Source: Phycisphaerales bacterium
GTDB lineage: Bacteria > Planctomycetota > Phycisphaerae > Phycisphaerales > UBA1924
Direction of reading: 5' to 3'
Length of the DNA: 64,000 nucleotides
NCBI GenBank assembly: GCA_020850415.1
Contig: JADZER010000037.1
Location: 124,001 to 188,000, forward strand
This document shows, one piece after another, positions 1-64,000 of this stretch. Under the pieces are notes generated by a model that was not told the origin of the DNA, made no database searches, and saw only the letters and a list, made by a program, of their open reading frames with translations. Position 1 is the first letter of the stretch, and the number at the start of each line of letters is the position of its first letter. The position numbers and the translations under genes were made by a program.

Positions 1-2
1 TC

Positions 3-2720
3 CGGCGGGCGGCCGAGCCGGTGCGGGGGGAGGCGGGGTTGTTCGAGGGGCTGGTGCGTGCGGCGGTGGAGGGGGATGCCGGGGCCGCGGGTGCTGGGAG
101 GGAGTTGGCGGAGGCGTGGAACGGGTGGGCCGGGGCTTGGGGGAAGGTGCGTGAGGTGTTGGTGGTGGATGGGGAGGGGGCTTGGGGGTGTGGGGAGGGA
201 GGAGGCTCGGTAGAGGAAGAGAGGGCCCGGAGTGAAGTGGGTTGGCTCGGTCGTGCGCGGGCGGGGCTGGAGCGGTGGTTGGGGGGGTTGCACGCGCTGA
301 ACGACTGGTGCGCGTGGCGTCGGGAGCGGGGGGTCGCGGTGGGGCGAGGGCTGGGTGCGTTGGTGGGGGCGTACGAGCGCGGCGAGGTTGGTCGGGGCGA
401 GCTGGCGGCGGTGTTCGAGCGGTCGTTCGGGGAGCGGTGGCTGGTGGCGAGCGCGGACGCGAGCGGGGCGATCCGGTCGTTCAACGCGCGGGCGCACGAG
501 GGGGTGATGGAGCGGTTCGGCCAGCTGGACAAGGACCTGATCACGCTCACGCGGCTGGCCGTGGCGTCGCGCCTGGCCGAGCGGCTGCCGGGGCCGGGGG
601 CGGCGGTGGCGGCGAGCTCGGAGGTGGGGATCCTGCGCCGGGAGCTGGAGAAGCGCAGCCGCCACCTGCCGACGCGGAAGCTGATCGAGGCGCTGCCGAA
701 CCTGCTGCCGCGGCTCAAGCCGTGCTTCCTGATGAGCCCGCTGAGCGTGGCGCAGTACCTGGACCCGGGTCTGCCGCCGTTTGACCTGGTGGTGTTCGAC
801 GAGGCGAGCCAGATCCCGGTGTGGGACGCGATCGGGTCGGTGGCGCGCGGGGCGGATGTGATCGTGGTGGGCGACTCCAAGCAGATGCCGCCGACGAATT
901 TCTTCACGACGGTGGAGGGCGGCGAGGACGACTCGGTGTCGGCGCCGGCTGGCGAGGACGAGCTGGAGAGCATCCTGCAGGAGTGCAACGCGTCGGGGGT
1001 GCCGTCGCTGCGTCTGAAGTGGCACTACCGCTCGCGCCATGAGAGCCTGATCGCGTTCTCGAACCACCACTACTACGGGGACGACCTGCACACCTTCCCG
1101 TCGCCGGTGCAGCAGTCGCCGGAGCTGGGGGTGAGTTTCCAGCTCGTCGAGGGGGCCGAGTACGACCGCGGCGGGACGCGGACCAACCGTGTGGAGGCCG
1201 GGGCGGTGGTGGCGGAGGTGTTGCGCCGGCTGGAGGAGCCCGGGGCGACGGGGAGCATCGGCATCGTGACCTTCAACAGCCAGCAGCAGGGGCTGATCGA
1301 GGACCTGTTGGACGAGGCGCGGCGGACGCGCCCGGAGATCGAGCGGTTCTTCACCGGGGCCGAGGAGCCGGTGTTCGTCAAGAACCTGGAGAATGTGCAG
1401 GGCGACGAGCGGGACACGATCATCTTCAGCGTGGGGTTCGGGCGCGACGCGGCGGGGCGGGTGAGCATGAACTTCGGGCCTCTGAACGCCGAGGGGGGCG
1501 AGCGGCGGCTGAATGTGGCGATCACGCGTGCGCGGGACCGGCTGCTGGTGTTCAGCTCGATGGAGCCGGACGCGATCGATCTGTCGCGGACGCGGGCGCT
1601 GGGCGTGCGTCACTTCCGGCAGTTCCTGGAGTTTGCGCGGCGGGGGATCGGGGCGATGGCGGAGGCGACGGCGGCGCATGCGGGGGCGGCGAGGCCCAGC
1701 GGGTTCGAGGAGGCGGTGCGGGCGGCGCTGGTGGGGCGCGGGTGTGAGGTGGACTCGCGGGTGGGGTGCGCGGGGTACCGGGTGGACCTGGCGGTGCGCG
1801 ACCCGGGCGAGCCGGGGCGGTACCTGCTGGGGATCGAGTGCGACGGGCCGATGTACGCGCGGGCGAGCACGGCGCGGGACCGGGATCGGACCAGGCGCGC
1901 GGTGCTGCGCGGGCTGGGGTGGGAGCTGGTGCGCGTGTGGTCGCCGGCGTGGAGGGTTGATCGGGAGGGGTGTCTGGCGCGGATCGAGGAGGCCGTGGAG
2001 CGCGCGAGGCTTGGGAGGGGTGGAGGGGGCCCGGATTGCCCCGCCCCGGAGGGGGGAAGAGAAGGCAAGGCAGGAGAAGAAGGCAACGCGGCGCCCTCCC
2101 TCGCCGGGGATGGGAACGGGGGGGAGACCGAAGCGCCCCGGACGCTGACCGACGCGAACGGTGCGCAGGTCTATGCGCCCGCCAGGCGGCCGGCGGGCGT
2201 GACGGCGCGGTCGGACATCTTTGAAGAGCGGACGACGGAGCGCGCGGTGGGGGCGATTGTCGCGGTGGTGGAACAGGAGGGGCCGGTGGTGCCGGAGGTG
2301 GTGCTGCGCCGGCTGGCGGCGTGGTTCGGCGTGCCGCGGGTTACGGACCGGTACCGCGAGCGGTTCGGCGAGCTGCTCGGGCTCGCGGCGGCGGGGGGCG
2401 CGGTGGTGCGGGTGGGGGATGCGCTGTGGGGCGCCGGCGCGGACGCGCCGGGGTATGACGCGTATCGGGCGGCGGGGGAGGAGGAGGACTCGCAGCGGGA
2501 CATCGAGTGGGTGCCGCTGGTGGAGCGGGCGGCGGCGGTGCGGGCGGCGCTGCGGGCGCAGATCGCCCTGCCGCGGGAGGACTTGGAGAGAGAGGCGGCG
2601 CGGCTGCTGGGTGTGGCGCGGGCGACGGCGAAGACGCGGGAGGCGATGGGGGAGGCGGTGGACGCGGTGGTCGGGTCGGGGTGGGCGGCGGAAGTGGAGG
2701 GGCGGGTGGCGGTGGTGTGA
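3..2720 (+). CDS. SF1 helicase with Vsr-like nuclease and DUF3320 domains (5' end outside window)
   Basis: The reading frame is open to the first base of the window, so the gene is cut at its 5' end; the first in-frame start candidate is a GTG at 21, and no Walker A motif lies in the visible part, which confirms that the N-terminal ATPase half is missing. Numbered from that GTG, the protein shows helicase motif II as DEAS (260-263), motif III as GDSKQMPPT, a WHYRSRHESL block, the VQGDERD block (about 460) and the motif VI LNVAITRARDRLL (about 497). Residues about 560-660 form a Vsr/DUF559-like PD-(D/E)XK nuclease with E606-C-D608 in an IECDG strand. Residues about 735-815 resemble DUF3320. 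This build is that of DUF4011-helicase-Vsr proteins, some of which act in phage defence. Its substrate is inferred to be nucleic acid. No partner gene is visible downstream. Confidence 0.85.
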   Translation, partial: RRAAEPVRGEAGLFEGLVRAAVEGDAGAAGAGRELAEAWNGWAGAWGKVREVLVVDGEGAWGCGEGGGSVEEERARSEVGWLGRARAGLERWLGGLHALNDWCAWRRERGVAVGRGLGALVGAYERGEVGRGELAAVFERSFGERWLVASADASGAIRSFNARAHEGVMERFGQLDKDLITLTRLAVASRLAERLPGPGAAVAASSEVGILRRELEKRSRHLPTRKLIEALPNLLPRLKPCFLMSPLSVAQYLDPGLPPFDLVVFDEASQIPVWDAIGSVARGADVIVVGDSKQMPPTNFFTTVEGGEDDSVSAPAGEDELESILQECNASGVPSLRLKWHYRSRHESLIAFSNHHYYGDDLHTFPSPVQQSPELGVSFQLVEGAEYDRGGTRTNRVEAGAVVAEVLRRLEEPGATGSIGIVTFNSQQQGLIEDLLDEARRTRPEIERFFTGAEEPVFVKNLENVQGDERDTIIFSVGFGRDAAGRVSMNFGPLNAEGGERRLNVAITRARDRLLVFSSMEPDAIDLSRTRALGVRHFRQFLEFARRGIGAMAEATAAHAGAARPSGFEEAVRAALVGRGCEVDSRVGCAGYRVDLAVRDPGEPGRYLLGIECDGPMYARASTARDRDRTRRAVLRGLGWELVRVWSPAWRVDREGCLARIEEAVERARLGRGGGGPDCPAPEGGREGKAGEEGNAAPSLAGDGNGGETEAPRTLTDANGAQVYAPARRPAGVTARSDIFEERTTERAVGAIVAVVEQEGPVVPEVVLRRLAAWFGVPRVTDRYRERFGELLGLAAAGGAVVRVGDALWGAGADAPGYDAYRAAGEEEDSQRDIEWVPLVERAAAVRAALRAQIALPREDLEREAARLLGVARATAKTREAMGEAVDAVVGSGWAAEVEGRVAVV

Positions 2721-2735
2721 GGGGACGGGTGGCGC

Positions 2736-2824
2736 GGTCTCAGGGAGTCTTCGAGCGAAGGCCACGCGGTTGCGCAATCGCGGGGCCTTCGCTTCACGAT
2801 GTTGCGCTCAGACCCCGGCACCCG
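2736..2824 (-). repeat. approx. 90-nt hairpin repeat, family A copy 1
   Basis: Intergenic inverted-repeat element. The core is a stem of GCGAAGGCC (2755-2763) and GGCCTTCGC (2784-2792) around an inner near-palindrome centred on TTGCGCAA. The right end, CTCAGACCCCGGCACCCG at 2807-2824, read on the minus strand matches the left end of the copy at 53318-53407, so the two copies lie in opposite orientations. Core bases differ between the copies but the pairing is kept. Confidence 0.75.
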
Positions 2825-2905
2825 GGTGGGACTCTGGGCGCGGCGTGAGGTGGCGGCACTGGTCAGCTGCGCAGAGCCTCCGCTGACCAGTGGCACCTGC
2901 GGTTG

Positions 2906-3892
2906 TTACGCGGGTTTGCGGGCGGTGATCTCGAGGCTGGTGATGAAGTCGGCGGTGGTTGTCCCCTCGGGGAGTTGGCCGAGCATGCGCTGGTAGAGCG
3001 GGTCCTGCCAGTCGCTCATGGCCTTGATGTAGTCGGGCTTGCGCGTGAGCACGAGGTCGGTGAGGCCGGCTGCTCGGATGGAGCGTTCGGTGTTCTCGAT
3101 GAGTTCGGCGCCGGCGATGCAGCCGACGAGGGCCTCGAGGTCGGCGCGGACGGCGTCGGGGAGCGGGCGCAGCAGCGCGAGGTCGGAGACGGCGACGCGC
3201 CCGCCGGGCTTGAGGACGCGGGCGATCTCCTTCCAGACGCGGGGCTTGTCGGGGGAGAGGTTGAGGACGCAGTTGGAGATGACGACATCGACCGAGCTGT
3301 CGGCGACGGGGATGTTCTCGATCTCACCCAGGCGGAACTCGATGTTGTCGAGGCCGGAGCGTGCGCGGTAGGGGGCGAGGTTGCGCCGCGCCTTGGCGAG
3401 CATGTCGGGGGTCATATCGACGCCGATGACGCGCCCGGTGGGACCGACCTTGGGGCCGGCGATGAAGCAGTCGAAGCCGGCGCCGGAGCCGAGGTCGAGG
3501 ACGGTCTCGCCGGGGCGGAGGGAGGCGAGGGCGGTGGGGTTGCCGCAGGAGAGCCCCATGTTGGCGCCGTCGGGGAGGTGGGAGAGGTCGGAGGAGGCAT
3601 AGCCGACGGCCTGGGCGACTTGGTCGGGTGTGAGGGTCGCTGGGCCGCAGCAGCCGCCGCCACCGGTGTCGCCACCGCTGCCGCAGCAAGAGGACTTCTG
3701 CGTGCGGGCCGAGGCGGGCCGGACGCCGGACCACGCGCCGGACCTGGCGATCTCGGCGTAGCCCTCGCGGACTCTGTCGCGGATGTCGGCGGCGGCCGGC
3801 TCGGCGGCGTGCTCGGCGGCGGTTTCGGCGGAGCAGCAGTCCGGGCCGCAGCAAGACTTGGCGGGCGAGGCGTGTGGGTTGCTGGTGGTCAT
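2906..3892 (-). CDS. arsM: arsenite S-adenosylmethionine methyltransferase ArsM
   Basis: A 328-residue class I methyltransferase that would methylate As(III) in the cytoplasm with SAM as donor. The SAM-binding motif LDLGSGAGF lies at 132-140. The three cysteines expected of ArsM for As(III) binding are visible as C116 (GLSCGNPT), C208 (SNCVLNL) and C258 (GCIAGA). The N-terminus is unusually Cys-rich, with CCGPDCC at about 14-20 and two more CC pairs near 69-82, which may be an extra metalloid-binding segment. It is the last gene of an arsR-arsC-acr3-arsM operon, and its ATG overlaps the acr3 stop in an ATGA. Confidence 0.93.
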
Positions 3893-4991
3893 GCGGGTTC
3901 TCCTGTGGGGAGGGTGGTGTTCCTGGTGACCGGGTTGGCCGGCGCGGGGTAGAGCCTCCGCCCGAGCCAGAGCGAGACGCTGACGAGGCCGATGAGGACG
4001 GGGACCTCGACGAGCGGGCCGACGACGGCGGCGAAGGCGACGCCCGAGCCGATGCCGAAGACGGCGATGGCGACGGCGATGGCCAGCTCGAAGTTATTGC
4101 CGCTGGCGGTGAAGGCGAGGGTGGCGGCGCGCTCGTAGTCGGCGCCGACCCTGCGGGCCATGAGGAAGCTGACGAAGAACATGATGACGAAGTAGATGGC
4201 GAGGGGGATCGCGATGCGGAGGATGTCCAGCGGCAGGGCGACGATGCGGTCGCCCTTGAGGCTGAACATGACGACGATGGTGAAGAGCAGGGCGACGAGG
4301 GTGACGGGGCTGATCTTGGGGAGGAAGACGCGGGTGTACCACTCGTCGCCCTTGGCGGCGCGGAGGGCCAGGCGCGTGAGCATGCCGGCGAAGAAGGGGA
4401 TGCCCAGGTAGATCAGGACGCTCTGGAAGACCTGGGCTATGGAGACATCGACGACGGCGCCCTGGAGGCCCAGGCGCGGCGGGAGGTAGGTGATGAAGAG
4501 CCAGGCGTAGGCGCCGAAGAAGAGGATCTGGAAGATGGAGTTGAAGGCGACGAGGCCGGCGCAGTAGTCGTTGCTGCCGCGGGCGAGGTCGTTCCAGACG
4601 AGGACCATGGCGATGCAGCGGGCGAGGCCCACCAGGATGAGGCCGACCATGTACTCCGGCTGGTCGCGCAGGAAGAGGACCGCGAGGGCGAACATGAGGA
4701 GGGGGCCGACGACCCAGTTCTGGAGGAGCGAGAGGGCGAGGATCTTCCAGTCGCGGAAGACCTCGGGGAGCTTCTCGTAGCGGACCTTGGCCAGCGGCGG
4801 GTACATCATGCAGATGAGGCCGATGGCGATGGGGATGTTGGTCGTGCCGACCGAGACGCGGTCGAGGGCGGCGGAGACGCCGGGGGCGAGGTAGCCGATG
4901 GCGACGCCGAGGGCCATGGCGAGGAAGATCCAGAGGGTGAGGAAGCGGTCGAGGAAGGAGAGGCGCTTGCGGTGGCAGGCGGGATGGTCGT

Positions 4992-4995
<4 letters not shown>
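3889..4995 (-). CDS. acr3: arsenite efflux permease of the ACR3 family
   Basis: A 368-residue polytopic inner-membrane protein with about ten hydrophobic segments, the usual length and topology for ACR3/ArsB arsenite exporters. The conserved ACR3 segment [13 protein letters not shown], which carries the essential cysteine, is present, as is the Asn-rich segment [14 protein letters not shown] near the C-terminus. It would extrude As(III) made by the arsenate reductase encoded just upstream. Its start overlaps the arsC stop by ATGA and its own stop overlaps the arsM start in the same way, pointing to translational coupling through the operon. Confidence 0.94.
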
Positions 4996-5433
<438 letters not shown>

Positions 5434-5447
<14 letters not shown>

Positions 5448-5850
5448 AGGCGCCCCCGTCGCTGTTGGGGTCGCAGCACTCGGCGCTGCCGCACCACACC
5501 TCGATGGCGTCGGCCAGGGCGCGGAAGCGTGCGCAGAGGTCGGGGCAGCGGGGGGCGTACCACATGGTGCGGCCTTCCTTTTCGGCGTCGAGGATGCCGG
5601 CGCGGGCGAGGAGGGCGAGGTGGCGGGCGACGACGGAGAAATCGACGCTGCAGCACTCGGCGACCTCGGTGACCGAGCAGCGCCGGCCGCACTTGATGAG
5701 GCAGGCGAGGAGCTTGAGGCGTGTGGGGTCGGCGAGGGCCTTGAAGAGGTCGGGGTCGAGGAGCTTGTCGACGGTTGCGCGGCGTCGGGCGGCGTGGCGT
5801 GGGGAGGCGGGGGGCTTGGGGCCGGCGTGCTTGGTTACTTGCGTCATCAT
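5434..5850 (-). CDS. arsR: ArsR/SmtB-family metalloid-responsive repressor
   Basis: A 138-residue winged-helix regulator, first gene of the arsenic operon. The typical ALADPTRLKLLACL segment starts the HTH domain at about residue 38, and the recognition helix lies in VARHLALLARAGIL. Cysteines occur before and within the DNA-binding region (CGRRC, ECC) and in a tail reading CGSAECC ... CGCR, so the As(III) site is probably not the classical ELCVCDL site; which thiols bind is not decidable here. Two ATG codons (5850 and 5847) are possible starts. An inverted repeat overlaps them, which suggests autorepression. Confidence 0.9.
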
Positions 5851-5857
5851 GCAAGTA
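5836..5857 (-). promoter_or_regulatory. candidate ArsR operator overlapping the arsR start
   Basis: Perfect 7-bp inverted repeat TACTTGC (5836-5842) and GCAAGTA (5851-5857) with an 8-bp spacer that contains both possible arsR ATG codons. It is AT-richer than its surroundings. Binding there would block both transcription and initiation of the operon; the role is inferred from position and symmetry. Confidence 0.5.
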
Positions 5858-5955
5858 TTGGCGCGGGGGCGGCCCCGGTCAAGCCCGGGGGCTCTTTGGC
5901 GTGGCCGGGGGCGTGAGCCACGGGGCTATGCTCTTCGCAGCGCCAGCCGGCGCGG

Positions 5956-6042
5956 GGTGTGGTGGCCGAGCGGTTGAAGGCACACGACTTGAAATCGTGC
6001 AGACCCGAGAGGGTCTCGTGGGTTCGAATCCCACCCGCACCG
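5956..6042 (+). tRNA. tRNA-Ser (anticodon TGA)
   Basis: An 87-nt class II tRNA. The acceptor stem GGTGTGG (5956-5962) pairs with CCGCACC (6035-6041) with one G-U wobble, and the discriminator base is G6042. The anticodon stem CACGA/TCGTG encloses the loop CTTGAAA with anticodon TGA at 5990-5992. A long variable arm (ACCCGAGAGGGT) and a GGTTCGAATCC T-arm are present, as expected for serine. CCA is not encoded. Confidence 0.97.
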
Positions 6043-6276
6043 TTGCCGTACGGGGCACAAAATGGACGGGCCCTCGGGCGGCGTGCGGGCCGATTCTGCT
6101 CAATTTGTCCGGAATCTAACGCGTCTGGGCCCCCGTTGTCGGGCGGGTGTCCGTACTGTGTTTCGGTGCATTCCTCGAGCCGGCCGCGCGGCCGCGGTCT
6201 CGCGGGTGTTCCCCGACCCGATCCGCCCCTGAGGATCTTGCGCGGTGGTCCCCCCAGGGTTGGAACGCGGTACGAC

Positions 6277-7269
6277 ATGACATTGATCGAAGCGGGCAGG
6301 GAAGCCGTGGGCGTGTGTTCGCGCCCGGTGGTCGTTCAGGGTGCGGAGGCGGAGGTCGGCGACCCGGCCCCGTCGGCGCCGGACGAGTTCGCCGTGTCGC
6401 AGCTGCAGCGGGTGGTGACGCTGGTCGTCATCCTCGCGCCGCTCGGCGGGCTGATCGTGGCGATGGCGCTGGCGTGGGGGTGGGGGTTCGGGTGGGTGGA
6501 GCTGGGGCTGCTGTTCGGCATGTATGTGGCGACGGGGCTCGGGATCACGGTCGGGTTCCACCGGCTGTTCACCCACCGGTCGTTCGAGACCGGGCGGGTG
6601 ATGACGGCGGTGCTCGGGATCCTGGGGTCGATGGCGCTGGAGGGGCCGGTGATCCGGTGGGTGGCGTTCCACCGGCGGCATCATCAGATGAGCGACAAGC
6701 CGGGCGACCCGCACTCGCCGCACAACCACGGCGAGGGTGTGTGGGCGACGCTCAGGGGCTTCGTCGATGCGCACATGGGGTGGATGCTGCGTTCGCCGGA
6801 CGCGGGGCTGAGCCGGTACGCGACGGACCTGCGCCAGAGCAGGCTGGTGCGTGTGATCAGCGCGCTGTTCCCGGTGTGGGTGCTGGTGAGCATGCTGTTG
6901 CCGGCGGCGATGGGCGGGCTGATCACGATGAGCTGGCGTGGGGTGCTGCTCGGCTTCCTGTGGGGCGGTCTGGTGCGGGTGCTGGTGGTGCACCATGTCA
7001 CCTGGAGCGTGAACTCGGTGTGCCACCTGTGGGGGACGCGCCCGTTCCGCAGCCACGACGAGAGCCGGAACAACCCGATCGTGGGGGTGCTGGCGTTCGG
7101 GGAGGGGTGGCACAACAACCACCACGCGTTCCCGACCAGTGCGAGGCACGGGCTGCGGTGGTGGGAGTTTGACTCGAGCTACCTTATTATCTGGGGGCTG
7201 TCGAAGGTGGGGCTGGTGTGGAATGTGCGGGTGCCGAGCGCGGAACGGATGCTGGCGAAGAGGGCGTAG
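6277..7269 (+). CDS. acyl-CoA/fatty acid delta-9-type desaturase
   Basis: A 330-residue integral membrane di-iron desaturase. The three histidine boxes are HRLFTH, HRRHH and HNNHH, in the order and spacing of the stearoyl-CoA/acyl-lipid desaturase family, with hydrophobic segments between them (for example VVTLVVILAPLGGLIVAMAL). It would introduce a cis double bond in membrane acyl chains using O2. The ATG at 6277 is chosen because the open frame upstream runs back into the tRNA gene. The 234 bp between the tRNA and this start show no further feature that can be supported. It converges on katA with a hairpin between them. Confidence 0.9.
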   Translation: MTLIEAGREAVGVCSRPVVVQGAEAEVGDPAPSAPDEFAVSQLQRVVTLVVILAPLGGLIVAMALAWGWGFGWVELGLLFGMYVATGLGITVGFHRLFTHRSFETGRVMTAVLGILGSMALEGPVIRWVAFHRRHHQMSDKPGDPHSPHNHGEGVWATLRGFVDAHMGWMLRSPDAGLSRYATDLRQSRLVRVISALFPVWVLVSMLLPAAMGGLITMSWRGVLLGFLWGGLVRVLVVHHVTWSVNSVCHLWGTRPFRSHDESRNNPIVGVLAFGEGWHNNHHAFPTSARHGLRWWEFDSSYLIIWGLSKVGLVWNVRVPSAERMLAKRA

Positions 7270-7270
7270 G

Positions 7271-7312
7271 AGGCCTGAGGCCTGAGGCGTGAGGCTTGAG
7301 GCTTGAGGCTTG
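7271..7312. repeat. heptamer tandem repeat
   Basis: Six consecutive 7-bp units of the form AGGCCTG/AGGCTTG directly after the desaturase stop codon; the units differ only at the fourth-fifth bases. It is a short simple-sequence array with no coding role. Confidence 0.85.
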
Positions 7313-7349
7313 AGGGGGGCGGGGGGGAGTTGGTGGACATTGTCGAATG

Positions 7350-7382
7350 ACAGCCGGGCGCCCGTGTTGGGCGCCCGGCTGT
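7350..7382. terminator. bidirectional terminator-like hairpin
   Basis: A perfect 14-bp stem (ACAGCCGGGCGCCC at 7350-7363, complement at 7369-7382) with a GTGTT loop lies between the convergent desaturase and catalase genes. No run of T follows on either side, so termination may be weak or may need a factor. Confidence 0.6.
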
Positions 7383-7434
7383 ACTCTTGCGGCGCGATCG
7401 GCCCGGCGCCGCCCGGGCGGTGAGGGAGCGGGGA

Positions 7435-8949
7435 TCAGGCGCCGGCGGCGGCGTGGTGCCCGGCCATGGCGGCCTCGATGTCGATGCCGAGCTTCTTGGC
7501 GATCCGCTTGCCGTAGTCCTCATCTGCGCGGAAGAAGTGGCAGAGCTGGCGCTTCTGGATCTCCTGCCGCGCGTCGCCCAGCGCCCCGGCGATCCGCGTC
7601 GTCAGGCGGTCGCGGTGGGCGTCGTCGAACATCCGGTAGAGGTTGCCGGCCTGGGTGAAGTCGTCGTGGTCCTGGGTCGAGTCGTAGCGGTCGACGACGG
7701 CCTGGCCGAGGTCCCAGGCGGGGTCGAGGAAGTTCTCGTCGGGCATGGGCGTGCCGGCCCTGGTGTTGGGCCAGTAGTTGGGGGCGCTGGCGTAGGTCTC
7801 GGCGGTCGCGCCCTCGCCGTCACGCATGTAGTGCATGACGGGGCAGCGGGGCTTGTTGACGGGGATCTGGTGGTGGTTGACGCCGACGCGGTACATGTGT
7901 GTGTCGGCGTAGCTCATGAGGCGGGCCTGGAGCATCTTGTCCGGGCTGCTCGAGATGCCCGGGACGAGGGCGCTGGGCTTGAAGGCGGCCTGCTCGACCT
8001 CGGCGAAGTAGTTCTCGGGGTTGCGGTTGAGCTCCATCCGGCCGACCTCGATGAGCGGGAAGTCGGCGTGTGGCCAGACCTTGGTGAGGTCGAAGGGGTT
8101 CCAGCCGGTGCGGAGGGACCACTCGTCGGCCTGCGCCTGGGTCATGATCTGGACCTTGAGGGTCCAGCAGGGGAACTCGCCCCGCTCGATGGCCCCGAAG
8201 AGGTCGCGCTGGTGGCTCTCGCGGTCCCGCCCGATCAGCTCGGCCGACTCCTCGCACGAGAGGTTCTTGATGCCCTGGTTGGTCTTGAAGTGGAACTTGC
8301 ACCAGAATCGCTCGCCGGCGGCGTTGATGAACGAGTAGGTGTGGCTGGAGTAGCCGTTCATGTTGCGGAGCGTGGCGGGGATGCCGCGGTCGGAGAAGAG
8401 GATGGTGACCTGGTGGAGCGATTCGGGGCACTGGCTCCAGAAGTCCCACTGCATGTCGTTGCAGCGGAGGTTGCTCGCGGGCTCGCGCTTCTGCGTGTGG
8501 ATGAAGTTGGCGAACTTGTACGGGTCGCGGACGAAGAAGACCGGCGTGTTGTTGCCGACCATGTCCCAGTTGCCCTCGTCGGTGTAGAACTTCACCGCGA
8601 AGCCCCGCACATCGCGCTCGGCGTCGGCGGCCCCTCGCTCGCCGGCGACGGTGGAGAGGCGTGCGAAGCACTCGGTCTTCTTGCCGACCTTGGAGAAGAT
8701 GGAGGCCTTGGTGAATCTGGTGATGTCGTGGGTGACGGTGAAGGTGCCGTAGGCGCCGGACCCCTTGGCGTGGACGACGCGTTCGGGGATGCGTTCGCGG
8801 TTGAAGCGCTGCATCTGCTCGAGGAGCTGTGCGTCCTGCATGAGGACCGGGCCGCGGGGGCCGGCGGTGAGGGCGTGCTGGCGTGCGATGGGTGCGCCCT
8901 CGCCGGTGGTGAGGACGGGGCACTTGCTCGCGGGGCCTTTGGTGGTCAT
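7435..8949 (-). CDS. katA: monofunctional haem catalase
   Basis: A 504-residue clade-3-length catalase that would convert H2O2 to water and O2 in the cytoplasm. The distal histidine is H60 in ERVVHAKGSGAYG, the distal asparagine lies in GNNTPVFFVRDP and the proximal haem-ligand tyrosine in RLMSYADTHMYRVG. The ATG at 8949 was preferred to upstream in-frame codons because MTTKGPASKCPVLTTG matches the usual catalase N-terminus. It is transcribed divergently from an OxyR-like regulator 132 bp away, which makes peroxide-dependent control very likely. Confidence 0.96.
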   Translation of the reverse strand: MTTKGPASKCPVLTTGEGAPIARQHALTAGPRGPVLMQDAQLLEQMQRFNRERIPERVVHAKGSGAYGTFTVTHDITRFTKASIFSKVGKKTECFARLSTVAGERGAADAERDVRGFAVKFYTDEGNWDMVGNNTPVFFVRDPYKFANFIHTQKREPASNLRCNDMQWDFWSQCPESLHQVTILFSDRGIPATLRNMNGYSSHTYSFINAAGERFWCKFHFKTNQGIKNLSCEESAELIGRDRESHQRDLFGAIERGEFPCWTLKVQIMTQAQADEWSLRTGWNPFDLTKVWPHADFPLIEVGRMELNRNPENYFAEVEQAAFKPSALVPGISSSPDKMLQARLMSYADTHMYRVGVNHHQIPVNKPRCPVMHYMRDGEGATAETYASAPNYWPNTRAGTPMPDENFLDPAWDLGQAVVDRYDSTQDHDDFTQAGNLYRMFDDAHRDRLTTRIAGALGDARQEIQKRQLCHFFRADEDYGKRIAKKLGIDIEAAMAGHHAAAGA

Positions 8950-9068
8950 GGGGGTGACTCCGGTGGGTGTGATCGGGGAGCGCCGGCCGGGGAGGCCGGC
9001 CCGCGGAATCAAAGGGCAGCGGGGTGCGGATATCGAGAGGAATCGGAGACTTTGTACCCATGCAAGGC

Positions 9069-9083
9069 ATAGGCTGTGGCTAT
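9069..9083 (+). promoter_or_regulatory. candidate OxyR binding half-site
   Basis: ATAG (9069-9072), seven bases, then CTAT (9080-9083): exactly one ATAG-N7-CTAT unit, the core of the classical OxyR recognition pattern. It overlaps the oxyR start codon and lies in the divergent katA/oxyR promoter region. A second unit with the classical phasing was not seen. Confidence 0.5.
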
Positions 9084-9963
9084 GGAAATCCATCAGCTCA
9101 GGTACTTCGTGGCGGCGGCGGAGGCGGGGTCGATGACCCTTGCGGCCCGCCGCTGCCATGTGGCGCAACCCTCGCTCTCACAGCAGGTTCGGAAGTTGGA
9201 GGAGGGCCTGGGGGTGGGTCTGTTCGACCGGCTGGGGCGTGGGGTGGCGCTGACGGAGGCGGGGCGGGCGCTCCTGCCGCGGGCGCGGGCGATCTTGGCG
9301 CAGGTGCACGAGGTGGAGTCGGGGGTGCGGGGTGATGTGGAGGCCGGGCGGGTGCGGTTGTCGGTGGGGGCGATCCCGACGATGGCGCCGTACCTCTTGC
9401 CGGGGCTGATCGCGGAGCTGCGGGCCGAGCACCCCGGGTGCGAGATCGTGGTGCGGGAGGACCTGACGGAGAGCTTGGTCGAGCGGCTGGTGGACAGCGA
9501 GCTGGATGTGGCGGTGATGAGCGCGCCGGTGGAGCACGAGCTGATCGAGCTGGAGGTGGTGGGGCGGGAGGGGCTGATGGTGGTGGCCGCGGCGGATCAC
9601 CCGGTTGTGGCTTCTGGGTCGATCACGCTCGCGGATCTGCGCGGGCTGCCGGCGGTGACGCTCGACGAGGTGCACTGCCTGGGGAAGCAGGTGAGCGACT
9701 TCTGCGCGGCGCGGCGCTTGGCGGGGAATGTGGTCTGCCGCATGACGCAGATCGAGACGCTGCTGGAGTTCGTGCGTCTGGGTCTGGGTGTGTCGATCGT
9801 GCCGGAGATGGTGTCGCGCCACGACGGGCACGCGGGGCGCCGGTACCTGCCGTTCCGGCGCGAGACGCCGACGCGGGAGATCGCGCTGGCGTGGAGGAGG
9901 GGGCGGGTGCGGGGGAGGCTGGCGGTGCGGTTTGGGGAGTTGTTGGCGGGGAGGGTCGGGTGA
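9082..9963 (+). CDS. oxyR: LysR-type peroxide sensor OxyR
   Basis: A 293-residue LysR-family regulator with an N-terminal HTH (residues 1-60, RYFVAAAEAGSMTLAARRCH) and a periplasmic-binding-like sensor domain. The key evidence is the segment HCLGKQVSDFC: counted from the ATG at 9082 its cysteines are C199 and C208, the same positions and spacing as the disulfide-forming pair of E. coli OxyR. A GTG at 9076 is an alternative start and would add two residues. The divergent catalase gene is its obvious target. The gene converges on the SPFH gene, with a hairpin repeat between them. Confidence 0.93.
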   Translation: MEIHQLRYFVAAAEAGSMTLAARRCHVAQPSLSQQVRKLEEGLGVGLFDRLGRGVALTEAGRALLPRARAILAQVHEVESGVRGDVEAGRVRLSVGAIPTMAPYLLPGLIAELRAEHPGCEIVVREDLTESLVERLVDSELDVAVMSAPVEHELIELEVVGREGLMVVAAADHPVVASGSITLADLRGLPAVTLDEVHCLGKQVSDFCAARRLAGNVVCRMTQIETLLEFVRLGLGVSIVPEMVSRHDGHAGRRYLPFRRETPTREIALAWRRGRVRGRLAVRFGELLAGRVG

Positions 9964-9980
9964 TCGAGCGCGGAAACCGG

Positions 9981-10062
9981 TGTGCCACGGCCGTGTCGGC
10001 CGTGAGACCGTAGGAAGAGCGCCGATCGCACCACCGCACGGCCGACACGGCCGTGGCACACA
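9981..10062. repeat. paired-hairpin repeat, family B copy 1
   Basis: Two facing arms: TGTGCCACGGCC... at 9981-10004 and ...GGCCGTGGCACA at 10037-10062. Each arm folds by itself as CACGGCC-loop-GGCCGTG with a 5-nt loop, and the arms are also complementary to each other. It sits between the convergent oxyR and SPFH genes. Confidence 0.85.
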
Positions 10063-10080
10063 CGCATCACATTCTCCGGC

Positions 10081-11196
10081 TCATCCGCCGCGTTTGGCGC
10101 CGCACTGGCCGCAGAACTTGGCGTCGGGGCCGACGGGGCTGCCGCAGCCGGTGCAGAAGGTGGCGGGGGCCTTCCCCGGTTCGGTCGCCTTGAGCTCTGT
10201 GCCGCAGGCGGCGCAGAAGCGTCCGGGGGGTACGGGTTTGTGGCAGGCGGCGCACACCACGCCCGCGGCGGCGGGTGCGAGGACCTCGCCGCCCTGCCTG
10301 TCCTTGATGAGCATCTGCGCCATGCCGAATCCGACGCCGAGGCCGGCGCCGCCGAGCAGGCCGCCGCCCGCGCCGTCGCCGCCCCCGCCGCCCTTGGCCA
10401 TCCCCTCGCCGGCGCCGAGCATGGCCTTGCCGGCGGCGAACTGCTGGTAGTTCCCCACGCCGCCGACGGTGCGGAGGTAGGCCGCGTCGGTGTAGAGCTT
10501 CTTGAGGTTGGTGGCGTCCTCCTCGTCGATGGCGATGACGAAGTTGCCGAGCTGGGTGATCTGGATGCCGTAGTTGGCGACATGCCTGGCGACGCCCTCG
10601 AGGACGGTGGTCTCGAGTTCTTCGGTGTAGGCGCCGCTGGTGACATCGAGCAGGGGCCACTTGTTCTTGACGAGCAGCTCGGCGATGCGGTCGCGGATGA
10701 GCTTGAGGACCTGCTCCTTCATCCAGGAGCGGACCTGGAAGGACTGTGCGCGCCCCATGCCGACGAGTCCGACGATGAGCTTCTCGGGGTCGGTGACCTT
10801 GAAGGCGAACTCGCCGTGGACCATGGTCTCGACGGGGACGCCGCTCTTGGGGTCCTCGACATGGCCGACGCGTCCGCCGAACTTGACGCCGGTGTGCTCG
10901 CGGATGCTGACGAAGAAGACCTCGGCGATGAAGACATTGCCGCCGGTGAATCGGTCGACGAGTTCGGAGAGGAAGGGGAGGTTGAGGGTGTCTAGGGTGT
11001 GGCGTCCGGCGTCGAGGGTGGCGACGGCCTTGCCGTCCTTGAAGAAGACGGCCTTCTCGTCGGACTCGACGGTGAGCTGGCTCTTCATGGGGATGGTGGG
11101 GTCGGGGTGCTTCCAGACGACATGCGCCTTGGCGTCGTCGGGCCGGGCCACCATCATCTCGCCCACGCCGCGTTTGAACCAGTCCATCACGCCCAT
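10081..11196 (-). CDS. SPFH-domain protein with C-terminal double zinc ribbon
   Basis: A 371-residue protein related to the 'virion core protein-like' SPFH group (COG4260, B. subtilis YdjI type). Residues about 20-250 are the SPFH/band-7-like region, followed by a Gly-rich linker (about 262-290) and two CxxC...CxxC ribbons: CAACHKPVPPGRFCAACG and CTGCGSPVGPDAKFCGQCG. No transmembrane segment is evident, so it probably associates with the membrane through partners. GGAGGA precedes the ATG. It is divergent from the next gene, a zinc-ribbon membrane protein; the same kind of pairing is found with PspA-like membrane-stress proteins in Bacillus, so a role in membrane integrity is an inference. Confidence 0.82.
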   Translation of the reverse strand: MGVMDWFKRGVGEMMVARPDDAKAHVVWKHPDPTIPMKSQLTVESDEKAVFFKDGKAVATLDAGRHTLDTLNLPFLSELVDRFTGGNVFIAEVFFVSIREHTGVKFGGRVGHVEDPKSGVPVETMVHGEFAFKVTDPEKLIVGLVGMGRAQSFQVRSWMKEQVLKLIRDRIAELLVKNKWPLLDVTSGAYTEELETTVLEGVARHVANYGIQITQLGNFVIAIDEEDATNLKKLYTDAAYLRTVGGVGNYQQFAAGKAMLGAGEGMAKGGGGGDGAGGGLLGGAGLGVGFGMAQMLIKDRQGGEVLAPAAAGVVCAACHKPVPPGRFCAACGTELKATEPGKAPATFCTGCGSPVGPDAKFCGQCGAKRGG

Positions 11197-11290
11197 GTCG
11201 GATTCCTCCCCCCGCGTGCGCGGGCTGTATGCTCGGTCTTTAGGATAGCATGAGCCGGTCGTTCATTCGGGCAGACCGGGGAGGCGGCGA

Positions 11291-12427
11291 GTGGCTGAGG
11301 GGCAGGAAGAGATCGTCGGGGGTGTTGAGTCGCCGGGGCCCGCGCCGGGCGCGGAGGTACGGTTCCCCTGCGCCACCTGCGGGGCCGAGCTGGCCTGGGA
11401 CCCCGACGCCGACGCGATGGTCTGCGCCTACTGCCAGACCAGCGTCCCCGTGCCGCGGGCGGAGGGGACGATCCTGGAGCGACCGCTCACGGAGGCGGAC
11501 CTGGCGGAGCGCGGCTACGGGGTGGAGCGCCGGGTGCTCAAGTGCGGCACCTGCGGGGCGAGCGTGACGCTGGATGAGTCGGCGACGGCCAGCGACTGCG
11601 CGTTCTGTGGCTCGTCGCAGGTGCTGGCGCAGGAGGCCAACCGGAACGCGATCCGGCCCGAGTCGGTCGTGCCGCTGGATGTGGGGCGGGGCGGCGCCGA
11701 GCGGGCGTTCCGGTCCTGGATCAAGGGGCTCTGGTTCCGGCCCAGCGCGCTGAAGCGGGCGGACCCCGCGGCGGCGATCGGGCTGTATGTGCCGTTCTGG
11801 ACCTACGACTGCGCGGTGCACTCGGAGTGGTCGGCGGACGCGGGGCACTACTACTACACGACCGAGACCTACACCACGACGGAGAACGGCAGGCAGGTGC
11901 AGCACACGCGTCAGGTGCGCCACACGCGGTGGGTGCCCGCGTGGGGCAGGCGCGACGACTTCTACAACGACCTCCTGATCAACGCCTCGCAGGGTCTGCC
12001 CGAGGGTCTGGTGCACCGGCTGGGCGATTTCGACCTGCGGGCGCTGGCGCCCTACCGGCCCGAGTACCTGGCGGGGTGGCGGGCCGAGGAGTACCAGCGG
12101 GACCTGGCGACCGGCTGGCAGGCGGCGCTGGGCTTTGTCGAGGGCTCGCAGCGCAGTCGGTGCTCGAACGATGTCCCGGGCGACACCCAGCGGAACCTGC
12201 GGGTGCAGAACACCGTCCGCGATGTCCGGTGGAAGCACATCCTGCTGCCGATCTGGGTGATCCACTACCGGTTCGGCGGGCGGGTGTACCCGGTGCTGAT
12301 CCACGGGCAGACCGGGCGGGTGGTGGGGGACGCGCCGTACAGCTGGGTGAAGATCCTCGTGCTGGTGGCGGCGGTGCTGGCGGTGGTCGGCGGGTTCGCG
12401 ATGCTGGGCGCGGCCCGGTCGTCATAG
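11291..12427 (+). CDS. zinc-ribbon membrane protein
   Basis: A 378-residue protein with two N-terminal zinc ribbons (CATCGAELAW...CAYC near 28-48 and CGTCGASVT...CAFC near 85-105), a central soluble region rich in Trp and Tyr, and one or two hydrophobic segments at the C-terminus (VKILVLVAAVLAVVGGFAM). The start is a GTG at 11291 with a GGGGAGG upstream. It resembles the TFIIB-type zinc-ribbon membrane proteins that accompany SPFH proteins. The divergent neighbour encodes such an SPFH protein 94 bp away, so the two may form one membrane complex. The catalytic function, if any, is unknown. Confidence 0.7.
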   Translation: MAEGQEEIVGGVESPGPAPGAEVRFPCATCGAELAWDPDADAMVCAYCQTSVPVPRAEGTILERPLTEADLAERGYGVERRVLKCGTCGASVTLDESATASDCAFCGSSQVLAQEANRNAIRPESVVPLDVGRGGAERAFRSWIKGLWFRPSALKRADPAAAIGLYVPFWTYDCAVHSEWSADAGHYYYTTETYTTTENGRQVQHTRQVRHTRWVPAWGRRDDFYNDLLINASQGLPEGLVHRLGDFDLRALAPYRPEYLAGWRAEEYQRDLATGWQAALGFVEGSQRSRCSNDVPGDTQRNLRVQNTVRDVRWKHILLPIWVIHYRFGGRVYPVLIHGQTGRVVGDAPYSWVKILVLVAAVLAVVGGFAMLGAARSS

Positions 12428-12466
12428 ACGGCGGGGGGGATGCCCCGTACGGTTGTGCCGCCTGTC

Positions 12467-12521
12467 CGGGCTGGAGCCGGGTGGGGGTCGGGCTGGAGTC
12501 GGGTGCGGGTCGGGCGAGGGT
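12467..12521. repeat. 22-bp tandem repeat upstream of glucan phosphorylase
   Basis: Two full units of 22 bp starting CGGGCTGGAG (12467-12488 and 12489-12510; they differ at two positions) and a partial third unit to 12521, in the 207-bp space before the phosphorylase gene. Confidence 0.8.
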
Positions 12522-12634
12522 CCCGAAACCGGGCCCCGCCGTCGCGTCCGGCGCGCAAAGCTCCCGATCGAACGCGGAAGTATGCACGGTTTGGGGCCGG
12601 TCGTCGATGGATGGGGTCAACGGAGGGTGTGGCT

Positions 12635-14356
12635 GTGCGCATCGATCAGGACATCGCGTATCTGGCGTTGGAGATCGGCATCGACGAGCGGGTCCCGACC
12701 TACTCGGGGGGCCTGGGCATCCTGGCGGGCGACACGATCCGCGCGGGGGCCGACCTGGGCCTGCCGATGGTGGCGGTGACGCTGCTCTACCGCGAGGGGT
12801 ACTTCGCGCAGGAGATCGGGCCGGACCGGATGCAGCACGAGCCCGGGGAGCGGTGGAGCCCCGAGAGCCTGCTGCGCCCGATGACGCCGCGGATCAGCGT
12901 GCCGGTGGACGGGCGCCAGGTGGCGCTCCGCGCCTTCCGCTACGACGCGGTCGGCGTGGGCGGTCATGTGGTGCCGGTGTACTTCCTGGACGCGGACCTG
13001 CCGGAGAACGACGAGGCGGCCCGGTGGCTGACGAGCCGCCTGTACGCGGGGGACCCGGACCACCGCATCCGGCAGGAGACGATCCTGGGCGTGGGCGGGC
13101 CGCGGATGCTCCGGGCGATCGGGCACGAGGTGCGGATGTACCACATGAACGAGGGGCACGCGTGCCTGGCGACGCTGGAGGCGCTCTCGGCGGCGGCGTC
13201 GCGTCTCGCCGAGCACGGGGAGGGGGCCGGTCGGGCGCTGGAGCGTGATGTGCTCGAGGGCGTGCGCCGGCGGTTTGTGTTCACGACGCACACGCCGATC
13301 CCGGCCGGGCACGACCGGTTCCCGGTCGAGCGCGTCCGGGCGATCTTTGGCGACCACCCCGCGCTGCACCGGGCCGACCTCTACTCCGACGACGGCGGGC
13401 ACATGCTCAACACCAGCCGCCTGGCGATGAACCTCAGCGGGTTCACCAACGCCGTCGCCCAGCGCCACGGCGAGGTGTCGCGGGACATGTTCCCCGGGTA
13501 CCGGGTGGAGGCGATCACCAACGGCATCCACGCGGCGAGCTGGGTCGGGCCGCACATGGCGGCGCTGTTCGACGAGCACCTGCCGGACTGGCGCAAGCGC
13601 AACGCCGACCTTCGCCTGGCGCAGCGGATCGACGCCGAGACGCTGCTGGCGGCGCACGGGCGGGCGAAGTCGGACATGCTGGAGCTTGTGCGCGAGCGGA
13701 CCGGGCGGACGCTCTCGGCCGAGGCGTGCACGGTGGTGTTCGCGCGCCGGATGACCGACTACAAGCGCCCGGGCCTGATCTTCAGCGATATGGAGCGGCT
13801 GCGCCGGATCGTGCGCAAGACCGGGCCGATGCAGCTGATCTTCGCCGGCAAGGCCCACCCGCACGACCACCGGGGCAAGGAGATCATCCAGCGGATCCAC
13901 GGCGCGGCGGCGGAGCTGGGGATGGATGTGCCCGTGGTGTTCATCGCCGGGTCCGAGATCTCGCTGGCCAAGCGCTTGGTCGCCGGCGCCGATGTGTGGC
14001 TGAACAACCCGCGCCCCCCGCTGGAGGCCTCGGGCACCAGCGGCATGAAAGCCGCGATCAACGGCGTGCCCAGCCTGTCGACCGTGGACGGCTGGTGGGC
14101 GGAGGGGTGCGTGGAGGGTGTGACGGGCTGGTCGATCGGCACGCGGGCCGACGACTGCCGGTTCGAGGATGTTGGACGGCTGGACCACCGCCACGCGGAG
14201 GGGCTCTACCACGCCCTCGAGCACGAGGTGCTGCCGACCTACCACGAGCACCGGGAGGCGTGGGCGGCGGTAATGCTCGGGTCGATCACGATCAACGGCT
14301 CGTACTTCACGACCGAGCGGATGATGCGGGAGTACGCGGTCCGGGCGTACTGCTGA
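12635..14356 (+). CDS. glgP: short-form alpha-glucan phosphorylase (GT35)
   Basis: A protein of 573 residues from the GTG at 12635, which has GGAGGG seven bases upstream; an ATG at 12611 and a GTG at 12629 are alternatives. It would release glucose 1-phosphate from glycogen or maltodextrin with PLP as cofactor. The PLP-site block EASGTSGMKAAINGV with its lysine, the RMTDYKRP phosphate-site block and the NEGHA segment (HMNEGHACL) are all visible. It lacks the long N-terminal regulatory part of the about 800-residue bacterial and animal enzymes and matches the compact alpha-glucan family phosphorylases. It stands alone, convergent with the methyltransferase gene. Confidence 0.93.
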   Translation: MRIDQDIAYLALEIGIDERVPTYSGGLGILAGDTIRAGADLGLPMVAVTLLYREGYFAQEIGPDRMQHEPGERWSPESLLRPMTPRISVPVDGRQVALRAFRYDAVGVGGHVVPVYFLDADLPENDEAARWLTSRLYAGDPDHRIRQETILGVGGPRMLRAIGHEVRMYHMNEGHACLATLEALSAAASRLAEHGEGAGRALERDVLEGVRRRFVFTTHTPIPAGHDRFPVERVRAIFGDHPALHRADLYSDDGGHMLNTSRLAMNLSGFTNAVAQRHGEVSRDMFPGYRVEAITNGIHAASWVGPHMAALFDEHLPDWRKRNADLRLAQRIDAETLLAAHGRAKSDMLELVRERTGRTLSAEACTVVFARRMTDYKRPGLIFSDMERLRRIVRKTGPMQLIFAGKAHPHDHRGKEIIQRIHGAAAELGMDVPVVFIAGSEISLAKRLVAGADVWLNNPRPPLEASGTSGMKAAINGVPSLSTVDGWWAEGCVEGVTGWSIGTRADDCRFEDVGRLDHRHAEGLYHALEHEVLPTYHEHREAWAAVMLGSITINGSYFTTERMMREYAVRAYC

Positions 14357-14403
14357 GCGCCGTGGGTGGGGAGGCGGGCGGCGCGGGGTCGGCGCGGGGG
14401 CGG

Positions 14404-15036
14404 TCAGGGCTTCCGGGCGAGCACCTGCACCACGGGCGCGAGGCCGGAGTGGAAATCGCCCTCGGCCAGTTCGCGCTCGAGCGCGACGCCGTGCTCGATC
14501 GTCAGGCCGCCGAGCTCGAGGAGCAGCGTGTCGAGCGTGGCGTAGCGGGAGGGGTCGCTCGGCCCGCCGTTGCCCCGGGCGCACTGCTCGGGGGCGAAGG
14601 CCTCGAGGAGGAAGAGCCCGCCGGGCGCGAGCCAGTCGCGCACGCGGGCGTGGAGCGGGGCCCGGACCTGCGCGGGGAGATGGACGAACACCGAGGTGAC
14701 GACGGCGACCGAGCCTGGCGGGGCGTCGAATCGCAGCAGATCGGCGGCCTCGGTGCGGAGCGGCAGCGAGCGCTCTGCCGCGAGGCGGGCGGCCTTGCGC
14801 AGCCCCACCTCGCTCTGATCGACGGCGAGCGTGTCGAGGCCGAGGGAGGCCAGGAAGAGGGCGTTGCGGCCCTCGCCGGCGCCGAGGTCGATCGCGCGGC
14901 CCTGGCGGGGGAGGCGGGCGGCCATCTGCGCCAGAAAGTCGTTAGGCGCGTCGCCGTAGGCGAGGCCGTCGCGGGAGTAGCGCTCGTTCCAGAACTCTCG
15001 CTGCACGGGCGGAGTGTAGCCGGGGCCGCGCGGCAT
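14404..15036 (-). CDS. SAM-dependent methyltransferase (TehB-like class I fold)
   Basis: A 210-residue class I methyltransferase: SAM motif I is AIDLGAGEGRNALFLA, and the N-terminal FWNERYSRDGLAYGDAPND resembles TehB/thiopurine-type enzymes. Substrate is unknown. The ATG at 15036 is taken, but a GTG just before QREFWNERY (about 15003) would give a more usual length of the N-terminus. It follows asd by 16 bp on the same strand and so may be the last gene of the SAM-riboswitch operon, which would make a sulfur- or SAM-linked role plausible but unproven. Confidence 0.8.
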   Translation of the reverse strand: MPRGPGYTPPVQREFWNERYSRDGLAYGDAPNDFLAQMAARLPRQGRAIDLGAGEGRNALFLASLGLDTLAVDQSEVGLRKAARLAAERSLPLRTEAADLLRFDAPPGSVAVVTSVFVHLPAQVRAPLHARVRDWLAPGGLFLLEAFAPEQCARGNGGPSDPSRYATLDTLLLELGGLTIEHGVALERELAEGDFHSGLAPVVQVLARKP

Positions 15037-15052
15037 GCGGCGGTCGGGCCGG

Positions 15053-16168
15053 TCAGACCGCGGCGGTGAGCGTCTGCGCGCCCGCGGCTTGGCGGGGGCC
15101 GGGCTGGAGGACGCCCGCGTGCTCGGCGATCTGGATGGCGTTGAGCGCCGCGCCCTTGCGGAGCTGGTCGCCGCAGGCGATCAGGCACCACCGGCGGCGC
15201 CGGCCGTGCTCGTCGGGGCGTTCGCCGGGGTCCGGTCGGATGCGTCCGACGAGGACGGGGTCCCGTTCGGTGGCCTTGCGCGGCGTGGGGAAGCTGTTGG
15301 CGGCGCGGTCGTCGACGATCTCGATCCCCGCGCCCCCGGCGAGGGCCCCGCGGACGGCGGCCTCGGTGGCGGGGGTGTCCAGGGTGACGGTGATGGCCTC
15401 GGTGTGGGCACGGACGACGGGGACGCGGACGCAGGTGGGGGTGACGCGGAGGTCCGGCTGGTTCCAGATCTTCCGGGCCTCGTCGATGACCTTGCGCTCC
15501 TCGCCGTTGACGCCGGAGTCGGGGTCGACCGCCGAGTCGTGGCTGAAGATGTTGAAGGCGCAGGGCTCGGCGAAGACGCGGGGCTTGGGCTCGCCGTTCG
15601 GGGAGCCGTTGCGGGCGGTCTCGGGGTGGAGGGCGTCGCGGGTCTGGTCGTGCAGCTCGTCGATGGCGGCGAGCCCCGCGCCGGAGACGGCCTGGTAGGT
15701 GGCGACATCGATGGCCCGAACGCCGAAGGCGCGGCGGAGGGGCTCGAGCGCGGTGAGCAGGATGATGGTGGTGCAGTTGGGGTTGGCGATGAGGCGGCCC
15801 CGCCGGCCGATCAGCTCGCCGTTGACCTCCGGCACCACCAGCGGCACCTCCGGGTGCAGGCGGAAGGCCGAGGAGTTGTCCACGACGAGGCAGCCGGCGT
15901 CGACGGCGCCGGGGGCGAAGTCGCGGGCGGTCTGGGCGTCGGCCGCGAAGATGGCGACGGCGCATCCGCGGAAGGCGTCGGCGGTGAGCTCGACGACGGG
16001 CAGGAGCGTGTCGCCGTAGGGGATCGCCGTGCCGGCGGACCGGGCGGAGGCCAGCGCGCGCACGCGGTGAGGAGCGAGACCGCGCGCGCTGAGGAGCGTG
16101 AGCACCTCGCGGCCGACCGCCCCGGTCGCGCCGACAACAGCGATGCAGGGGCCGGGTTCAGGCGGCAT
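15053..16168 (-). CDS. asd: aspartate-semialdehyde dehydrogenase
   Basis: A 371-residue NADPH-dependent enzyme that reduces aspartyl phosphate to aspartate semialdehyde. The Rossmann motif VVGATGAVGREVL follows the start MPPEPGPCI; the catalytic cysteine lies in ANPNCTTI, and the downstream TYQAVSGAG and VRVPVVRAH blocks are standard. The ATG at 16168 lies inside the end of the aspartokinase gene (11-bp overlap), so the two consecutive pathway enzymes are translationally linked. Frame upstream of this ATG is the antisense-like shadow of the kinase and was not included. Confidence 0.95.
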   Translation of the reverse strand: MPPEPGPCIAVVGATGAVGREVLTLLSARGLAPHRVRALASARSAGTAIPYGDTLLPVVELTADAFRGCAVAIFAADAQTARDFAPGAVDAGCLVVDNSSAFRLHPEVPLVVPEVNGELIGRRGRLIANPNCTTIILLTALEPLRRAFGVRAIDVATYQAVSGAGLAAIDELHDQTRDALHPETARNGSPNGEPKPRVFAEPCAFNIFSHDSAVDPDSGVNGEERKVIDEARKIWNQPDLRVTPTCVRVPVVRAHTEAITVTLDTPATEAAVRGALAGGAGIEIVDDRAANSFPTPRKATERDPVLVGRIRPDPGERPDEHGRRRRWCLIACGDQLRKGAALNAIQIAEHAGVLQPGPRQAAGAQTLTAAV

Positions 16169-16919
16169 GGACGGGCTCCGCCTCGCGGGCGAACTCGGGG
16201 TCGAGGTCGCCGACGCGGGTGACATGGGTCGCGCCCAGGGAGCCGACCTCGAAGGCGAGGCGGTGGTCCCGGGCCCAGCGCACGGCCTTGTGCTGGACGA
16301 TGGTGCCGTCAAGGTCCAGGGCGCCCTGCCAGGAGAGCGAGGCGAAGCGGCGGGGCTCGGGCCCGGGCTTGGCGGGGTCCCACTCGTAGAGCCCGTCGAC
16401 ATCCTTGACGAGGCGGCAGGCCGCGCCGAGCTGCTGGGCGATGAACAGGGCCGTGAGGTCCGACCCGCCCCGTCCGAGCAGCGTGGTGCGGTTGTGGTCG
16501 TCCTTGCCGACGAAACCCGGGACGACGATGGCGCGGACGCGCGTGAGCGCCTCCCGCACGGCGTGGGTGTCGAGCGAGGTGGGCGAGGAGTCGAGCGGGT
16601 CGCCGGCGGTCCGCAGGCCGACGCCCGAGGCGTCCAGCGTCTCGACGCGGACGCCGAGCGTGTCGAGCGCCAGGCCGAGCAGGGCGGTGCTGGTCAGCTC
16701 GCCGGTGGCCAGCAGCAGCGCGGTGGCGAACTCGTGCGGCTTGGGGCTGTAGGCGCGGGCCCGCTGCAGCAGCGCGTCGGTCGTGCCCTCCAGCGCCGAG
16801 ACGACGGCGATCACGCGCTGCCCGTCGCGGACGAACCGGGCGACCTCTTCCGCGGCGGCGCGGACATGCAGCTCGTCGAGCAGCACCGACCCGCCGAACT
16901 TCAGGACGATGGTGCTCAC
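16158..16919 (-). CDS. short aspartokinase without ACT domain
   Basis: A 253-residue amino-acid kinase that would phosphorylate aspartate. The N-terminal VLKFGGSVL matches the aspartokinase KFGG motif, and the TTLLGRGGSDLTA and VKDVDGLYEWDP segments are typical of the catalytic domain. Normal aspartokinases have about 400-460 residues, with two C-terminal ACT domains that bind lysine or threonine; here the protein stops after the kinase domain, so allosteric feedback through ACT is absent. It overlaps the PLP-enzyme gene by ATGA upstream and asd by 11 bp downstream. Other amino-acid kinases are conceivable, but the neighbours strongly favour aspartate. Confidence 0.88.
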   Translation of the reverse strand: MSTIVLKFGGSVLLDELHVRAAAEEVARFVRDGQRVIAVVSALEGTTDALLQRARAYSPKPHEFATALLLATGELTSTALLGLALDTLGVRVETLDASGVGLRTAGDPLDSSPTSLDTHAVREALTRVRAIVVPGFVGKDDHNRTTLLGRGGSDLTALFIAQQLGAACRLVKDVDGLYEWDPAKPGPEPRRFASLSWQGALDLDGTIVQHKAVRWARDHRLAFEVGSLGATHVTRVGDLDPEFAREAEPVHAA

Positions 16920-18151
16920 GCCGCCACCTCCTCGGTCTTGGCGGCCGCGCGGGCCTCGGGGGCCTCCCAGCCCTCGTGCGCGAGCGCGATGGCCTGCTCG
17001 AGGTCGGCGACGATGTCCGCGATATCTTCAATGCCGACCGAGACACGGATCAGCCCGTCGGTGATCCCCACCGCGAGCCGCTGCTCGACCGGCACATCGG
17101 CGTGCGTCATGGTGACCGGGTGGGTCAGGAGCGTCTCGACGCTCCCGAGGTGCTCGACGAGCGCGCAGAGCTTGGCGGAGTTGAGGACCTTGACGGCGGC
17201 GTCGGTCCCGCCGACGACCTCGAAGGACAAGATCCCGCCGTGGAGCCCGCCGAGGTGCTGGCGCTTGGCCAGCGCGTGCTGTGGGTGGTCCTCCAGGCCT
17301 GGGTAGTTGACTGCCGCGACGAACGGGTTGGCCCGCAGGGCCTTGGCGAGCGCCAGGGCGTTGGCCGAGTGCTGCTTGAGGCGGAGGGGGAGGGTCTTGA
17401 CGCCGCGGGTGGTGAGCCAGGCCTGGAACGCGGCCTGGATGCCGCCGGTGCACTTGCGGATGAAGCGGACGCGGTCGAGGAGCGCCGGGTCGCGGGAGAC
17501 GACCGAGCCGCCGACGGCGGTGGAGTGGCCCTCGATGTGCTTGGTTGTGGAGTAAACGCAGACGGTGGCGCCGATGTCGAGGGGGCGCTGGATGACGGGG
17601 GTGAGGAAGGTGTTGTCGACGGCGACATGGATCCCGGCCTCGCGTCCGATATCCGCGACGGCCTTGAGGTCGGTGAGCTTGAGGGTGGGGTTGGCCGGGC
17701 TCTCGATGAAGATGAGCTTGGTGTTGGGGCGCAGGGCCGTGCGCACATTCTCGGCGTGTGAAGAATCGACAAAGGTGGCCTGAATGCCCAGCTCGCTGAG
17801 CACCTGGCGGACCAGGCGGACGGTCCCGCCGTAGATCGCATCGCCCAGGACGACATGGTCCCCGGCCTTGAGCAGGGCGAGGAACAGGGCGGTCTCGGCG
17901 GCCAGTCCGGTGACGAAGCAGACCGCCGGGGGGGCATCCTCGAGGGCGCCCAACTGGGCTTCGAGGGCCGAGACGGTGGGGTTGGAGACGCGTGAGTACG
18001 CGTACCCCTTGGTCTGCCCGACGGCCTCGTTGACAAAGGTGGTGGACTGCACGAGCGGTGTCACGAGCGCTCCGGTGAGCGGGTCTGGGGTCAGACCGCC
18101 GTGGATGGCTGTGGTGCTCGCGCCCGCGATGGTGTAATCGGAATTACACAT
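16916..18151 (-). CDS. Cys/Met-metabolism PLP enzyme (cystathionine gamma-synthase or O-acylhomoserine sulfhydrylase type)
   Basis: A 411-residue fold-type I PLP enzyme. The PLP lysine lies in YSTTKHIEGHSTAVGG, the Tyr-containing KGYAYSRVSNPT segment binds PLP phosphate across the dimer, and IFIESPANPTLKL and VDNTFLTP are family signatures. In this context (SAM riboswitch upstream, aspartokinase and asd downstream) it should join the homoserine skeleton with cysteine or sulfide on the way to methionine. Sequence alone cannot separate gamma-synthase, sulfhydrylase and gamma-lyase. The ATG at 18151 directly follows a hairpin that carries GGAGG in its loop. Its stop overlaps the next start in ATGA. 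Confidence 0.88.
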   Translation of the reverse strand: MCNSDYTIAGASTTAIHGGLTPDPLTGALVTPLVQSTTFVNEAVGQTKGYAYSRVSNPTVSALEAQLGALEDAPPAVCFVTGLAAETALFLALLKAGDHVVLGDAIYGGTVRLVRQVLSELGIQATFVDSSHAENVRTALRPNTKLIFIESPANPTLKLTDLKAVADIGREAGIHVAVDNTFLTPVIQRPLDIGATVCVYSTTKHIEGHSTAVGGSVVSRDPALLDRVRFIRKCTGGIQAAFQAWLTTRGVKTLPLRLKQHSANALALAKALRANPFVAAVNYPGLEDHPQHALAKRQHLGGLHGGILSFEVVGGTDAAVKVLNSAKLCALVEHLGSVETLLTHPVTMTHADVPVEQRLAVGITDGLIRVSVGIEDIADIVADLEQAIALAHEGWEAPEARAAAKTEEVAA

Positions 18152-18173
18152 GCCGTGAAACCTCCTTCACGGC
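18132..18173 (-). promoter_or_regulatory. tandem hairpins at the translation start
   Basis: On the minus strand, GCCGTGAA (18173-18166) and TTCACGGC (18159-18152) form a perfect 8-bp stem whose loop is GGAGGT, so the ribosome binding site sits in the loop immediately before the ATG. The first codons form a second perfect 7-bp hairpin, GTGTAAT/ATTACAC with loop TCCG (18149-18132). This suggests translation-level control downstream of the riboswitch. Confidence 0.7.
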
Positions 18174-18202
18174 ACCAATCGCAGGCCAGCGTTGCGCGGG
18201 TC

Positions 18203-18231
18203 GGCGACGACCTTCGTCGCCTTTTTGCTGG
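18203..18231 (-). promoter_or_regulatory. expression-platform hairpin
   Basis: GGCGACGA (18221-18214) and TCGTCGCC (18210-18203) form a perfect 8-bp stem with an AGG loop, preceded by AAAAA. CCAGC at 18231-18227 can pair with GCTGG at 18190-18186 as an outer stem. It lies between the SAM aptamer and the start-codon hairpins; no T-run follows, so it is not a classical terminator. Confidence 0.5.
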
Positions 18232-18258
18232 GGTTGGCGTGTTTCCGCCATCCCGGCC

Positions 18259-18360
18259 GCATCGCTCCCCGCACAGGGGCTAGCCTCGGCACCGCGGCAA
18301 GCTTGGTAAGCATGCTCGGTTGCCGCCCGGGCGTTAGGCCAGCCCGGGACTCTTGATGCT
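18259..18360 (-). promoter_or_regulatory. SAM riboswitch aptamer (SAM-I/SAM-IV clan)
   Basis: On the minus strand the conserved parts of a SAM-I-clan aptamer appear in order: P1 strand GCATC (18359-18355), ATCAAGAG, P2 arms CCCGGGC/GCCCGGG around a TGGCCTAA loop, the joint GGCAACC, a P3 hairpin, GGTGCC, P4 as CCCC-TGTG-CGGGG, and the closing P1 strand GATGC (18263-18259). The loop GGCCT can pair with AGGCT (18286-18282), as the clan pseudoknot requires. Length (102 nt) fits. The gene downstream is a transsulfuration enzyme, the expected target. Assignment to SAM-I or SAM-IV is left open. Confidence 0.88.
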
Positions 18361-18366
18361 GGGACG

Positions 18367-18394
18367 AGGATAGCGGGTCGCCGGCAGGCGTCAA
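18367..18394 (-). promoter_or_regulatory. sigma-70-like promoter for the SAM-riboswitch operon
   Basis: TTGACG (18394-18389), a 16-bp spacer and TATCCT (18372-18367) on the minus strand. The predicted transcript start falls a few bases before the first aptamer stem, so the leader begins with the riboswitch. Confidence 0.72.
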
Positions 18395-18566
18395 GGGGGA
18401 AATTGAGGAAGTTGCGCACCTGGAGGGGCTCTGGCCCGGGTGGGGGGCCTTGAGTGGCGGGGACGGATAGCCGATGGAGACTGGCCAGGGGCGATAATCA
18501 TGTTCGCCCTTGACCGGCGGTCGTCGTTCCGCTCAACTTCTGGACGGGGTGCAGGAGGATTCACGG

Positions 18567-21392
18567 ATGGGAAGCTTCGGACGGGCGGCGCGGTGGCTGT
18601 GTGTGACGGCGGTGTTGGCGGCCCCGGCCGCGGCGCAGCGCCAGTGGATGACCTTCGACGGTGGGGTGGAGGCCGGGGGCGGTCTGGGCTTCTCGTTCAG
18701 CCGGCCCTCGGCGGCGTACCTGTGGGACGGTCAGACGGTCGGGCCGGACGAGATGCGGTTCGGGCGCGAGACGCTGTTGTGCGGTCTGGCGCCCCAGACC
18801 CTCCTCCAGCTCGGTCGGTCGATCAGTCCCGTCGCGGCGGGGCAGACCGACGACGGCACCCCGGTCTTCGTGATCGATTCGGCGACGCAGCAGCGGGTGA
18901 GCGTCCACCTCGGCCAGGGGCAGGTGGACGCGGCGTTCGCCCGGAACGATTGGTCGCACAGCCACAAGCTGCTCTACGACAACCCCGCCAAGGACTATGA
19001 GAACGATCTGCTCATGGGGCAGACCGGCGTCAACGGCGGGTCGGTCGACCAGCCGGGGCTCGCGTTCGGTCCGACCGACGGCGGGGCGGTGCACAACGGT
19101 CTGATCGTGATGGGGTGCGAGGTCACGGAGCCCCACATGGGCGTCTGGGTGAGCAGCCGCGTCGGCCTGGTGTACACGACGGTGGACCGGCTGGGCAGTC
19201 AGGATCCGTGGATCGTGGCGGCGCTGGGCTCGCGGACGAACCGGGCGGACGCGGTCCGCGGGGCGCACTGGTCGCTGGCCGCGTTCCCCGTGAGCGACAA
19301 CGAGCTGATAGTGACATGGACCGACTACCGTGCGCAGGTGAAGACCGGCGGGCAGGCGTACGCGACCCGATTCGTCCGCAGCGGCGCCGAGTGGACCAGC
19401 GAGACCATCCTGATCGCCGAGTCGACCACGCCGGTGCAGCACGAGCATTACCACTGCGGCGGGTATCTGCGCCATGAGGACGGGCGGGTGTCGGTTGTGG
19501 TCTCAACCGGCGACTCCGCGGAGGACAACCAGCTCCTGGCCCGCACGCTGGCGGCCGGGGGCGAGTGGGCCTCGCCGGTCGTCGTGCCGGATACGGGGAT
19601 CGACGATCGCAGCCGCGTGCACGAGGCCTCGCCCGATTGGACAGCGGTGGAGACGGTCTGGGGTGGGAAGGGGATCTACCCGCTGCTGTTGCACAACCAG
19701 GTGGTCAAGATGGTGCCAGGCGACCCGGAGTGCCGGCGTGTGCTCTGCGGGGCCGACGAGACCAACAGCGCCGTGCTGGAGCTGACCTACGACCCCGACC
19801 TCAAGCTGGCGAGCTGGCGGACGGTGTCGGGCGCGTCGGTCACCTCCTGGCCCGACGACGGGGTGCTCAACTTCGGCATGGTGGGCCAGCCGGGCGGGCC
19901 GTACCTCGGGCGGATCGACGCGGCGGCGGTGTCGGCGTGGCAGGCCGGCCAGCGCGAGTCGCGGGTGCTGTTCTCGCCCGATGGGGAGCACTGGGGCCAG
20001 ATCATGGTCGCGGGCACCTCCGAGCAGCGCATGGCGATCTTCCACGGGACAACCGGCTACATCGGTTCGCTTGTCGTTGATACGGCGGGGTTCCGTCGGT
20101 TCGAGATCCCCCCCTGGCGCCTGGCCCGGCCGCTCGTGCTGGGCCGTTCGCAGGACAACATGCTTCGGGCGGTGGTCCCCGTGCCCACGGCCGATGTCTC
20201 TGTGAACGCCGAGATCACGCGTCTGAACGGGCCGGCGGACCTGCCGCCCGGCGTCCCGCCGCCGCCCTGCGACCCGGGGAACATGTTCCTGATCGAGAAC
20301 CGCTCGGACCTCGGCCATCTCGGGGCGTGGCGTCCGGTGTCGGACACCGCCGATGTGCCCGAGCCGCGCAGCTCGGTGCTTATCCGCGCGTGGGCGTACG
20401 CCGTGCCGCCGCAGGATCTCGATACCGACCCGAAGACGACGGCCTCGCTGGTCACGCTGCTCTACAACAGCATCGGGGATCAGGCGTGGCTGTGGTCTGG
20501 GCGTGGGGAGTTCGAGGCGGGTCGTTGGTTCCCCGTCACGGTCTGGGCGACATGGAACCCGCTCGACAGCGCGGGGAAGCCGCAGGTGAAGTGGCTGCCC
20601 ACGGTGGCGCTGCGGGCGGCGCAGCAGGACAGCCTGCCGCTGCACTCCCGCTATGTGCTGGCCTGGGAGGGTGTGTACCAGGACGCGCCGACGGCCGAGG
20701 GGTTCGGGCTGGCCCCGCAGCAGCCTGGCGCTGAGGAGGCGGCCACGATCGACGGTCTGACCCTCGGGGACGAGTGGACGGTGGTGATGGTGGGGATGGT
20801 CCCGGACGACCAGTGGGACAACCGCGTCGGCGGCTCGGAGCGGGTGGGCTACAGGACCGCGTCCAAGCACCTTCCCCACCTGTTCACGCTTGAAGACAGC
20901 GAGGGCGACTTCGTGCGGGTGCTGGCCGACCCCCCCTTGGAGGGGATGCGGTTCGGCACGGCCGACACGGAGGTCCAGGACATTCGCAAGATCTACTGGC
21001 TGCGGGAGAGCCCGGTGGTGTGCGTCGTGCGCGGCGGTGGGGGGCAGACCGTCCTGAACTACTCCGTCGGCGGGTCCGCGCCGCGCACCATGACGCTGCC
21101 CGAGGAGATCTCCCCCGAGCGCATCCGGCTCGGCCCCGACGGCATGTGGTGGTTCAGTCTCGACGCGATGGCGCATCGAGTCACGGACGGGCAGCTCCTC
21201 AACCTCTTCTACACCCACAAGCTCCGCTGCCCGGCGGACTTCAACTCCGACGGCATCGTCGATTCGCGAGATGTCCTCGCCTTCCTCTCGGCGTGGAGCG
21301 GCCGGCTGCCCAACGGCGATTACAACCAGGACACGATGATCAACACGCTGGATGTCATCGACTTCCTCGCCGACTACGGCTCGGGCTGCTGA
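18567..21392 (+). CDS. secreted protein of unknown function with GC-type dockerin C-terminus
   Basis: A 941-residue exported protein. The start at 18567 has AGGAGGAT seven bases upstream and opens a clear signal peptide (GRAARWLCVTAVLAAPAAAQ). The body contains scattered Trp/Gly-rich blocks and an Asp-box-like FSPDGEHW, weakly suggesting a BNR/sialidase-like beta-propeller, but no catalytic family can be named. The last 55 residues form two EF-hand dockerin repeats (DFNSDGIVDSRDVLAFLSAW and [20 protein letters not shown]) and end in GSGC. Its 3' end overlaps the convergent TolC-like gene by 19 bp. Confidence 0.8.
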   Translation: MGSFGRAARWLCVTAVLAAPAAAQRQWMTFDGGVEAGGGLGFSFSRPSAAYLWDGQTVGPDEMRFGRETLLCGLAPQTLLQLGRSISPVAAGQTDDGTPVFVIDSATQQRVSVHLGQGQVDAAFARNDWSHSHKLLYDNPAKDYENDLLMGQTGVNGGSVDQPGLAFGPTDGGAVHNGLIVMGCEVTEPHMGVWVSSRVGLVYTTVDRLGSQDPWIVAALGSRTNRADAVRGAHWSLAAFPVSDNELIVTWTDYRAQVKTGGQAYATRFVRSGAEWTSETILIAESTTPVQHEHYHCGGYLRHEDGRVSVVVSTGDSAEDNQLLARTLAAGGEWASPVVVPDTGIDDRSRVHEASPDWTAVETVWGGKGIYPLLLHNQVVKMVPGDPECRRVLCGADETNSAVLELTYDPDLKLASWRTVSGASVTSWPDDGVLNFGMVGQPGGPYLGRIDAAAVSAWQAGQRESRVLFSPDGEHWGQIMVAGTSEQRMAIFHGTTGYIGSLVVDTAGFRRFEIPPWRLARPLVLGRSQDNMLRAVVPVPTADVSVNAEITRLNGPADLPPGVPPPPCDPGNMFLIENRSDLGHLGAWRPVSDTADVPEPRSSVLIRAWAYAVPPQDLDTDPKTTASLVTLLYNSIGDQAWLWSGRGEFEAGRWFPVTVWATWNPLDSAGKPQVKWLPTVALRAAQQDSLPLHSRYVLAWEGVYQDAPTAEGFGLAPQQPGAEEAATIDGLTLGDEWTVVMVGMVPDDQWDNRVGGSERVGYRTASKHLPHLFTLEDSEGDFVRVLADPPLEGMRFGTADTEVQDIRKIYWLRESPVVCVVRGGGGQTVLNYSVGGSAPRTMTLPEEISPERIRLGPDGMWWFSLDAMAHRVTDGQLLNLFYTHKLRCPADFNSDGIVDSRDVLAFLSAWSGRLPNGDYNQDTMINTLDVIDFLADYGSGC

Positions 21393-23164
21393 GCCGGGGG
21401 CTCGGCGGTGGTCTGGTCGGTGGTTTGGTCGGCGGCTTGGTCGGTGGTGAGGTCGGGGTCGTGGTCGGCGGCGTGGCCGGTCCCGAGCGGGTCGGCGGGC
21501 ACGATCTCGACCTTCGAGGCCCCAAGCAGGGTGCCCGTGGCGAAGGCGAGGTCGACCTGGGCGATCTGGTACTCGACCACGGCGTTGATCTCGGCGAGCC
21601 GGGCCTGGGCCAGCCGCGCCGTCGCGTCGAGCACATCGGTCGAGGTGGTCTCGCCAACATCGAACTGGCGCTCCTCGGCCTGGAGCGTGCGGGTGTTGAG
21701 GATGACGCTCTGGCGTGCCGCGAGGATGCGCTCCCACGCCGAGCCGATCTGGTCGACCGCGTCGAGCACCTCGCGCTCGATCGACTGCTCGCGTGCGTCG
21801 CGCGTGGCCAGGCGCTGCAGTCGCGTGAGCAGCGACCGGCGGACGGCGGCCTCGCGCTGCTCGTTGCCCAGCGGGATCTCGCCGCTCAGCCCGACCGACC
21901 AGTCCTCGAAGTGGTTGTCCCGGAGGGTGGTCATGGAGCTGGACAGCCCGCCGCCGAGTCCGTTGACGCGGTAGGTGTAGTCCATCGCGAGGAGCGGGAG
22001 GGCCTGGTTGCGGGACCAGTCGGCGGTGACGAGGTCCGCGGCGAGTCGGAGCTCGAGCTCGAGCATCTCCATGCGGTTGGCGACGGCCGCGGCGGTGAGG
22101 GCGCCGGCGTCGAACTCGTAGCGGACCGGGTCGGGCGGGGAGCTGGGCACGACGAGGGTCTGGGTCTCGATCTCCAGACCCGGCTGGTTGATGACCCGCT
22201 TGAGCTCGCGCTGCTGGGTGAGCACGGAGTTCTGGGCGGTGATGATCCCGTCGAGCTGCTCGGCGACGCCGGCCTGGGCGCGCAGCACCTCGATCTCGGC
22301 GACCTCGCCCGCGTTGAACTGGCGTTCGGCCCGGGCGAGCTGCGCCTGTGCGAGCTCGAGCGTCTGGAGCCGCACCTCGAGGGTGGCGCGGGCGCCGTAG
22401 AGGCGCCAGTACGCGCGGTCGACCGCGGCCAGCTGCCGGATGACCTCCGCCTTGGTCTGGACCTCGGAGATCTGCCGGTCGTAGGAGGCGATGGTGATGC
22501 CGTAGGTCGAGGCCCGGCGTCCGGCCCCGCGCATCAGCGGCTGGCTGATCGAGAACTCCAGGTCGCTGCTGTACGCGGGGTTGAGCGTGCTGAACTGGTT
22601 GTTGGTCTCGTTGCGGGTGACGGGCAGGGAGATGGAGGTCGTGCCGCCGGTGCGGAGCGGGATGGTCACGCCGGGCTCGACGCGCTGGAACTTCTGCTGG
22701 GCGCTGTCGAGTGTCGTGCTGGTCGGCGAGTCGGTCTCCGCCCAGGTGCCGCTGAGCGTGAAGGAGGACTCGAATCGGCCCTCCTCCTCTCGGAGGCGCT
22801 CGGCGGCGAGGGCCGGGCTCAGCAGGGCGACCTGCAGGTCGAGGTTCCGCTCCAGCGCCCACGCCCGGCACTCCTCGATCGAGACCTCCGCCGACTCGAC
22901 GCCGGCGAAGCGGTCGCGGGCGGAGGCCGGGTCGGGCGCGACGGCCTCGGGCGTTTCCGCCTGGTACTCCGGGAGCGGGGCGGGCTGGATCCGGCGCAGC
23001 CGCTCGACCGACAGGGCGGGCGCGTAGTCCGACTCGTGCGAGAACAGCGGGTTGGTCGTGCAGCCGGCGAGGGCGAGCGCGCACGCCCCGGCCGAGCCGA
23101 GCCTCACCACGGAGGGCACAGAGGCGCACAGAGGAAGACATGAACCGCGTTGAATCCTCTTCAT
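21374..23164 (-). CDS. TolC-family outer-membrane efflux lipoprotein
   Basis: A 596-residue (from ATG 23164) outer membrane factor with two long helical repeats typical of TolC/OprM, for example the paired [18 protein letters not shown] and [20 protein letters not shown] segments. A lipobox LALAGC gives a lipidated N-terminus. The first about 18 residues are encoded by a dispersed palindromic repeat (23103-23202); a GTG at 23110 would start directly at [17 protein letters not shown], a more normal lipoprotein signal, and may be the true start. It is the last gene of an efflux operon with a membrane fusion protein, an ATPase and a permease. The C-terminus is an unusual Thr/Asp-rich TTDQ repeat. 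Confidence 0.9.
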
Positions 23165-23202
23165 GGTGTAGCTCTGAGTTCCTCTGTGTCCTCTGTGGTG
23201 AG
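23103..23202. repeat. CACCACGGAG-type palindromic repeat
   Basis: Outer arms CTCACCACGGAGGGCACAGA (from 23103) and TCTGTGTCCTCTGTGGTGAG (to 23202) are near-complementary and enclose about 50 bp. Such CACCACGGAG/CTCTGTGGTG elements are dispersed in many planctomycete and verrucomicrobial genomes. This one fills the gap between the permease stop and the TolC lipoprotein signal and reads into the annotated TolC start. Confidence 0.8.
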
Positions 23203-23209
23203 CCGGCTC

Positions 23210-24448
23210 TCAGTCGTGGCGGAGCGCCTCGATCGGGTCGAGCCGCGCGGCCTTGATCGCGGGGAACATGCCGAAGATGACGCCGGTGCCGGCGCTGAAC
23301 CCGACGGCGAGGAGGACCGCCCAGGCGGGGACGGCGGCGTCCTTGAGCGGGCTGTCGGGGATGTGGCGCAGGGCGCTGATGAGCCCCTGCCCGCAGGCGA
23401 GGCCGATCGCGCCGCCCGCCAGGCACAGGGTGACGGCCTCGACGAGGAACTGGATGAGGACGACGGCCGGGCGGGCGCCGATCGCCTTGCGCAGGCCGAT
23501 CTCGCGTGTCCGCTCGCTGACGCTGACCAGCATGATGTTCATGATCCCGATGCCGCCGACGAGCAGGCTGATCCCGACGATGCCGCCCGCGCCGGCGGTG
23601 ATGCCCTTGGCGAGGGAGTTGAACTGGTCGATGAACTGCTGGATGACCTCGATCTGGAAGGTGTCCTCCTGGTCGCCCGAGAGCCCGCGCATCTTGCGGA
23701 GGACGAAGGTGATCTCGGCCTTGGCGTCCTCGACCTTGTCGGGGCTCGCGAGCTGGGCCCAGGCCTCGGAGATGTGCCGGTGCGGGTTGAGCATCTGCGC
23801 GGTGGCGTACGGGATGAACACCTCGCTGGCGTTCTCGCCCCCGCCGAAGATGTTGAGCTGCACCGTCTCGACCACTCCGACCACCATGAACCGACGCCCA
23901 GCCAGGCGCACAAACTCCCCGACCGGCTCGCGGGGCAGGTCGAGCTCCTCGATGGCCTTGTCGTTGATCAGGCAGACGAACCGGCGCTCCGAGTCGTCGA
24001 TGGTGTTGAACTGGCGCCCCTGGATGACCTGCCGGCCGACGATCCCGTGCCAGGTGGGCCAGATGCCCAGCGTCGGGATGTTGTCGAGCTTGCGGTCGCC
24101 GTACTCGATCGCGTAGCTGCTCCACATCTCGGGCGTGATGTCCGTGATGGAGGGGCAGCTCTCGCGGATCGCCTCGATCTCCGGCATCTTGAGCTGGACA
24201 TCGCGCCAGTTGCCGGTGCCCCACATCGACTGCGGCAGGCGCCCGTCGATATAGACCCGCTTGGCGCCGATCTTCTCGAACTCGCTGAGCACCGTCTGGC
24301 GGAGCCCCTGCAGGGCAGCGATGACCGCCACGACGCTGGCGACGCCGATGATCACCCCCAGCGTGGTGAGCAGCGAGCGGACCTTGTTGGTCCAGATCTG
24401 GCCCAGCGCCAGGCCGAAGGTCTGGAGGACGATGCGGAAGAGGATCAT
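23210..24448 (-). CDS. MacB-like ABC transporter permease
   Basis: A 412-residue permease with one N-terminal transmembrane helix ([21 protein letters not shown]), a large MacB_PCD-type extracytoplasmic domain (about 50-265) and three C-terminal helices (FtsX domain), including the [17 protein letters not shown] coupling segment that contacts the ATPase. The ATG at 24448 overlaps the ATPase stop as ATGA. Codons upstream in this frame are the shadow of the ATPase. It would work with the ATPase, fusion protein and TolC-like protein as a mechanotransmission exporter; the substrate is unknown. Confidence 0.93.
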
Positions 24449-25236
24449 GCGCCCGCCCCCTGTGGCTCGGTGGGTTTCGGCCGGGCGCCGAGCGAGGCGG
24501 CGGCCTGCTGGGCGGTGACCGCCGCGGCCTCGAGCCACCGCTGGTGGATCGGGTCTTCGGCGGTCGGGTGGTCGCTCAGGACCAGCCCGTCGCGGAGGCG
24601 GACGATCCGGTGGGTGTGCTGGGCGACCTCCTCCTCGTGGGTCACGATGACGATGGTCTGCCCCTCGCGGTGGAGCTGCTCGAACAGCGCGATGATCTCC
24701 CTGGTGGTTGCGCTGTCGAGGTTGCCCGTCGGCTCGTCGGCGAGGAGGATCGAGGGCTCGTTGACCAGGGCGCGGGCCACGGCGACGCGCTGGCGCTGGC
24801 CGCCGGAGAGCTGGTTGGGCTTGTGGCCCATGCGGTCGGCCAGCCCCACGCGCTCCAGGGCGTGCTTGGCGCGGGCCCGGGCGGTCAGCCAGTGCTTGCG
24901 GGAGTAGATCATGGGCAGCATGACATTTTTCAGAGCGCTGGCGCGGTTGAGCAGCTCGAAGCTCTGGAAGATGAACCCGATCTGCTCGTTGCGGACCCTG
25001 GCCAGGCGGCCGGCCGACACTTTGTGCATCGGCCGGCCCGAGAGCTCGTACAGGCCGGCCGTCGGCCGGTCCAGGCAGCCGAGGATGTGCATCAGGGTGC
25101 TCTTGCCCGAGCCCGAGGCGCCCATGATGGCGACGAACTCGTTGGCGCCGATGTCCAGGTCGAGGCCGCGCAGCGCGTGCACCCGCTCGTCGCCGAGCCG
25201 GTAGACCTTCGTGAGCTGTCGGATGCGGATGGCCAT
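24445..25236 (-). CDS. MacB/LolD-type ABC transporter ATPase
   Basis: A 263-residue nucleotide-binding subunit. Walker A is GASGSGKST, the Q-loop lies in [11 protein letters not shown], the signature is [15 protein letters not shown], Walker B is [12 protein letters not shown] and the H-loop is VTHE. Typical members have 225-245 residues; here an Ala-rich tail of about 40 residues follows the domain. It is encoded 4 bp after the fusion protein and overlaps the permease, so one transcript is expected. Confidence 0.95.
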
Positions 25237-25240
25237 GGGC

Positions 25241-26581
25241 TCAGGACCCCGGGTCGGGGGCGTCGGTGGTTTCGCCTTCGGCGCCGGCCTGGGCTTGCTC
25301 CGCGCCGGCCGCCTCGTCCTCGGCCTTCTTCTCGGCCTCGTCTTTCACGAGGTCCTCGTCCTTCATCTCCACCAGGGTCTTGAACGGGCCGGTGATGACG
25401 CGCTGCCCGTCCTCGATCCCCGCGAGGATGACCGTCTCGGCCAGGTCGCTGGGGCCGATGGAGACCGGGTCGGCGACCGCCTTGTTGTCGGTGATGGTGT
25501 AGACGACGGTGGCGAAGGTCTTGCGCTTGTCCACGATCCCGGCGGCGCGGTCGATGGTGTCCCGGGGCAGCTCGTCGACGCGACGGTCGAGCACCGCCTG
25601 GCTAGGCACCACGAGCACATCGCTGAGCTTCTGCACATCGATCTCCGCCGTCGCGGAAAGCCCCGAGAGCAGCGGGCGCCCGGCCTCGTCGCTGAGCTTG
25701 ACCTCCGCCTCGTAGTAGTAGGTGCCGTCCTCCCAGCGCTTGCGCTCCAGCCCCACCCGCTCCACCACGCCCCGGAACGGGTCGTTCCGGTAGGCGTTGA
25801 CGAAGACCGTGGCCTCCTGCGCCGCCTCCACCTGGGCCACATTCGACTCATCGATCCGGGCCATCAGGAGCATGTCCGAGAGGTCGGCGATCTCCAGGAT
25901 GATCGACCCGGCGTTGTTCAGGGTGCCGACAACTACCAGCTCGCCCACCTCGGCGTTGAGCGTCGTGATCACCCCGTCGATAGGGCTGGAGATGATCGCG
26001 TTGGCCAGGTCCCGCTCGGCCTCGATGATCTGCGCCCGCGCGATCTCGACATCGGCCTTGGCCATCTCGACCGCCGAGACCGCCTGGTTGTACCGGTTCT
26101 CCGCCTGCTCGTACACCGAGTCGGAGATGTCCCCGGTGTCGTGCAGCTCGCGCTTGCGCCCGAAGTCCGACAGGGCGACCGCGAGGTCGGCCTCGCTCCC
26201 CCGCTGCCGCGCCTCCTGGGCCTTCTGCCGGGCCTTGGCCGCCTCCAGCCGGGCCGTCAGGTCCTCGGCGTCCAGACGAACCACCACATCCCCGGCCTTC
26301 ACTTCCTCACCCTCCTCGAACGGCAGGGCGGTGATCCGGGCCGACACCTGGGCGCTGATCTCGACCTTCGTCCGCGGCTCGACCATCCCCGGTGCGCTCA
26401 CCGTCCGCGTGATCGTCGAGCGGTAGGCCGGCTCAATCCGGACGATCTTGGCCTCCTCTGTCTTCTTGAATTTCGCGCGGAGCTGCTCGCCCGCCGGGGT
26501 CGTGGCGACGACGACCCCCCCGCCCACGAGGAGGACTCCAACGACAACGAGTCCCCCGACGATGATCAGGCCCTTGCGCAC
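25241..26581 (-). CDS. HlyD/MacA-type periplasmic membrane fusion protein
   Basis: About 446 residues from a GTG at 26581; an in-frame TTG at 26638 would add a basic, Gly-rich cytoplasmic leader of 19 residues. An N-terminal anchor (GLIIVGGLVVVGVLLVGGGVVV) is followed by a barrel-sandwich half (VSARITALPFEEGEEVKAGDVV), a long coiled-coil hairpin (about 105-210, Ala/Glu/Arg-rich), the second lipoyl half (NAIISSPIDGVITTLNAEVGE) and beta-barrel domains. The C-terminal 50 residues are an acidic Glu/Ala-rich tail that is not usual for the family. It is the first gene of the efflux operon. Confidence 0.9.
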   Translation of the reverse strand: MRKGLIIVGGLVVVGVLLVGGGVVVATTPAGEQLRAKFKKTEEAKIVRIEPAYRSTITRTVSAPGMVEPRTKVEISAQVSARITALPFEEGEEVKAGDVVVRLDAEDLTARLEAAKARQKAQEARQRGSEADLAVALSDFGRKRELHDTGDISDSVYEQAENRYNQAVSAVEMAKADVEIARAQIIEAERDLANAIISSPIDGVITTLNAEVGELVVVGTLNNAGSIILEIADLSDMLLMARIDESNVAQVEAAQEATVFVNAYRNDPFRGVVERVGLERKRWEDGTYYYEAEVKLSDEAGRPLLSGLSATAEIDVQKLSDVLVVPSQAVLDRRVDELPRDTIDRAAGIVDKRKTFATVVYTITDNKAVADPVSIGPSDLAETVILAGIEDGQRVITGPFKTLVEMKDEDLVKDEAEKKAEDEAAGAEQAQAGAEGETTDAPDPGS

Positions 26582-26730
26582 ACCCAGCCCCTTTAGCCCG
26601 CCGCCTCGCCCGGGCGGGTAGCTGTTGTTCCGATCCAACCCCGGTGAAGTTTCACCCGACCCCCCCAAATCGGGGGAATGCTGCTCCGGCGTCACCCACG
26701 CGAAGGGTATGCCGGGGGTTGCAACGGGGT

Positions 26731-27876
26731 TTACCCCGGGAGCGCGGCGCGCAGCACCGGAGTCACCGCGTCGGCGTACCGGGCCATCCCCAGATCGTTG
26801 GGGTGCGAGCCGTCGGTCATCGCCTCTCCGGCATCGTCGCCGAGCAGCGACCCGGCCGGCACATACGAGAGCCCCGTGACGCCGGAGTCCATGAGCCGGG
26901 CGTACGCCTCGCGCAGCGCCGCCTGGCTGCGGGTGTTGCGGTCGCGGGCGGACGCCTTCAGCCACGCCTGGCCGTAGTTCCGGTCCTCCACCAGCACGAT
27001 CGGCGCGTCGGGCCTCGCGTCGCGGATCGCCCGCACCAGCGGCACGGCGCGCTCGCGGATCTCCTGCTCGTTCATGTTCGGCGCGCAGTCGATCACGAAC
27101 GCCGCGCCGTCGAGCTCGGCCAGCAGCGCCGCGACCTCGGGCTCCATCTTCCCGTTTCCCGAGAACCCGAGGTTGATCGTCGGGCGGTCGAGCCGGCGCC
27201 CGACGATGGAGGGCCAGGCCATCCCCGGACGCGACGCGCACGCCCCGTGCAGGATCGATGTGCCGTAGAAGACGATCGGACGGCCCCCGTCCGGGGCGAC
27301 CGGTTCGAAGCCCGCGCCCTCGGGCACGCCGATTTCCAGCGACTCGGTCCCGTTGTAGAGCGGCAGGTACATCCGCCACCTGCGCCGGGCACCGTCGAGC
27401 CCGTCGATCAGGTCCGTCTCGACCCGCTGCGACCCGGGCTTGCACACCGCCGCCCACCGCCACCGGTCCCCGTCGAGACCGTACAGGTCCAGCCCGCTGA
27501 CGCCGGTCGCCGGCATGTGCGGCATGGCCAGGTCGCCCGAGAGCAGCGAGTAGCGCGAGCTGATCGCGGACCCGTCGGTCAAGAACTCGGCGGACATCCC
27601 CGCCGAGTGGCGGCTGAGCCCCCATACCGCGTCACGCACGACGCCCTTGGCCCGCGCCGGCAGGCGGTCGAAGAATCGCTCGGTGTCGGTCCACCCCCGC
27701 CCTGAGATGCCCCAGGCGCGGACATCGTGCCAGACCACCGCCGAGCGTCCTCCCCCGGGGGACGCCGCGGAGGCCGGCGCGGGGGCCTGGGCGGGGGCGA
27801 TGGGCGAAGCCCCCGCCACGCCGGCGGCGCCGAGCGCCGATCCGGAGGCGACAAGAAACGAGCGGCGATTCAGCAT
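26731..27876 (-). CDS. exported SGNH/GDSL-family hydrolase
   Basis: A 381-residue esterase-like protein with a twin-arginine type leader (LNRRSFLVASGSALGAAGVAG). An N-terminal beta-sandwich region (about 45-170) precedes the SGNH domain: nucleophile block FYGTSILHGA, oxyanion Gly in NLGFSGNGKM, Asn in CAPNMNEQE and catalytic Asp/His in DGSHPNDLG near the C-terminus. Related proteins remove acyl groups from carbohydrates; the substrate here is not known. It is 91-150 bp upstream of the efflux operon on the same strand and divergent from the endonuclease IV gene (61 bp). Confidence 0.88.
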   Translation of the reverse strand: MLNRRSFLVASGSALGAAGVAGASPIAPAQAPAPASAASPGGGRSAVVWHDVRAWGISGRGWTDTERFFDRLPARAKGVVRDAVWGLSRHSAGMSAEFLTDGSAISSRYSLLSGDLAMPHMPATGVSGLDLYGLDGDRWRWAAVCKPGSQRVETDLIDGLDGARRRWRMYLPLYNGTESLEIGVPEGAGFEPVAPDGGRPIVFYGTSILHGACASRPGMAWPSIVGRRLDRPTINLGFSGNGKMEPEVAALLAELDGAAFVIDCAPNMNEQEIRERAVPLVRAIRDARPDAPIVLVEDRNYGQAWLKASARDRNTRSQAALREAYARLMDSGVTGLSYVPAGSLLGDDAGEAMTDGSHPNDLGMARYADAVTPVLRAALPG

Positions 27877-27937
27877 GGCGGCCTCCGGGTACGCGGCGGG
27901 AGGCCGATCCTACCACCCCCCGGACCTACACTCGGCC

Positions 27938-28834
27938 ATGCTCGGCTCGCACCTCTCCATCGCCGACGGGCTCGCCGCCGCGGCCAGAACGGCGCACGGA
28001 CTGACCATGGACACCGTTCAGGTGTTCACCAAGAACCAGCGTCAGTGGAAGGTCAAGGCCCTCGACCCCGCGGCGTGCGCCGACTGGCGGGCTGCGCTCG
28101 ACGAGTTTGGCTGGGCCGACCGCACCGTCAGCCACGCGAGCTACCTCATCAACCTCGCGAGCCCCGACGACGAGCTCTGGCACAAGTCGATCGACCTGAT
28201 GACCGAGGAGATCGAGCGCTGCGAGTCGCTCAGCATCCCCTTCCTCGTGCACCACCCGGGGGCGTACACGACCAGCGACGAGGGCGCCGGCCTCAAACGC
28301 ATCGCCCAGGCATACAAGGCCCTCTTTAAGCGGACGGCCGGGTACATCACCGTCATGTGCCTTGAGGACACCGTCGGCTCAGGATCCAACCTCGGACGCA
28401 CCTTCGAGCAGCTCGCCCAGACCCGCAGCCTCATCCTCGACGCCACCGACGCAGGCCACCGCGTCGGATACTGCTTCGACACCTGCCACGCCCACGCCGG
28501 CGGGTACGACATGTCGACCCGGGCGGCGGGCAAGGCGGTGCTGGCCGAGTTCGACCGCGTCTGCGGCCTGGGGCACCTCCGGGTCATGCACCTCAACGAC
28601 TCCGTCGGCGAGCTCGGCAGCCGCAAGGACCGCCACGCCCACATCGGCGAGGGCACGATCGGCCGCGCCACCACCGCCCGCGCCCTCGCCGACTCCGGCT
28701 TCGCCGCCGTGATGAACCACCCCGCCCTCGCCGGCGTACCCAAGATCCTCGAAACCCCCAAAGAGGACTCCGACGCCGGCACCCCCATGGACACCATCAA
28801 TCTCCGGCGTCTCCGACGCCTGATCGACCGCTGA
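27938..28834 (+). CDS. nfo: deoxyribonuclease IV (AP endonuclease)
   Basis: A 298-residue TIM-barrel zinc enzyme that cuts 5' to abasic sites in base-excision repair. The family signature blocks are visible: GSHLSIADG at the start, VQVFTKNQRQWK, FLVHHPGAYT, MCLEDTVGSG, YCFDTCHAHAGGYD (metal ligands Asp/His) and VMHLNDS followed by DRHAHIGEG. The ATG at 27938 is chosen because the family begins here; the open frame upstream is the complement of the SGNH gene. Two hairpins follow the stop. Confidence 0.95.
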   Translation: MLGSHLSIADGLAAAARTAHGLTMDTVQVFTKNQRQWKVKALDPAACADWRAALDEFGWADRTVSHASYLINLASPDDELWHKSIDLMTEEIERCESLSIPFLVHHPGAYTTSDEGAGLKRIAQAYKALFKRTAGYITVMCLEDTVGSGSNLGRTFEQLAQTRSLILDATDAGHRVGYCFDTCHAHAGGYDMSTRAAGKAVLAEFDRVCGLGHLRVMHLNDSVGELGSRKDRHAHIGEGTIGRATTARALADSGFAAVMNHPALAGVPKILETPKEDSDAGTPMDTINLRRLRRLIDR

Positions 28835-28906
28835 CCCCCGCCCCGGAGCGGGGGCCGACAGCTCCCTCGCGGGCCGTCGCCGGGGGAGGTAGGCTTTCCC
28901 CCGGCG
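28835..28906 (+). terminator. two terminator-like hairpins after nfo
   Basis: CCCCCGC/GCGGGGG with a 6-nt loop lies directly after the stop codon (28835-28854), and a perfect 10-bp stem CGCCGGGGGA/TCCCCCGGCG with a 9-nt loop follows at 28878-28906. Neither has a T-run. Confidence 0.5.
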
Positions 28907-28959
28907 CGTTCTCGGGCGATCGTGCCAACGACCGGCCCCTATCCAGCCGAAAGACATCC

Positions 28960-29961
28960 ATGATGAAGACCCGCCACGCCGTGACCATCCTGGCCTTCTC
29001 CGCCCTGCTCACCCCCGGCCTGACCGGCTGCCGCGGCGGGGGCAATCGCGCCATGACCGCCCGCACCGGCGCGCGGTCGGACACCCGGGCCACCGAGGCG
29101 GTCGACCTGGGGGCCCGCCTGCGTGACCAGGGGCTGCTGGACCAGGCCCTCCGCGAGTTCGAGCGGGCCATCGAGATCAACCCCACCATGTCGACCGCCT
29201 ACATGGGCGCCGGCGACATCTACCGGGAGCGGGGGGACTACCAGTCCGCCGAAGCGCACTACGCCGACGCGGTCCGAACCGCCCCGGGCGAGTTCGACCC
29301 CAACTACTGGCACGGCTACGCCCTCCAGATGCTCGACCGCATCACCGAGGCGGTCCGGGCGTATCTGCGGGCCCTGTCGATCCGGCCGGACGATTTCGCG
29401 GCCAACCTGAACCTCGCGACCGCCTACCTGCAGTTGGGCGAGAACGCCCAGGCCGTGATCTACGCGGAGCGCGCGGTGCGCATCAAAGCCGACGACGGCC
29501 CGGCGCGGGTCAACCTCGGCGCCGCCTACGCCAACGCCGGGCGTCACGGCGAGGCCATCGCCCAGTACGAGGCCGCGGCCGAGATGATGCCGCTCACCAC
29601 CGAGCTGCTGCTCAACCTCGCCGAGAGCCAGGGCAAGGTCGGGCGCCACGCGGAGATGGCCGGCACCATCCGCGAGGTGATCCGCCAGTCGCCCAGCGCC
29701 ATGGCCTACGAGCGTCTCGGCTCGGCCCTGTTCCGCATGGGCGGGTACGACGACGCGCTCGACGCCTTCCGCATGAGCACCCAGCTCGACGAGGGCCACT
29801 ACCCGGCGTTCAACGGCATCGGCGTCTGCCTGCTCAACCAGTACCTCTGGTCCAACAAGCAGAACATCACCGCCCTGGACGAGGCCCGCAACGCCCTCCG
29901 GCGCAGCCTCCAGATCGAGCGCAACCAGCCCCGCATCGCCGAGCTGCTCACGAGGTATTGA
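28960..29961 (+). CDS. TPR-repeat lipoprotein
   Basis: A 333-residue exported protein with a signal peptide and lipobox (LLTPGLTGC, Cys about 24). After a short Arg/Thr-rich linker the rest is a run of about eight tetratricopeptide repeats, for example LDQALREFERAIEINPTM and HGEAIAQYEAAAEMMP. TPR lipoproteins of this type serve as outer-membrane or periplasmic assembly scaffolds (PilF/BamD-like roles), but no partner is visible nearby. Two ATG codons in tandem (28960, 28963) may start it. It converges on a secreted nuclease gene with a family B repeat in between. Confidence 0.85.
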   Translation: MMKTRHAVTILAFSALLTPGLTGCRGGGNRAMTARTGARSDTRATEAVDLGARLRDQGLLDQALREFERAIEINPTMSTAYMGAGDIYRERGDYQSAEAHYADAVRTAPGEFDPNYWHGYALQMLDRITEAVRAYLRALSIRPDDFAANLNLATAYLQLGENAQAVIYAERAVRIKADDGPARVNLGAAYANAGRHGEAIAQYEAAAEMMPLTTELLLNLAESQGKVGRHAEMAGTIREVIRQSPSAMAYERLGSALFRMGGYDDALDAFRMSTQLDEGHYPAFNGIGVCLLNQYLWSNKQNITALDEARNALRRSLQIERNQPRIAELLTRY

Positions 29962-30021
29962 ACCGTCACGAGCGGGCACGGCGTCGACGGGAGCTGTGCG
30001 GGCTCGGTGTGTCTGGCTCTG

Positions 30022-30131
30022 TGTGCCACGGCTCTGTGAGCCGTGCTGCTTCCTGTCGCGCGCTGTCGCGTCACAACGCGTCCGGCGACGCCCACCGGCG
30101 TCATCGCACGGCCGACACGGCCGTGGCACAC
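30022..30131. repeat. paired-hairpin repeat, family B copy 2
   Basis: Left arm 30022-30045 reads TGTGCCACGGCT...AGCCGTG; right arm 30107-30131 reads CACGGCC...GGCCGTGGCACAC. In the left arm the stem GGCC/GGCC of other copies has become GGCT/AGCC, keeping the pairing. It lies between the convergent TPR and nuclease genes. Confidence 0.85.
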
Positions 30132-30153
30132 GGCACCCGACACGCCGTGTGTC

Positions 30154-31653
30154 CTAGCAGCCCGCGTTCCATGCGTTCAGGAACAGGATGAAGTCGAACA
30201 CATCGACCTCCCCGCTCCAGTCCAGGTCCGCGTGCGGGTCGTCGGGCGTCCAGTCGTTGAGGTACGCGAGGAAGTCCAGCGGGTCGAGCTCGCCGTCCTC
30301 GTTCCAGTCAGCCGGGCACGCGTTGAGGACATTGGCCCGCACCGGCACCGCGACCGTCGGCGAGTCCGGCGCGTTGGTCGTGATCAGGAGCGTCGTCTCC
30401 AGGTACCCCGCCTGGCCCGCGAGCAGCGTGACCTCGTGCGTGTTGGCCCCGTCCCCGGCGCCCGCCGAGAACGGCCCCGCCGCCACATCGAACGGCGCCG
30501 GGACATCCAGCGCGTAGTCGAGCGTGTCGATCCCCGCCGCGCCCCAGAGCCCGACATCCCCGCCGTTGGCCACGCCGACCATCGCGCCGGCGAGCTGGCC
30601 GGCGGTCACGATGCCGAAATCCACGACGCCGTCCGCGTTCACCCGCGCCGGCACCCGCAGGTCCAGGAACACCGGCAGGTGCCCGGCGCCCGCGCACATC
30701 GTGATCAGCGCCTGGGCGATCTGCGGCCCGACCATGGTGTTGCCGGTCGTCGTCAGGCTGAGGTTGAACGACGACCCGTCGTTGCCCCACGCGCGGTACG
30801 AGTGGTTGGCGTCGTCCCAGGTGAAGGTCGCGTAGGGGATGCTCGCGTCGCCGATATACTCGGTCCCGTCGAGGTCCGTCAGGCCGTACGACACGAGCAG
30901 CTGGTCGTGCCGGTCGTCCATACCCCCAGCGCCGGCGGGGTCCTGCGTGTGGACGAACCGGAACGAGCCCGAGTTGTTCCAGCTCCCGGGCGTGTTGATC
31001 GGGTCGCGGAAGCGCCCGCTCGCGCCGGCGCGTGTCAGCTCGACATACGCCTGCTGGGCGGACGACTGGATGTTGAAGTCGCCGCCAAGGATGAACTGGC
31101 GTCCGACCGGCAGCGCGTCGGCGTCGGCGCGGATGCGCTGGGCCTCCAGCAGCCGGCGGGTCTGGTCGTCGCCGGCGCTGCCCGCCTTCATGTGTGAGCT
31201 GTACAGTGAGATGGTCGCCGGCTCCGACGCGTACCCGACCGGCCTCACATCGTACCGGACGACATCGCGCGGGTGGTTGGGGGGCAGCCCGCCTTGGGCG
31301 ACGACGACGGTGTCGAGGAGGATGACCCTGCTGGTGCGGTAGACGAAGCCGTTGTCGGTGTCGTTGCCGTCGATGAAGGGCGCCGCCGCCCAGTCGCCCG
31401 GCGAGCCGGGGGCGCTGTTCAGCGCGCCGGTCAGCTGCTGCAACGCCGAGGCCGACAGCATCTCCTGCACGATCATCGCGTCGGGGGCCATCGAACGCCC
31501 CTCGAACTGCCCGTACACCGAGGTGTGGATCGCGTCGACGCGCCCGCCCGTGTAGTTCGAGATGTTCCAGGTGGCCACGCGCAGCCCGTCGCCCGCGAGG
31601 GCGGGGCACGCGGTGAGGAGCGCGACGATCGCGAGACGGGTGGGGGTGTGCAT
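30154..31653 (-). CDS. secreted DNase I-like endonuclease/phosphatase with GC-type dockerin
   Basis: A 499-residue exported member of the endonuclease/exonuclease/phosphatase superfamily. After the signal peptide the fold's motifs appear in order: VATWNISN, a catalytic Glu in IVQEMLS, SSHMKAG, GGDFNIQS, a DDRHDQLL segment and GAGHLPVF with the C-terminal His. An about 110-residue beta-rich region follows, then paired dockerin-like repeats (DWNEDGELDPLDFLAYLNDW, DLDWSGEVDVFDFILFLNAW) ending in NAGC. Probable substrates are extracellular nucleic acids or phosphoesters; which is not decidable. Confidence 0.87.
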   Translation of the reverse strand: MHTPTRLAIVALLTACPALAGDGLRVATWNISNYTGGRVDAIHTSVYGQFEGRSMAPDAMIVQEMLSASALQQLTGALNSAPGSPGDWAAAPFIDGNDTDNGFVYRTSRVILLDTVVVAQGGLPPNHPRDVVRYDVRPVGYASEPATISLYSSHMKAGSAGDDQTRRLLEAQRIRADADALPVGRQFILGGDFNIQSSAQQAYVELTRAGASGRFRDPINTPGSWNNSGSFRFVHTQDPAGAGGMDDRHDQLLVSYGLTDLDGTEYIGDASIPYATFTWDDANHSYRAWGNDGSSFNLSLTTTGNTMVGPQIAQALITMCAGAGHLPVFLDLRVPARVNADGVVDFGIVTAGQLAGAMVGVANGGDVGLWGAAGIDTLDYALDVPAPFDVAAGPFSAGAGDGANTHEVTLLAGQAGYLETTLLITTNAPDSPTVAVPVRANVLNACPADWNEDGELDPLDFLAYLNDWTPDDPHADLDWSGEVDVFDFILFLNAWNAGC

Positions 31654-31792
31654 GGCGGTGAGTGTACGGGCCGCGCGGGCGCGATCGCGGCGGGGGCGGC
31701 GGGAATCGGCGCGTGAGGCCGCACTGCCGCCCGCGTTCGGGCGGTTATCGGAGGGGCCGCGTGGGGGCCGCGTGCGGGGGGCCGGCGGCCCG

Positions 31793-33670
31793 CTACTCGC
31801 CCTCGGGGGCCTCCGGCATGCTCTCGTCCATCCCCCAGCCCTCGCCCGCCGTGAGCTGATCGACGCTCAGGAGCTTCTCGAAGTCGATCGGGCGGTCCTC
31901 GACCTGGATCGTCATGCCGGGCAGCGGGTCGATCACCCCCTCGGGCGACACGCGGAGCTGCCCGATCGAGTCGAGGTAGGTGAGGATGGCGATGCGCAGG
32001 TCGGTGAGCGCCTGGTCGCGGGCGTTCTTGGCGTCCAGCATGCGGGCCTCGGCGTCCAGGCGGTCGCGGGTGTCCACGCGGTCGGCGTCGATCTTCTGCT
32101 GCTCAAGCCGGCGGTCGTTGATCTGCACCTGCGACTCGGCCAGCTCGAGCCGGAACCGCGCCAGATCGATCGCCCGCACGCTCTGGCGCGCGTCCACGAT
32201 GACCGTGTCGACGAACTCGTCCAGATCGCGCTGCGACTGCTGCAGCCGCAGCAGCGACTGGCGGAGCTGCAGACGCTCGATCCTCCGGTCCAGCGGCAGG
32301 CTGAGCAGGAGGCCGGCCTCCCACGACGCCTCGTCCGGATCGATCGCCAGCCCCCCCTCGGACACGCCCGGGTCCGTGGGGATCCTCACCTCGCCCGAGA
32401 GGTCCAGGTCCGGCAGCAGCTGGTTCCTGGCGGCGAGCACCCCCCGCTGGCTGTCGGCGTACCGGTCGCGCCGGTTCTGCAGGTCGAGCCGGTACGCCAG
32501 CGCCGAGATGGTCGCGTCCTCGATCGTGGTCGACGGCTCGGGGATCTGGATCGCCGCGCCCACCAGGCGCAGCGGCTGCTGCACGGGGATGCCCAGCCGG
32601 ATCTTGAACCGGTCGAGCTGCAGCGTGAACTGCTCGCGCGTGCTCGCCAGCGAGCTCCGCGCCGAGACCAGCCGGTCCCGCGCCTCGTTGACCTGGAAGT
32701 CCGTCCGGCGTCCCGCCTCTTTCAGGGTGTGCTCCTGCTGCACGAACACCTCGAGGTTGCCGAGCTGCACCAGCCGGTTCTGCAGCTCGTTGACGGTCTG
32801 GAGCAGGCGGAAGTAGTCCTGGGCGATCGAGACGAAGTAGCTCCGCCGGAACGCCTCGAAGTCCCGCGCCGCGTACACCAGGTCCCGCTCGGCCTGGATG
32901 ATGTCCTCGCGCGCCACCATCCCCGCGCCCCGCAGCAGGGGCAGGCTCGTGTCCAGCACCAGGCTCGACGCCTGCTGGTACTGCCCGCTCACGCTGGAGC
33001 GGAGCTGCTCGGTCGCGTTCCACACCCACCGCGCCTCGGCCTCGCCGCCGTAGGGCAGCCGGTGGGTCGCCCGCAGCGTGTTGACCACATTCAGCGCGTT
33101 GTCGAACCGGCCCTCGTCCCCGTCGCCGCCGACGCTCACGCTCGAGTCGGCGAACAGGCGCGGGCCCCAGCGGTGCCGCTCGGCGAGGAGGCTGATCGCC
33201 CCGATTATGTAGTCCTCCTCGGCGGAGACATACTCGCGTCCCTGGCGCTGGGCCAGGCGCAGCGAGTCCAGGAGCGAGAGCGTCAGCACATTCTCCGCCC
33301 CGATCCCCCCGGCCGCGAGCCCGTAGTTGCGGAGCCGCTCGTTGAGCCCCTGCACGACCGCGGGCGTGCCCGGCTGCCCGCGGTCCAGCTCGGTGTATGC
33401 CAGCTCCGCCGCCGCGGGGTTGTTGGTCGCGGGGCTCGTCTCGTAGAGCGACCCCGACCGGGCCGGGACGGCCTGGGCCGGCTGGATCCTGGGGTCCACC
33501 GCCAGGCCCGTGCGACCCGAGGACTCCCCGAGCACCTTGGCGAGGCGCCGGTCGATCTGGTCCATCCCCGACCCGCAGCCGGCAGTCGCCGCCAACGCGC
33601 CGGCGAGGCCCAGCGAAAGCACCAGATTACAACGCGATCTGCGGTTCGCCGGATTGGCGGTCACGGACAT
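31793..33670 (-). CDS. second TolC-family outer-membrane lipoprotein
   Basis: A 625-residue outer membrane factor with lipobox LAATAGC. The ATG at 33670 (MSVTANPANRRSRCNLV) is preferred to the ORF's upstream ATG, whose extra residues come from a half repeat element. Two long helical hairpins are visible, including AERDLVYAARDFEAFRRSYF and RFRLELAESQVQINDRRLEQ, with the beta-strand segments of TolC between. It differs clearly from the TolC-like protein at 21.4-23.2 kb and has no inner-membrane partner genes beside it, so it may serve another exporter. Confidence 0.88.
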   Translation of the reverse strand: MSVTANPANRRSRCNLVLSLGLAGALAATAGCGSGMDQIDRRLAKVLGESSGRTGLAVDPRIQPAQAVPARSGSLYETSPATNNPAAAELAYTELDRGQPGTPAVVQGLNERLRNYGLAAGGIGAENVLTLSLLDSLRLAQRQGREYVSAEEDYIIGAISLLAERHRWGPRLFADSSVSVGGDGDEGRFDNALNVVNTLRATHRLPYGGEAEARWVWNATEQLRSSVSGQYQQASSLVLDTSLPLLRGAGMVAREDIIQAERDLVYAARDFEAFRRSYFVSIAQDYFRLLQTVNELQNRLVQLGNLEVFVQQEHTLKEAGRRTDFQVNEARDRLVSARSSLASTREQFTLQLDRFKIRLGIPVQQPLRLVGAAIQIPEPSTTIEDATISALAYRLDLQNRRDRYADSQRGVLAARNQLLPDLDLSGEVRIPTDPGVSEGGLAIDPDEASWEAGLLLSLPLDRRIERLQLRQSLLRLQQSQRDLDEFVDTVIVDARQSVRAIDLARFRLELAESQVQINDRRLEQQKIDADRVDTRDRLDAEARMLDAKNARDQALTDLRIAILTYLDSIGQLRVSPEGVIDPLPGMTIQVEDRPIDFEKLLSVDQLTAGEGWGMDESMPEAPEGE

Positions 33671-33721
33671 CCCATCCTCACAACTCTCGCCCTGACAGGC
33701 GTTTGGTCGGTCGCCCGGCGC

Positions 33722-33735
33722 TCGGCCGTGGCACA
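33722..33735. repeat. half copy of family B hairpin repeat
   Basis: CGGCCGTGGCACA matches the right arm of the family B element, but neither the facing arm nor the full small hairpin is present. It lies in the divergent region between the second TolC-like gene and the GH35-like gene. Confidence 0.5.
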
Positions 33736-33772
33736 ACTTGGGTCAGACAGTACCGAGAAAGCGCCCGGTTCG

Positions 33773-33801
33773 TTGCCGTTTGCCAAACCCTCTCCTATCC
33801 T
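33773..33801 (+). promoter_or_regulatory. sigma-70-like promoter for the GH35-like gene
   Basis: TTGCCG (33773-33778), 17-bp spacer, TATCCT (33796-33801), about 87 bp before the ATG at 33888. The -10 is identical to that of the SAM-riboswitch operon promoter. Confidence 0.55.
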
Positions 33802-33887
33802 TGCGGTTCCGATTCTCGGGCGGCGATTCGGGGCTGGTGGGCCCGGGGGCGCAGCCAAAATCCAAACGATTCCCTGACGGAGAGTCT

Positions 33888-36629
33888 ATGGCATCGGTGA
33901 CCTACGACGGACGGAGCTTCATGCTCGACGGACGCCGGGTGTGGATCGCGGGGGGCTCCATCCACTACGCCCGTCTGCCCCGGGCCGAGTGGGCCGGGCG
34001 CATCGCCGCCGCGAAACAGGCCGGCCTCAACACGGTCGAGACCCCGGTGGTGTGGAGCAGGCACGAGGCCCGCGCGGGCCAGTTCGACTTCACCGGAGAC
34101 AACGACCTGCGGCACTTCGTCCAGCTGGTCGGCGAGGCGGGGATGCATCTGGTCCTCCGGGTGGGCCCGTTCGTGGGGTCAGGGTATGACGCCGGCGGCA
34201 TCCCCGCATGGCTGCTCGCCCAGGCCACGGTCGAACCCCGCACCGGCAACGGGCCGTTCCTCGAAGCCTGCTCGCGGTACATCACCGCGCTGGCCGGGCA
34301 GGTCAAGGACCTCCAGGTCACCAGCCCGGGCAAGGGTGGGCCCATCCTGCTCGTGCAGAGCGAGCACGCCTGGACCTGCGGCCACGATGACCTCGCCCAT
34401 GTGTACCTCGGCGAACTCCTCCGCTACCTGCGTGAGGCGGGCCTGTCCGTCCCGGTGATCAACGCCAACAGCCTCTGGCAGTCGGTCGAGGGGGAGATCG
34501 AGTGCTGGTCGGGCGCCAGCGACCTCCTGTCCATCTCTCGCCAGCTCGTCGAGGTCCACCCCCGCCACCCCCGCCTCATCGCCGACCTGCGGCTGGGCGA
34601 GCCGACCGTGTGGGGCAAGCCCGAGCCACAGGCCTCCAGCGGCGAGCAGATCGTCCGGGCCACCGCCGAGGCCCTCGCCGGGGTCTCGCAGTTCGTGCTC
34701 AACCCCTTCGCCGGCGGGCAGACCTTCGGCTTCGGCGCCGGGCGCCTGCCGGGCGATGCCGACGGCTTCATGACCACCCGCCACGACAACGGCGCCATCG
34801 TCAAGGCCGACGGCGAGCGGACGCCGGCCTACAGCGTCGTCCGGCGCATCGCGATGTTCGCCGGACGCTTCGGCAAGGTCCTCGCCCACCTCGACCCCGA
34901 CGACAGGCCCGTCGCCGTTCTCCCCTCGATGGAGGGCGGGCCGACCGTGGTCCCGATCCGCGGGACCCAGGGCTCGGTTGTCTTCGTCTTCGGCGAGCCC
35001 CACAAGCGGGGACGGAGCGTCCAGAACGCCAGGCTGCTCCTCCGCGACGGTTCCATCCTCGACGCCCCGGTGGGCTCCTGCGGCACCTCGTGGTGTCTGT
35101 TCGATGTGCTCATCGGCAGCCGCGCCCAGCTCGACTACTGCTCGCTGTGCGCCTTCGCGGTCGTCGGCAATGTCCTCGTCTGCTTCGGCCCCGCCGGCTC
35201 CACCGGCGTCGTCAGCATCAACGGCTCGCCGCTCGAGGCCGCTGTCCCCGCCGGCAAGACCCCCGAGATCCTCCAGCACGAGGGCGTCCGCCTCGTGATC
35301 GCCAACGAAGAGCAGCTCGACGCCATCCAGATCACCGACGACGGCGTGCTGGTGGGCGTCATCGGGTTCGATGAGAAGGGCGGCCCCATCGCCACGCCCG
35401 GGGGCCGGAAGTACACGCTCCTCACGCCCGACGGCAAGTCTGCCGAGCGCACCGCCGAGAGCGTCTCACGGAGGGGCACGCCCTCCCGACAGCTCGCCGC
35501 CTCGTGGGAGATGGCCGGGACCGAGGAGTATGTCTCAGGGGCGAGCCCGCGCTACGCCGCGATCACCGGGCCCTCCAGCCTCAGCTCGCTCGGCGCGCCC
35601 TACGGCTACGGCTGGTACCGAATGCGATTCCGCTCGACGGTCGCCAAGCGGGTCCGCATCGCCGCGCCCCAGGCCGCCGACCGCCTCGCGGTGTTCCTCG
35701 ACGGTGAGCCCGTGGGGATGTTCGGGCGCGGGCCCGGCGCCGGCGGCGAGATCACGCTGCAACTGAAGAAGACCGACCACACGCTGGTCATCCTGGCGGA
35801 GAACCTCGGCCGCCCCTCGGGCGGGCAGAACATCAAGCCCCGCAAGGGCCTCTTCGGCGACCTCTACGAGCTGGCCGCGTTCCGCGCCGGCCGCTCCAAG
35901 ACCGTCGAGGGCGCCCCCGTCGAGCTCATGAGCTTCCGGGCCCCGCTCTGGGAGGTCCGGCGCGGCGATGTCACCCACCCCGAGCGCGTCGCCTGGTCGT
36001 TCGTCCATCGGAAGAAGAGCCCGGTCATCATCCGCCTCGGCGAGGTCGTTGTCCGGGGGCTGGTCATCCTCAACGGCAAGCCCATCCACTTCTTCGAGCC
36101 CGGCGCGGACAATGACCTGGCCCTCGACCAGGACTCGCTCAACCGCGGCAACAACACGATCGAGCTCGCGGTCGCCGCCGACAGCGTGGGCGAGGCCCAC
36201 CTCGCCGAGGCGCTCGCCGAGCTCGCCCGCAGCACCACCTTCCTTGAGGGCAAGGACACGCTCGGGGCCAAGGTCGACTGGGCCTTCGCGCAGTGGGAGC
36301 CGCCCGCCCCGACCGCCTTCGACCCCATCACCAGGGCCCCGACCGGTCCGGTCTGGTACCAGGCCGAGTTCGAGACCCCCGAGCCCGATCGCAATGTCAT
36401 CCTCACCATCGCCGGGCTGAGCAAGGGGCAGTTCTATCTCAACGGGCGGCATGTCGGGCGCTACTTCGTCGCGTCCGGCGGCAAGGCCGTCCCGCCCCAG
36501 ACCGAGTACCTGCTCCCACGCTCCTGGATGTACGAGGACGGCCCCAACGAGCTGCGCCTGTTCGACGAGCACGGCGGCGATCCGACCAAGTGCACCCTCG
36601 CCGCGGTGCGCAAGGCCGACGGCACATGA
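33888..36629 (+). CDS. GH35-like beta-galactosidase family protein with divergent active site
   Basis: A 913-residue protein without signal peptide. The N-terminal TIM barrel is recognisable as glycoside hydrolase family 35 by GGSIHYARLPRAEWA, AKQAGLNTVETPVVW and RVGPFVGSGYDAGGIPAWLL, where the family norm is GGSIHYPR and RPGPYxCAEWDxGGxPAWLL. The acid/base position reads LVQSEHAW (E159) instead of xVENEYG, and no clear TEFW-type nucleophile motif follows; IADLRLGEPTVWG stands in its place. The C-terminal third has two jelly-roll domains (GYGWYRMRFRS and GPVWYQAEFETPE), usual in GH35. Catalysis is therefore uncertain; a changed specificity or a non-catalytic role is possible. Its stop overlaps the HD gene start. 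Confidence 0.83.
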   Translation: MASVTYDGRSFMLDGRRVWIAGGSIHYARLPRAEWAGRIAAAKQAGLNTVETPVVWSRHEARAGQFDFTGDNDLRHFVQLVGEAGMHLVLRVGPFVGSGYDAGGIPAWLLAQATVEPRTGNGPFLEACSRYITALAGQVKDLQVTSPGKGGPILLVQSEHAWTCGHDDLAHVYLGELLRYLREAGLSVPVINANSLWQSVEGEIECWSGASDLLSISRQLVEVHPRHPRLIADLRLGEPTVWGKPEPQASSGEQIVRATAEALAGVSQFVLNPFAGGQTFGFGAGRLPGDADGFMTTRHDNGAIVKADGERTPAYSVVRRIAMFAGRFGKVLAHLDPDDRPVAVLPSMEGGPTVVPIRGTQGSVVFVFGEPHKRGRSVQNARLLLRDGSILDAPVGSCGTSWCLFDVLIGSRAQLDYCSLCAFAVVGNVLVCFGPAGSTGVVSINGSPLEAAVPAGKTPEILQHEGVRLVIANEEQLDAIQITDDGVLVGVIGFDEKGGPIATPGGRKYTLLTPDGKSAERTAESVSRRGTPSRQLAASWEMAGTEEYVSGASPRYAAITGPSSLSSLGAPYGYGWYRMRFRSTVAKRVRIAAPQAADRLAVFLDGEPVGMFGRGPGAGGEITLQLKKTDHTLVILAENLGRPSGGQNIKPRKGLFGDLYELAAFRAGRSKTVEGAPVELMSFRAPLWEVRRGDVTHPERVAWSFVHRKKSPVIIRLGEVVVRGLVILNGKPIHFFEPGADNDLALDQDSLNRGNNTIELAVAADSVGEAHLAEALAELARSTTFLEGKDTLGAKVDWAFAQWEPPAPTAFDPITRAPTGPVWYQAEFETPEPDRNVILTIAGLSKGQFYLNGRHVGRYFVASGGKAVPPQTEYLLPRSWMYEDGPNELRLFDEHGGDPTKCTLAAVRKADGT

Positions 36630-37174
36630 CCGGCGGAGCGCCAACCACCCGCCCGCCCTGGCAGGAGGCGGTCTCGTTCGCCTGCCGCCAGCACGAGCAC
36701 CACTACCGCAAGGACGGGCGCACGCCCTACGCCGCCCATGTCGTCCGCGTGATGATGACGGTCCGCGACTGCTTCGGGTGCGACGACCAGGTCGCACTCT
36801 GCGCCGCCGCGCTCCACGACACCATCGAGGACACCCCCGCCGACTTCGACGATATCGAGGGCGCCTTCGGCACCGCCGTCGCCGACATCGTCGCGGCCCT
36901 GACCAAGAACATGCTCCTCCGCGAGGACCAGCGGGAGGCCGACTACGACCTCCGGCTCGCCCGCGCCGACTGGCGGGCCCGCCTCATCAAGCTCGCCGAT
37001 GTCTACGACAACCTCTGCGACGCCGTGACCCGCGCCGGCGGCGACCCCGGCGCCGCGCAGCGCCTCGTCGCCCGCTGCCACCGGGCCATCAACCTCGCCC
37101 TGCCCGACGGCGCGGCGCACCCCGAGACCGCGCGAGCGATCACCGTCGTCCGCGCCGAACTCGCCCGCGTGTAA
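36626..37174 (+). CDS. small HD-domain hydrolase of the SpoT/MESH1 type
   Basis: A 182-residue stand-alone HD protein. QEAVSFACRQHEHHYRKDGR, TPYAAHVVRV, the HD motif AAALHDTIEDT and the later RLIKLADVYDN correspond in order to the metal-binding and active-site blocks of the (p)ppGpp hydrolase domain. There is no synthetase domain, so it would act as a small alarmone hydrolase or on a related nucleotide. The ATG overlaps the stop of the GH35-like gene (ATGA), so the two are co-translated; a link between them is not obvious from known biology. Confidence 0.82.
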   Translation: MTGGAPTTRPPWQEAVSFACRQHEHHYRKDGRTPYAAHVVRVMMTVRDCFGCDDQVALCAAALHDTIEDTPADFDDIEGAFGTAVADIVAALTKNMLLREDQREADYDLRLARADWRARLIKLADVYDNLCDAVTRAGGDPGAAQRLVARCHRAINLALPDGAAHPETARAITVVRAELARV

Positions 37175-37223
37175 CGCCGCCCGCCCCCGCAACCGAGACC
37201 CCGCAACCAAGACCCCGCGCCGT

Positions 37224-38249
37224 CTATGGCTCCGCGTGGTCCGCCGCCCCGCCCTGCCGGCACCACTCGATCGTCCTCGCCAGCCCCTCCCCGAGCTCGA
37301 CGAACGGCTTGTAGCCCAGCAGCTCCCTTGCCCGCGTGATGTCCGCCAGCGAGTGGCGCACATCCCCCGCCCGCGTGTTGTGATGCTCGGGCACCAGGTC
37401 CGCACGCCCGCACGCCTGCGCCACCCGGCGGGCCAGATCACGGATGCTCACCCGGGTCCCCGTGCCCACATTCACCACCTCGCCCGCGAAGGCCCGGTCC
37501 ACCCCGCCGGCCTGCATCGTCGCGAGCACCGCGCACGCCACGAAGGTGAAGTCCCGAGACTGCTCGCCGTCGCCGTAGATCACCGGCCGCTTGCCCGACT
37601 GCACCGCGGCGCAGAACTGCGGCACAACCGCCGCGTACGCGCTCCCCGCCGGCTGGCGCGGCCCGAACACATTGAAATACCGGAGGCTGATCGTCTGGAG
37701 GCGGTAGCTGTGGGCCCAGGCCTCCATGAGCTGCTCGCCCGCGACCTTGCTCGCCGCGTAGGGCGAGCGGGGGCTCGGCGCCATGCTTTCGACCTTGGGC
37801 AGTCGCTCGGTCTCGCCGTAGGCCGAGCTGGACGCCGCGAACACGACCCGCCGCGCGCCCGCGCCCCGCGCGGCCTCCAGCACGCGCATGGTGCCGGTGG
37901 CGTTCACCGTCCAGGTCCGCTCCGGGTCGTCGACCGACCGCGGCACCGAGCCCAGCGCCGCGAGATGAAACACGACGGCGCACCCCGCGACCGCCTCGGC
38001 CAGAGCCGCGTCCTCCAGGATCGACGCCTGAACGAACCGAACCCGCTCGGGGTCGGTCTCGATCCGCTCGGCCAGGTAGCCCAGCGTGGAGTTCGAGAGA
38101 TCGTCGATCACCGTGACCGACGCGCCCAGCGCGAGCAGGCCGTCGACAAGGTGGCCTCCAATGAAACCCGCCCCGCCGGTCACACAGACCTTCTGGCCCT
38201 CGTAGGACCGGCGGAGCGGGCTCACAAGCTCGGCGGGGTACCGCATCAT
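37224..38249 (-). CDS. NAD-dependent sugar-nucleotide epimerase/dehydratase
   Basis: A 341-residue extended short-chain dehydrogenase. The NAD motif is VTGGAGFIGGHL, the catalytic Ser/Tyr/Lys lie in ASSSAYGE and SPYAASKVAGEQ, and RYFNVFGPRQ and DGEQSRDFTFV are typical of UDP-GlcNAc or UDP-glucose 4-epimerases (WbpP/GalE-like). It would supply sugar nucleotides for surface polysaccharide. It is convergent with the HD gene (49 bp) and stands 25 bp after the secreted protease gene on the same strand. Exact substrate cannot be told from sequence. Confidence 0.88.
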   Translation of the reverse strand: MMRYPAELVSPLRRSYEGQKVCVTGGAGFIGGHLVDGLLALGASVTVIDDLSNSTLGYLAERIETDPERVRFVQASILEDAALAEAVAGCAVVFHLAALGSVPRSVDDPERTWTVNATGTMRVLEAARGAGARRVVFAASSSAYGETERLPKVESMAPSPRSPYAASKVAGEQLMEAWAHSYRLQTISLRYFNVFGPRQPAGSAYAAVVPQFCAAVQSGKRPVIYGDGEQSRDFTFVACAVLATMQAGGVDRAFAGEVVNVGTGTRVSIRDLARRVAQACGRADLVPEHHNTRAGDVRHSLADITRARELLGYKPFVELGEGLARTIEWCRQGGAADHAEP

Positions 38250-38274
38250 CGGCAGGCTGCGCCCACTCGATCGC

Positions 38275-39597
38275 TCAGCACCCGGCGTTCCAGGCGTTCA
38301 GGAAGCCCAGGACATCCAGCGTGGTGAACGACCCGTCGCCGTCGAAATCGCCCGCCGGGTCGTGCAGGTTCCAGGCGTTCAGGAACACCAGCACATCGAT
38401 GGTGTCCGTGTCGCCATCGCCGTCCATGTCGCCCGGGCAGTCGTTGCACGGGACATTGCACACGCCCTTGGGGTTGGCCAGGTAGTTCTGCACCCCGGTG
38501 TGGTTCAGCCCCGTGCCGTAGTTCCCGGAGTTCGAGCCGCACCCGCCGTGCGTGTGGATGCCGATCGCCATGCCCAAGTTCTCATGGATGACGGGCGACC
38601 CCGAGTTGCCGCCGGTGGTGTCGACCTGGTACGACACCGTCGTGCCGCTGAAGCTGAAGAACGGGCCGGTGTGCGTCTTCTGCACCTGGTTCCAGGTGTT
38701 CGACACGGGCGGGCTCGTCGTCCCGTACCCGGTGATCCGGATCGTCTGGCCCTGGTGCGCCGGCGGCGTCGTGATGTGGTAGGTGTCGCCGTAGGTCTCG
38801 TAGGGGGTCAGCCCCGTGTTCGAGTTCGGGAACACGCCGAAGTACGCGTAGTCGTTCCCCACCCCGCCGCCGTTGTTGCTCTGGCGGCTGGAGGTGTCGG
38901 GGGCGTACTGGTCCTGCGGCGGGGGGTGGTTCAGGCCGCCGTTGCCGTTGGAGAGCGGCACATTGAACTGCACCGCCGTGATGCTGCCGTTGCTCGTCGA
39001 GCAGTGGCCCGCCGTCAGGAGGCACTTGCCGCAGTCGTCGATCAGCCAGCCCGTGCATCCGATCGGCAGCAGCCGCGCCGCCCGGTTGTCGAACGACAGC
39101 GCCCGGTCGTCGGTCGCGCCGCAGATCGACTCGGGCTCGTAGGGCTCGAATTCGGCCTGGACGGTGCTCATCCGCAGCCGGTTGTCGCCGGTCCCGGGCT
39201 TGGCCACGATCTCGATCGTCACCTCGTCGCCGTTGAAGTAGGCCGAGGTGTTCCGCCACTCCAGCACATGCCGGGCGTTCAGCCGCTGCTCCGCACCGTC
39301 CAGCAGCGACCGGATCCGCAGGTAGCTCCCCGTGCCCCCGCCGATCTCGCCGGCCAGCAGCACCTCATCGAACTCCAGGCGCAGCGCGGCCGCGCCGGGG
39401 ATGAAGACCCGCTGGCTGAACACCACCGCCTCCCCGGCGCCGGTGTTCGACACCAGCCCGGAGTCGATCTCCACGGGCATCGGCTCGGTGATCAACGGGG
39501 CGGGCTGGGTCTCCTGGGCAACAGCCGCCGGGGCGATCACCCCGAACGCCGCCGCCAGCAGGATCGCCGCGGTCGCAGTACGCGCTCTTGACAACAT
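38275..39597 (-). CDS. secreted trypsin-like serine protease with GC-type dockerin
   Basis: A 440-residue exported protein; the ATG at 39597 opens a signal peptide (ATAAILLAAAFGVIAPAAVAQ). After a beta-rich propiece-like region the chymotrypsin-fold catalytic residues appear as LTAGHCS (His), GNDYAYFGV (Asp) and TTGGNSGSPVIHE (Ser). Cysteines nearby suggest disulfides. The C-terminus holds two dockerin-like repeats (DMDGDGDTDTIDVLVFLNAW, DFDGDGSFTTLDVLGFLNAW) and ends in NAGC. It probably acts outside the cell and may be held at the surface by its C-terminus. Confidence 0.9.
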   Translation of the reverse strand: MLSRARTATAAILLAAAFGVIAPAAVAQETQPAPLITEPMPVEIDSGLVSNTGAGEAVVFSQRVFIPGAAALRLEFDEVLLAGEIGGGTGSYLRIRSLLDGAEQRLNARHVLEWRNTSAYFNGDEVTIEIVAKPGTGDNRLRMSTVQAEFEPYEPESICGATDDRALSFDNRAARLLPIGCTGWLIDDCGKCLLTAGHCSTSNGSITAVQFNVPLSNGNGGLNHPPPQDQYAPDTSSRQSNNGGGVGNDYAYFGVFPNSNTGLTPYETYGDTYHITTPPAHQGQTIRITGYGTTSPPVSNTWNQVQKTHTGPFFSFSGTTVSYQVDTTGGNSGSPVIHENLGMAIGIHTHGGCGSNSGNYGTGLNHTGVQNYLANPKGVCNVPCNDCPGDMDGDGDTDTIDVLVFLNAWNLHDPAGDFDGDGSFTTLDVLGFLNAWNAGC

Positions 39598-39957
39598 GAT
39601 TCCTCCCTCTCGCTGGGTCCCAGGTCTGTGGGCACCGCCGCCGACCGGCATAAGCCCCGGGCGTACAACCAGTTAGCCGCAGTGGACAACGCTGCGGGCC
39701 GCGAGCGTAGCAGATGGCCCGCCGGACCGCAAGATCCCCCTCCCGATTCACCAGGGAATGTACCCCCGGGGACAATAACCAGACAAGACCCGATCGCGCC
39801 GAGGTCGTCCGCGCCGAGGCCATCACTCGGGCCGCTGGGCCCTCGTTCACCTCGCGACCGCCCGCCGACATCCCGTGGGTCTCGGGGCGAGGGCTCGCCC
39901 CACCCCGTTCGCGCCCCCGATGCCTTGATGCCTCTCCGCCGCGTCAACCCCGGCCCG
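39598..39957. other. 360-bp intergenic region with one hairpin
   Basis: This space between two minus-strand secreted-protein genes holds no supportable gene. A perfect 8-bp hairpin GGGGCGAG/CTCGCCCC with a GG loop (39884-39901) lies 57 bp after the stop of the PQQ-propeller gene and could end its transcript. The rest presumably contains the promoter of the protease gene; no clear -35/-10 pair was recognised. Confidence 0.6.
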
Positions 39958-41358
39958 TCAGCAGCCCGCGACCCACAGGTTCAGGTAGGCCAGCACATCC
40001 TGCGTGTTGACGCTCCCGTCGCCGTTGATATCCGCCCGGGCATCGCCGGCGACCCAGGCGTTCAGGAACGCCAGCACATCCTGCGTGTTGACGCCCCCGT
40101 CGCCGTTGAAGTCGGCGACGCAGCGATCGGTCCGGTACGCCCGCACATCCGTGCCGACGCCGCACACGATCAGCGTCCCGTCCGGCCCGATCGCCGGCGC
40201 CCCGATGTTGACATTCGTCACCGCGACATCCCAGCGCAGCGTCAGGTCCGCGTCGAACGAGTAGAACCGCCCGTCGTTGAACGAGCCGTTCGAGAAGAAC
40301 ACCCGCCCGTCCCGGTCGGCCGCCATCCGCGGCGTGAGGAAGTCCGCGTCCACCGAGACCGACTCGTCGAGCAACTGCCCCGTCGCCGCGTCCCGACGCT
40401 GGATCGTCATGCCCGGGCCGACCATGTACACGCTGCCGTCCGGCCCGACGCAGAACTCGCTGGTGGTCGTCCACCCGGCCTGCTGGCTCCACAGCTGGTT
40501 GATCGAGCCGCCCGCATCCTCGAACGCGAAGAAGTAGTCCACCGCCGCGTTGTTCTGGGTGCGGCTCAGGAAGATCTTCCCGTCGGGGCCGACCATCGGC
40601 GTGTTCTGCAGCGTGAAGCCCGCCATCACGGGGCTCTGGTACTCCATCGCGCCGCTGGCCAGGTTCATCCGCTTGATCACATGCCCGCCGCCGATCGCGT
40701 CGGCGATGTAGACCGCGGCGCCCGAGCTGGCCGGCCCGCACGAGCTGCTCACCGAGCACACGCGGCTGACCTGCCACACGGTCTCGCCGGTGTCGAAATC
40801 GACCCGGTAAAGGAAGCGGAAGTCACCGACCAGGAGGTCGCCGTCCGGCGCGAACACCACGCCGTCGTACGCGCCCGCCGCCACCTCGTCCTCGCTGATC
40901 CACACCGTGGCCCCCGTCGCCCCGTCGAGCGCGTAGATCCGCGCCGACGAGGTCGACCCGTTCCCCCCGCGGCAGACGAACACCAGCCCGTCCTTCGCCC
41001 CCGCGATCCAGGTCGTCCAGTCGCCCGTCTCGAACGGGATGTGCCGGAACCACAGCTCCTGCCCCGTGTCCAGATCCTGCGCGACAACCGGCGATTCGTC
41101 GCTGTTGGGCTCCGGCGGGAACCCGGTCTGCCGGACCGCGTAGACCGTCCGCCCATCGATCACCGGCTGCCATGCGATGGTCGAGGGCCGCCCGCCCGAC
41201 CACAGGAGGTCCGCCGCGTCAGGCCCGAGCTCCCCCGTCAGCCCGTTCCGCCCCGCGTTGCCGCCGGAATTCGACCAACCCTGCCCCATCGCCGGACCGG
41301 CCAGACACACCGCCAGCCCCAGCCCGGGCCCGACCAACGCACGCACACGACTTGTCAT
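39958..41358 (-). CDS. secreted PQQ-type beta-propeller protein with GC-type dockerin
   Basis: A 466-residue exported protein with signal peptide GLGLAVCLAGPAMG. The body is a string of PQQ-like propeller blades with the pattern AxDxxTGxxxW, for example YALDGATGATVW and YRVDFDTGETVWQV, and repeated GPDGxxxxG turns. No catalytic residues of quinoprotein dehydrogenases were recognised, so it is more likely a binding or scaffold propeller. The end is two dockerin-like repeats (DFNGDGGVNTQDVLAFLNAW, DINGDGSVNTQDVLAYLNLW) followed by VAGC. Confidence 0.85.
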   Translation of the reverse strand: MTSRVRALVGPGLGLAVCLAGPAMGQGWSNSGGNAGRNGLTGELGPDAADLLWSGGRPSTIAWQPVIDGRTVYAVRQTGFPPEPNSDESPVVAQDLDTGQELWFRHIPFETGDWTTWIAGAKDGLVFVCRGGNGSTSSARIYALDGATGATVWISEDEVAAGAYDGVVFAPDGDLLVGDFRFLYRVDFDTGETVWQVSRVCSVSSSCGPASSGAAVYIADAIGGGHVIKRMNLASGAMEYQSPVMAGFTLQNTPMVGPDGKIFLSRTQNNAAVDYFFAFEDAGGSINQLWSQQAGWTTTSEFCVGPDGSVYMVGPGMTIQRRDAATGQLLDESVSVDADFLTPRMAADRDGRVFFSNGSFNDGRFYSFDADLTLRWDVAVTNVNIGAPAIGPDGTLIVCGVGTDVRAYRTDRCVADFNGDGGVNTQDVLAFLNAWVAGDARADINGDGSVNTQDVLAYLNLWVAGC

Positions 41359-41443
41359 ACCGCGCTCTCCTCTCGGCGTCGCGGACGCCGCGTACCAGCC
41401 TACAGCAGCGGGCCCGCGACGCCAAGAGGTTCCCGCCCCATCC

Positions 41444-44113
41444 TCAGCAGCCGGACGCCCAGAGGTTCAGGTACGCCAGGACATCCAGGGTGTTCACGCT
41501 CCCGTCCCCGTTGATGTCCGCCCGGCCGTCCGAAGCCGCCCAGGCGTTCAGGAACGCCAGCACATCCAGGGTGTTCACCAGGCCGTCGATGTTGAAGTCC
41601 GCATCACAGCTCACCACGAGCGTGATCGCGTCGGCGTCGTACCGCACCCGCCACTCCCGCCCGCCCCCAACCGGCGGCAGGTCGAGGGCGTCGAACTCGC
41701 CGACCACCGAGCCGGTGATATCCACGATGGTGAGGACATCGCCCGGGGCCGGGGTGTACCCCCCGCGGTAGACGACCCGCAGCATCCCGCCGACGACAAG
41801 GTCCGAATCGCCGCCCACGCTGTCGAACACCGCGTCCGTCTCGATCCCGATCTCGAGGGTCGAGCCGGTGTCGAGCACGAGCGTGCCGCCGGTGGCGAAC
41901 ACCTCGCCGGTGGGCAGGCCCGGGCTCAGCAGCCCCTGGACGATCACCTCGCCGCTGAAACGGCCCTCTCCCAAGACCGTCTGCCCAGCGCCGATCGTGG
42001 CGACGGTGCCGGGCTCGGCGGTGATGTACGAGTTGGAGACGCTGGCGTTGAAGAGAATCGTCCCGGTGCCGCCGATCGTGCCCGAGCCGAGCACGCCGAG
42101 GGTCGCGACGCTGCCGGCGCCGTTGGAGTTGACGACGATCGTGCCGTCGTTGGTCATCCCGGCGGGGGAGGCCTGGAGCGTGGCGGCGCTCTGGATCTCG
42201 ACCCGGGCCCGGTTGGTCACGCCGTCCAGCGTGGTCACGCCCGAGAACTCGCGGACGAAGGCGTCCGCGCCGTGCGACTCCAGCGAGCCGCCGGAGATGG
42301 TCTGGTCGTCACCGGCGTCGAAGACGACCATTCCCCCGTCGGCGACGAGGACGCCGCCGGGGCCTTGGGCCAGGGTCTGCGTGACGAACACCAGCGTGCC
42401 GCCGTCGACGGCCTGGATAACGGCGTTGTTGATCTTGTCCTTCCCCGTGAGCAGCAGCTCCGCGCCGATCGCGTTGGCGCTGACGAGCCCCTCGTTCACG
42501 AGCGCCGCGGCGATCTGCCCGCGCCCGTCGATGGTGTGGCCGGCGATCTGGGTGAGGGTGACGCCCTCGGCCGAGTCGAGCAGGGCGCCCGCGCCCGTCG
42601 CGTTGAGCCGGACGACGCCGGCGCCGGTCAGGAGGCCGTTGCTGTCCATCCGCAGGATGGCCGAACTCCCGCCGCCGTCGGCGTTCACCAGGACCATCCC
42701 GTCGTTGGTGAGCCCCGCCCCGGTGACCGACACGACACCGGCCGACACGATGTCGAGCCGCCCGTCGAGCGAGACATCCTCGAGCGTGGTGGTGCCCGAG
42801 AACTCGCGGGTGATGGTGCCGCCGTTGAGCGAGCGGAGCGTGCCGCCGACGATCGTCTGGCTGTCGCCGGGGTCGAGGATCACGGCCCCGCCGTCGGCGA
42901 CCAGCTCGCCCCCGGGCCCCTGGGTCAGGGTGAAGGACAGCAGCCTCAGGATGCCCCCGGCGCTGGCCTGCATGACAGCGTTGTTGGTCTTGTCGCGGGC
43001 GGCGAGCCGGATGTCCTTGCCCGCCGCGTCCGCGTGCACGAGCCCGTCGTTGACCATGGCGGCGTTGATCTGCCCGAAGCCGTCGATGGTGTGGCCGGCG
43101 CTCTGGGTGAGGGTGACGCCGTCGGCCGAGTCGAGCAGGGCTCCGGCGCCTGTCGCGTTGAGCCTGACGATGCCGGCGCCGGTGAGGACGCCGGTGTTGT
43201 CAAGCCGCAGGATGGCGGAGCTCCCGGCGCCGTTGGGGTTCAGCAGCACCAGCCCGTCGTTGGTGAGCCCCGCGCCGGTGACCGAGACGACGCCGGCCGA
43301 GATGATGTCGAGCTGGCCGTCGAGCGAGACATCCTCGAGCGTGGTCGTGCCCGAGAACTCGCGGGTGAAGACCCCGCCGTTCAGCGACTCGAGCGTGCCG
43401 CCGACGATCGTCTGGCTGTCGCCGGGGTCGAAGAGGATGGTCCCCCCATCGGCGCGGAGCACGCCGCCGGCGCCCTGGGTGAGTTCGAGGTCGAGGAGCC
43501 GGAGCACGCCCCCGTCGGTGGCGGCCATGAGGCTGTTGTTGGTCTTGGCGTTGTCTCGGAGGATGAGCTGCTGGCCCGGGGTCTGGGCGACCAGGAGCCC
43601 CTCGTTCACGAGCGCGGCCTGCACCTCGCCGTACCCGGCGATGGTGTGCGAGGGGCCGTTGGTCACGGTGACACCGGCGCCGGTCTCGAGCCGTGCGGCC
43701 GAGCCGGCGCGGCTGAGCAGGACCGTGCCCGAGCCGGTGATGGTCGAGCTGGCGCTGAAGAGGAGCTTGGCGGAGCTGCCGCCGCCGTTGGCGTTGAGGA
43801 CGATCGTCCCGTCGTTGGCGAGGGCGGCGAGCTGGAGGGTTCGGGCGCTGTTGATGGCGACGGCGGCGCCCGGGTTGGCGAGGGTGAGGGCGTCGATGTT
43901 GGGGCTGATGGCGCCGACGGTGACGGTGTAGGCGCCGGCGAGCCCGATGGCGGCGCTCTCGCCGGGGGAGGCGGGGACATTCATGGGGTCCCAGCTGAGG
44001 GCGTCGTTCCAGGCGCCGCCGGCGGGGTTGTTCCACTGGGTTTGGGCGAGCCCGGCGCTGGCGGCCAGCAGCAGGGGGATCGACGCGACGACGGACTTTC
44101 GGGCATACATCAT
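41444..44113 (-). CDS. secreted beta-solenoid adhesin-like protein with GC-type dockerin
   Basis: An 889-residue exported protein; the ATG at 44113 (or 44110) opens a signal peptide (SVVASIPLLLAASAGLAQ). The mature N-terminus TQWNNPAGGAWNDALSWDP has the pattern seen in autotransporter-like and beta-helix surface proteins. The body is made of four 185-residue units with short strands such as GTTTLEDVSLDG, VSVTGAGLTNDG and GHTIDGFGQI, which should form a right-handed beta-solenoid. Two dockerin-like repeats (DFNIDGLVNTLDVLAFLNAW, DINGDGSVNTLDVLAYLNLW) end in ASGC. Probable cell-surface or matrix structural protein. Confidence 0.85.
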   Translation of the reverse strand: MMYARKSVVASIPLLLAASAGLAQTQWNNPAGGAWNDALSWDPMNVPASPGESAAIGLAGAYTVTVGAISPNIDALTLANPGAAVAINSARTLQLAALANDGTIVLNANGGGSSAKLLFSASSTITGSGTVLLSRAGSAARLETGAGVTVTNGPSHTIAGYGEVQAALVNEGLLVAQTPGQQLILRDNAKTNNSLMAATDGGVLRLLDLELTQGAGGVLRADGGTILFDPGDSQTIVGGTLESLNGGVFTREFSGTTTLEDVSLDGQLDIISAGVVSVTGAGLTNDGLVLLNPNGAGSSAILRLDNTGVLTGAGIVRLNATGAGALLDSADGVTLTQSAGHTIDGFGQINAAMVNDGLVHADAAGKDIRLAARDKTNNAVMQASAGGILRLLSFTLTQGPGGELVADGGAVILDPGDSQTIVGGTLRSLNGGTITREFSGTTTLEDVSLDGRLDIVSAGVVSVTGAGLTNDGMVLVNADGGGSSAILRMDSNGLLTGAGVVRLNATGAGALLDSAEGVTLTQIAGHTIDGRGQIAAALVNEGLVSANAIGAELLLTGKDKINNAVIQAVDGGTLVFVTQTLAQGPGGVLVADGGMVVFDAGDDQTISGGSLESHGADAFVREFSGVTTLDGVTNRARVEIQSAATLQASPAGMTNDGTIVVNSNGAGSVATLGVLGSGTIGGTGTILFNASVSNSYITAEPGTVATIGAGQTVLGEGRFSGEVIVQGLLSPGLPTGEVFATGGTLVLDTGSTLEIGIETDAVFDSVGGDSDLVVGGMLRVVYRGGYTPAPGDVLTIVDITGSVVGEFDALDLPPVGGGREWRVRYDADAITLVVSCDADFNIDGLVNTLDVLAFLNAWAASDGRADINGDGSVNTLDVLAYLNLWASGC
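42149..44113 (-). repeat. intragenic tandem repeat with exact 555-bp period
   Basis: The same GTTGGT landmark recurs at 42149, 42704, 43259 and 43814, each exactly 555 bp (185 codons) apart. The units starting at 42704 and 43259 are nearly identical over long stretches; the outer two are more diverged but have kept the same length. The fourth unit is cut by the signal peptide region. Confidence 0.85.
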
Positions 44114-44319
44114 GGTTCTCTCTCTTTGCTCCGCGCGCCGGGCGCGCTCCGCGGCGCGGGGCTCTGCCCCGCGCGGACTGATCGCGCCGCCCGGCGCCCG
44201 GGCGTTGCGCAGCGATCTCCTCCCGGTGTCATGCGGGGAAGCGTGCCGGGGTGGCCGAAGAAAGTGCAAGAATTTTGGCGGGGCGGGCGGAGCCCGTGGG
44301 GTACGCTACCCGGCCCGGG

Positions 44320-44907
44320 ATGGGCGACACCATGACAGACGCACCCAGCACATCCGAACACGCCCCGCCTGCTCGCGCCGCCTCGGGGCCTTCCCCGGAC
44401 GACTGGATCCCGCGGGTGTACCACGAGCTGCGCCTGCTGGCGCGCCAGCAGATGCGGGGCGAGGCGCGGGTCACGCTGCAGACGACCGTGCTCGTGCACG
44501 AGGTGTACCTGCGGCTGTTCGGTGGTCGGGAGTTTGCGTGGGAGAACCGGGCGCACTTTTTCGGTGCGGCGGCGCGGGCGATGCGACAGATCCTGATCGA
44601 CCACGCCCGGGCGCGCCGGGCGCTCCGGCGCGGCGGGGGGCTGAGGCGGGAGACGGTGATCGATGTCCAGGCGGGGACGACGGACACCGACCCCGAGACG
44701 ATGCTCCTGCTGCATGAGAAGCTCGACCGGCTGGAGGCGCGGGACCCGCGGAAGGCGCAGATCATCATGCTGCGGTTCTTCGCGGGGCTGAGCATCAAGC
44801 AGACCGCGGAAGTGCTGGACCTGTCGCCCTCGACGGTGAAGGTCGAGTGGCAGTTCGCCCGCGCGTGGCTCTTCAGCGAGATGCAGCGGGAGGCCGGGGA
44901 TGCCTGA
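44320..44907 (+). CDS. ECF sigma factor (TIGR02999-like)
   Basis: A 195-residue extracytoplasmic-function sigma factor. Region 2 is YHELRLLARQQMRGEARVTL through AMRQILIDHARARRALRRGGG, and region 4 is the HTH in LSIKQTAEVLDLSPSTVKVE. The YLRLFGGREFAWENRAHFFG segment is characteristic of the planctomycete/acidobacterial ECF group that travels with Ser/Thr kinases. Starts at 44320 or 44332 are both possible. Its 3' end overlaps the kinase gene by 8 bp, so the two are coupled; the kinase likely replaces a classical anti-sigma factor. Confidence 0.93.
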   Translation: MGDTMTDAPSTSEHAPPARAASGPSPDDWIPRVYHELRLLARQQMRGEARVTLQTTVLVHEVYLRLFGGREFAWENRAHFFGAAARAMRQILIDHARARRALRRGGGLRRETVIDVQAGTTDTDPETMLLLHEKLDRLEARDPRKAQIIMLRFFAGLSIKQTAEVLDLSPSTVKVEWQFARAWLFSEMQREAGDA

Positions 44908-47338
44908 CGCGCGGTGGGAGACGATGCAGCGGCTGTTCACGGCGGCGCTCGAGCTGCCGGCGCCGGCCCGCGCCGCCTACCTGGAAGAGGCGTGCGCCGA
45001 CGACCCCGCGCTCCGGACGCAGGTGGGGGCGCTGCTGGCGGCGCACGAGCGGTCGAACGCGTTCCTGGAGTACCCGTGGGCGTCGGAGGCGGAGACCACG
45101 CTGCCCGACGCGCCGGGGCCCGCGATGCCCGGGCCGATGCCCGTGGTGCCGGGGTTCCGGATCGTGCGGGAGCTGGGGCGCGGCGGGATGGGGATCGTGT
45201 ACGAGGCCGAGCGCGCGCACCCCGGGCAGACGGTGGCGCTCAAGGTCCTCAAGCCGTCGTTCGCGCAGCCGAGCCTGCGCCGGCGGTTCGAGCACGAGAT
45301 CCACCTGCTGGCGAGGCTCCGGCACCCGGGGATCGCGCAGATCTACGACGCGGGGGTCGTGCCCTCGCCGATGGGCCCGCTGCCCTACTTCGCGATGGAG
45401 CTGGTCGAGGGCCGGGCGCTGGACGCGGTGGCGCGGGACGGGTCGGTCACGCTGCGTGAGCGCCTGCGTCTGCTCGCGGAGATCGCCGACGCGGTCGAGC
45501 ACGCGCACCAGAAGGCGATCCTCCACCGGGATCTCAAGCCGAACAACATCCTGGTGACGCGGGAGGGCCGCCCGAAGATCCTGGACTTCGGCGTCGCGCG
45601 GGCGCTCGACCCCGAGCTCCAGCTCACGACGATGCAGACCGAGCTCGGGCAGCTGATCGGGACGCTGCCCTATATGTCGCCCGAGCAGGCGTCGGGCGAT
45701 CTTGACCAGCTCGACACGCGGAGCGATGTGTACTCGCTGGGAGTCGTGGCCTACGAGCTGCTGGCCGGGCGCCCGCCCTACGACCTGACCGAGAAGCTGC
45801 TGCCCGAGGCGGTGCGGATGATCCGGGAGGACGAGCCGGGGCGGCTGAGCACGATCGACCGCGCCTGCCGCGGGGATGTCGAGACGATCGTCGCCAAGGC
45901 GCTGGAGAAGCAGCGTGAGCGTCGCTACCAGTCGGTGGCGGAGTTCGCGGCGGACATCCGGCGGTTCCTGAGCGACGAGCCGATCGTGGCCCGGCCGCCG
46001 AGCCGGGTGTACCTGGCTCGGAAGTTCGCCCGGCGTCACCGCTCGCTGGTGGCGGGGGCGGCGGCGGCGCTGGGGGTGCTGGTGGCGGGGGCGGTGGTGT
46101 CGACGGCGCTGGCGCTGCGGCTGGCCGACAGCAATGCCGCGCTGGGCGACACGGTGGGCGAGCTCCGTGTCGCCAGCGCTGCGGCGCTGGCGCAGGCGGA
46201 GACGGCCCGCGCGGTGAACGAGTTCTACACCACGCACCTGCTGCTGGCGGCGGCGCCGGAGGCCTCGCTCGGGCGGGAGATCACGATCCGCGAGGCGCTG
46301 GACGACGCGTCCAGCCGCGTGGACGCGGAGCTGGCGGCGTACCCCGAGGCGGCGGGGAAGGTCCACGCGGCGCTGGCGAGCGTGTTCCGTCGGCTTGACA
46401 TGCCCGAGCGGTCGCTGCACCACGGGGCCGCGGCGGTGGAGCGGTACCGTGGCGCGTTCGGGGATGGTCACCCCGAGGTCTACCACGCGATGGTGAGCTA
46501 CGCCCAGCTGCTGCGCGACGGGGCGCGGTACGACGAGGCGGAGCCGCTGCGCGAGCGGGCGATCGCGGGGCTGCGGGAGACGGTCGGAGATGCGCACCCC
46601 TACACGCTGGCGGCGATGACGGGGAGGGCGTCGGTGCTGATCGAGAGCGGGGAGCCGGCGCTGGCGGTCCCGCTGCTGGAGGCGACGGTGGCGGGCTACC
46701 GCGCGATGGCCGCCGACCCGGCGCAGCGGGACCCGGAGAACCAGCTCAACGCCTGCGCGAGCCTCGCGTACGCGTACGACGAGGCCGGGCGTTCGGCGGA
46801 GGCCGAGGCCGCGCTGCGCCGGGGTATCGAGGAGGCCGGGGGCGAGCTGGACGCGGACCACCCGATCATGATGGGGGCGATGAACGGGCTCGGGGCGATC
46901 CTGCTCGCGCGCGGCGACTACGCCGGGGTGCTGCCGATCGTGGAGGCGGTGGCCGCCAGCGCGGCGCGGGTGCTCGGTCCCGAGCACATTAACACGCTGG
47001 TCGCCCGCCAGAACCTCGCGCGGACGCTCTCGGCGGTGGGCCGGTTCGGCGAGGCCGAGCCGATCTGGCTCGAGATCATCCCGGTGCTCGGGGGGAAGCT
47101 GCCCGACCCTCACCCGCTCGCGGCGAACATCATCCAGGCCTACGGCATCTCGCTCGTTGAACACGGGCGCCCCGGCGACGCGATCCCGCGTCTGGCCGAG
47201 GCGCACCGCCAGTTTGCCGGGACGATGGGCGAGGAATCCGGCGCGGCGCGGGCGACGGCCAAATGGCTGTCACGCGCCCACGAGCAGACGGGCGACGAGG
47301 CGGCGGCCGCGGCGTGGCGGGCGCGGGGCGGGGGGTAA
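44900..47338 (+). CDS. membrane Ser/Thr protein kinase with C-terminal TPRs
   Basis: An 812-residue Hanks-type kinase. A short N-terminal alpha region precedes the kinase domain (about 85-365): P-loop GRGGMG, VALK lysine, HRDLKPNN catalytic loop, DFGVARAL and YMSPEQ. A single transmembrane helix lies at about 380-405 (SLVAGAAAALGVLVAGAVV). The outer part is a series of TPR-like repeats such as RYDEAEPLRERAIAGLRETV. All catalytic residues are present. It follows the ECF sigma factor with overlap and would phosphorylate it or a partner in response to an external signal read by the TPR region; this regulatory link is inferred from the known family arrangement. Confidence 0.93.
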   Translation: MPDARWETMQRLFTAALELPAPARAAYLEEACADDPALRTQVGALLAAHERSNAFLEYPWASEAETTLPDAPGPAMPGPMPVVPGFRIVRELGRGGMGIVYEAERAHPGQTVALKVLKPSFAQPSLRRRFEHEIHLLARLRHPGIAQIYDAGVVPSPMGPLPYFAMELVEGRALDAVARDGSVTLRERLRLLAEIADAVEHAHQKAILHRDLKPNNILVTREGRPKILDFGVARALDPELQLTTMQTELGQLIGTLPYMSPEQASGDLDQLDTRSDVYSLGVVAYELLAGRPPYDLTEKLLPEAVRMIREDEPGRLSTIDRACRGDVETIVAKALEKQRERRYQSVAEFAADIRRFLSDEPIVARPPSRVYLARKFARRHRSLVAGAAAALGVLVAGAVVSTALALRLADSNAALGDTVGELRVASAAALAQAETARAVNEFYTTHLLLAAAPEASLGREITIREALDDASSRVDAELAAYPEAAGKVHAALASVFRRLDMPERSLHHGAAAVERYRGAFGDGHPEVYHAMVSYAQLLRDGARYDEAEPLRERAIAGLRETVGDAHPYTLAAMTGRASVLIESGEPALAVPLLEATVAGYRAMAADPAQRDPENQLNACASLAYAYDEAGRSAEAEAALRRGIEEAGGELDADHPIMMGAMNGLGAILLARGDYAGVLPIVEAVAASAARVLGPEHINTLVARQNLARTLSAVGRFGEAEPIWLEIIPVLGGKLPDPHPLAANIIQAYGISLVEHGRPGDAIPRLAEAHRQFAGTMGEESGAARATAKWLSRAHEQTGDEAAAAAWRARGGG

Positions 47339-47371
47339 GGGCGCGTCCGTGCGGTGACGCGATGCAGCTGG

Positions 47372-48994
47372 TCAGCAGCCTGCCGCCCAGAGGTTGAGAT
47401 AGGCGAGGATGTCGAGGGTATCGACGGCGCCGTCGGCGTCGATATCGGCCCGGGGGTCGCCGGCGTTCCAGGCGGTGAGGAACGCGAGGAAGTCGAGGGT
47501 GTTGACCTGCCCGTCGAAGTTGAAGTCGGCGACGCAGGCGCAGATGTCGGGGACGCCGTCGCCGTCGTCGTCGGCGAGCTCGCCCCGGAGGATCTGGCCG
47601 TAGTCGACCAGGCCGTCGCCGTTGCAGTCGGCGTCCCACTCGACGATGTACCGCAGGCCGCCGGAGTCGGCCGGGCCGTCGGCCATGAGGAACTGGGCGT
47701 TGTGCCCGGGGCAGGTGGAGAACAGGAGGTACTCGGCGTCGCCCGGCGCATCGTCGGGCTGGGACCGGTTGGGGTCGCACACCCAGCTGTCCCAGTACTG
47801 ACCCGAGAACGGCTCGTCGGTCACCCAGCGCCAGCGCTGATCGGGCTCGATGGCGGGCAACTCCTGGTAGCCGCCCAGGTACATCGTCTCGTCGGCGGCG
47901 AGGTCGTCGATGAGCGAGAGGTAGAACCCGGCCTCGGCGGCGTCGGTGACGGTGGCGAGGTGGCCGCCCACGGCCGCGGCGCGGTCGCGGGCCTCGAACC
48001 AGGAGGCCGCCCGGGCGTCGGGGTCGTAGTAGTACCAGTGCCCGTTGCCGCCGTCCTCGACGCGGAACTCGGTGCCGGGCCCGCGGAGCGTGCCCCAGAA
48101 CTGGATCATCGCGCCGAGCACCTCGGGGCACAGCAGGTCCTCGGAGAAGTCATAACTGCGGCACTCCACGGCGGGGTCGTGCTCGCCGAAGGGCGGGACC
48201 AGGTCGTCGAGCTGGAACTCGCCCTGTTCGCCGGGGTTGTTGGGGTCGGCGCCGAGGTTGTTGGACGCGCCCCAGAGGTGGGGCTGGGCGCAGGTGGCCC
48301 AGCTGTTGCCGTCGTCGGTGAGGTAGGTGAACATGTACGAGCCCTTGCCCGACGGGGGCAGCTCCCACACATCGCCGAACGGGAGATCCAGGTTGGCGTA
48401 GTAGGCCGTGTCCTGGGGCAGCTCCTCAAAGTCGAACAACCACCCCCACCCACCGCTGTCCGGCTCGCACGCGTCGGTGTCGGAGTGCTCGACGAAGATC
48501 CCGATCACGCACTGCTCGCTCGTGCCTGAGCCGCGCGCCGTCCAGGCGAACTCGATGTCCGCGGCGTACGCGCCCGCGCTCGTGTCCGTCGCAGGATGCA
48601 GCGTCATGTCGTTCGAGACGAACTGATTGCAGAACCCGGTGCCGAAGTACCAACGCCCGGGCCCTAGCCCGCAGGTCGCGTCGTCCATGAACCGGTCGCC
48701 GTTGGAATCGCCGAAGCAGTCGAAGATGCGGCCGCCGTCGGCGCGGCTCTCGCCGGAGGGTGGGTCGAGCCACTCGCCCACACGGTGGACCTCGCCATCG
48801 ACGAAAATCGCCCGAGCGATCCGGACCGGCTCGATCCGGGTCGGCTGGCCACCCGAGAGGAAGAGCGGCCCGCGTGTGGGGGCGGCAGTGGTGGGGGCGG
48901 TAGTGGGGGTGGAGGGGGTAGTCTGGGCGTGGGCGATGGCCGTCAGGCCCGCGCCGGTGAGCAGCGCGGCGATTGTGAGGCGAGCGGACAACAT
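47372..48994 (-). CDS. secreted C-type-lectin-like protein with GC-type dockerin
   Basis: A 540-residue exported protein with signal peptide LTIAALLTGAGLTAIAHAQ and a Thr/Pro linker. The N-terminal half (about 40-320) is Cys/Trp-rich and unassigned. Residues about 330-470 fit a C-type lectin-like domain: WFEARDRAAAVGGHLATVTD at its start, then YLGGYQE, RWVTDEPFSGQYWDSW and a final GLRYIVEWD. The C-terminus has a thrombospondin type 3-like DDDGDGVPDIC, two dockerin-like repeats and the end AAGC. A carbohydrate- or matrix-binding role is likely. It converges on the kinase gene with 33 bp between stops. Confidence 0.82.
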   Translation of the reverse strand: MLSARLTIAALLTGAGLTAIAHAQTTPSTPTTAPTTAAPTRGPLFLSGGQPTRIEPVRIARAIFVDGEVHRVGEWLDPPSGESRADGGRIFDCFGDSNGDRFMDDATCGLGPGRWYFGTGFCNQFVSNDMTLHPATDTSAGAYAADIEFAWTARGSGTSEQCVIGIFVEHSDTDACEPDSGGWGWLFDFEELPQDTAYYANLDLPFGDVWELPPSGKGSYMFTYLTDDGNSWATCAQPHLWGASNNLGADPNNPGEQGEFQLDDLVPPFGEHDPAVECRSYDFSEDLLCPEVLGAMIQFWGTLRGPGTEFRVEDGGNGHWYYYDPDARAASWFEARDRAAAVGGHLATVTDAAEAGFYLSLIDDLAADETMYLGGYQELPAIEPDQRWRWVTDEPFSGQYWDSWVCDPNRSQPDDAPGDAEYLLFSTCPGHNAQFLMADGPADSGGLRYIVEWDADCNGDGLVDYGQILRGELADDDGDGVPDICACVADFNFDGQVNTLDFLAFLTAWNAGDPRADIDADGAVDTLDILAYLNLWAAGC

Positions 48995-49092
48995 GGTGTA
49001 TTCCCTCCTCGGGGGTGCGGTGAGACGCCGCCCATGCACAGCTTACACGCCGCGGCCGGCCCCACAAGGGGATTCTCGGCCTCACCGGTCGG

Positions 49093-50004
49093 TCAGTCCT
49101 TCAGCCCCTGGGTCGCCACCCCCTCGACGATGGACCGCTGGGCGAGCAGGAACACGACGAAGACCGGGAGCGTCGCGATGAGGCTGGCGGTCATGACGAG
49201 GTTCCAGGGGACGCCGCCGTGCTGGTTCTGGTACATCTGGAGGCCGAGGGCGACGGTGTACATGCGTTCGTGGTTGAGGAAGACGAGCGGGCCGGCGAAG
49301 TCGTTCCAGACGGCCATGAACTGGAAGAGGGCGACGACGGCGAGGGCGGGCTTGGAGAGCGGCATGATGACGAGCCAGAAGGTGCGCCAGTGGCCGCAGC
49401 CGTCGAGGCGGGCGGCCTCGTCGAGGTCTCGGGGGATGCCCATGAAGAACTGGCGGAGGAGGAAGATGCTGAAGGCGCCGCCGAACCAGGCGGGGACCCA
49501 GAGGGGCTTGAAGGAGCCGATCCAGCCGAGCTGTCGGAAGAGGAGGTACTGGGGGGCCATGATGACGGTGAAGGGCATCATCATGGTGGCGAGGACGACG
49601 ATGAAGACGGCGGTGCGCCCGCGCCACCGGATGCGGGCCAGGCCGTAGGCGACGACGGCAGAGCTGAGGACCATGCCCAGGACGCTGAGGAGTGCGACCT
49701 TGAGGGAGTTCTGCATGTAGAGGGGGAAGTCGTGGGTGGGGCTGTCGAGCACGGCGCGGGTGTTGTCGGCGACGACGCCGGCGACGCCGGACCAGTAGGT
49801 CGGCGCGAGCGGCGAGACGGTGTCGCCCGCGTCGGTGGTGATGCGCGGGAGCAGGCCGACGGTGGGGTCGAGGGTCTGGTCGGCGGGGCGGAGGGCGGTG
49901 GCGAGCATCCAGAGCAGGGGCGTGGCGAAGGCGACCGCGAGCAGCGCGAGCGCGGCGTAGAGGGTGAGGCGGGCGAGAGGGTTAGAGCGGTTACGGGTTC
50001 GCAT
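49093..50004 (-). CDS. sugar ABC importer permease (MalG/UgpE type)
   Basis: A 303-residue CUT1-family permease with six hydrophobic segments and the cytoplasmic EAA loop EAARLDGCGHWRTFWLVIMP. The ATG at 50004 begins MRTRNRSNPLARLTLYAALA; sequence upstream belongs to a family B repeat. An insert of about 55 residues between the first two helices is typical of this group. No ATPase gene lies beside it, so a shared MsmX/UgpC-like ATPase encoded elsewhere must energise it. It is the last gene of the importer operon. Confidence 0.92.
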   Translation of the reverse strand: MRTRNRSNPLARLTLYAALALLAVAFATPLLWMLATALRPADQTLDPTVGLLPRITTDAGDTVSPLAPTYWSGVAGVVADNTRAVLDSPTHDFPLYMQNSLKVALLSVLGMVLSSAVVAYGLARIRWRGRTAVFIVVLATMMMPFTVIMAPQYLLFRQLGWIGSFKPLWVPAWFGGAFSIFLLRQFFMGIPRDLDEAARLDGCGHWRTFWLVIMPLSKPALAVVALFQFMAVWNDFAGPLVFLNHERMYTVALGLQMYQNQHGGVPWNLVMTASLIATLPVFVVFLLAQRSIVEGVATQGLKD

Positions 50005-50011
50005 GGTCTGG

Positions 50012-50081
50012 TGTGCCACGGCCGCGTCGGCCGTGCGGGAGTCTCGGAGCGTGCGGCACGGCCGACACGGCCGTGGCACAC
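50012..50081. repeat. paired-hairpin repeat, family B copy 3
   Basis: Left arm TGTGCCACGGCC...GGCCGTG at 50012-50035, right arm CACGGCC...GGCCGTGGCACAC at 50057-50081. Unlike the other copies, this one lies inside an operon, in the 85 bp between the two permease genes. Confidence 0.85.
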
Positions 50082-50089
50082 GACGGTGG

Positions 50090-50962
50090 TCAGCTTCGGT
50101 AGTGGACGAATCTCCGGGCGCCGAGGACGACGATGAGGGCGAGGGCGAGGGTGATGAGGAGCTGGACCCACGCCAGAGCGCTGGCGTAGCCCATCTGGGC
50201 GTAGTCGAACGCGGTGCGGTAGACATACAGGGCGTAGACATTGGTCGCCTCGTTGGGGCCGCCCTTGGTCATGATGGCCGGGACCGCGAAGACCTGGAGC
50301 GACCAGATGATCGAGACGACGACATTGAAGAGGACCGCCGGCGAGATCATGGGGAGCGTGACATTGCAGAATCGCGTGGCGGGGCCCATGCCGTCGAGGT
50401 CGGCGGCCTCGTAGAGCGAGCGGGGGACATCTCGCATCGCGGCGCCGTAGATGACCACCGGCGAGCCGATGATCCAGAGGCTCATCGCGATGAGGGCGGG
50501 CATGGCGGTGGCGGGGTCGTTGAGCCAGTCCCGCCCGCGCACGCCCACGAGCGCGAGCAGCCGGTTCACCAGCCCGTGCTCGCCGGCGTAGAGCCACATC
50601 CACCCGATCGACGCGGCGACGATGGGGACCAGCGTGGGGAAGAAAACGACCGCGCGGACGAACGACGACCCGCGCACGCGGGCCTCGAGCAGCGCCGCGA
50701 TACCGATCGCTAGCGGCGTGCCGACGAGCACCGAGCCGAGGGCGAAGGCCGCGGTGTTGGCGACGACCTTCCAGAACAGCCCGTCGCGGGCCATGTGCCG
50801 GTAGTTGTCCAGGCCGACAAACAGCGGCGGCTCGATGAGCGAGTACTCGGTGAAGCTGAAATAGAGGCTCATCGCGGCGGGGATGAGCAGGAACACCACC
50901 GTTCCCAGCAGGAACGGGCTGGTCCAGGCCAGGCCGGCCCAGAGGTCGCGCCGGGCGGTCAT
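50090..50962 (-). CDS. sugar ABC importer permease (MalF/UgpA type)
   Basis: A 290-residue permease with six transmembrane segments and the EAA loop YEAADLDGMGPATRFCNVTLP. SLYFSFTEYSLIEPPLFVGL and FFPTLVPIVAASIGWMWLY are usual for the CUT1 family. Its start overlaps the stop of the binding-protein gene (ATGA). It would form a heterodimer with the permease encoded downstream after the hairpin repeat. Confidence 0.93.
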   Translation of the reverse strand: MTARRDLWAGLAWTSPFLLGTVVFLLIPAAMSLYFSFTEYSLIEPPLFVGLDNYRHMARDGLFWKVVANTAAFALGSVLVGTPLAIGIAALLEARVRGSSFVRAVVFFPTLVPIVAASIGWMWLYAGEHGLVNRLLALVGVRGRDWLNDPATAMPALIAMSLWIIGSPVVIYGAAMRDVPRSLYEAADLDGMGPATRFCNVTLPMISPAVLFNVVVSIIWSLQVFAVPAIMTKGGPNEATNVYALYVYRTAFDYAQMGYASALAWVQLLITLALALIVVLGARRFVHYRS

Positions 50963-52335
50963 GCGCGGGACCTCCTGGCGCGGCGTGCGGCGTCGGTCGC
51001 GATCTGGTCGTTCACGCGGGATTGGAGGGCCGCGAGCTCCGTGGGGACATCCGCGCCGGACCAGATCGCGTCGAAGGCGCTGATGGACAGGTCGCTGAAC
51101 TGCTTCCAGACGCGGGTCTGCGGCAGGACCTTCACATCGGGGCTCTTGGCGATGGCGTCGAACGCCCCGACGAACGGGTTGCCGTGCCCGACCGCGAAAC
51201 CGGGGCTGGTCGTGCGCATGGGCGAGGGCTTGCAGTGCGCGCGGGCGAGGGCCTCCTGGACCCCGACCGACTGCATGTGCTTGAAGAAGGTCCAGGCTTC
51301 TTCGGGGTGCGGGCAGGCGCGGGGGATGGCCAGGACATCCGCCTCGAGCAGCCCGGGCAGGACGCCGGCGCCGGCGAGCTCGTCGGCCATGGGGAAGACC
51401 GCGGCTCCGTAGTCGAGCCCGGGGTTGAACGCGTTGATGAAGTTGGCCATCCAGGGGCCCTGCATGATCATCGACGCGCGCCCGCTGATGAAGGGGTCCT
51501 GGGCCGAGTGATTGCTGCGCCCGAACTGGGCCATGAAGGAACGCGTCTGCTCGGGCCCGAAGCGGCGGGCGGTGGCCTGGACCCACTCGTACGCGCGGAT
51601 GCAGGCGTCGCCGGCGATGGTGCAGGTGTCGGCCTCGGCGTCGTAGACATCGGCGCCGAAGAAGATGGGCCAGATCGTGGGCCACCAGCCGGGCATGTTC
51701 TGGAGGAAGCCCGCGCGTTCGATCCGCCCGTCCTGTGCGAGCGCCGTGAGCGCCTCGCCGAGCTCGTCGAGGCGGTCCAGGGTGGTCGGCGGCTGGTCGG
51801 GATCGAGGCCCCGCTCGCGGAAGTGGGCCCGGTTCCAGTAGAGGCCGAGGGTGTAGCAGGTGTTGACGCCGACGCGCTGGCGCCCGCGGTAGGTGAGGAG
51901 GCGCCGGACGGCGGGGGCGTAGAGGTCGGGGTCCAGCGGCGGGAGGCCGTCGCGCAGGCCGTCGAACTCGTCCATGGCCATGATGGCGCCGGCCTCGGCG
52001 AACTGGGGGACATTGTAGGTGAAGAAGCCCACGAGATCGGGCGGGTCCCCGCCGCCGATGGCGACCATGGCCTTGCTGGTGATGTCGGCGACGGGGATGC
52101 GGTGGACCCAGATGCGGGACTGGGTCTGGTTGAAGCGGTCGACGACGGCCTGGATGGCCTCGCCCTCGCGGTTGGTCCACTTCTCCCAGTAGGTGATCTC
52201 GGTGCGCCCCCGGGGAACCCCGGCGTGGGAGCGCGGGCGGCTGGGGAGCAGGGCCCAACCGGCGGCGCCGGCGGCGAGGGCGCCGAGCGCGGTGCGCCGG
52301 GTGAGGTGGAGGGTGCTTTCAGCGCGGTCGGACAT
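50959..52335 (-). CDS. sugar ABC importer solute-binding protein
   Basis: A 458-residue extracellular solute-binding protein (family 1, MalE/UgpB-like). A twin-arginine-type leader (TRRTALGALAAGAAGWALL) is visible; there is no lipobox. ITYWEKWTNREGEAIQAVVDRFNQT is the typical first strand-helix, and IMQGPWMANFINAF and ACPHPEEAWTFFKHM are standard later blocks. The ATG at 52335 is taken; no ribosome binding site precedes it. As first gene of the importer operon and divergent from a sugar isomerase gene, with a beta-mannosidase gene nearby, its ligand may be a mannoside; this is inference. Confidence 0.9.
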   Translation of the reverse strand: MSDRAESTLHLTRRTALGALAAGAAGWALLPSRPRSHAGVPRGRTEITYWEKWTNREGEAIQAVVDRFNQTQSRIWVHRIPVADITSKAMVAIGGGDPPDLVGFFTYNVPQFAEAGAIMAMDEFDGLRDGLPPLDPDLYAPAVRRLLTYRGRQRVGVNTCYTLGLYWNRAHFRERGLDPDQPPTTLDRLDELGEALTALAQDGRIERAGFLQNMPGWWPTIWPIFFGADVYDAEADTCTIAGDACIRAYEWVQATARRFGPEQTRSFMAQFGRSNHSAQDPFISGRASMIMQGPWMANFINAFNPGLDYGAAVFPMADELAGAGVLPGLLEADVLAIPRACPHPEEAWTFFKHMQSVGVQEALARAHCKPSPMRTTSPGFAVGHGNPFVGAFDAIAKSPDVKVLPQTRVWKQFSDLSISAFDAIWSGADVPTELAALQSRVNDQIATDAARRARRSRA

Positions 52336-52347
52336 GGAGGGGATTTG

Positions 52348-52353
52348 AATATA
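52348..52353 (-). promoter_or_regulatory. candidate -10 element with very short leader
   Basis: TATATT on the minus strand ends 12 bp before the ATG of the binding-protein gene. A start about seven bases downstream would leave an almost leaderless mRNA, which fits the missing ribosome binding site. No good -35 was found. Confidence 0.3.
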
Positions 52354-52410
52354 CTCTGAAGAAGGGACGAGGCACGCGGCAAGAGGCACCAGGCCTCGGA
52401 GGAGATCGCG

Positions 52411-53280
52411 ATGACGATGGACCGCAGGCAGGCGTTGGGGGCGATGGCCGTCGGGGCCGGGGCGCTCGGGAGCGGCGTGAGGGCGGGGCCCCTCGGCCAG
52501 CCGCAGGAGATCCATGCCCACCGCGGGCCGGTCAGGCAGTCGATCTGCCGCTGGTGCTACGGCGGGATGGAGATGAAGGACCTGTGCCGCAACGCGGTGG
52601 AGCTGGGCTACCGGAGCATCGAGATCCTGTCCGAGCCGGACTGGGCGATCGTGAGGGAGCACGGGCTGGACTGCGCGGTCGCCAACGGGCCGGTGTCGAT
52701 CGGCGGCGGGATCAACCAGCCGGAGAGCCACGACAAGTTCGTGGCCGACTGCGAGACGCTGCTGCCCAAGGTGCGCGACGCGGGCATCCCGAACATGATC
52801 ATCTTCAGCGGCAACCGGCACGAGGGGCTGAGCGACGAGCAGGGCCGGGAGCACTGCGCCCGGGCGCTCGAGCGGGTCGTGCCGCTGGCGGAGAAGACCG
52901 GCGTCGTGATCATCATGGAGCTGCTCAACAGCAAGGTCGATCACGGCGGCTACATGTGCGACCGGACGCCGTGGGGCGTGGAGCTGGTCAAGACGATCGG
53001 CTCGGACAACTTCAAGCTCCTCTACGACATCTACCACATGCAGATCATGGAGGGGGATGTCATCCGCACGATCCGCGACAACCACCAGCACATCGCCCAC
53101 TACCACACCGGCGGCGTGCCGGGGCGGCGGGAGATCGACGAGAGCCAGGAGCTGTACTACCCGGCGATCGTGAAGGCGATCGTCGAGACGGGGTACACGG
53201 GCTTCCTGGGCCAGGAGTTCATCCCGAGCCGCGATCCCGTGGAGAGCCTGAGGCAGGCGCACAAGATCTGCAATGTGTGA
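52411..53280 (+). CDS. exported TIM-barrel sugar isomerase (hydroxypyruvate isomerase-like)
   Basis: A 289-residue AP-endonuclease-2-type TIM barrel preceded by a twin-arginine leader (MDRRQALGAMAVGAGALGSG). The metal-site residues are visible as IIMELLNS (Glu), YDIYHMQIMEGD (Asp/His), HYHTGGVPGRREID (His/Arg) and GQEFIP (Glu), matching hydroxypyruvate isomerase and related sugar epimerases. GGAGG at about 52398 supports the ATG at 52411. It is divergent from the sugar importer and probably acts on an imported or periplasmic sugar; the substrate is open. Confidence 0.86.
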   Translation: MTMDRRQALGAMAVGAGALGSGVRAGPLGQPQEIHAHRGPVRQSICRWCYGGMEMKDLCRNAVELGYRSIEILSEPDWAIVREHGLDCAVANGPVSIGGGINQPESHDKFVADCETLLPKVRDAGIPNMIIFSGNRHEGLSDEQGREHCARALERVVPLAEKTGVVIIMELLNSKVDHGGYMCDRTPWGVELVKTIGSDNFKLLYDIYHMQIMEGDVIRTIRDNHQHIAHYHTGGVPGRREIDESQELYYPAIVKAIVETGYTGFLGQEFIPSRDPVESLRQAHKICNV

Positions 53281-53317
53281 CCGCTGAGCGTGTGTGACTG
53301 GTGACGGGGCGTCCGAG

Positions 53318-53407
53318 CGGGTGCCGGGGTCAGACCGGAACGCAGTGGAGCGATGGCCCGCGGCTGCGCAACGGCGGGGCCATCGCGAGGGGACGCGCTC
53401 AGACCCC
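53318..53407 (+). repeat. approx. 90-nt hairpin repeat, family A copy 2
   Basis: Left end CGGGTGCCGGGGTCAGACC (53318 on), core stem GCGATGGCC (53350-53358) with GGCCATCGC (53378-53386), right end to 53407. The reverse complement of copy 1 (2736-2824) aligns over the full length. The beta-mannosidase stop codon at 53399-53401 lies inside its right end, so the element supplies the stop. Confidence 0.75.
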
Positions 53408-56155
53408 ACCACCCGTCGCCGGTCCGTCGGTGCCGCAGGAAGATGCTGGGCCCGACGCGCAGCGCACGAACTCGGCGACGGGCAAAGCGCACGCGGCGAC
53501 GCCCCCGATGCGGACCTCGCGGGTCTCGCCGGGCAGCAGGGTGAAGCTGTTGTCGTCGGCGCGGGCGTGCTCGCCGAGAAGGTCGGCGCCGATGATGATG
53601 TCCTTGGCCAGGGCGCGGGCGCGGAGGCGCAGCATCAGGCCGTCGGCGCCCGGGCTCCACTCGCCGGTGAGCGGGTCGTCGGGCAGGTGCAGGCGGAGGT
53701 CCCGATCCCAGAACCAGCAGGCGCGGTGGGCGCCCCACTCGGCGACCAGACACTCGGTGGACAGGTCGTCCGGCGCGCCCACGAGGGCCGCGAGGTCGGA
53801 GAGTATGGCATTGGTGCGCGGCGCGGCCCCGAGCGGGAGCTCGCGCGCCGCGAGGACGCCGCCGCCGAAGGTCATGCGTCGGACGCGGCAGGGGGCCCCG
53901 GCGGTCTCGTCAGTGTCGTTGACCAGGACGATGCTGAGGGCTTCTGCCGGGGGGCCGGAAAGCCCCCGCCCCTGTTGTGTGGGAGAGTCGGCGCCGCGGC
54001 CGAGCGGCTGGATGGTCAGCAGGCGCTGCTCGAAGGCTCGGCGCACCGCGTACCACGCGGGCTTGGGCCGGCCGGCGCCGTCGATGATCGACCAGCTCTG
54101 GCAGGCCCAGCAGTCGTTGAGCTGCCAGAGGAGGGCGCCCATGCAGCGCGGTGCGTTGGCCCGCAGCCACTCGATGTGCGTCGTGAGGGCGCGGCACTGG
54201 AGGATCTGGGTCTGCCAGAGCCAGGCGCGGAGGTCCGTGGCCGGGTGGCGGAAGTGGTCGGGGAGGACGGGGTCGTAGGCGACCTTGGTGCCGCCGGTCT
54301 GGCGGAGGCGGTGCTCGAGGGCGGCGCGGGTGGTGTCGATCCAGGGCGGGGCCTCGCGCGGCCACGCGGCGGGCGCTGTGCTCGCGGGGGCGTCGGCGAG
54401 GGCCTCGCCAAAGACCTCTGCCTCGTGGAGGGTGCGTTCGCAGGCGGGGGCGATGCGCCCGAACTCGCTGACGAAGCGGGGGACGAGCTTGCGGACATCC
54501 TCGAAGTGGAGGTCCCAGGTGTGGCGGTCGCCGCGGTCGGGGTCGCGGACATCGGCGATCTGCTCCGGATCAACCCGGGCCGGGCCGTGCTCGCCCGCGA
54601 GCGGCCCTCCCGACCACGGGCTGTTGGGCCAGTAGGGGACGGTCGGATCGAACCTCGCGACGATGCGCGGCAGTTCGCGGCACCAGATCCCGAGCCCCCA
54701 GTCGGTATGGCGTGGGGTGCAGGACTTCCAACCCCAGTGCTGGTAGCCCTCCACGCACTCGTTGCCGCCGCACCAGAGCACGATGGAGGGGTGCTGGCGC
54801 AGGCGGACCATCTGCCAACCGGCCTCCATGGCGGCACCGTCCCAGGACGGGCGCAGCTCGTCGGGGTAGAGGGCGCAGGCGTAGGGGAAGTCCTGCCAGA
54901 CCATGATGCCCAGCTCGTCGCAGGCTTCGTAGAAGGCGTCCTGCTCGTAGAGCCCGCCGCCCCAGACGCGGAGCATGTTCATGTTGGCGTCGGCCGCCTG
55001 GCGGACGCGCGCGCGGATGCGCTCGGGGGTTGCCTCGGTGGGGAAGAGCGCGTCGGGGATCCAGTTCGCGCCCCGGCAGAACACGGGGCGGCCGTTGACC
55101 CGGATGGTGAACGCCGAGCCGATGTCGTCCGCCGAGTTGTCCAGCATGAGGGTGCGGAACCAGACCGGCCAGCGGGACTCGAACTCATCGCCCGCGCGGC
55201 GCCGGATGCAGTGCAGCTCATAGATCGGTCGCTCCCCGTAGCCTCGGGGCCACCAGAGCTCGGGGTCCTCCACGATAAGCCGGTGCCGCTCGATCTTGGC
55301 CACACCCTCGACGACCTCGCCCGGCGGTTGGGTGGTGCCAGAGATCTCCTCGCCGTCGCGGATCAGACGGAGTTCAACCCCCTGTATGTCGGGCACATCG
55401 GCGGGACCTTCGGTCACGACCTCCACCACCCAGCGACCCGCGGGATCGCGCCTGACCACCGGCATGCCGCAGGCACCTCGGGCGCGAAGACCGATCTGCA
55501 GCGTGACCGACCCGGCGATGCCGCTGGTGGCCACGCGGGGTCCCCAGTCCCACCCGAAGTTGCACGCGGGCTTGCGGAGCATGTTGAACGGGGCCCAGCG
55601 GAGAAAGTCGCCGTTGTAGGGCAGGCGTGCGTGCTCGGCGTGTGCCCGCTCGACGAACGGCACAGGGGCGCGGAGTGTGACGGTCAGCAGGTTCTCGCCC
55701 TCGCGCACGGCTGGCAGCGCGTTGAACGCGTGCGGCATGTGAAAGTTCTCGGCCGAGCCGATCTGCTGGCCGTTGAGCTCGACTGTCGCGACGGTGTCGA
55801 GACACCCGAAGGACACACACCCCGGCGTCGGGGAGCCCGGTTCGACCACGAATCCCCGCTCGTACCGCCAGTCCGTCCGCCCGATCCACTCCTGCTCTCG
55901 CTCGGCGTAGCCGAGATTGGGGTGTCGGAGGACGCCGGCGCGGATGAGGTCGAGGTGCACGCAGCCGGGGACGCGGGCGGGGAACACCAGGCCCCGGATG
56001 TGGTCGGGGACGGCCGCGAGGTCTCCGACGGCGCGGACGGTCCACTGGTCGCCATCGAGGGGCTGGGTGTGCACGGAGAGATTGTGGCAGGTCCGGGGCG
56101 GGTGTGCGCGCGGGGGGCGAGGGTGGGGCGCGTTTGGGGCAAAGGTCTGGGGCAC
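53399..56155 (-). CDS. GH2 beta-mannosidase
   Basis: A 918-residue glycoside hydrolase family 2 enzyme without signal peptide. A sugar-binding N-terminal domain (TDWRYERGFVVEPG, CLDTVATVELNGQQIGSAEN) leads to the LRWAPFNMLRKPACNFGWDWGPR segment specific for beta-mannosidases; the acid/base Glu is in LWCGGNECVEGY (about 465) and the nucleophile Glu in RFVSEFGR (about 563). Starts: GTG at 56155, or GTG at 56074 before HTQPLDGDQW, which looks closer to the usual family length. It would release mannose from manno-oligosaccharides, consistent with the nearby importer. Its last codons run into a family A repeat. Confidence 0.93.
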   Translation of the reverse strand: MPQTFAPNAPHPRPPRAHPPRTCHNLSVHTQPLDGDQWTVRAVGDLAAVPDHIRGLVFPARVPGCVHLDLIRAGVLRHPNLGYAEREQEWIGRTDWRYERGFVVEPGSPTPGCVSFGCLDTVATVELNGQQIGSAENFHMPHAFNALPAVREGENLLTVTLRAPVPFVERAHAEHARLPYNGDFLRWAPFNMLRKPACNFGWDWGPRVATSGIAGSVTLQIGLRARGACGMPVVRRDPAGRWVVEVVTEGPADVPDIQGVELRLIRDGEEISGTTQPPGEVVEGVAKIERHRLIVEDPELWWPRGYGERPIYELHCIRRRAGDEFESRWPVWFRTLMLDNSADDIGSAFTIRVNGRPVFCRGANWIPDALFPTEATPERIRARVRQAADANMNMLRVWGGGLYEQDAFYEACDELGIMVWQDFPYACALYPDELRPSWDGAAMEAGWQMVRLRQHPSIVLWCGGNECVEGYQHWGWKSCTPRHTDWGLGIWCRELPRIVARFDPTVPYWPNSPWSGGPLAGEHGPARVDPEQIADVRDPDRGDRHTWDLHFEDVRKLVPRFVSEFGRIAPACERTLHEAEVFGEALADAPASTAPAAWPREAPPWIDTTRAALEHRLRQTGGTKVAYDPVLPDHFRHPATDLRAWLWQTQILQCRALTTHIEWLRANAPRCMGALLWQLNDCWACQSWSIIDGAGRPKPAWYAVRRAFEQRLLTIQPLGRGADSPTQQGRGLSGPPAEALSIVLVNDTDETAGAPCRVRRMTFGGGVLAARELPLGAAPRTNAILSDLAALVGAPDDLSTECLVAEWGAHRACWFWDRDLRLHLPDDPLTGEWSPGADGLMLRLRARALAKDIIIGADLLGEHARADDNSFTLLPGETREVRIGGVAACALPVAEFVRCASGPASSCGTDGPATGGGV

Positions 56156-56176
56156 GAGTGCGGGGGCGGGCCCGTG

Positions 56177-57565
56177 CTAGAGCAGCGTGCCGCTGAGGAT
56201 GGAGCTGGCGACGAGGAAGTAGATCACCAGCCCGGTGACATCCATGACGGTGGCGACCATGGGGGAGGAGATGGTGGCGGGGTCCAGGCCCAGCCGCTTG
56301 AGCAGCAGCGGGAAGATCGAGCCGAGGAGGACGCCCCAGCAGACGATGGCGAGGACCGCCAGGCCGACGGCCAGGCCGACCTCGCCGGGGTGGGTGGTGG
56401 AGGCGACATCCAAGCGGTTGAGGGTTTGGACGATGACCCACGCGAGGGACCCGAGCATGGAGCCGAGCAGCAGGCCGATGCCCAGCTCGCGCCGCGCGAT
56501 GTGCCACCAATCGGCGGGCTCGACCTCGCCGAGGGCCAGCTCGCGGATGAGGAGCGAGGCGGCCTGGGTGCCGGTGTTGCCGCCGGAGGAGATGATCAGG
56601 GGGATGAAGGCGATGAGGACGGCGGCCTTGGAGAGCGCCTCGTTGAAATGGTGGATGACGCCGATGGTCAGAACCTGGAGGACCAGGAGGATGCACAACC
56701 ACAGGCCGCGCTTGCGGACCATCTCGAGCAGGCCGGTCTGGAGGTAGGACTGGTCGAGTGCCTCCATGCCGCCGAGCTTCTGGATGTCCTCGGTGACCTC
56801 TTCCTCGGCGACATCGGCCACATCGTCGAAGGTGATGATGCCGACCAGGCCCCCGGCGGTATCGACGACGGGGAGAGCGGTTCGGTCGTAGCGTGCCATG
56901 ACGCGGACGGCTTCTTCGCGGTCGTCGGTGGCGGCGAGGCTGACGACGCGTCCGTCGCAGAGGGACGCGATGGTCTCCTCGGCGCCGGCCAACAGCAGTC
57001 GCCGGATCGGCAGCTCGTCGAGAAGCTTGAGGCGGTCGCCGACGACGAAGATCCAGTTGATGGTCTCGGCGTCGTGGCCGTGCTTTCGGATGTGCTCGAT
57101 GGCGTGCTGGACGGTCCAGGGCTTGCGGACGCGGACATAGTCGGGCGACATGAGGCGCCCGACGCTCTCCTCGGGGTAGTTGAGGATCTGCTGGGTGATC
57201 CGCCGGTTCTCGGGGCTGAGCTTGGCGATGAGGCGCGAGGAGGCCTCGGCGGGCAGCTCGTCGAGGAACGCCGCCCGGTCGTCGGCGTGCATCTCCTCCA
57301 GCAGCTTGAGCGACCGCTCGTCGCCCAGGTGCTCGACCAGCTCCTCCTGGAGATCCGACTCCAGGTAGCTGAACGCCTCCGCGGCCTCCTCCCGGTAGAG
57401 CAGCCGGAACACGATCGCCGCCTCGGTGGGGTCCAGCTCCTCGAGCAGCTCGGCCAGATCGGGCGGGTCGATCTCGCGCAGGGCGGTGCGCAGCTCCGCG
57501 AAGCGGCGCTCGGCGATCGCCTCGCGGATCTCGGGCTCGAGAAGCTGGACCGTGGAGCTGCGCAT
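56177..57565 (-). CDS. mgtE: MgtE-family magnesium transporter
   Basis: A 462-residue Mg2+ channel/transporter: an N-terminal superhelical domain (LAELLEELDPTEAAIVFRLL), two CBS domains (about 130-255, with TALPVVDTAGGLVGIITFDD) and five transmembrane helices bearing the GGNTGTQAA and PxxLLKRLGLDPA selectivity segments. The ATG at 57565 is chosen over a GTG at 57583. No Mg2+ riboswitch was recognised in the short space upstream. It is followed after 21 bp by the mannosidase gene on the same strand, but a functional link is unlikely. Confidence 0.95.
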   Translation of the reverse strand: MRSSTVQLLEPEIREAIAERRFAELRTALREIDPPDLAELLEELDPTEAAIVFRLLYREEAAEAFSYLESDLQEELVEHLGDERSLKLLEEMHADDRAAFLDELPAEASSRLIAKLSPENRRITQQILNYPEESVGRLMSPDYVRVRKPWTVQHAIEHIRKHGHDAETINWIFVVGDRLKLLDELPIRRLLLAGAEETIASLCDGRVVSLAATDDREEAVRVMARYDRTALPVVDTAGGLVGIITFDDVADVAEEEVTEDIQKLGGMEALDQSYLQTGLLEMVRKRGLWLCILLVLQVLTIGVIHHFNEALSKAAVLIAFIPLIISSGGNTGTQAASLLIRELALGEVEPADWWHIARRELGIGLLLGSMLGSLAWVIVQTLNRLDVASTTHPGEVGLAVGLAVLAIVCWGVLLGSIFPLLLKRLGLDPATISSPMVATVMDVTGLVIYFLVASSILSGTLL

Positions 57566-57633
57566 GAGGGGGGATGGTATCACCCCCGCCGGGGTCTCCC
57601 TGGGGCGCTCGGAGCCCCCGAACCGGGATGGCG

Positions 57634-59982
57634 TTACGGGCAGCCCGCGTTCCAGGTGTTGAGGTAGGCCACCATATCCCGCGTGTCGATCCAGCCGTCG
57701 GCGTTGGCGTCGGCCGCCGGGTTGCCCGTGGTCCAGAGGTCGAGGAACGCGGCGACATCCATCTCGTCGGCGTCTCCGTCGGCGTCGAAGTCGGCGGGGC
57801 AGGGCGGGCAGCCGTAGCGGGCGAAGCGGTGGGAGGGGACGCCGCCGACCGATTCGAACCCGCCAACGGCGTAGAAGGTCTGCTGACCGTCCTGCTCGGC
57901 GAACGCCAAGGTCCTCACATACTGATCGAACTCACCAGGCAGCGTGCGCCACTCGCCATGCTCGTAGATGTCGATGTTCTCCGGGTAGTCTCGGTCGAAG
58001 TTGTTGATCACGGTGACCAGCCCGCCGGGCGTCTCGAAGCTCCGCAGCTCCCACACATGGTGCGGCAGGTAGTCGAACTCCCGCCGCCAGACGCCGTCGT
58101 CGAGCACGGCGAACTGCGTGCTGGGCCACCAGCCCCCCTCCACCTGGAAGATCCCTTGCACCGCGATCGTCCGTCGGCCGGTGAACTCGACCTGTTCGAG
58201 GAAGGTCGCCTCACCGATCTGGCCCATGTCCGTGAGGGTGTTGCCGACCTGCTCCCAGCCGTCGGCCGTCCAGCGCACGACGGGTCCGATCGGGCCGTCG
58301 CCGAAGTCGAACCCTCTTGAGACGCAGGCGTACAGCCCCGGCCCGGAGCCGTCGTCCATGACCGTGATGTACTGGACATCCACGCCGGGCGGCATGGCCG
58401 GCTCCCAGCGGTCCCCGACGAACCGGAACAGGCCGCGGGAGGTGCCGTCGTCGAAGCGGGCGCTGCCGGCGGCGTAGAGGCGGGGCCCGGCGCCGTCGTC
58501 GAAGACCGCGAGGGCCGCGAGACCGTTGATCTGCCACAGAGGGTCCAGGGACTGCCAGGCGTGGCCATCCCACGCCGCGATGGTGAGCCCCTGGAACTCG
58601 TCGGTCCACCCCCACCCGCCCCCAACGATCAGGCGCGGCCCTTCGCCGAGGTCCGCGATGAGTATCGGCGGGTGGTAGGCGGTCGCCGCGCCGTCCCAAT
58701 CGAGCCCGAGAGATCGCCACGCGGCGCCGTCCCATTCGGCCACAGCGCCGAGCCAGTGCCAGCTCCGGAAGAGCCCACCGAGCGCAAAGACGCGGTTGCC
58801 CAGCGCGGGGCCTCCTTCGTCTCCTACTGCCAGCAGCGCGTTCACTCCCGTCACCGTTCCCGGGTCGGCGTTGGCCAACGGGCGCCATCGCCGGCCGTCG
58901 AAGGCCGCGCCCCCCAGGCGGAACTGGTCGTCGACCATCGTGAACTGACCGAAGGCGTGGAGCAGCGGGCCGTCGCCCAAGTCGGCCACGCACGCGGCGT
59001 CGATACGGCCGTTGAACTCGCCCGGGAGCAGGGTCCAGTCGTGACCGTTCCAGGTCCACATCCGGATCGGCCCGGGTTCCGAGACAGGGCCGTGGATGAG
59101 CAGCACATCCTCGCCGGCGAGCGTCGCCCTGGCGAGGAACTGGGAGTACTCGGGCCCACCTTCCAAGGAGCCGGCCTGCCAAGCCCCGCCGTCAAAGAAC
59201 CGCCACTCGGTGTAGCCGAGCAGCATCACGCCAGATCCGGCGCCCATGTTGTAGGGGACGGCCGCGAGTATCGGCATGTCCACCCCGCCCCCGAAGGGCT
59301 GCCACGCCTGCCCGTCCCAGGTGGCGGCACGCTCGATCGCTTGGCCGTCGATGTCGTCGAACCAGCCGAACACATGCAGTTGCTCGCCGTGCCCCAGGTC
59401 GGCCCAGACCATCGCGTTGACCGCCTGCCAGGGGGTGAAGGAGCCCAGCGTGTGCCACTGGCCGTCCCGGCGGAGCACGACGGTGGCGGCATCGTCGACG
59501 AGGCCCCCCGTGAGCACCGCGAGGCTGTCATGCCCATCGAGCGGGCCCGGAGCGATCAGCGACGCCTCGAACGGCGATCCGATGTTGACCCACTCGGCGC
59601 CATCCCATCGGGCGATGGGGCTCATGTCCTGCCCGCCGACGGTCATCTCGCCCCCCGCGGCGTAGACGACGGCGCGGGCGGCGTCGCCGGAGAACCGCGG
59701 TGTGTAATACTCCCCCGCCTCGAGCCCGCCGGGGCTGTATCCCCACGCCTGGCCGTCCCAGCAGGCAACGCCCTGTTCTTGGTCGTACCAGTAGTAGGAG
59801 TCGATCCGACCTCCACCGAAGATGGCGGGCCTGCCGTTCAGCTCGGTGACGGCGACCGAGGTGAGGGGAAACCGCACACCCGCGGCGGTGAATCTGTCGT
59901 CCCATCCCTCATCGCATTGAGCGCAGGCGCCGGTGGTGAGGAAAGCGAGGGCGACGGCGCGGGTGAGAAGGTGGCGCGGCAT
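57634..59982 (-). CDS. secreted multi-repeat protein with GC-type dockerin
   Basis: A 782-residue exported protein; the ATG at 59982 opens a signal peptide (LLTRAVALAFLTTGACA). The body is a run of repeats with the pattern WDGxxWxxLGxG, for example RWDGAEWVNIGSPF, TWDGQAWQPFGGGV and AWDGHAWQSLDPLW, spaced about 45-55 residues, which should form a kelch-like beta-propeller. No catalytic motif is seen. The end carries two dockerin-like repeats (DFDADGDADEMDVAAFLDLW and DANADGWIDTRDMVAYLNTW) and, unlike the others, one extra residue after the Cys (NAGCP). Confidence 0.82.
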   Translation of the reverse strand: MPRHLLTRAVALAFLTTGACAQCDEGWDDRFTAAGVRFPLTSVAVTELNGRPAIFGGGRIDSYYWYDQEQGVACWDGQAWGYSPGGLEAGEYYTPRFSGDAARAVVYAAGGEMTVGGQDMSPIARWDGAEWVNIGSPFEASLIAPGPLDGHDSLAVLTGGLVDDAATVVLRRDGQWHTLGSFTPWQAVNAMVWADLGHGEQLHVFGWFDDIDGQAIERAATWDGQAWQPFGGGVDMPILAAVPYNMGAGSGVMLLGYTEWRFFDGGAWQAGSLEGGPEYSQFLARATLAGEDVLLIHGPVSEPGPIRMWTWNGHDWTLLPGEFNGRIDAACVADLGDGPLLHAFGQFTMVDDQFRLGGAAFDGRRWRPLANADPGTVTGVNALLAVGDEGGPALGNRVFALGGLFRSWHWLGAVAEWDGAAWRSLGLDWDGAATAYHPPILIADLGEGPRLIVGGGWGWTDEFQGLTIAAWDGHAWQSLDPLWQINGLAALAVFDDGAGPRLYAAGSARFDDGTSRGLFRFVGDRWEPAMPPGVDVQYITVMDDGSGPGLYACVSRGFDFGDGPIGPVVRWTADGWEQVGNTLTDMGQIGEATFLEQVEFTGRRTIAVQGIFQVEGGWWPSTQFAVLDDGVWRREFDYLPHHVWELRSFETPGGLVTVINNFDRDYPENIDIYEHGEWRTLPGEFDQYVRTLAFAEQDGQQTFYAVGGFESVGGVPSHRFARYGCPPCPADFDADGDADEMDVAAFLDLWTTGNPAADANADGWIDTRDMVAYLNTWNAGCP

Positions 59983-60108
59983 GTGGCTGCTCCGTGGGCG
60001 CGCGCTGGCGGGCGGGCCCGGATCGCGGGGTGCGGTGCGCGATGGGTGTCCCATGGGCGCAACATCGTCCGGGCCGGGCGCGGGGCATGAGGTTTTGGGG
60101 CGCGCCGG

Positions 60109-60756
60109 TCAGCCCCAGTTGGCCATCGACTCCCGCACCCGGGCCCGACGGAACCAGATGAGGAGAAACACCGGCCAGATCGCCGCGAAAACCCAGGTCA
60201 CGACCACCATCACCGGGCCGACACCCTGCATCACCCCCGCAAAGCCCGCCGGCATCTGCTGCATCTGCGGGTCGTTCTGGGCGTTGGCGATGGTGGCGCT
60301 GAACACGAAGTAGCCGACCGCGGCCCCGTAGGTATTCGAGAGCAGGTCGAGCAGGGCGTAGACCGTGAGGAGACCGCCCGCCCTGGCCCTGCGCCGGACG
60401 AGCATGATGCCGCCGACGAGCAGGGTGATGGCGAGGGCAAACTCGGCGAGGATCTGCACGCCCTGGAAGACGGGGTAGGGCATGCTCGATTGGGCCTGGG
60501 TTTGGATCTCATCTTTGACTTCCTGGGGGAGGAAATTGATGAGAACGGTCATCATCAGCATGCCGAGCAGGCCGCAGAAGGCCTGGAGGGATGCCAGCGC
60601 GCCGAAGATGATCGAGAGGACGCCGATGACGGTGGGCCAGCCCTCGGGCGGGGTGATGGCGACGAAGTCGCCGGCGTGGGTGGGGGGTGTCGCGCCGGTG
60701 TGTGGCGCGTTGTGCGTGCCGTACGCGTCGGACGGGCCGTGGTTGAAGTCGCTCAT
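60109..60756 (-). CDS. small polytopic membrane protein of unknown function
   Basis: A 215-residue protein with a hydrophilic His/Thr/Pro-rich N-terminus (about 35 residues) and four hydrophobic segments, including VIGVLSIIFGALASLQAFCG, FALAITLLVGGIMLV and VVVTWVFAAIWPVFLLIW. The layout resembles small DUF-type proteins that are common in planctomycetes, but no family is recognised. It lies between the CHAD gene (78 bp) and the dockerin-protein gene on the same strand. Confidence 0.7.
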   Translation of the reverse strand: MSDFNHGPSDAYGTHNAPHTGATPPTHAGDFVAITPPEGWPTVIGVLSIIFGALASLQAFCGLLGMLMMTVLINFLPQEVKDEIQTQAQSSMPYPVFQGVQILAEFALAITLLVGGIMLVRRRARAGGLLTVYALLDLLSNTYGAAVGYFVFSATIANAQNDPQMQQMPAGFAGVMQGVGPVMVVVTWVFAAIWPVFLLIWFRRARVRESMANWG

Positions 60757-60834
60757 GCCGCCTCCCGGGTTGGTGGGCGCAGTCTACCAGCGCCGTCGGG
60801 GCGTGGGGGCGTTCAAGCGTCCGGGACCGCGCGT

Positions 60835-61710
60835 TCAGGGGCGCAGCAGCCTGTGCGCGGTCGCGCGCGCCGGGGCGTCGATCGCCTCGGCCGCGGCGAG
60901 GGCGCGCTTCGCGAGCGCGGCGTGGCGGGCCAGCGCCGAACCGCGGACCGCCGCGGCGGCGTCGGCCAGGTCCGGCTCGGCGACCGCCACGGCCTCCAGC
61001 GCGTCGGCGAGGAGCAGCTGGTCGCGCCCCTCGCCCAGGAAGTCGGTCACCCGGTCGAAGCGGCGCGCGAGCTTGCCGAAGCGCGCGGGGGAGCGGGGCA
61101 GGAGCACCCGCAGCTGGTCGCGGATGTCCTTGCTGCGCTTGCGCAGCTCGTGCAGATGCTCCGGCGTCGGGTCGTCGGCCGCCCGCCGGGCGCACTTGTG
61201 CAGACGGCGCAGCGTGAGGGCGAACCCCTCGGCGATGCACCCGTCGAGCCCGTCGCCGGCGCGGGGCCAGGCGTCGATCGCGGTGTCGTAGCGGCCCAGC
61301 TCGAGCAGCGCGGACGCCCCAGCCATCGCGAGGGACTCGGTGGCATCGCGCGCATCCCCGACGAGGGCGGCGCGGACGAGCGGGGAGTGATCCGGGTCGG
61401 GGTCACCGGCGATCTCGAGCAGCCGGTCGAACGCGCCCGCGAGCACATGCGCGTCCCGGTGCGAGGAGAGAAGACCCGCCGCGCGGCGCAGCAACTCCTG
61501 CTGGTCGCGATAGGCCTCCTCCCCGATCACGCCCCGCATCAGCCGGAGCACGGCGCGGGACACCCGGATGTCCCGGCGGGCGTCGTGCACGCCCAGGACC
61601 GGGTCGTCGCCGAGGTGCGACAGGCTGTCGCGTGCGGCGGCGACGAGACCCCGCCCGGCACGCGCGAGCGAGCGGGCGAGAGGACGGTCGGGGTCGACGG
61701 CGAACGGCAT
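60835..61710 (-). CDS. CHAD-domain protein
   Basis: A 291-residue all-alpha CHAD protein. Conserved basic and His residues are spread in the family pattern: GVHDARRDIRVSRAVLRLM, a later LHELRKRSKDIRDQLRVL and FGKLARRFDRVTDFLGEGRD. CHAD proteins bind polyphosphate granules or act with polyphosphate-linked enzymes (inferred from the family). No CYTH domain is attached or nearby. It follows citrate synthase by 40 bp and may share its transcript. Confidence 0.88.
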   Translation of the reverse strand: MPFAVDPDRPLARSLARAGRGLVAAARDSLSHLGDDPVLGVHDARRDIRVSRAVLRLMRGVIGEEAYRDQQELLRRAAGLLSSHRDAHVLAGAFDRLLEIAGDPDPDHSPLVRAALVGDARDATESLAMAGASALLELGRYDTAIDAWPRAGDGLDGCIAEGFALTLRRLHKCARRAADDPTPEHLHELRKRSKDIRDQLRVLLPRSPARFGKLARRFDRVTDFLGEGRDQLLLADALEAVAVAEPDLADAAAAVRGSALARHAALAKRALAAAEAIDAPARATAHRLLRP

Positions 61711-61750
61711 GGTCTGGGCTCGTGCGCGCGTCCGGTGCGCGGGGTCGCGG

Positions 61751-62911
61751 TCAGCCGTTCCACTCCCGCAGGGCCGGGCCGGTGTAGCTGGCGATCGGCC
61801 GGATCAGGCGGTTGTTGGCGTGCTGCTCCATGATGTGCGCGGCCCAGCCGGTGATGCGGCTGGCGACGAAAATCGGCGTGTACTGCGGGACGGGGATGCC
61901 CATCGTGAAGTACGCCATGCCGCACGGGAAATCGACATTCGGCTTGATGTTCTTCTCGTCGTTCATAATCTGCTGCACCCGCTCGCCAAGCTCAAAGAGC
62001 CCGACGAACTCCGGCCCGCGCTGCTCGGCGACCCTCCGCCCGAGCCCGTGCAGGATCGGTGCGCGGTGGTCGCCGTTCTTGTAGACGCGGTGCCCGAAGC
62101 CCATGAGCTTGCGCTTGTCCGCGAAGGCCTTGTGCATCCACGCCTCGATCTTCGCCCTGTCGTTCACCGGCCCGATGTCGCGCCGGATCTCGCTGAGCAT
62201 GTCCATCGCGGCCTCGTTGGCCCCGCCGTGCAGCGGGCCCTTCAAAGCCGCGATCGCGCCGGTCACCGCCCCGTGCATGTCGCTCAGCGTCGCGCTGATC
62301 ACCCGGCTGGCGAAGGTGCTCGCGTTGTAGTCGTGCTCGGCGTAGAGAATCAGCGAGACATCCAACACCTTGGTGTACTCGGCGTTGGGCTTGGCCCCCG
62401 TCATCAGGTACAGCAGGTTCGCCGCGTGGCAGAGATTCGCGTCCCCGCCGGTGTTCGGCGCGATCAGGCCCTTCCCGTCGATGATCGTCTGCATGTGCCC
62501 GATGATCGTCGGGATCTTGGCCGTCAGGCGCTTGGCCTTGCGGAGGTTCGCCCCGGGCGAGTTGTCCTGGCTGTCCTTGTCGAGGTTGCCGAGAATCGAC
62601 ACGCCCGTCCGCAGCACATCCATCGGGACCGCCGTGCCCTCCTTGAGCATCGGGCCCGCGCCGTGCAGATAGTCGATGACCTGCGTCGGCAGCGCCCGGT
62701 TGGCGATCAGCTCGTCCTTGAAGAACCGCAGCTCCTTGGCGTCCGGCTTGTGGCCGACGAGCAGCAGGTGGGCCACCTCCTCGAAAGTCGCGTGGTCGGC
62801 AAGGTCGTGGATCTCGTAGCCGCGGTAGATGAGGGCGCCCTGCTCGACCGAACAGATCTGGGTGTCGCCCGCGATAATGCCCTCCAGGCCCTTCGTCGCT
62901 GCGGTCGTCAT
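61751..62911 (-). CDS. gltA: citrate synthase (short, type I-like)
   Basis: A 386-residue enzyme that condenses oxaloacetate and acetyl-CoA at the entry of the TCA cycle. Catalytic residues are seen as GPLHGGANEAAMDML (His), GFGHRVYKNGDHRAP (His) and NVDFPCGMAYFTMGIP (Asp); GDTQICSVEQGALIYRGYEI is the typical N-terminus. A methylcitrate synthase cannot be excluded from sequence, but no prp genes are near. AGGAGG precedes the ATG by seven bases, and TATAGT at 62957-62962 (minus strand) may be its -10. Confidence 0.94.
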   Translation of the reverse strand: MTTAATKGLEGIIAGDTQICSVEQGALIYRGYEIHDLADHATFEEVAHLLLVGHKPDAKELRFFKDELIANRALPTQVIDYLHGAGPMLKEGTAVPMDVLRTGVSILGNLDKDSQDNSPGANLRKAKRLTAKIPTIIGHMQTIIDGKGLIAPNTGGDANLCHAANLLYLMTGAKPNAEYTKVLDVSLILYAEHDYNASTFASRVISATLSDMHGAVTGAIAALKGPLHGGANEAAMDMLSEIRRDIGPVNDRAKIEAWMHKAFADKRKLMGFGHRVYKNGDHRAPILHGLGRRVAEQRGPEFVGLFELGERVQQIMNDEKNIKPNVDFPCGMAYFTMGIPVPQYTPIFVASRITGWAAHIMEQHANNRLIRPIASYTGPALREWNG

Positions 62912-63020
62912 GCATGGTCCTCCTGCGTCGGATCGGGGTCCTCAAGCTCGAACAGAACTATAGGGAGCCTCCCACGGGCGGTCCGACCGGTCGCGCGCCG
63001 CCCGCGGGCGCAGCACCGGC

Positions 63021-63051
63021 AAAAAAGAAAGCCCGAGCCGTTAGGCCCGGG
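63021..63051 (-). terminator. intrinsic terminator after the EF-hand gene
   Basis: On the minus strand CCCGGGCC (63051-63044), a TAAC loop and GGCTCGGG (63039-63032, one G-U pair) are followed by CTTTCTTTTTT (63031-63021). This is the clearest Rho-independent terminator of the window, and it separates the EF-hand gene from citrate synthase. Confidence 0.9.
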
Positions 63052-63094
63052 ATTCCTGTCAGGACTCTACTCCTCTCCACTGCTCGGGTCAGCC

Positions 63095-63925
63095 TCAGCC
63101 CTGGCCGCCGGGGCGGACGCGCTGCGGCTCGGGAACGGGGGCCTCGCCCTGGCCAGGCCGGCCCGCCTCGCCCTCTTCCTCCTCGGGCTCGAACGCCGCG
63201 TGGCCTTCCTTCTGGACCTGGAGGAGGTTCTCAAGGCTCTTCTTCGCCTCCTCGCTGTCGCCGCGGATCAGCGCGTCCTCGAGCGCGAGGCTCTCGAACA
63301 TCGCCTGGATCAGGTTGAGGCGCATATCCGACTCGTACTTGAGCTGGTCCTCGCCGTACTTCTCCTTCGCCTGCGGCGCCATCGGCACCTCGCCCACGCG
63401 CCCCTTCGCGGCGATCAGCCCCGCCTGCACCGCCTGGATCTGGCGCAGGTCGCCCATGCGGCTGGCGTCGTCGAACGCCGAGCGCCGGAGCTGGCGCAGC
63501 GCACGCCCCGCCATCTGCATGCCACCCTCAAAGCCGAGCACCTCCGCCCCGGGCCCGCCCGGCCCGCCCACCGCCGGCGCACCCGGCTGCCCAGGCTGCC
63601 CGGGCGTCGCGCCCGGGCGCTGCCCGCCCGGCCCGAACTGGCCGAAGCTCTCGGCCACCTTCCGCAGCTCCTCGCGGTCGATGAACCCGTCGCCGTTGGC
63701 GTCGTTGTTCTCGAACAGACGCTCGGCGAACCGGCCGGGGACCTCGTCCCGGGACAGCTTGCCGTCGCCGTTCGCATCGTTCTCCATCATGCGGTCGATG
63801 AACTGCTGAGGATCGGGCGGCCCGCCCTGCCGCCCGCCGCCGGCCCCGCCCCCGCCCGGCTGGGCGAGCGCGAGAGTCGTGGAACTGGCGAGCAGTGCGA
63901 GGCCGAGAGTCGTGCGGAGTTTCAT
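63095..63925 (-). CDS. secreted EF-hand protein
   Basis: A 276-residue exported protein with signal peptide (TTLGLALLASSTTLALAQ) and a Gly-rich stretch. Two canonical EF-hand loops (NDANGDGKLSRDE and NDANGDGFIDREE) lie at about 49-90 and should bind Ca2+. A Gly/Pro/Gln-rich linker then leads to an alpha-helical part and an acidic tail (EPEEEEGEAG). Unlike the other exported proteins here it has no terminal dockerin or Cys. Function is unknown; such proteins are common in planctomycetes. The last 75 bp of the window hold only its upstream region. Confidence 0.82.
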   Translation of the reverse strand: MKLRTTLGLALLASSTTLALAQPGGGGAGGGRQGGPPDPQQFIDRMMENDANGDGKLSRDEVPGRFAERLFENNDANGDGFIDREELRKVAESFGQFGPGGQRPGATPGQPGQPGAPAVGGPGGPGAEVLGFEGGMQMAGRALRQLRRSAFDDASRMGDLRQIQAVQAGLIAAKGRVGEVPMAPQAKEKYGEDQLKYESDMRLNLIQAMFESLALEDALIRGDSEEAKKSLENLLQVQKEGHAAFEPEEEEGEAGRPGQGEAPVPEPQRVRPGGQG

Positions 63926-64000
63926 GCGGTGGTCCTTGCGTGTATGTCGGTGGCGTCGGCGCGACGCCGGTAAGAGACGAACGAACGATGCACACCAGTA

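Follow-up and report, generated by a model that had tools for sequence, protein, structure and literature searches.

The window, the whole 64,000-nucleotide stretch of Phycisphaerales DNA analysed here, carries on its minus strand a compact gene unit behind a structured leader. The features are the following.

14404..15036, minus strand: class I methyltransferase, 210 aa (PF13649, 48 bits)
15053..16168, minus strand: aspartate-semialdehyde dehydrogenase (Asd), 371 aa (NF011456, 361 bits, cut-off 223)
16158..16919, minus strand: aspartokinase (AK) without ACT domains, 253 aa, GTG start (PF00696, 116.4 bits, sole match; profile, PDB and fold)
16916..18151, minus strand: CGS-like PLP enzyme of Cys/Met metabolism, 411 aa (PF01053, 437.5 bits)
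18150..18175, minus strand: Shine-Dalgarno hairpin of 11 pairs, ending on the start codon (sequence; conserved in leaders)
18256..18363, minus strand: putative variant SAM-I-clan aptamer with P1, uninterrupted P2, P3, P4 and a P2-loop pseudoknot (RF00162, model R1, covariation, pseudoknot test)

The profile matches agree with a preliminary description of this DNA, which had read the PLP enzyme, AK and Asd as one unit. None of the 25 matches listed for the PLP enzyme reaches an NCBIfam equivalog cut-off. Consecutive genes overlap, AK and Asd by 11 bp at 16158-16168, as first described, and PLP enzyme and AK by 4 bp at 16916-16919, where the letters read GTGA and not ATGA. The methyltransferase had also been counted as a member; tblastn found no match to it in the loci of 80 relatives (extending ~3.5 kb beyond the kinase, or up to a contig end), and thus it probably lies outside the conserved unit. 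A CGS gene stands directly ahead of the kinase in 76 of these 80 loci.

Aspartokinase is a textbook allosteric enzyme, usually braked by ACT sensor domains. Profile, PDB sequence match and fold all identify the window kinase as an AK, with aspartate as its probable substrate. Against TIGR00657, the profile of full-length AK, it scores 136.6 bits (93.5 in a translated search of the window's own genome, G000), under the cut-off of 208.7. No ACT family matched the kinase, nor did one match in alignment A1, whose 29 members all have AA_kinase as their sole match. Residues K7, T47, E74, R150, S153 and D154, which we take to be signature residues, are invariant in all 29 rows. We rejected a frameshifted or truncated gene, as relatives' AKs are of equal length. 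The 253-residue, ACT-less AK of the preliminary description is thus borne out, and ACT is absent across a whole conserved clade; such a kinase would be free of amino-acid inhibition.

The ACT-less AKs form a single clade spanning several phyla in a tree that is midpoint-rooted, with long branches and bootstrap not settled; its loci are the top 80 matches to a query lacking ACT, not a sample of all AKs, and 'ACT_like' in it means at least 126 residues after the kinase match, without a domain call. Many members are joined straight to homoserine dehydrogenase (HSD): in 57 of the 80 relatives' loci HSD shares the reading frame of the kinase, and the median gap separating the two matches is 49 nt. 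In Acidobacteriota an ACT-less AK is paired with a canonical SAM-I aptamer.

A SAM aptamer had been proposed at 18259-18360, at the head of the unit. Among SAM-clan covariance models RF00162 scored highest for the window and for locus L180; in a 561-base search it gave the window leader 27.0 bits (E=7.6e-4; match at 18362-18256, minus strand). This score is below the gathering score of 44.4 bits, hence the absence of the aptamer from a gathering scan of the whole window, and the gathering score was reached in none of the 163 family genomes searched. We built model R1 from 32 family leaders; on the window, itself one of the 32 building rows, it scores 102.4 bits (E=3.8e-22, search over 665 kb). 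R1 matches 72 of the 80 orthologous loci, including 41 of 49 outside its building set; of the 16 genomes with a strong match, 15 contain just one. Of the eight loci without a match, two (L186, L212) are cut before the leader; such a cut does not account for the others (L202, L218, L224, L227, L228, L229), and four of these six have CGS.

Alignment of the leaders shows a paired and covarying structure. In the covariation test 97.2% of cells are paired and nine pairs are changed on both sides; covariation is 0.165 versus 0.087 in shuffles, with none of 500 shuffles as high. The SAM-I core and helices P1, P2 and P3 are present, P4 is kept too, and alignment A2 shows little or no variation in ATCAAGAG (none from C9 to G14), GGCAACC and GGTGC. 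Pseudoknot PK-1, from the P2 loop to J3/4, averages 4.08 pairs, compared with 3.72+-0.07 in swapped and 3.11+-0.09 in shuffled sequences. It is usually kept among family aptamers (at least four pairs in 44 of 71) and is absent where the loop has 4 nt. The SAM-I kink-turn within P2 is missing, and 64 of 71 aptamers have at least six contiguous P2 pairs. A crude test gave no support for PK-2, from the P3 loop to the 3' tail (4.20 pairs versus 4.45+-0.09 with tails swapped), and on that test we rejected membership of SAM-IV or SAM-I/IV.

The leader shares the ligand-core motifs and P1-P3 with riboswitches of the SAM clan. Judged by the class features in the available text of PMC6890682 and PMC2258182, its P4 is as in SAM-I and SAM-I/IV and its PK-1 as in SAM-I and SAM-IV, whereas an uninterrupted P2 without kink-turn combined with PK-1, PK-2 being unsupported, is unlike SAM-I, SAM-IV and SAM-I/IV. 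By sequence and covariation we assign the window leader to the SAM-I clan, and it would be expected to bind SAM. The preliminary description had named two outcomes that would speak against it, a leader matching no SAM-clan model and a kinase acting on something other than aspartate; neither came up in these computations.

Between aptamer and coding region, the Shine-Dalgarno AGGAGG (18161-18166) sits in the loop of the hairpin. A hairpin of this kind occurs in 58 of 71 leaders, compared with 3.1 in shuffles and 19 of 132 at other starts. Since hairpin, Shine-Dalgarno and start codon lie behind the aptamer, translational OFF control is likely. Furthermore, the 5' strand of P1 could pair with the platform in 45 of the 48 leaders (out of 71) in which a regular expression found a platform, a count without a chance control. 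At low SAM this P1 strand may base-pair with the hairpin's 5' side, which would allow synthesis of CGS, AK and Asd; with SAM bound, P1 would close and the hairpin would form. As predicted from these sequences, the leader is likely a translational OFF switch closed by SAM.

We examined the aspartate pathway in G000 and in the family set of 163 genomes. Among five amino-acid kinases of G000 one is an AK, and no second AK is recognisable in the assembly. Contrary to the earlier supposition, the window enzyme therefore does not serve as a dedicated isozyme next to an ACT-bearing AK; a full-length AK does occur in 43 of the 163 family genomes, mostly with DapB. LysW kinase and LysW hydrolase score over their cut-offs in G000, where lysine is probably made via LysW-aminoadipate; no DapB was found there, and no ThrC over cut-off. 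ThrC exceeds its cut-off in several other genomes whose only AK is ACT-less (e.g. G201, G212), so the pathway is not methionine-only everywhere, and we dropped the idea that it is so wherever AK is ACT-less.

Full-length AKs, defined as over the TIGR00657 cut-off, occur in 30 of 32 DapB genomes (one DapB, in G032, is weak at 29.4 bits, cut-off 27) versus 13 of 131 genomes without DapB; in three of the 43 (G003, G013, G046) the match stops somewhere in 290-310 of the 442 profile positions and leaves the ACT part uncovered. Relatives with DapB thus mostly have a separate full-length AK. By genome, 30 have both, 118 neither, 13 the full-length AK alone and two DapB alone, the last two groups being exceptions to the pattern. 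'ACT-less' here means E<=1e-38 to the window kinase, which omits G223 (40% identity, E=1.9e-35) and weaker matches.

HSD was found neither in G000 nor in any of the four genomes of its genus, nor in 3/3 of genus g120, a distribution that makes an assembly gap unlikely. We also rejected a divergent HSD: a family HSD profile had no match in G000 and none better than E=0.0037 across the 12 further HSD-less genomes searched, compared with 9e-54 to 1e-126 in four control genomes. Likewise, the sulfide route to homocysteine (HcyBio, PF01837), a possible bypass, matched in 0 of 163 genomes and in 3 of 14 control genomes. With no HSD the methionine branch cannot be closed in G000, and the earlier assignment of the kinase to that branch stays unproved; with no ThrC over cut-off and no HcyBio either, flux to methionine is unexplained.

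Parts of this arrangement are already in print. In E. coli metB-metL, MetL (AKII-HSDII) reportedly carries no ACT domains and is not inhibited, and the genes are repressed by MetJ-SAM (available text of PMC12925634 and PMC3228920). It shares with the window a CGS gene and an ACT-less AK under SAM-dependent expression control, but uses a protein repressor, not an RNA aptamer, and E. coli has other AKs. Whereas MetL is an AK-HSD, the family kinase stands alone or joined to HSD; the CGS-AK link of MetBL-type operons is present, and G000 has HSD neither in the unit nor in the genome. In Xanthomonas campestris a SAM-I riboswitch controls metA-metB-hom translationally, again an aptamer on a CGS-containing operon; as described in the accessible part of PMC7270179, that operon has no aspartokinase and its riboswitch is structurally typical SAM-I. 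Vibrio natriegens LysC2, a monofunctional AK, reportedly has no ACT domains and does not respond to the tested amino acids; it resembles the window AK by description, and the available text of PMC12925634 mentions no SAM riboswitch for it. The claim of an undescribed arrangement therefore narrows: SAM repression of a CGS gene with an insensitive AK is known, and its RNA form, of which we found no example in the literature, would be what is new here.

We consider it probable that the leader is a SAM-closed translational OFF switch and that the brake on the ACT-less AK acts on its mRNA, not allosterically on the protein. Aspartate-pathway feedback has likely moved from protein to RNA, because the only recognisable AK of G000 lacks ACT and lies behind a predicted SAM-binding leader. 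Such an arrangement is likely tolerated because the pathway in G000 would be barely branched, with no DapB, no ThrC over cut-off and lysine probably by LysW-aminoadipate. A quite unlikely alternative is that the leader is a related RNA for another ligand (e.g. SAH) or for none, the operon being controlled otherwise. The missing kink-turn and the failure to reach the RF00162 gathering score in any of the 163 genomes would fit; the three conserved A2 motifs, the lead of RF00162 within the SAM clan for the window and L180, and the methionine-metabolism gene behind the leader argue against it.

It is somewhat less improbable that the SAM switch serves the CGS step, with AK and Asd only carried along and an older loss of ACT functionally unlinked to the RNA. 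The ACT-less AK-HSDs of Brevundimonas and Asticcacaulis have no CGS directly ahead (their CGS match is upstream and on the opposite strand), the ACT-less AK-HSD loci L053, L058 and L091 lack any R1 or Rfam SAM match, and the ACT-less AKs all fall to one side of a single branch, as expected from a single old event. However, aptamer and CGS-AK unit remain together in 72/80 loci, a different SAM-I aptamer heads that unit in Acidobacteriota, and the presence of a full-length AK tracks DapB. We give an equally low probability to a third view, confined to the window lineage, in which AK and Asd feed another aspartate-semialdehyde sink and the CGS-like enzyme works otherwise, e.g. as cystathionine gamma-lyase. 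The absence of HSD in the genus of G000 and in g120, and the lack of ThrC over cut-off in G000, would agree with it, yet DapB is absent from G000 too, the SAM aptamer and linkage to the CGS-like gene are kept, and no alternative sink was found among the routes covered.

Returning to the SAM-closed switch, we put forward tentatively, as possible but well short of probable, a broader proposal: a distinct subclass of SAM riboswitches lacking the kink-turn and an ACT-less AK clade that crosses phyla together place aspartate-pathway feedback wholly in RNA, and the window lineage has also lost HSD, an unknown enzyme linking aspartate semialdehyde to methionine. The missing HSD points to a step without an assigned enzyme. 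As the aptamer falls below the Rfam gathering threshold in all 163 family genomes, SAM control is likely overlooked by current annotation. The allosteric module is missing from a conserved clade, and the same feedback is on offer one level up, from a conserved RNA. The family also holds a contrast, since most DapB genomes possess a second AK of full length; comparison and bench work can therefore test when regulation is able to move from protein to RNA.

The preliminary description placed a SAM riboswitch at the head of a unit encoding an aspartokinase (AK) that lacks ACT sensor domains. The elements of this unit are, in order:

18363-18256, minus strand: SAM-clan aptamer, first element of the unit
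18175-18150, minus strand: Shine-Dalgarno hairpin, between the aptamer and the CGS-like gene
18151-16916, minus strand: cystathionine gamma-synthase-like (CGS-like) PLP enzyme
16919-16158, minus strand: aspartokinase, GTG start, GTGA overlap with the CGS-like gene
16168-15053, minus strand: aspartate-semialdehyde dehydrogenase (Asd), 11-bp overlap with the aspartokinase gene
15036-14404, minus strand: methyltransferase, last in order, after Asd

Scored against the Rfam SAM-I model (RF00162), the leader reached 27.0 bits, below the gathering score, which no match in the 163 genomes of the family attained under stricter filters that lose weak matches. Because all scores fell below gathering, we compared 80 loci around orthologues of the kinase, each locus from a different genome; 79 of these genomes belong to the window's family and the remaining one, G112, to a different family in the class. 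A CGS match lies upstream of the kinase in 76 of them, and GGCAACC and GGTGCC motifs stand in register in 71 of 77 leaders (the 76 loci and the window). When 32 of the 71 were aligned, 97.2% of cells were paired, 9 pairs showed changes on both sides, and the covariation score was 0.165, compared with 0.087±0.006 in shuffles, none of 500 being as high. R1, a covariance model built from 32 family leaders including the window's, matches 72/80 loci; since 31 of the 80 served to build it, the independent count is 41/49. In two of the eight negative loci (L186 and L212) the contig is cut before the leader. Scanning 20 whole genomes with R1 gave 17 strong matches (at least 59.7 bits) across 16 genomes and 4 weak ones, the strong matches being single per genome save two in G246, a member of the window's genus; four genomes (G290, G291, G264 and G263) carry the kinase with no R1 match. 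The second copy in G246 (L260, C1:2802885-2802987; 86.6 bits) lies near a gene resembling a Mg-chelatase-family fragment, with no evident methionine gene in the 3.1 kb covered. In another locus of G246, L153, the AK and Asd matches are in pieces not joinable in one frame, probably through assembly errors.

The core of the leader is of SAM-I type. The available text on SAM-I describes a conserved kink-turn between P2 and P2a (PMC2258182), whereas P2 of the family aptamer is mostly uninterrupted, with at least 6 contiguous pairs in 64/71. The P2 loop pairs with J3/4 (PK-1) over a mean of 4.08 pairs, compared with 3.72±0.07 when partners are swapped between sequences and 3.11±0.09 when loops are shuffled. 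This pairing occurs as GCCTC/GAGGC, GTCTC/GAGAC and GCTTC/GAAGC, and spans at least 4 pairs in 44/71 leaders, 4-nt loops falling short. A pseudoknot between the P3 loop and the 3' tail (PK-2) found no support in the family leaders. SAM-IV is described, in the part of PMC6890682 available, as having PK-2 and no P4. The same source gives SAM-I/IV an undivided P2, as here, and a P4, but no PK-1. The family aptamer is a further combination of features, for which SAM-clan variant is the best name.

A hairpin of 6 to 11 pairs, with the Shine-Dalgarno sequence in or beside its loop and ending near the start codon, is present in 58/71 leaders; mononucleotide shuffles pass the same test 3.1 times on average (maximum 8), and AK or Asd start regions in 19/132 cases. 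The P1 5' strand GCATC could pair with a GATGC-like piece of the hairpin's 5' strand, and complementarity was seen in 45 of the 48 leaders where the piece was located, a count made with no chance control. We infer that the leader would act as a translational OFF switch. On the plus strand, 18203-18230 reads by eye as a hairpin (GGCGACGA, a 3-nt loop, TCGTCGCC) followed by TTTTTG, resembling an intrinsic terminator for antisense transcription.

AA_kinase is the sole domain found in the window kinase. Its best profile matches are aspartate kinases, matched to about residue 227, and none of these profiles reaches its full-length cut-off. Searching with a 29-homologue profile at E≤1e-10 returned eight different PDB sequences, every one named aspartokinase; the predicted AlphaFold structure (pLDDT 94.3) has Pseudomonas aeruginosa AK as top fold match (E 2e-20, TM 0.88 on query). 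Among the best 120 of 763 homologues, 118 carry PF00696 alone, P0105 and P0118 additionally bear homoserine dehydrogenase (HSD) domains, and 119 are 223-339 aa long. In an 80-row kinase-domain tree, 36 rows without ACT, representing Planctomycetota, Acidobacteriota, Gemmatimonadota and Pseudomonadota, lie on one side of a branch with 100/100 support, opposite 44 longer AKs. At 57/80 loci HSD lies downstream in frame with the kinase, a median of 49 nt past the kinase match. In three genomes of one genus (G195, G197 and G196), single frames of 939-942 aa join ACT-less AK, HSD and Asd downstream of the same aptamer (L175:3504-6329, plus strand; L171:1401-4217 and L167:1407-4223, minus strand); by domain content these would be trifunctional aspartate-to-homoserine enzymes.

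A related pairing occurs in Acidobacteriota, where loci L054 and L059 carry canonical SAM-I aptamers (76.4 and 83.7 bits) followed by a hydrolase-CGS gene, an ACT-less AK (256 or 251 aa) and Asd. In L054 that gene (7764-9971) encodes a 735-aa protein in which an alpha/beta hydrolase, which we read from its position as MetX-like, is fused to a CGS-type PLP enzyme; in L059 the CGS is split over two frames. The other six of the eight loci scanned (L047, L053, L056, L058, L060 and L091) have no SAM match at gathering; R1 matches L047, L060 and, weakly, L056.

G000, the window's own genome, encodes five amino-acid kinases: the window AK and [LysW]-aminoadipate, UMP, acetylglutamate and carbamate kinases. 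As the latter four have other identities, there is no second AK in this 92.9% complete assembly. The [LysW]-aminoadipate kinase scores 329.6 bits against a cut-off of 223, and its gene lies next to an ArgC-like one and to that of a [LysW]-lysine hydrolase, which scores 393.8 bits against a cut-off of 363. HSD (PF00742) occurs in 90/163 family genomes. Among the 66 genomes in which an ACT-less AK is the only one counted, 14 are HSD-less: all 4 of the window's genus, all 3 of genus g120 and 7 others. An HSD profile specific to the family has no match in G000. ThrC exceeds its cut-off in 69/163 genomes and not in G000, whose best match (2.6e-10) we read as other PLP enzymes; HcyBio was found in 0/163. 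In G000, the proposed dedication of the kinase to the methionine branch is based on its CGS-like neighbour and on the aptamer.

Together, the aptamer heading a unit with an ACT-less AK is confirmed, and to it are added a conserved, covarying RNA, an ACT-less clade and a metabolic correlate. The preliminary interpretation finds partial support: SAM control of this AK at the RNA level is likely; the logic itself was already known from MetJ and MetL. In the available portions of the sources, MetL of both E. coli and Vibrio reportedly has no ACT domains and is not inhibited (PMC12925634), metL and metB form one MetJ-regulated operon (PMC3228920), and Xanthomonas metA-metB-hom lies under SAM-I (PMC7270179); PMC4239095 surveys Proteobacteria regulons. 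In the literature searched, whose scope took in few subscription papers, we recognised no description of such an AK, whether under RNA control or without ACT domains.

AKs above the cut-off of TIGR00657, the full-length family profile, occur in 43/163 family genomes, G000 not among them. In 40 of the 43 a match extends to the profile's last positions; the matches in G003, G013 and G046 end between positions 290 and 310 of the 442. DapB, not found in G000, occurs in 32/163. DapB and full-length AK occur together in 30 genomes, DapB alone in 2, full-length AK alone in 13 and neither in 118 (Fisher p 3e-20, kinship ignored); among the 91 genomes counted with an ACT-less AK the figures are 20, 2, 5 and 64. 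At the same cut-offs, 54/163 genomes have neither a full-length nor an ACT-less AK, and 131/163 are missing DapB. These counts raise the question of the amino-acid needs and peptidoglycan chemistry of such genomes.
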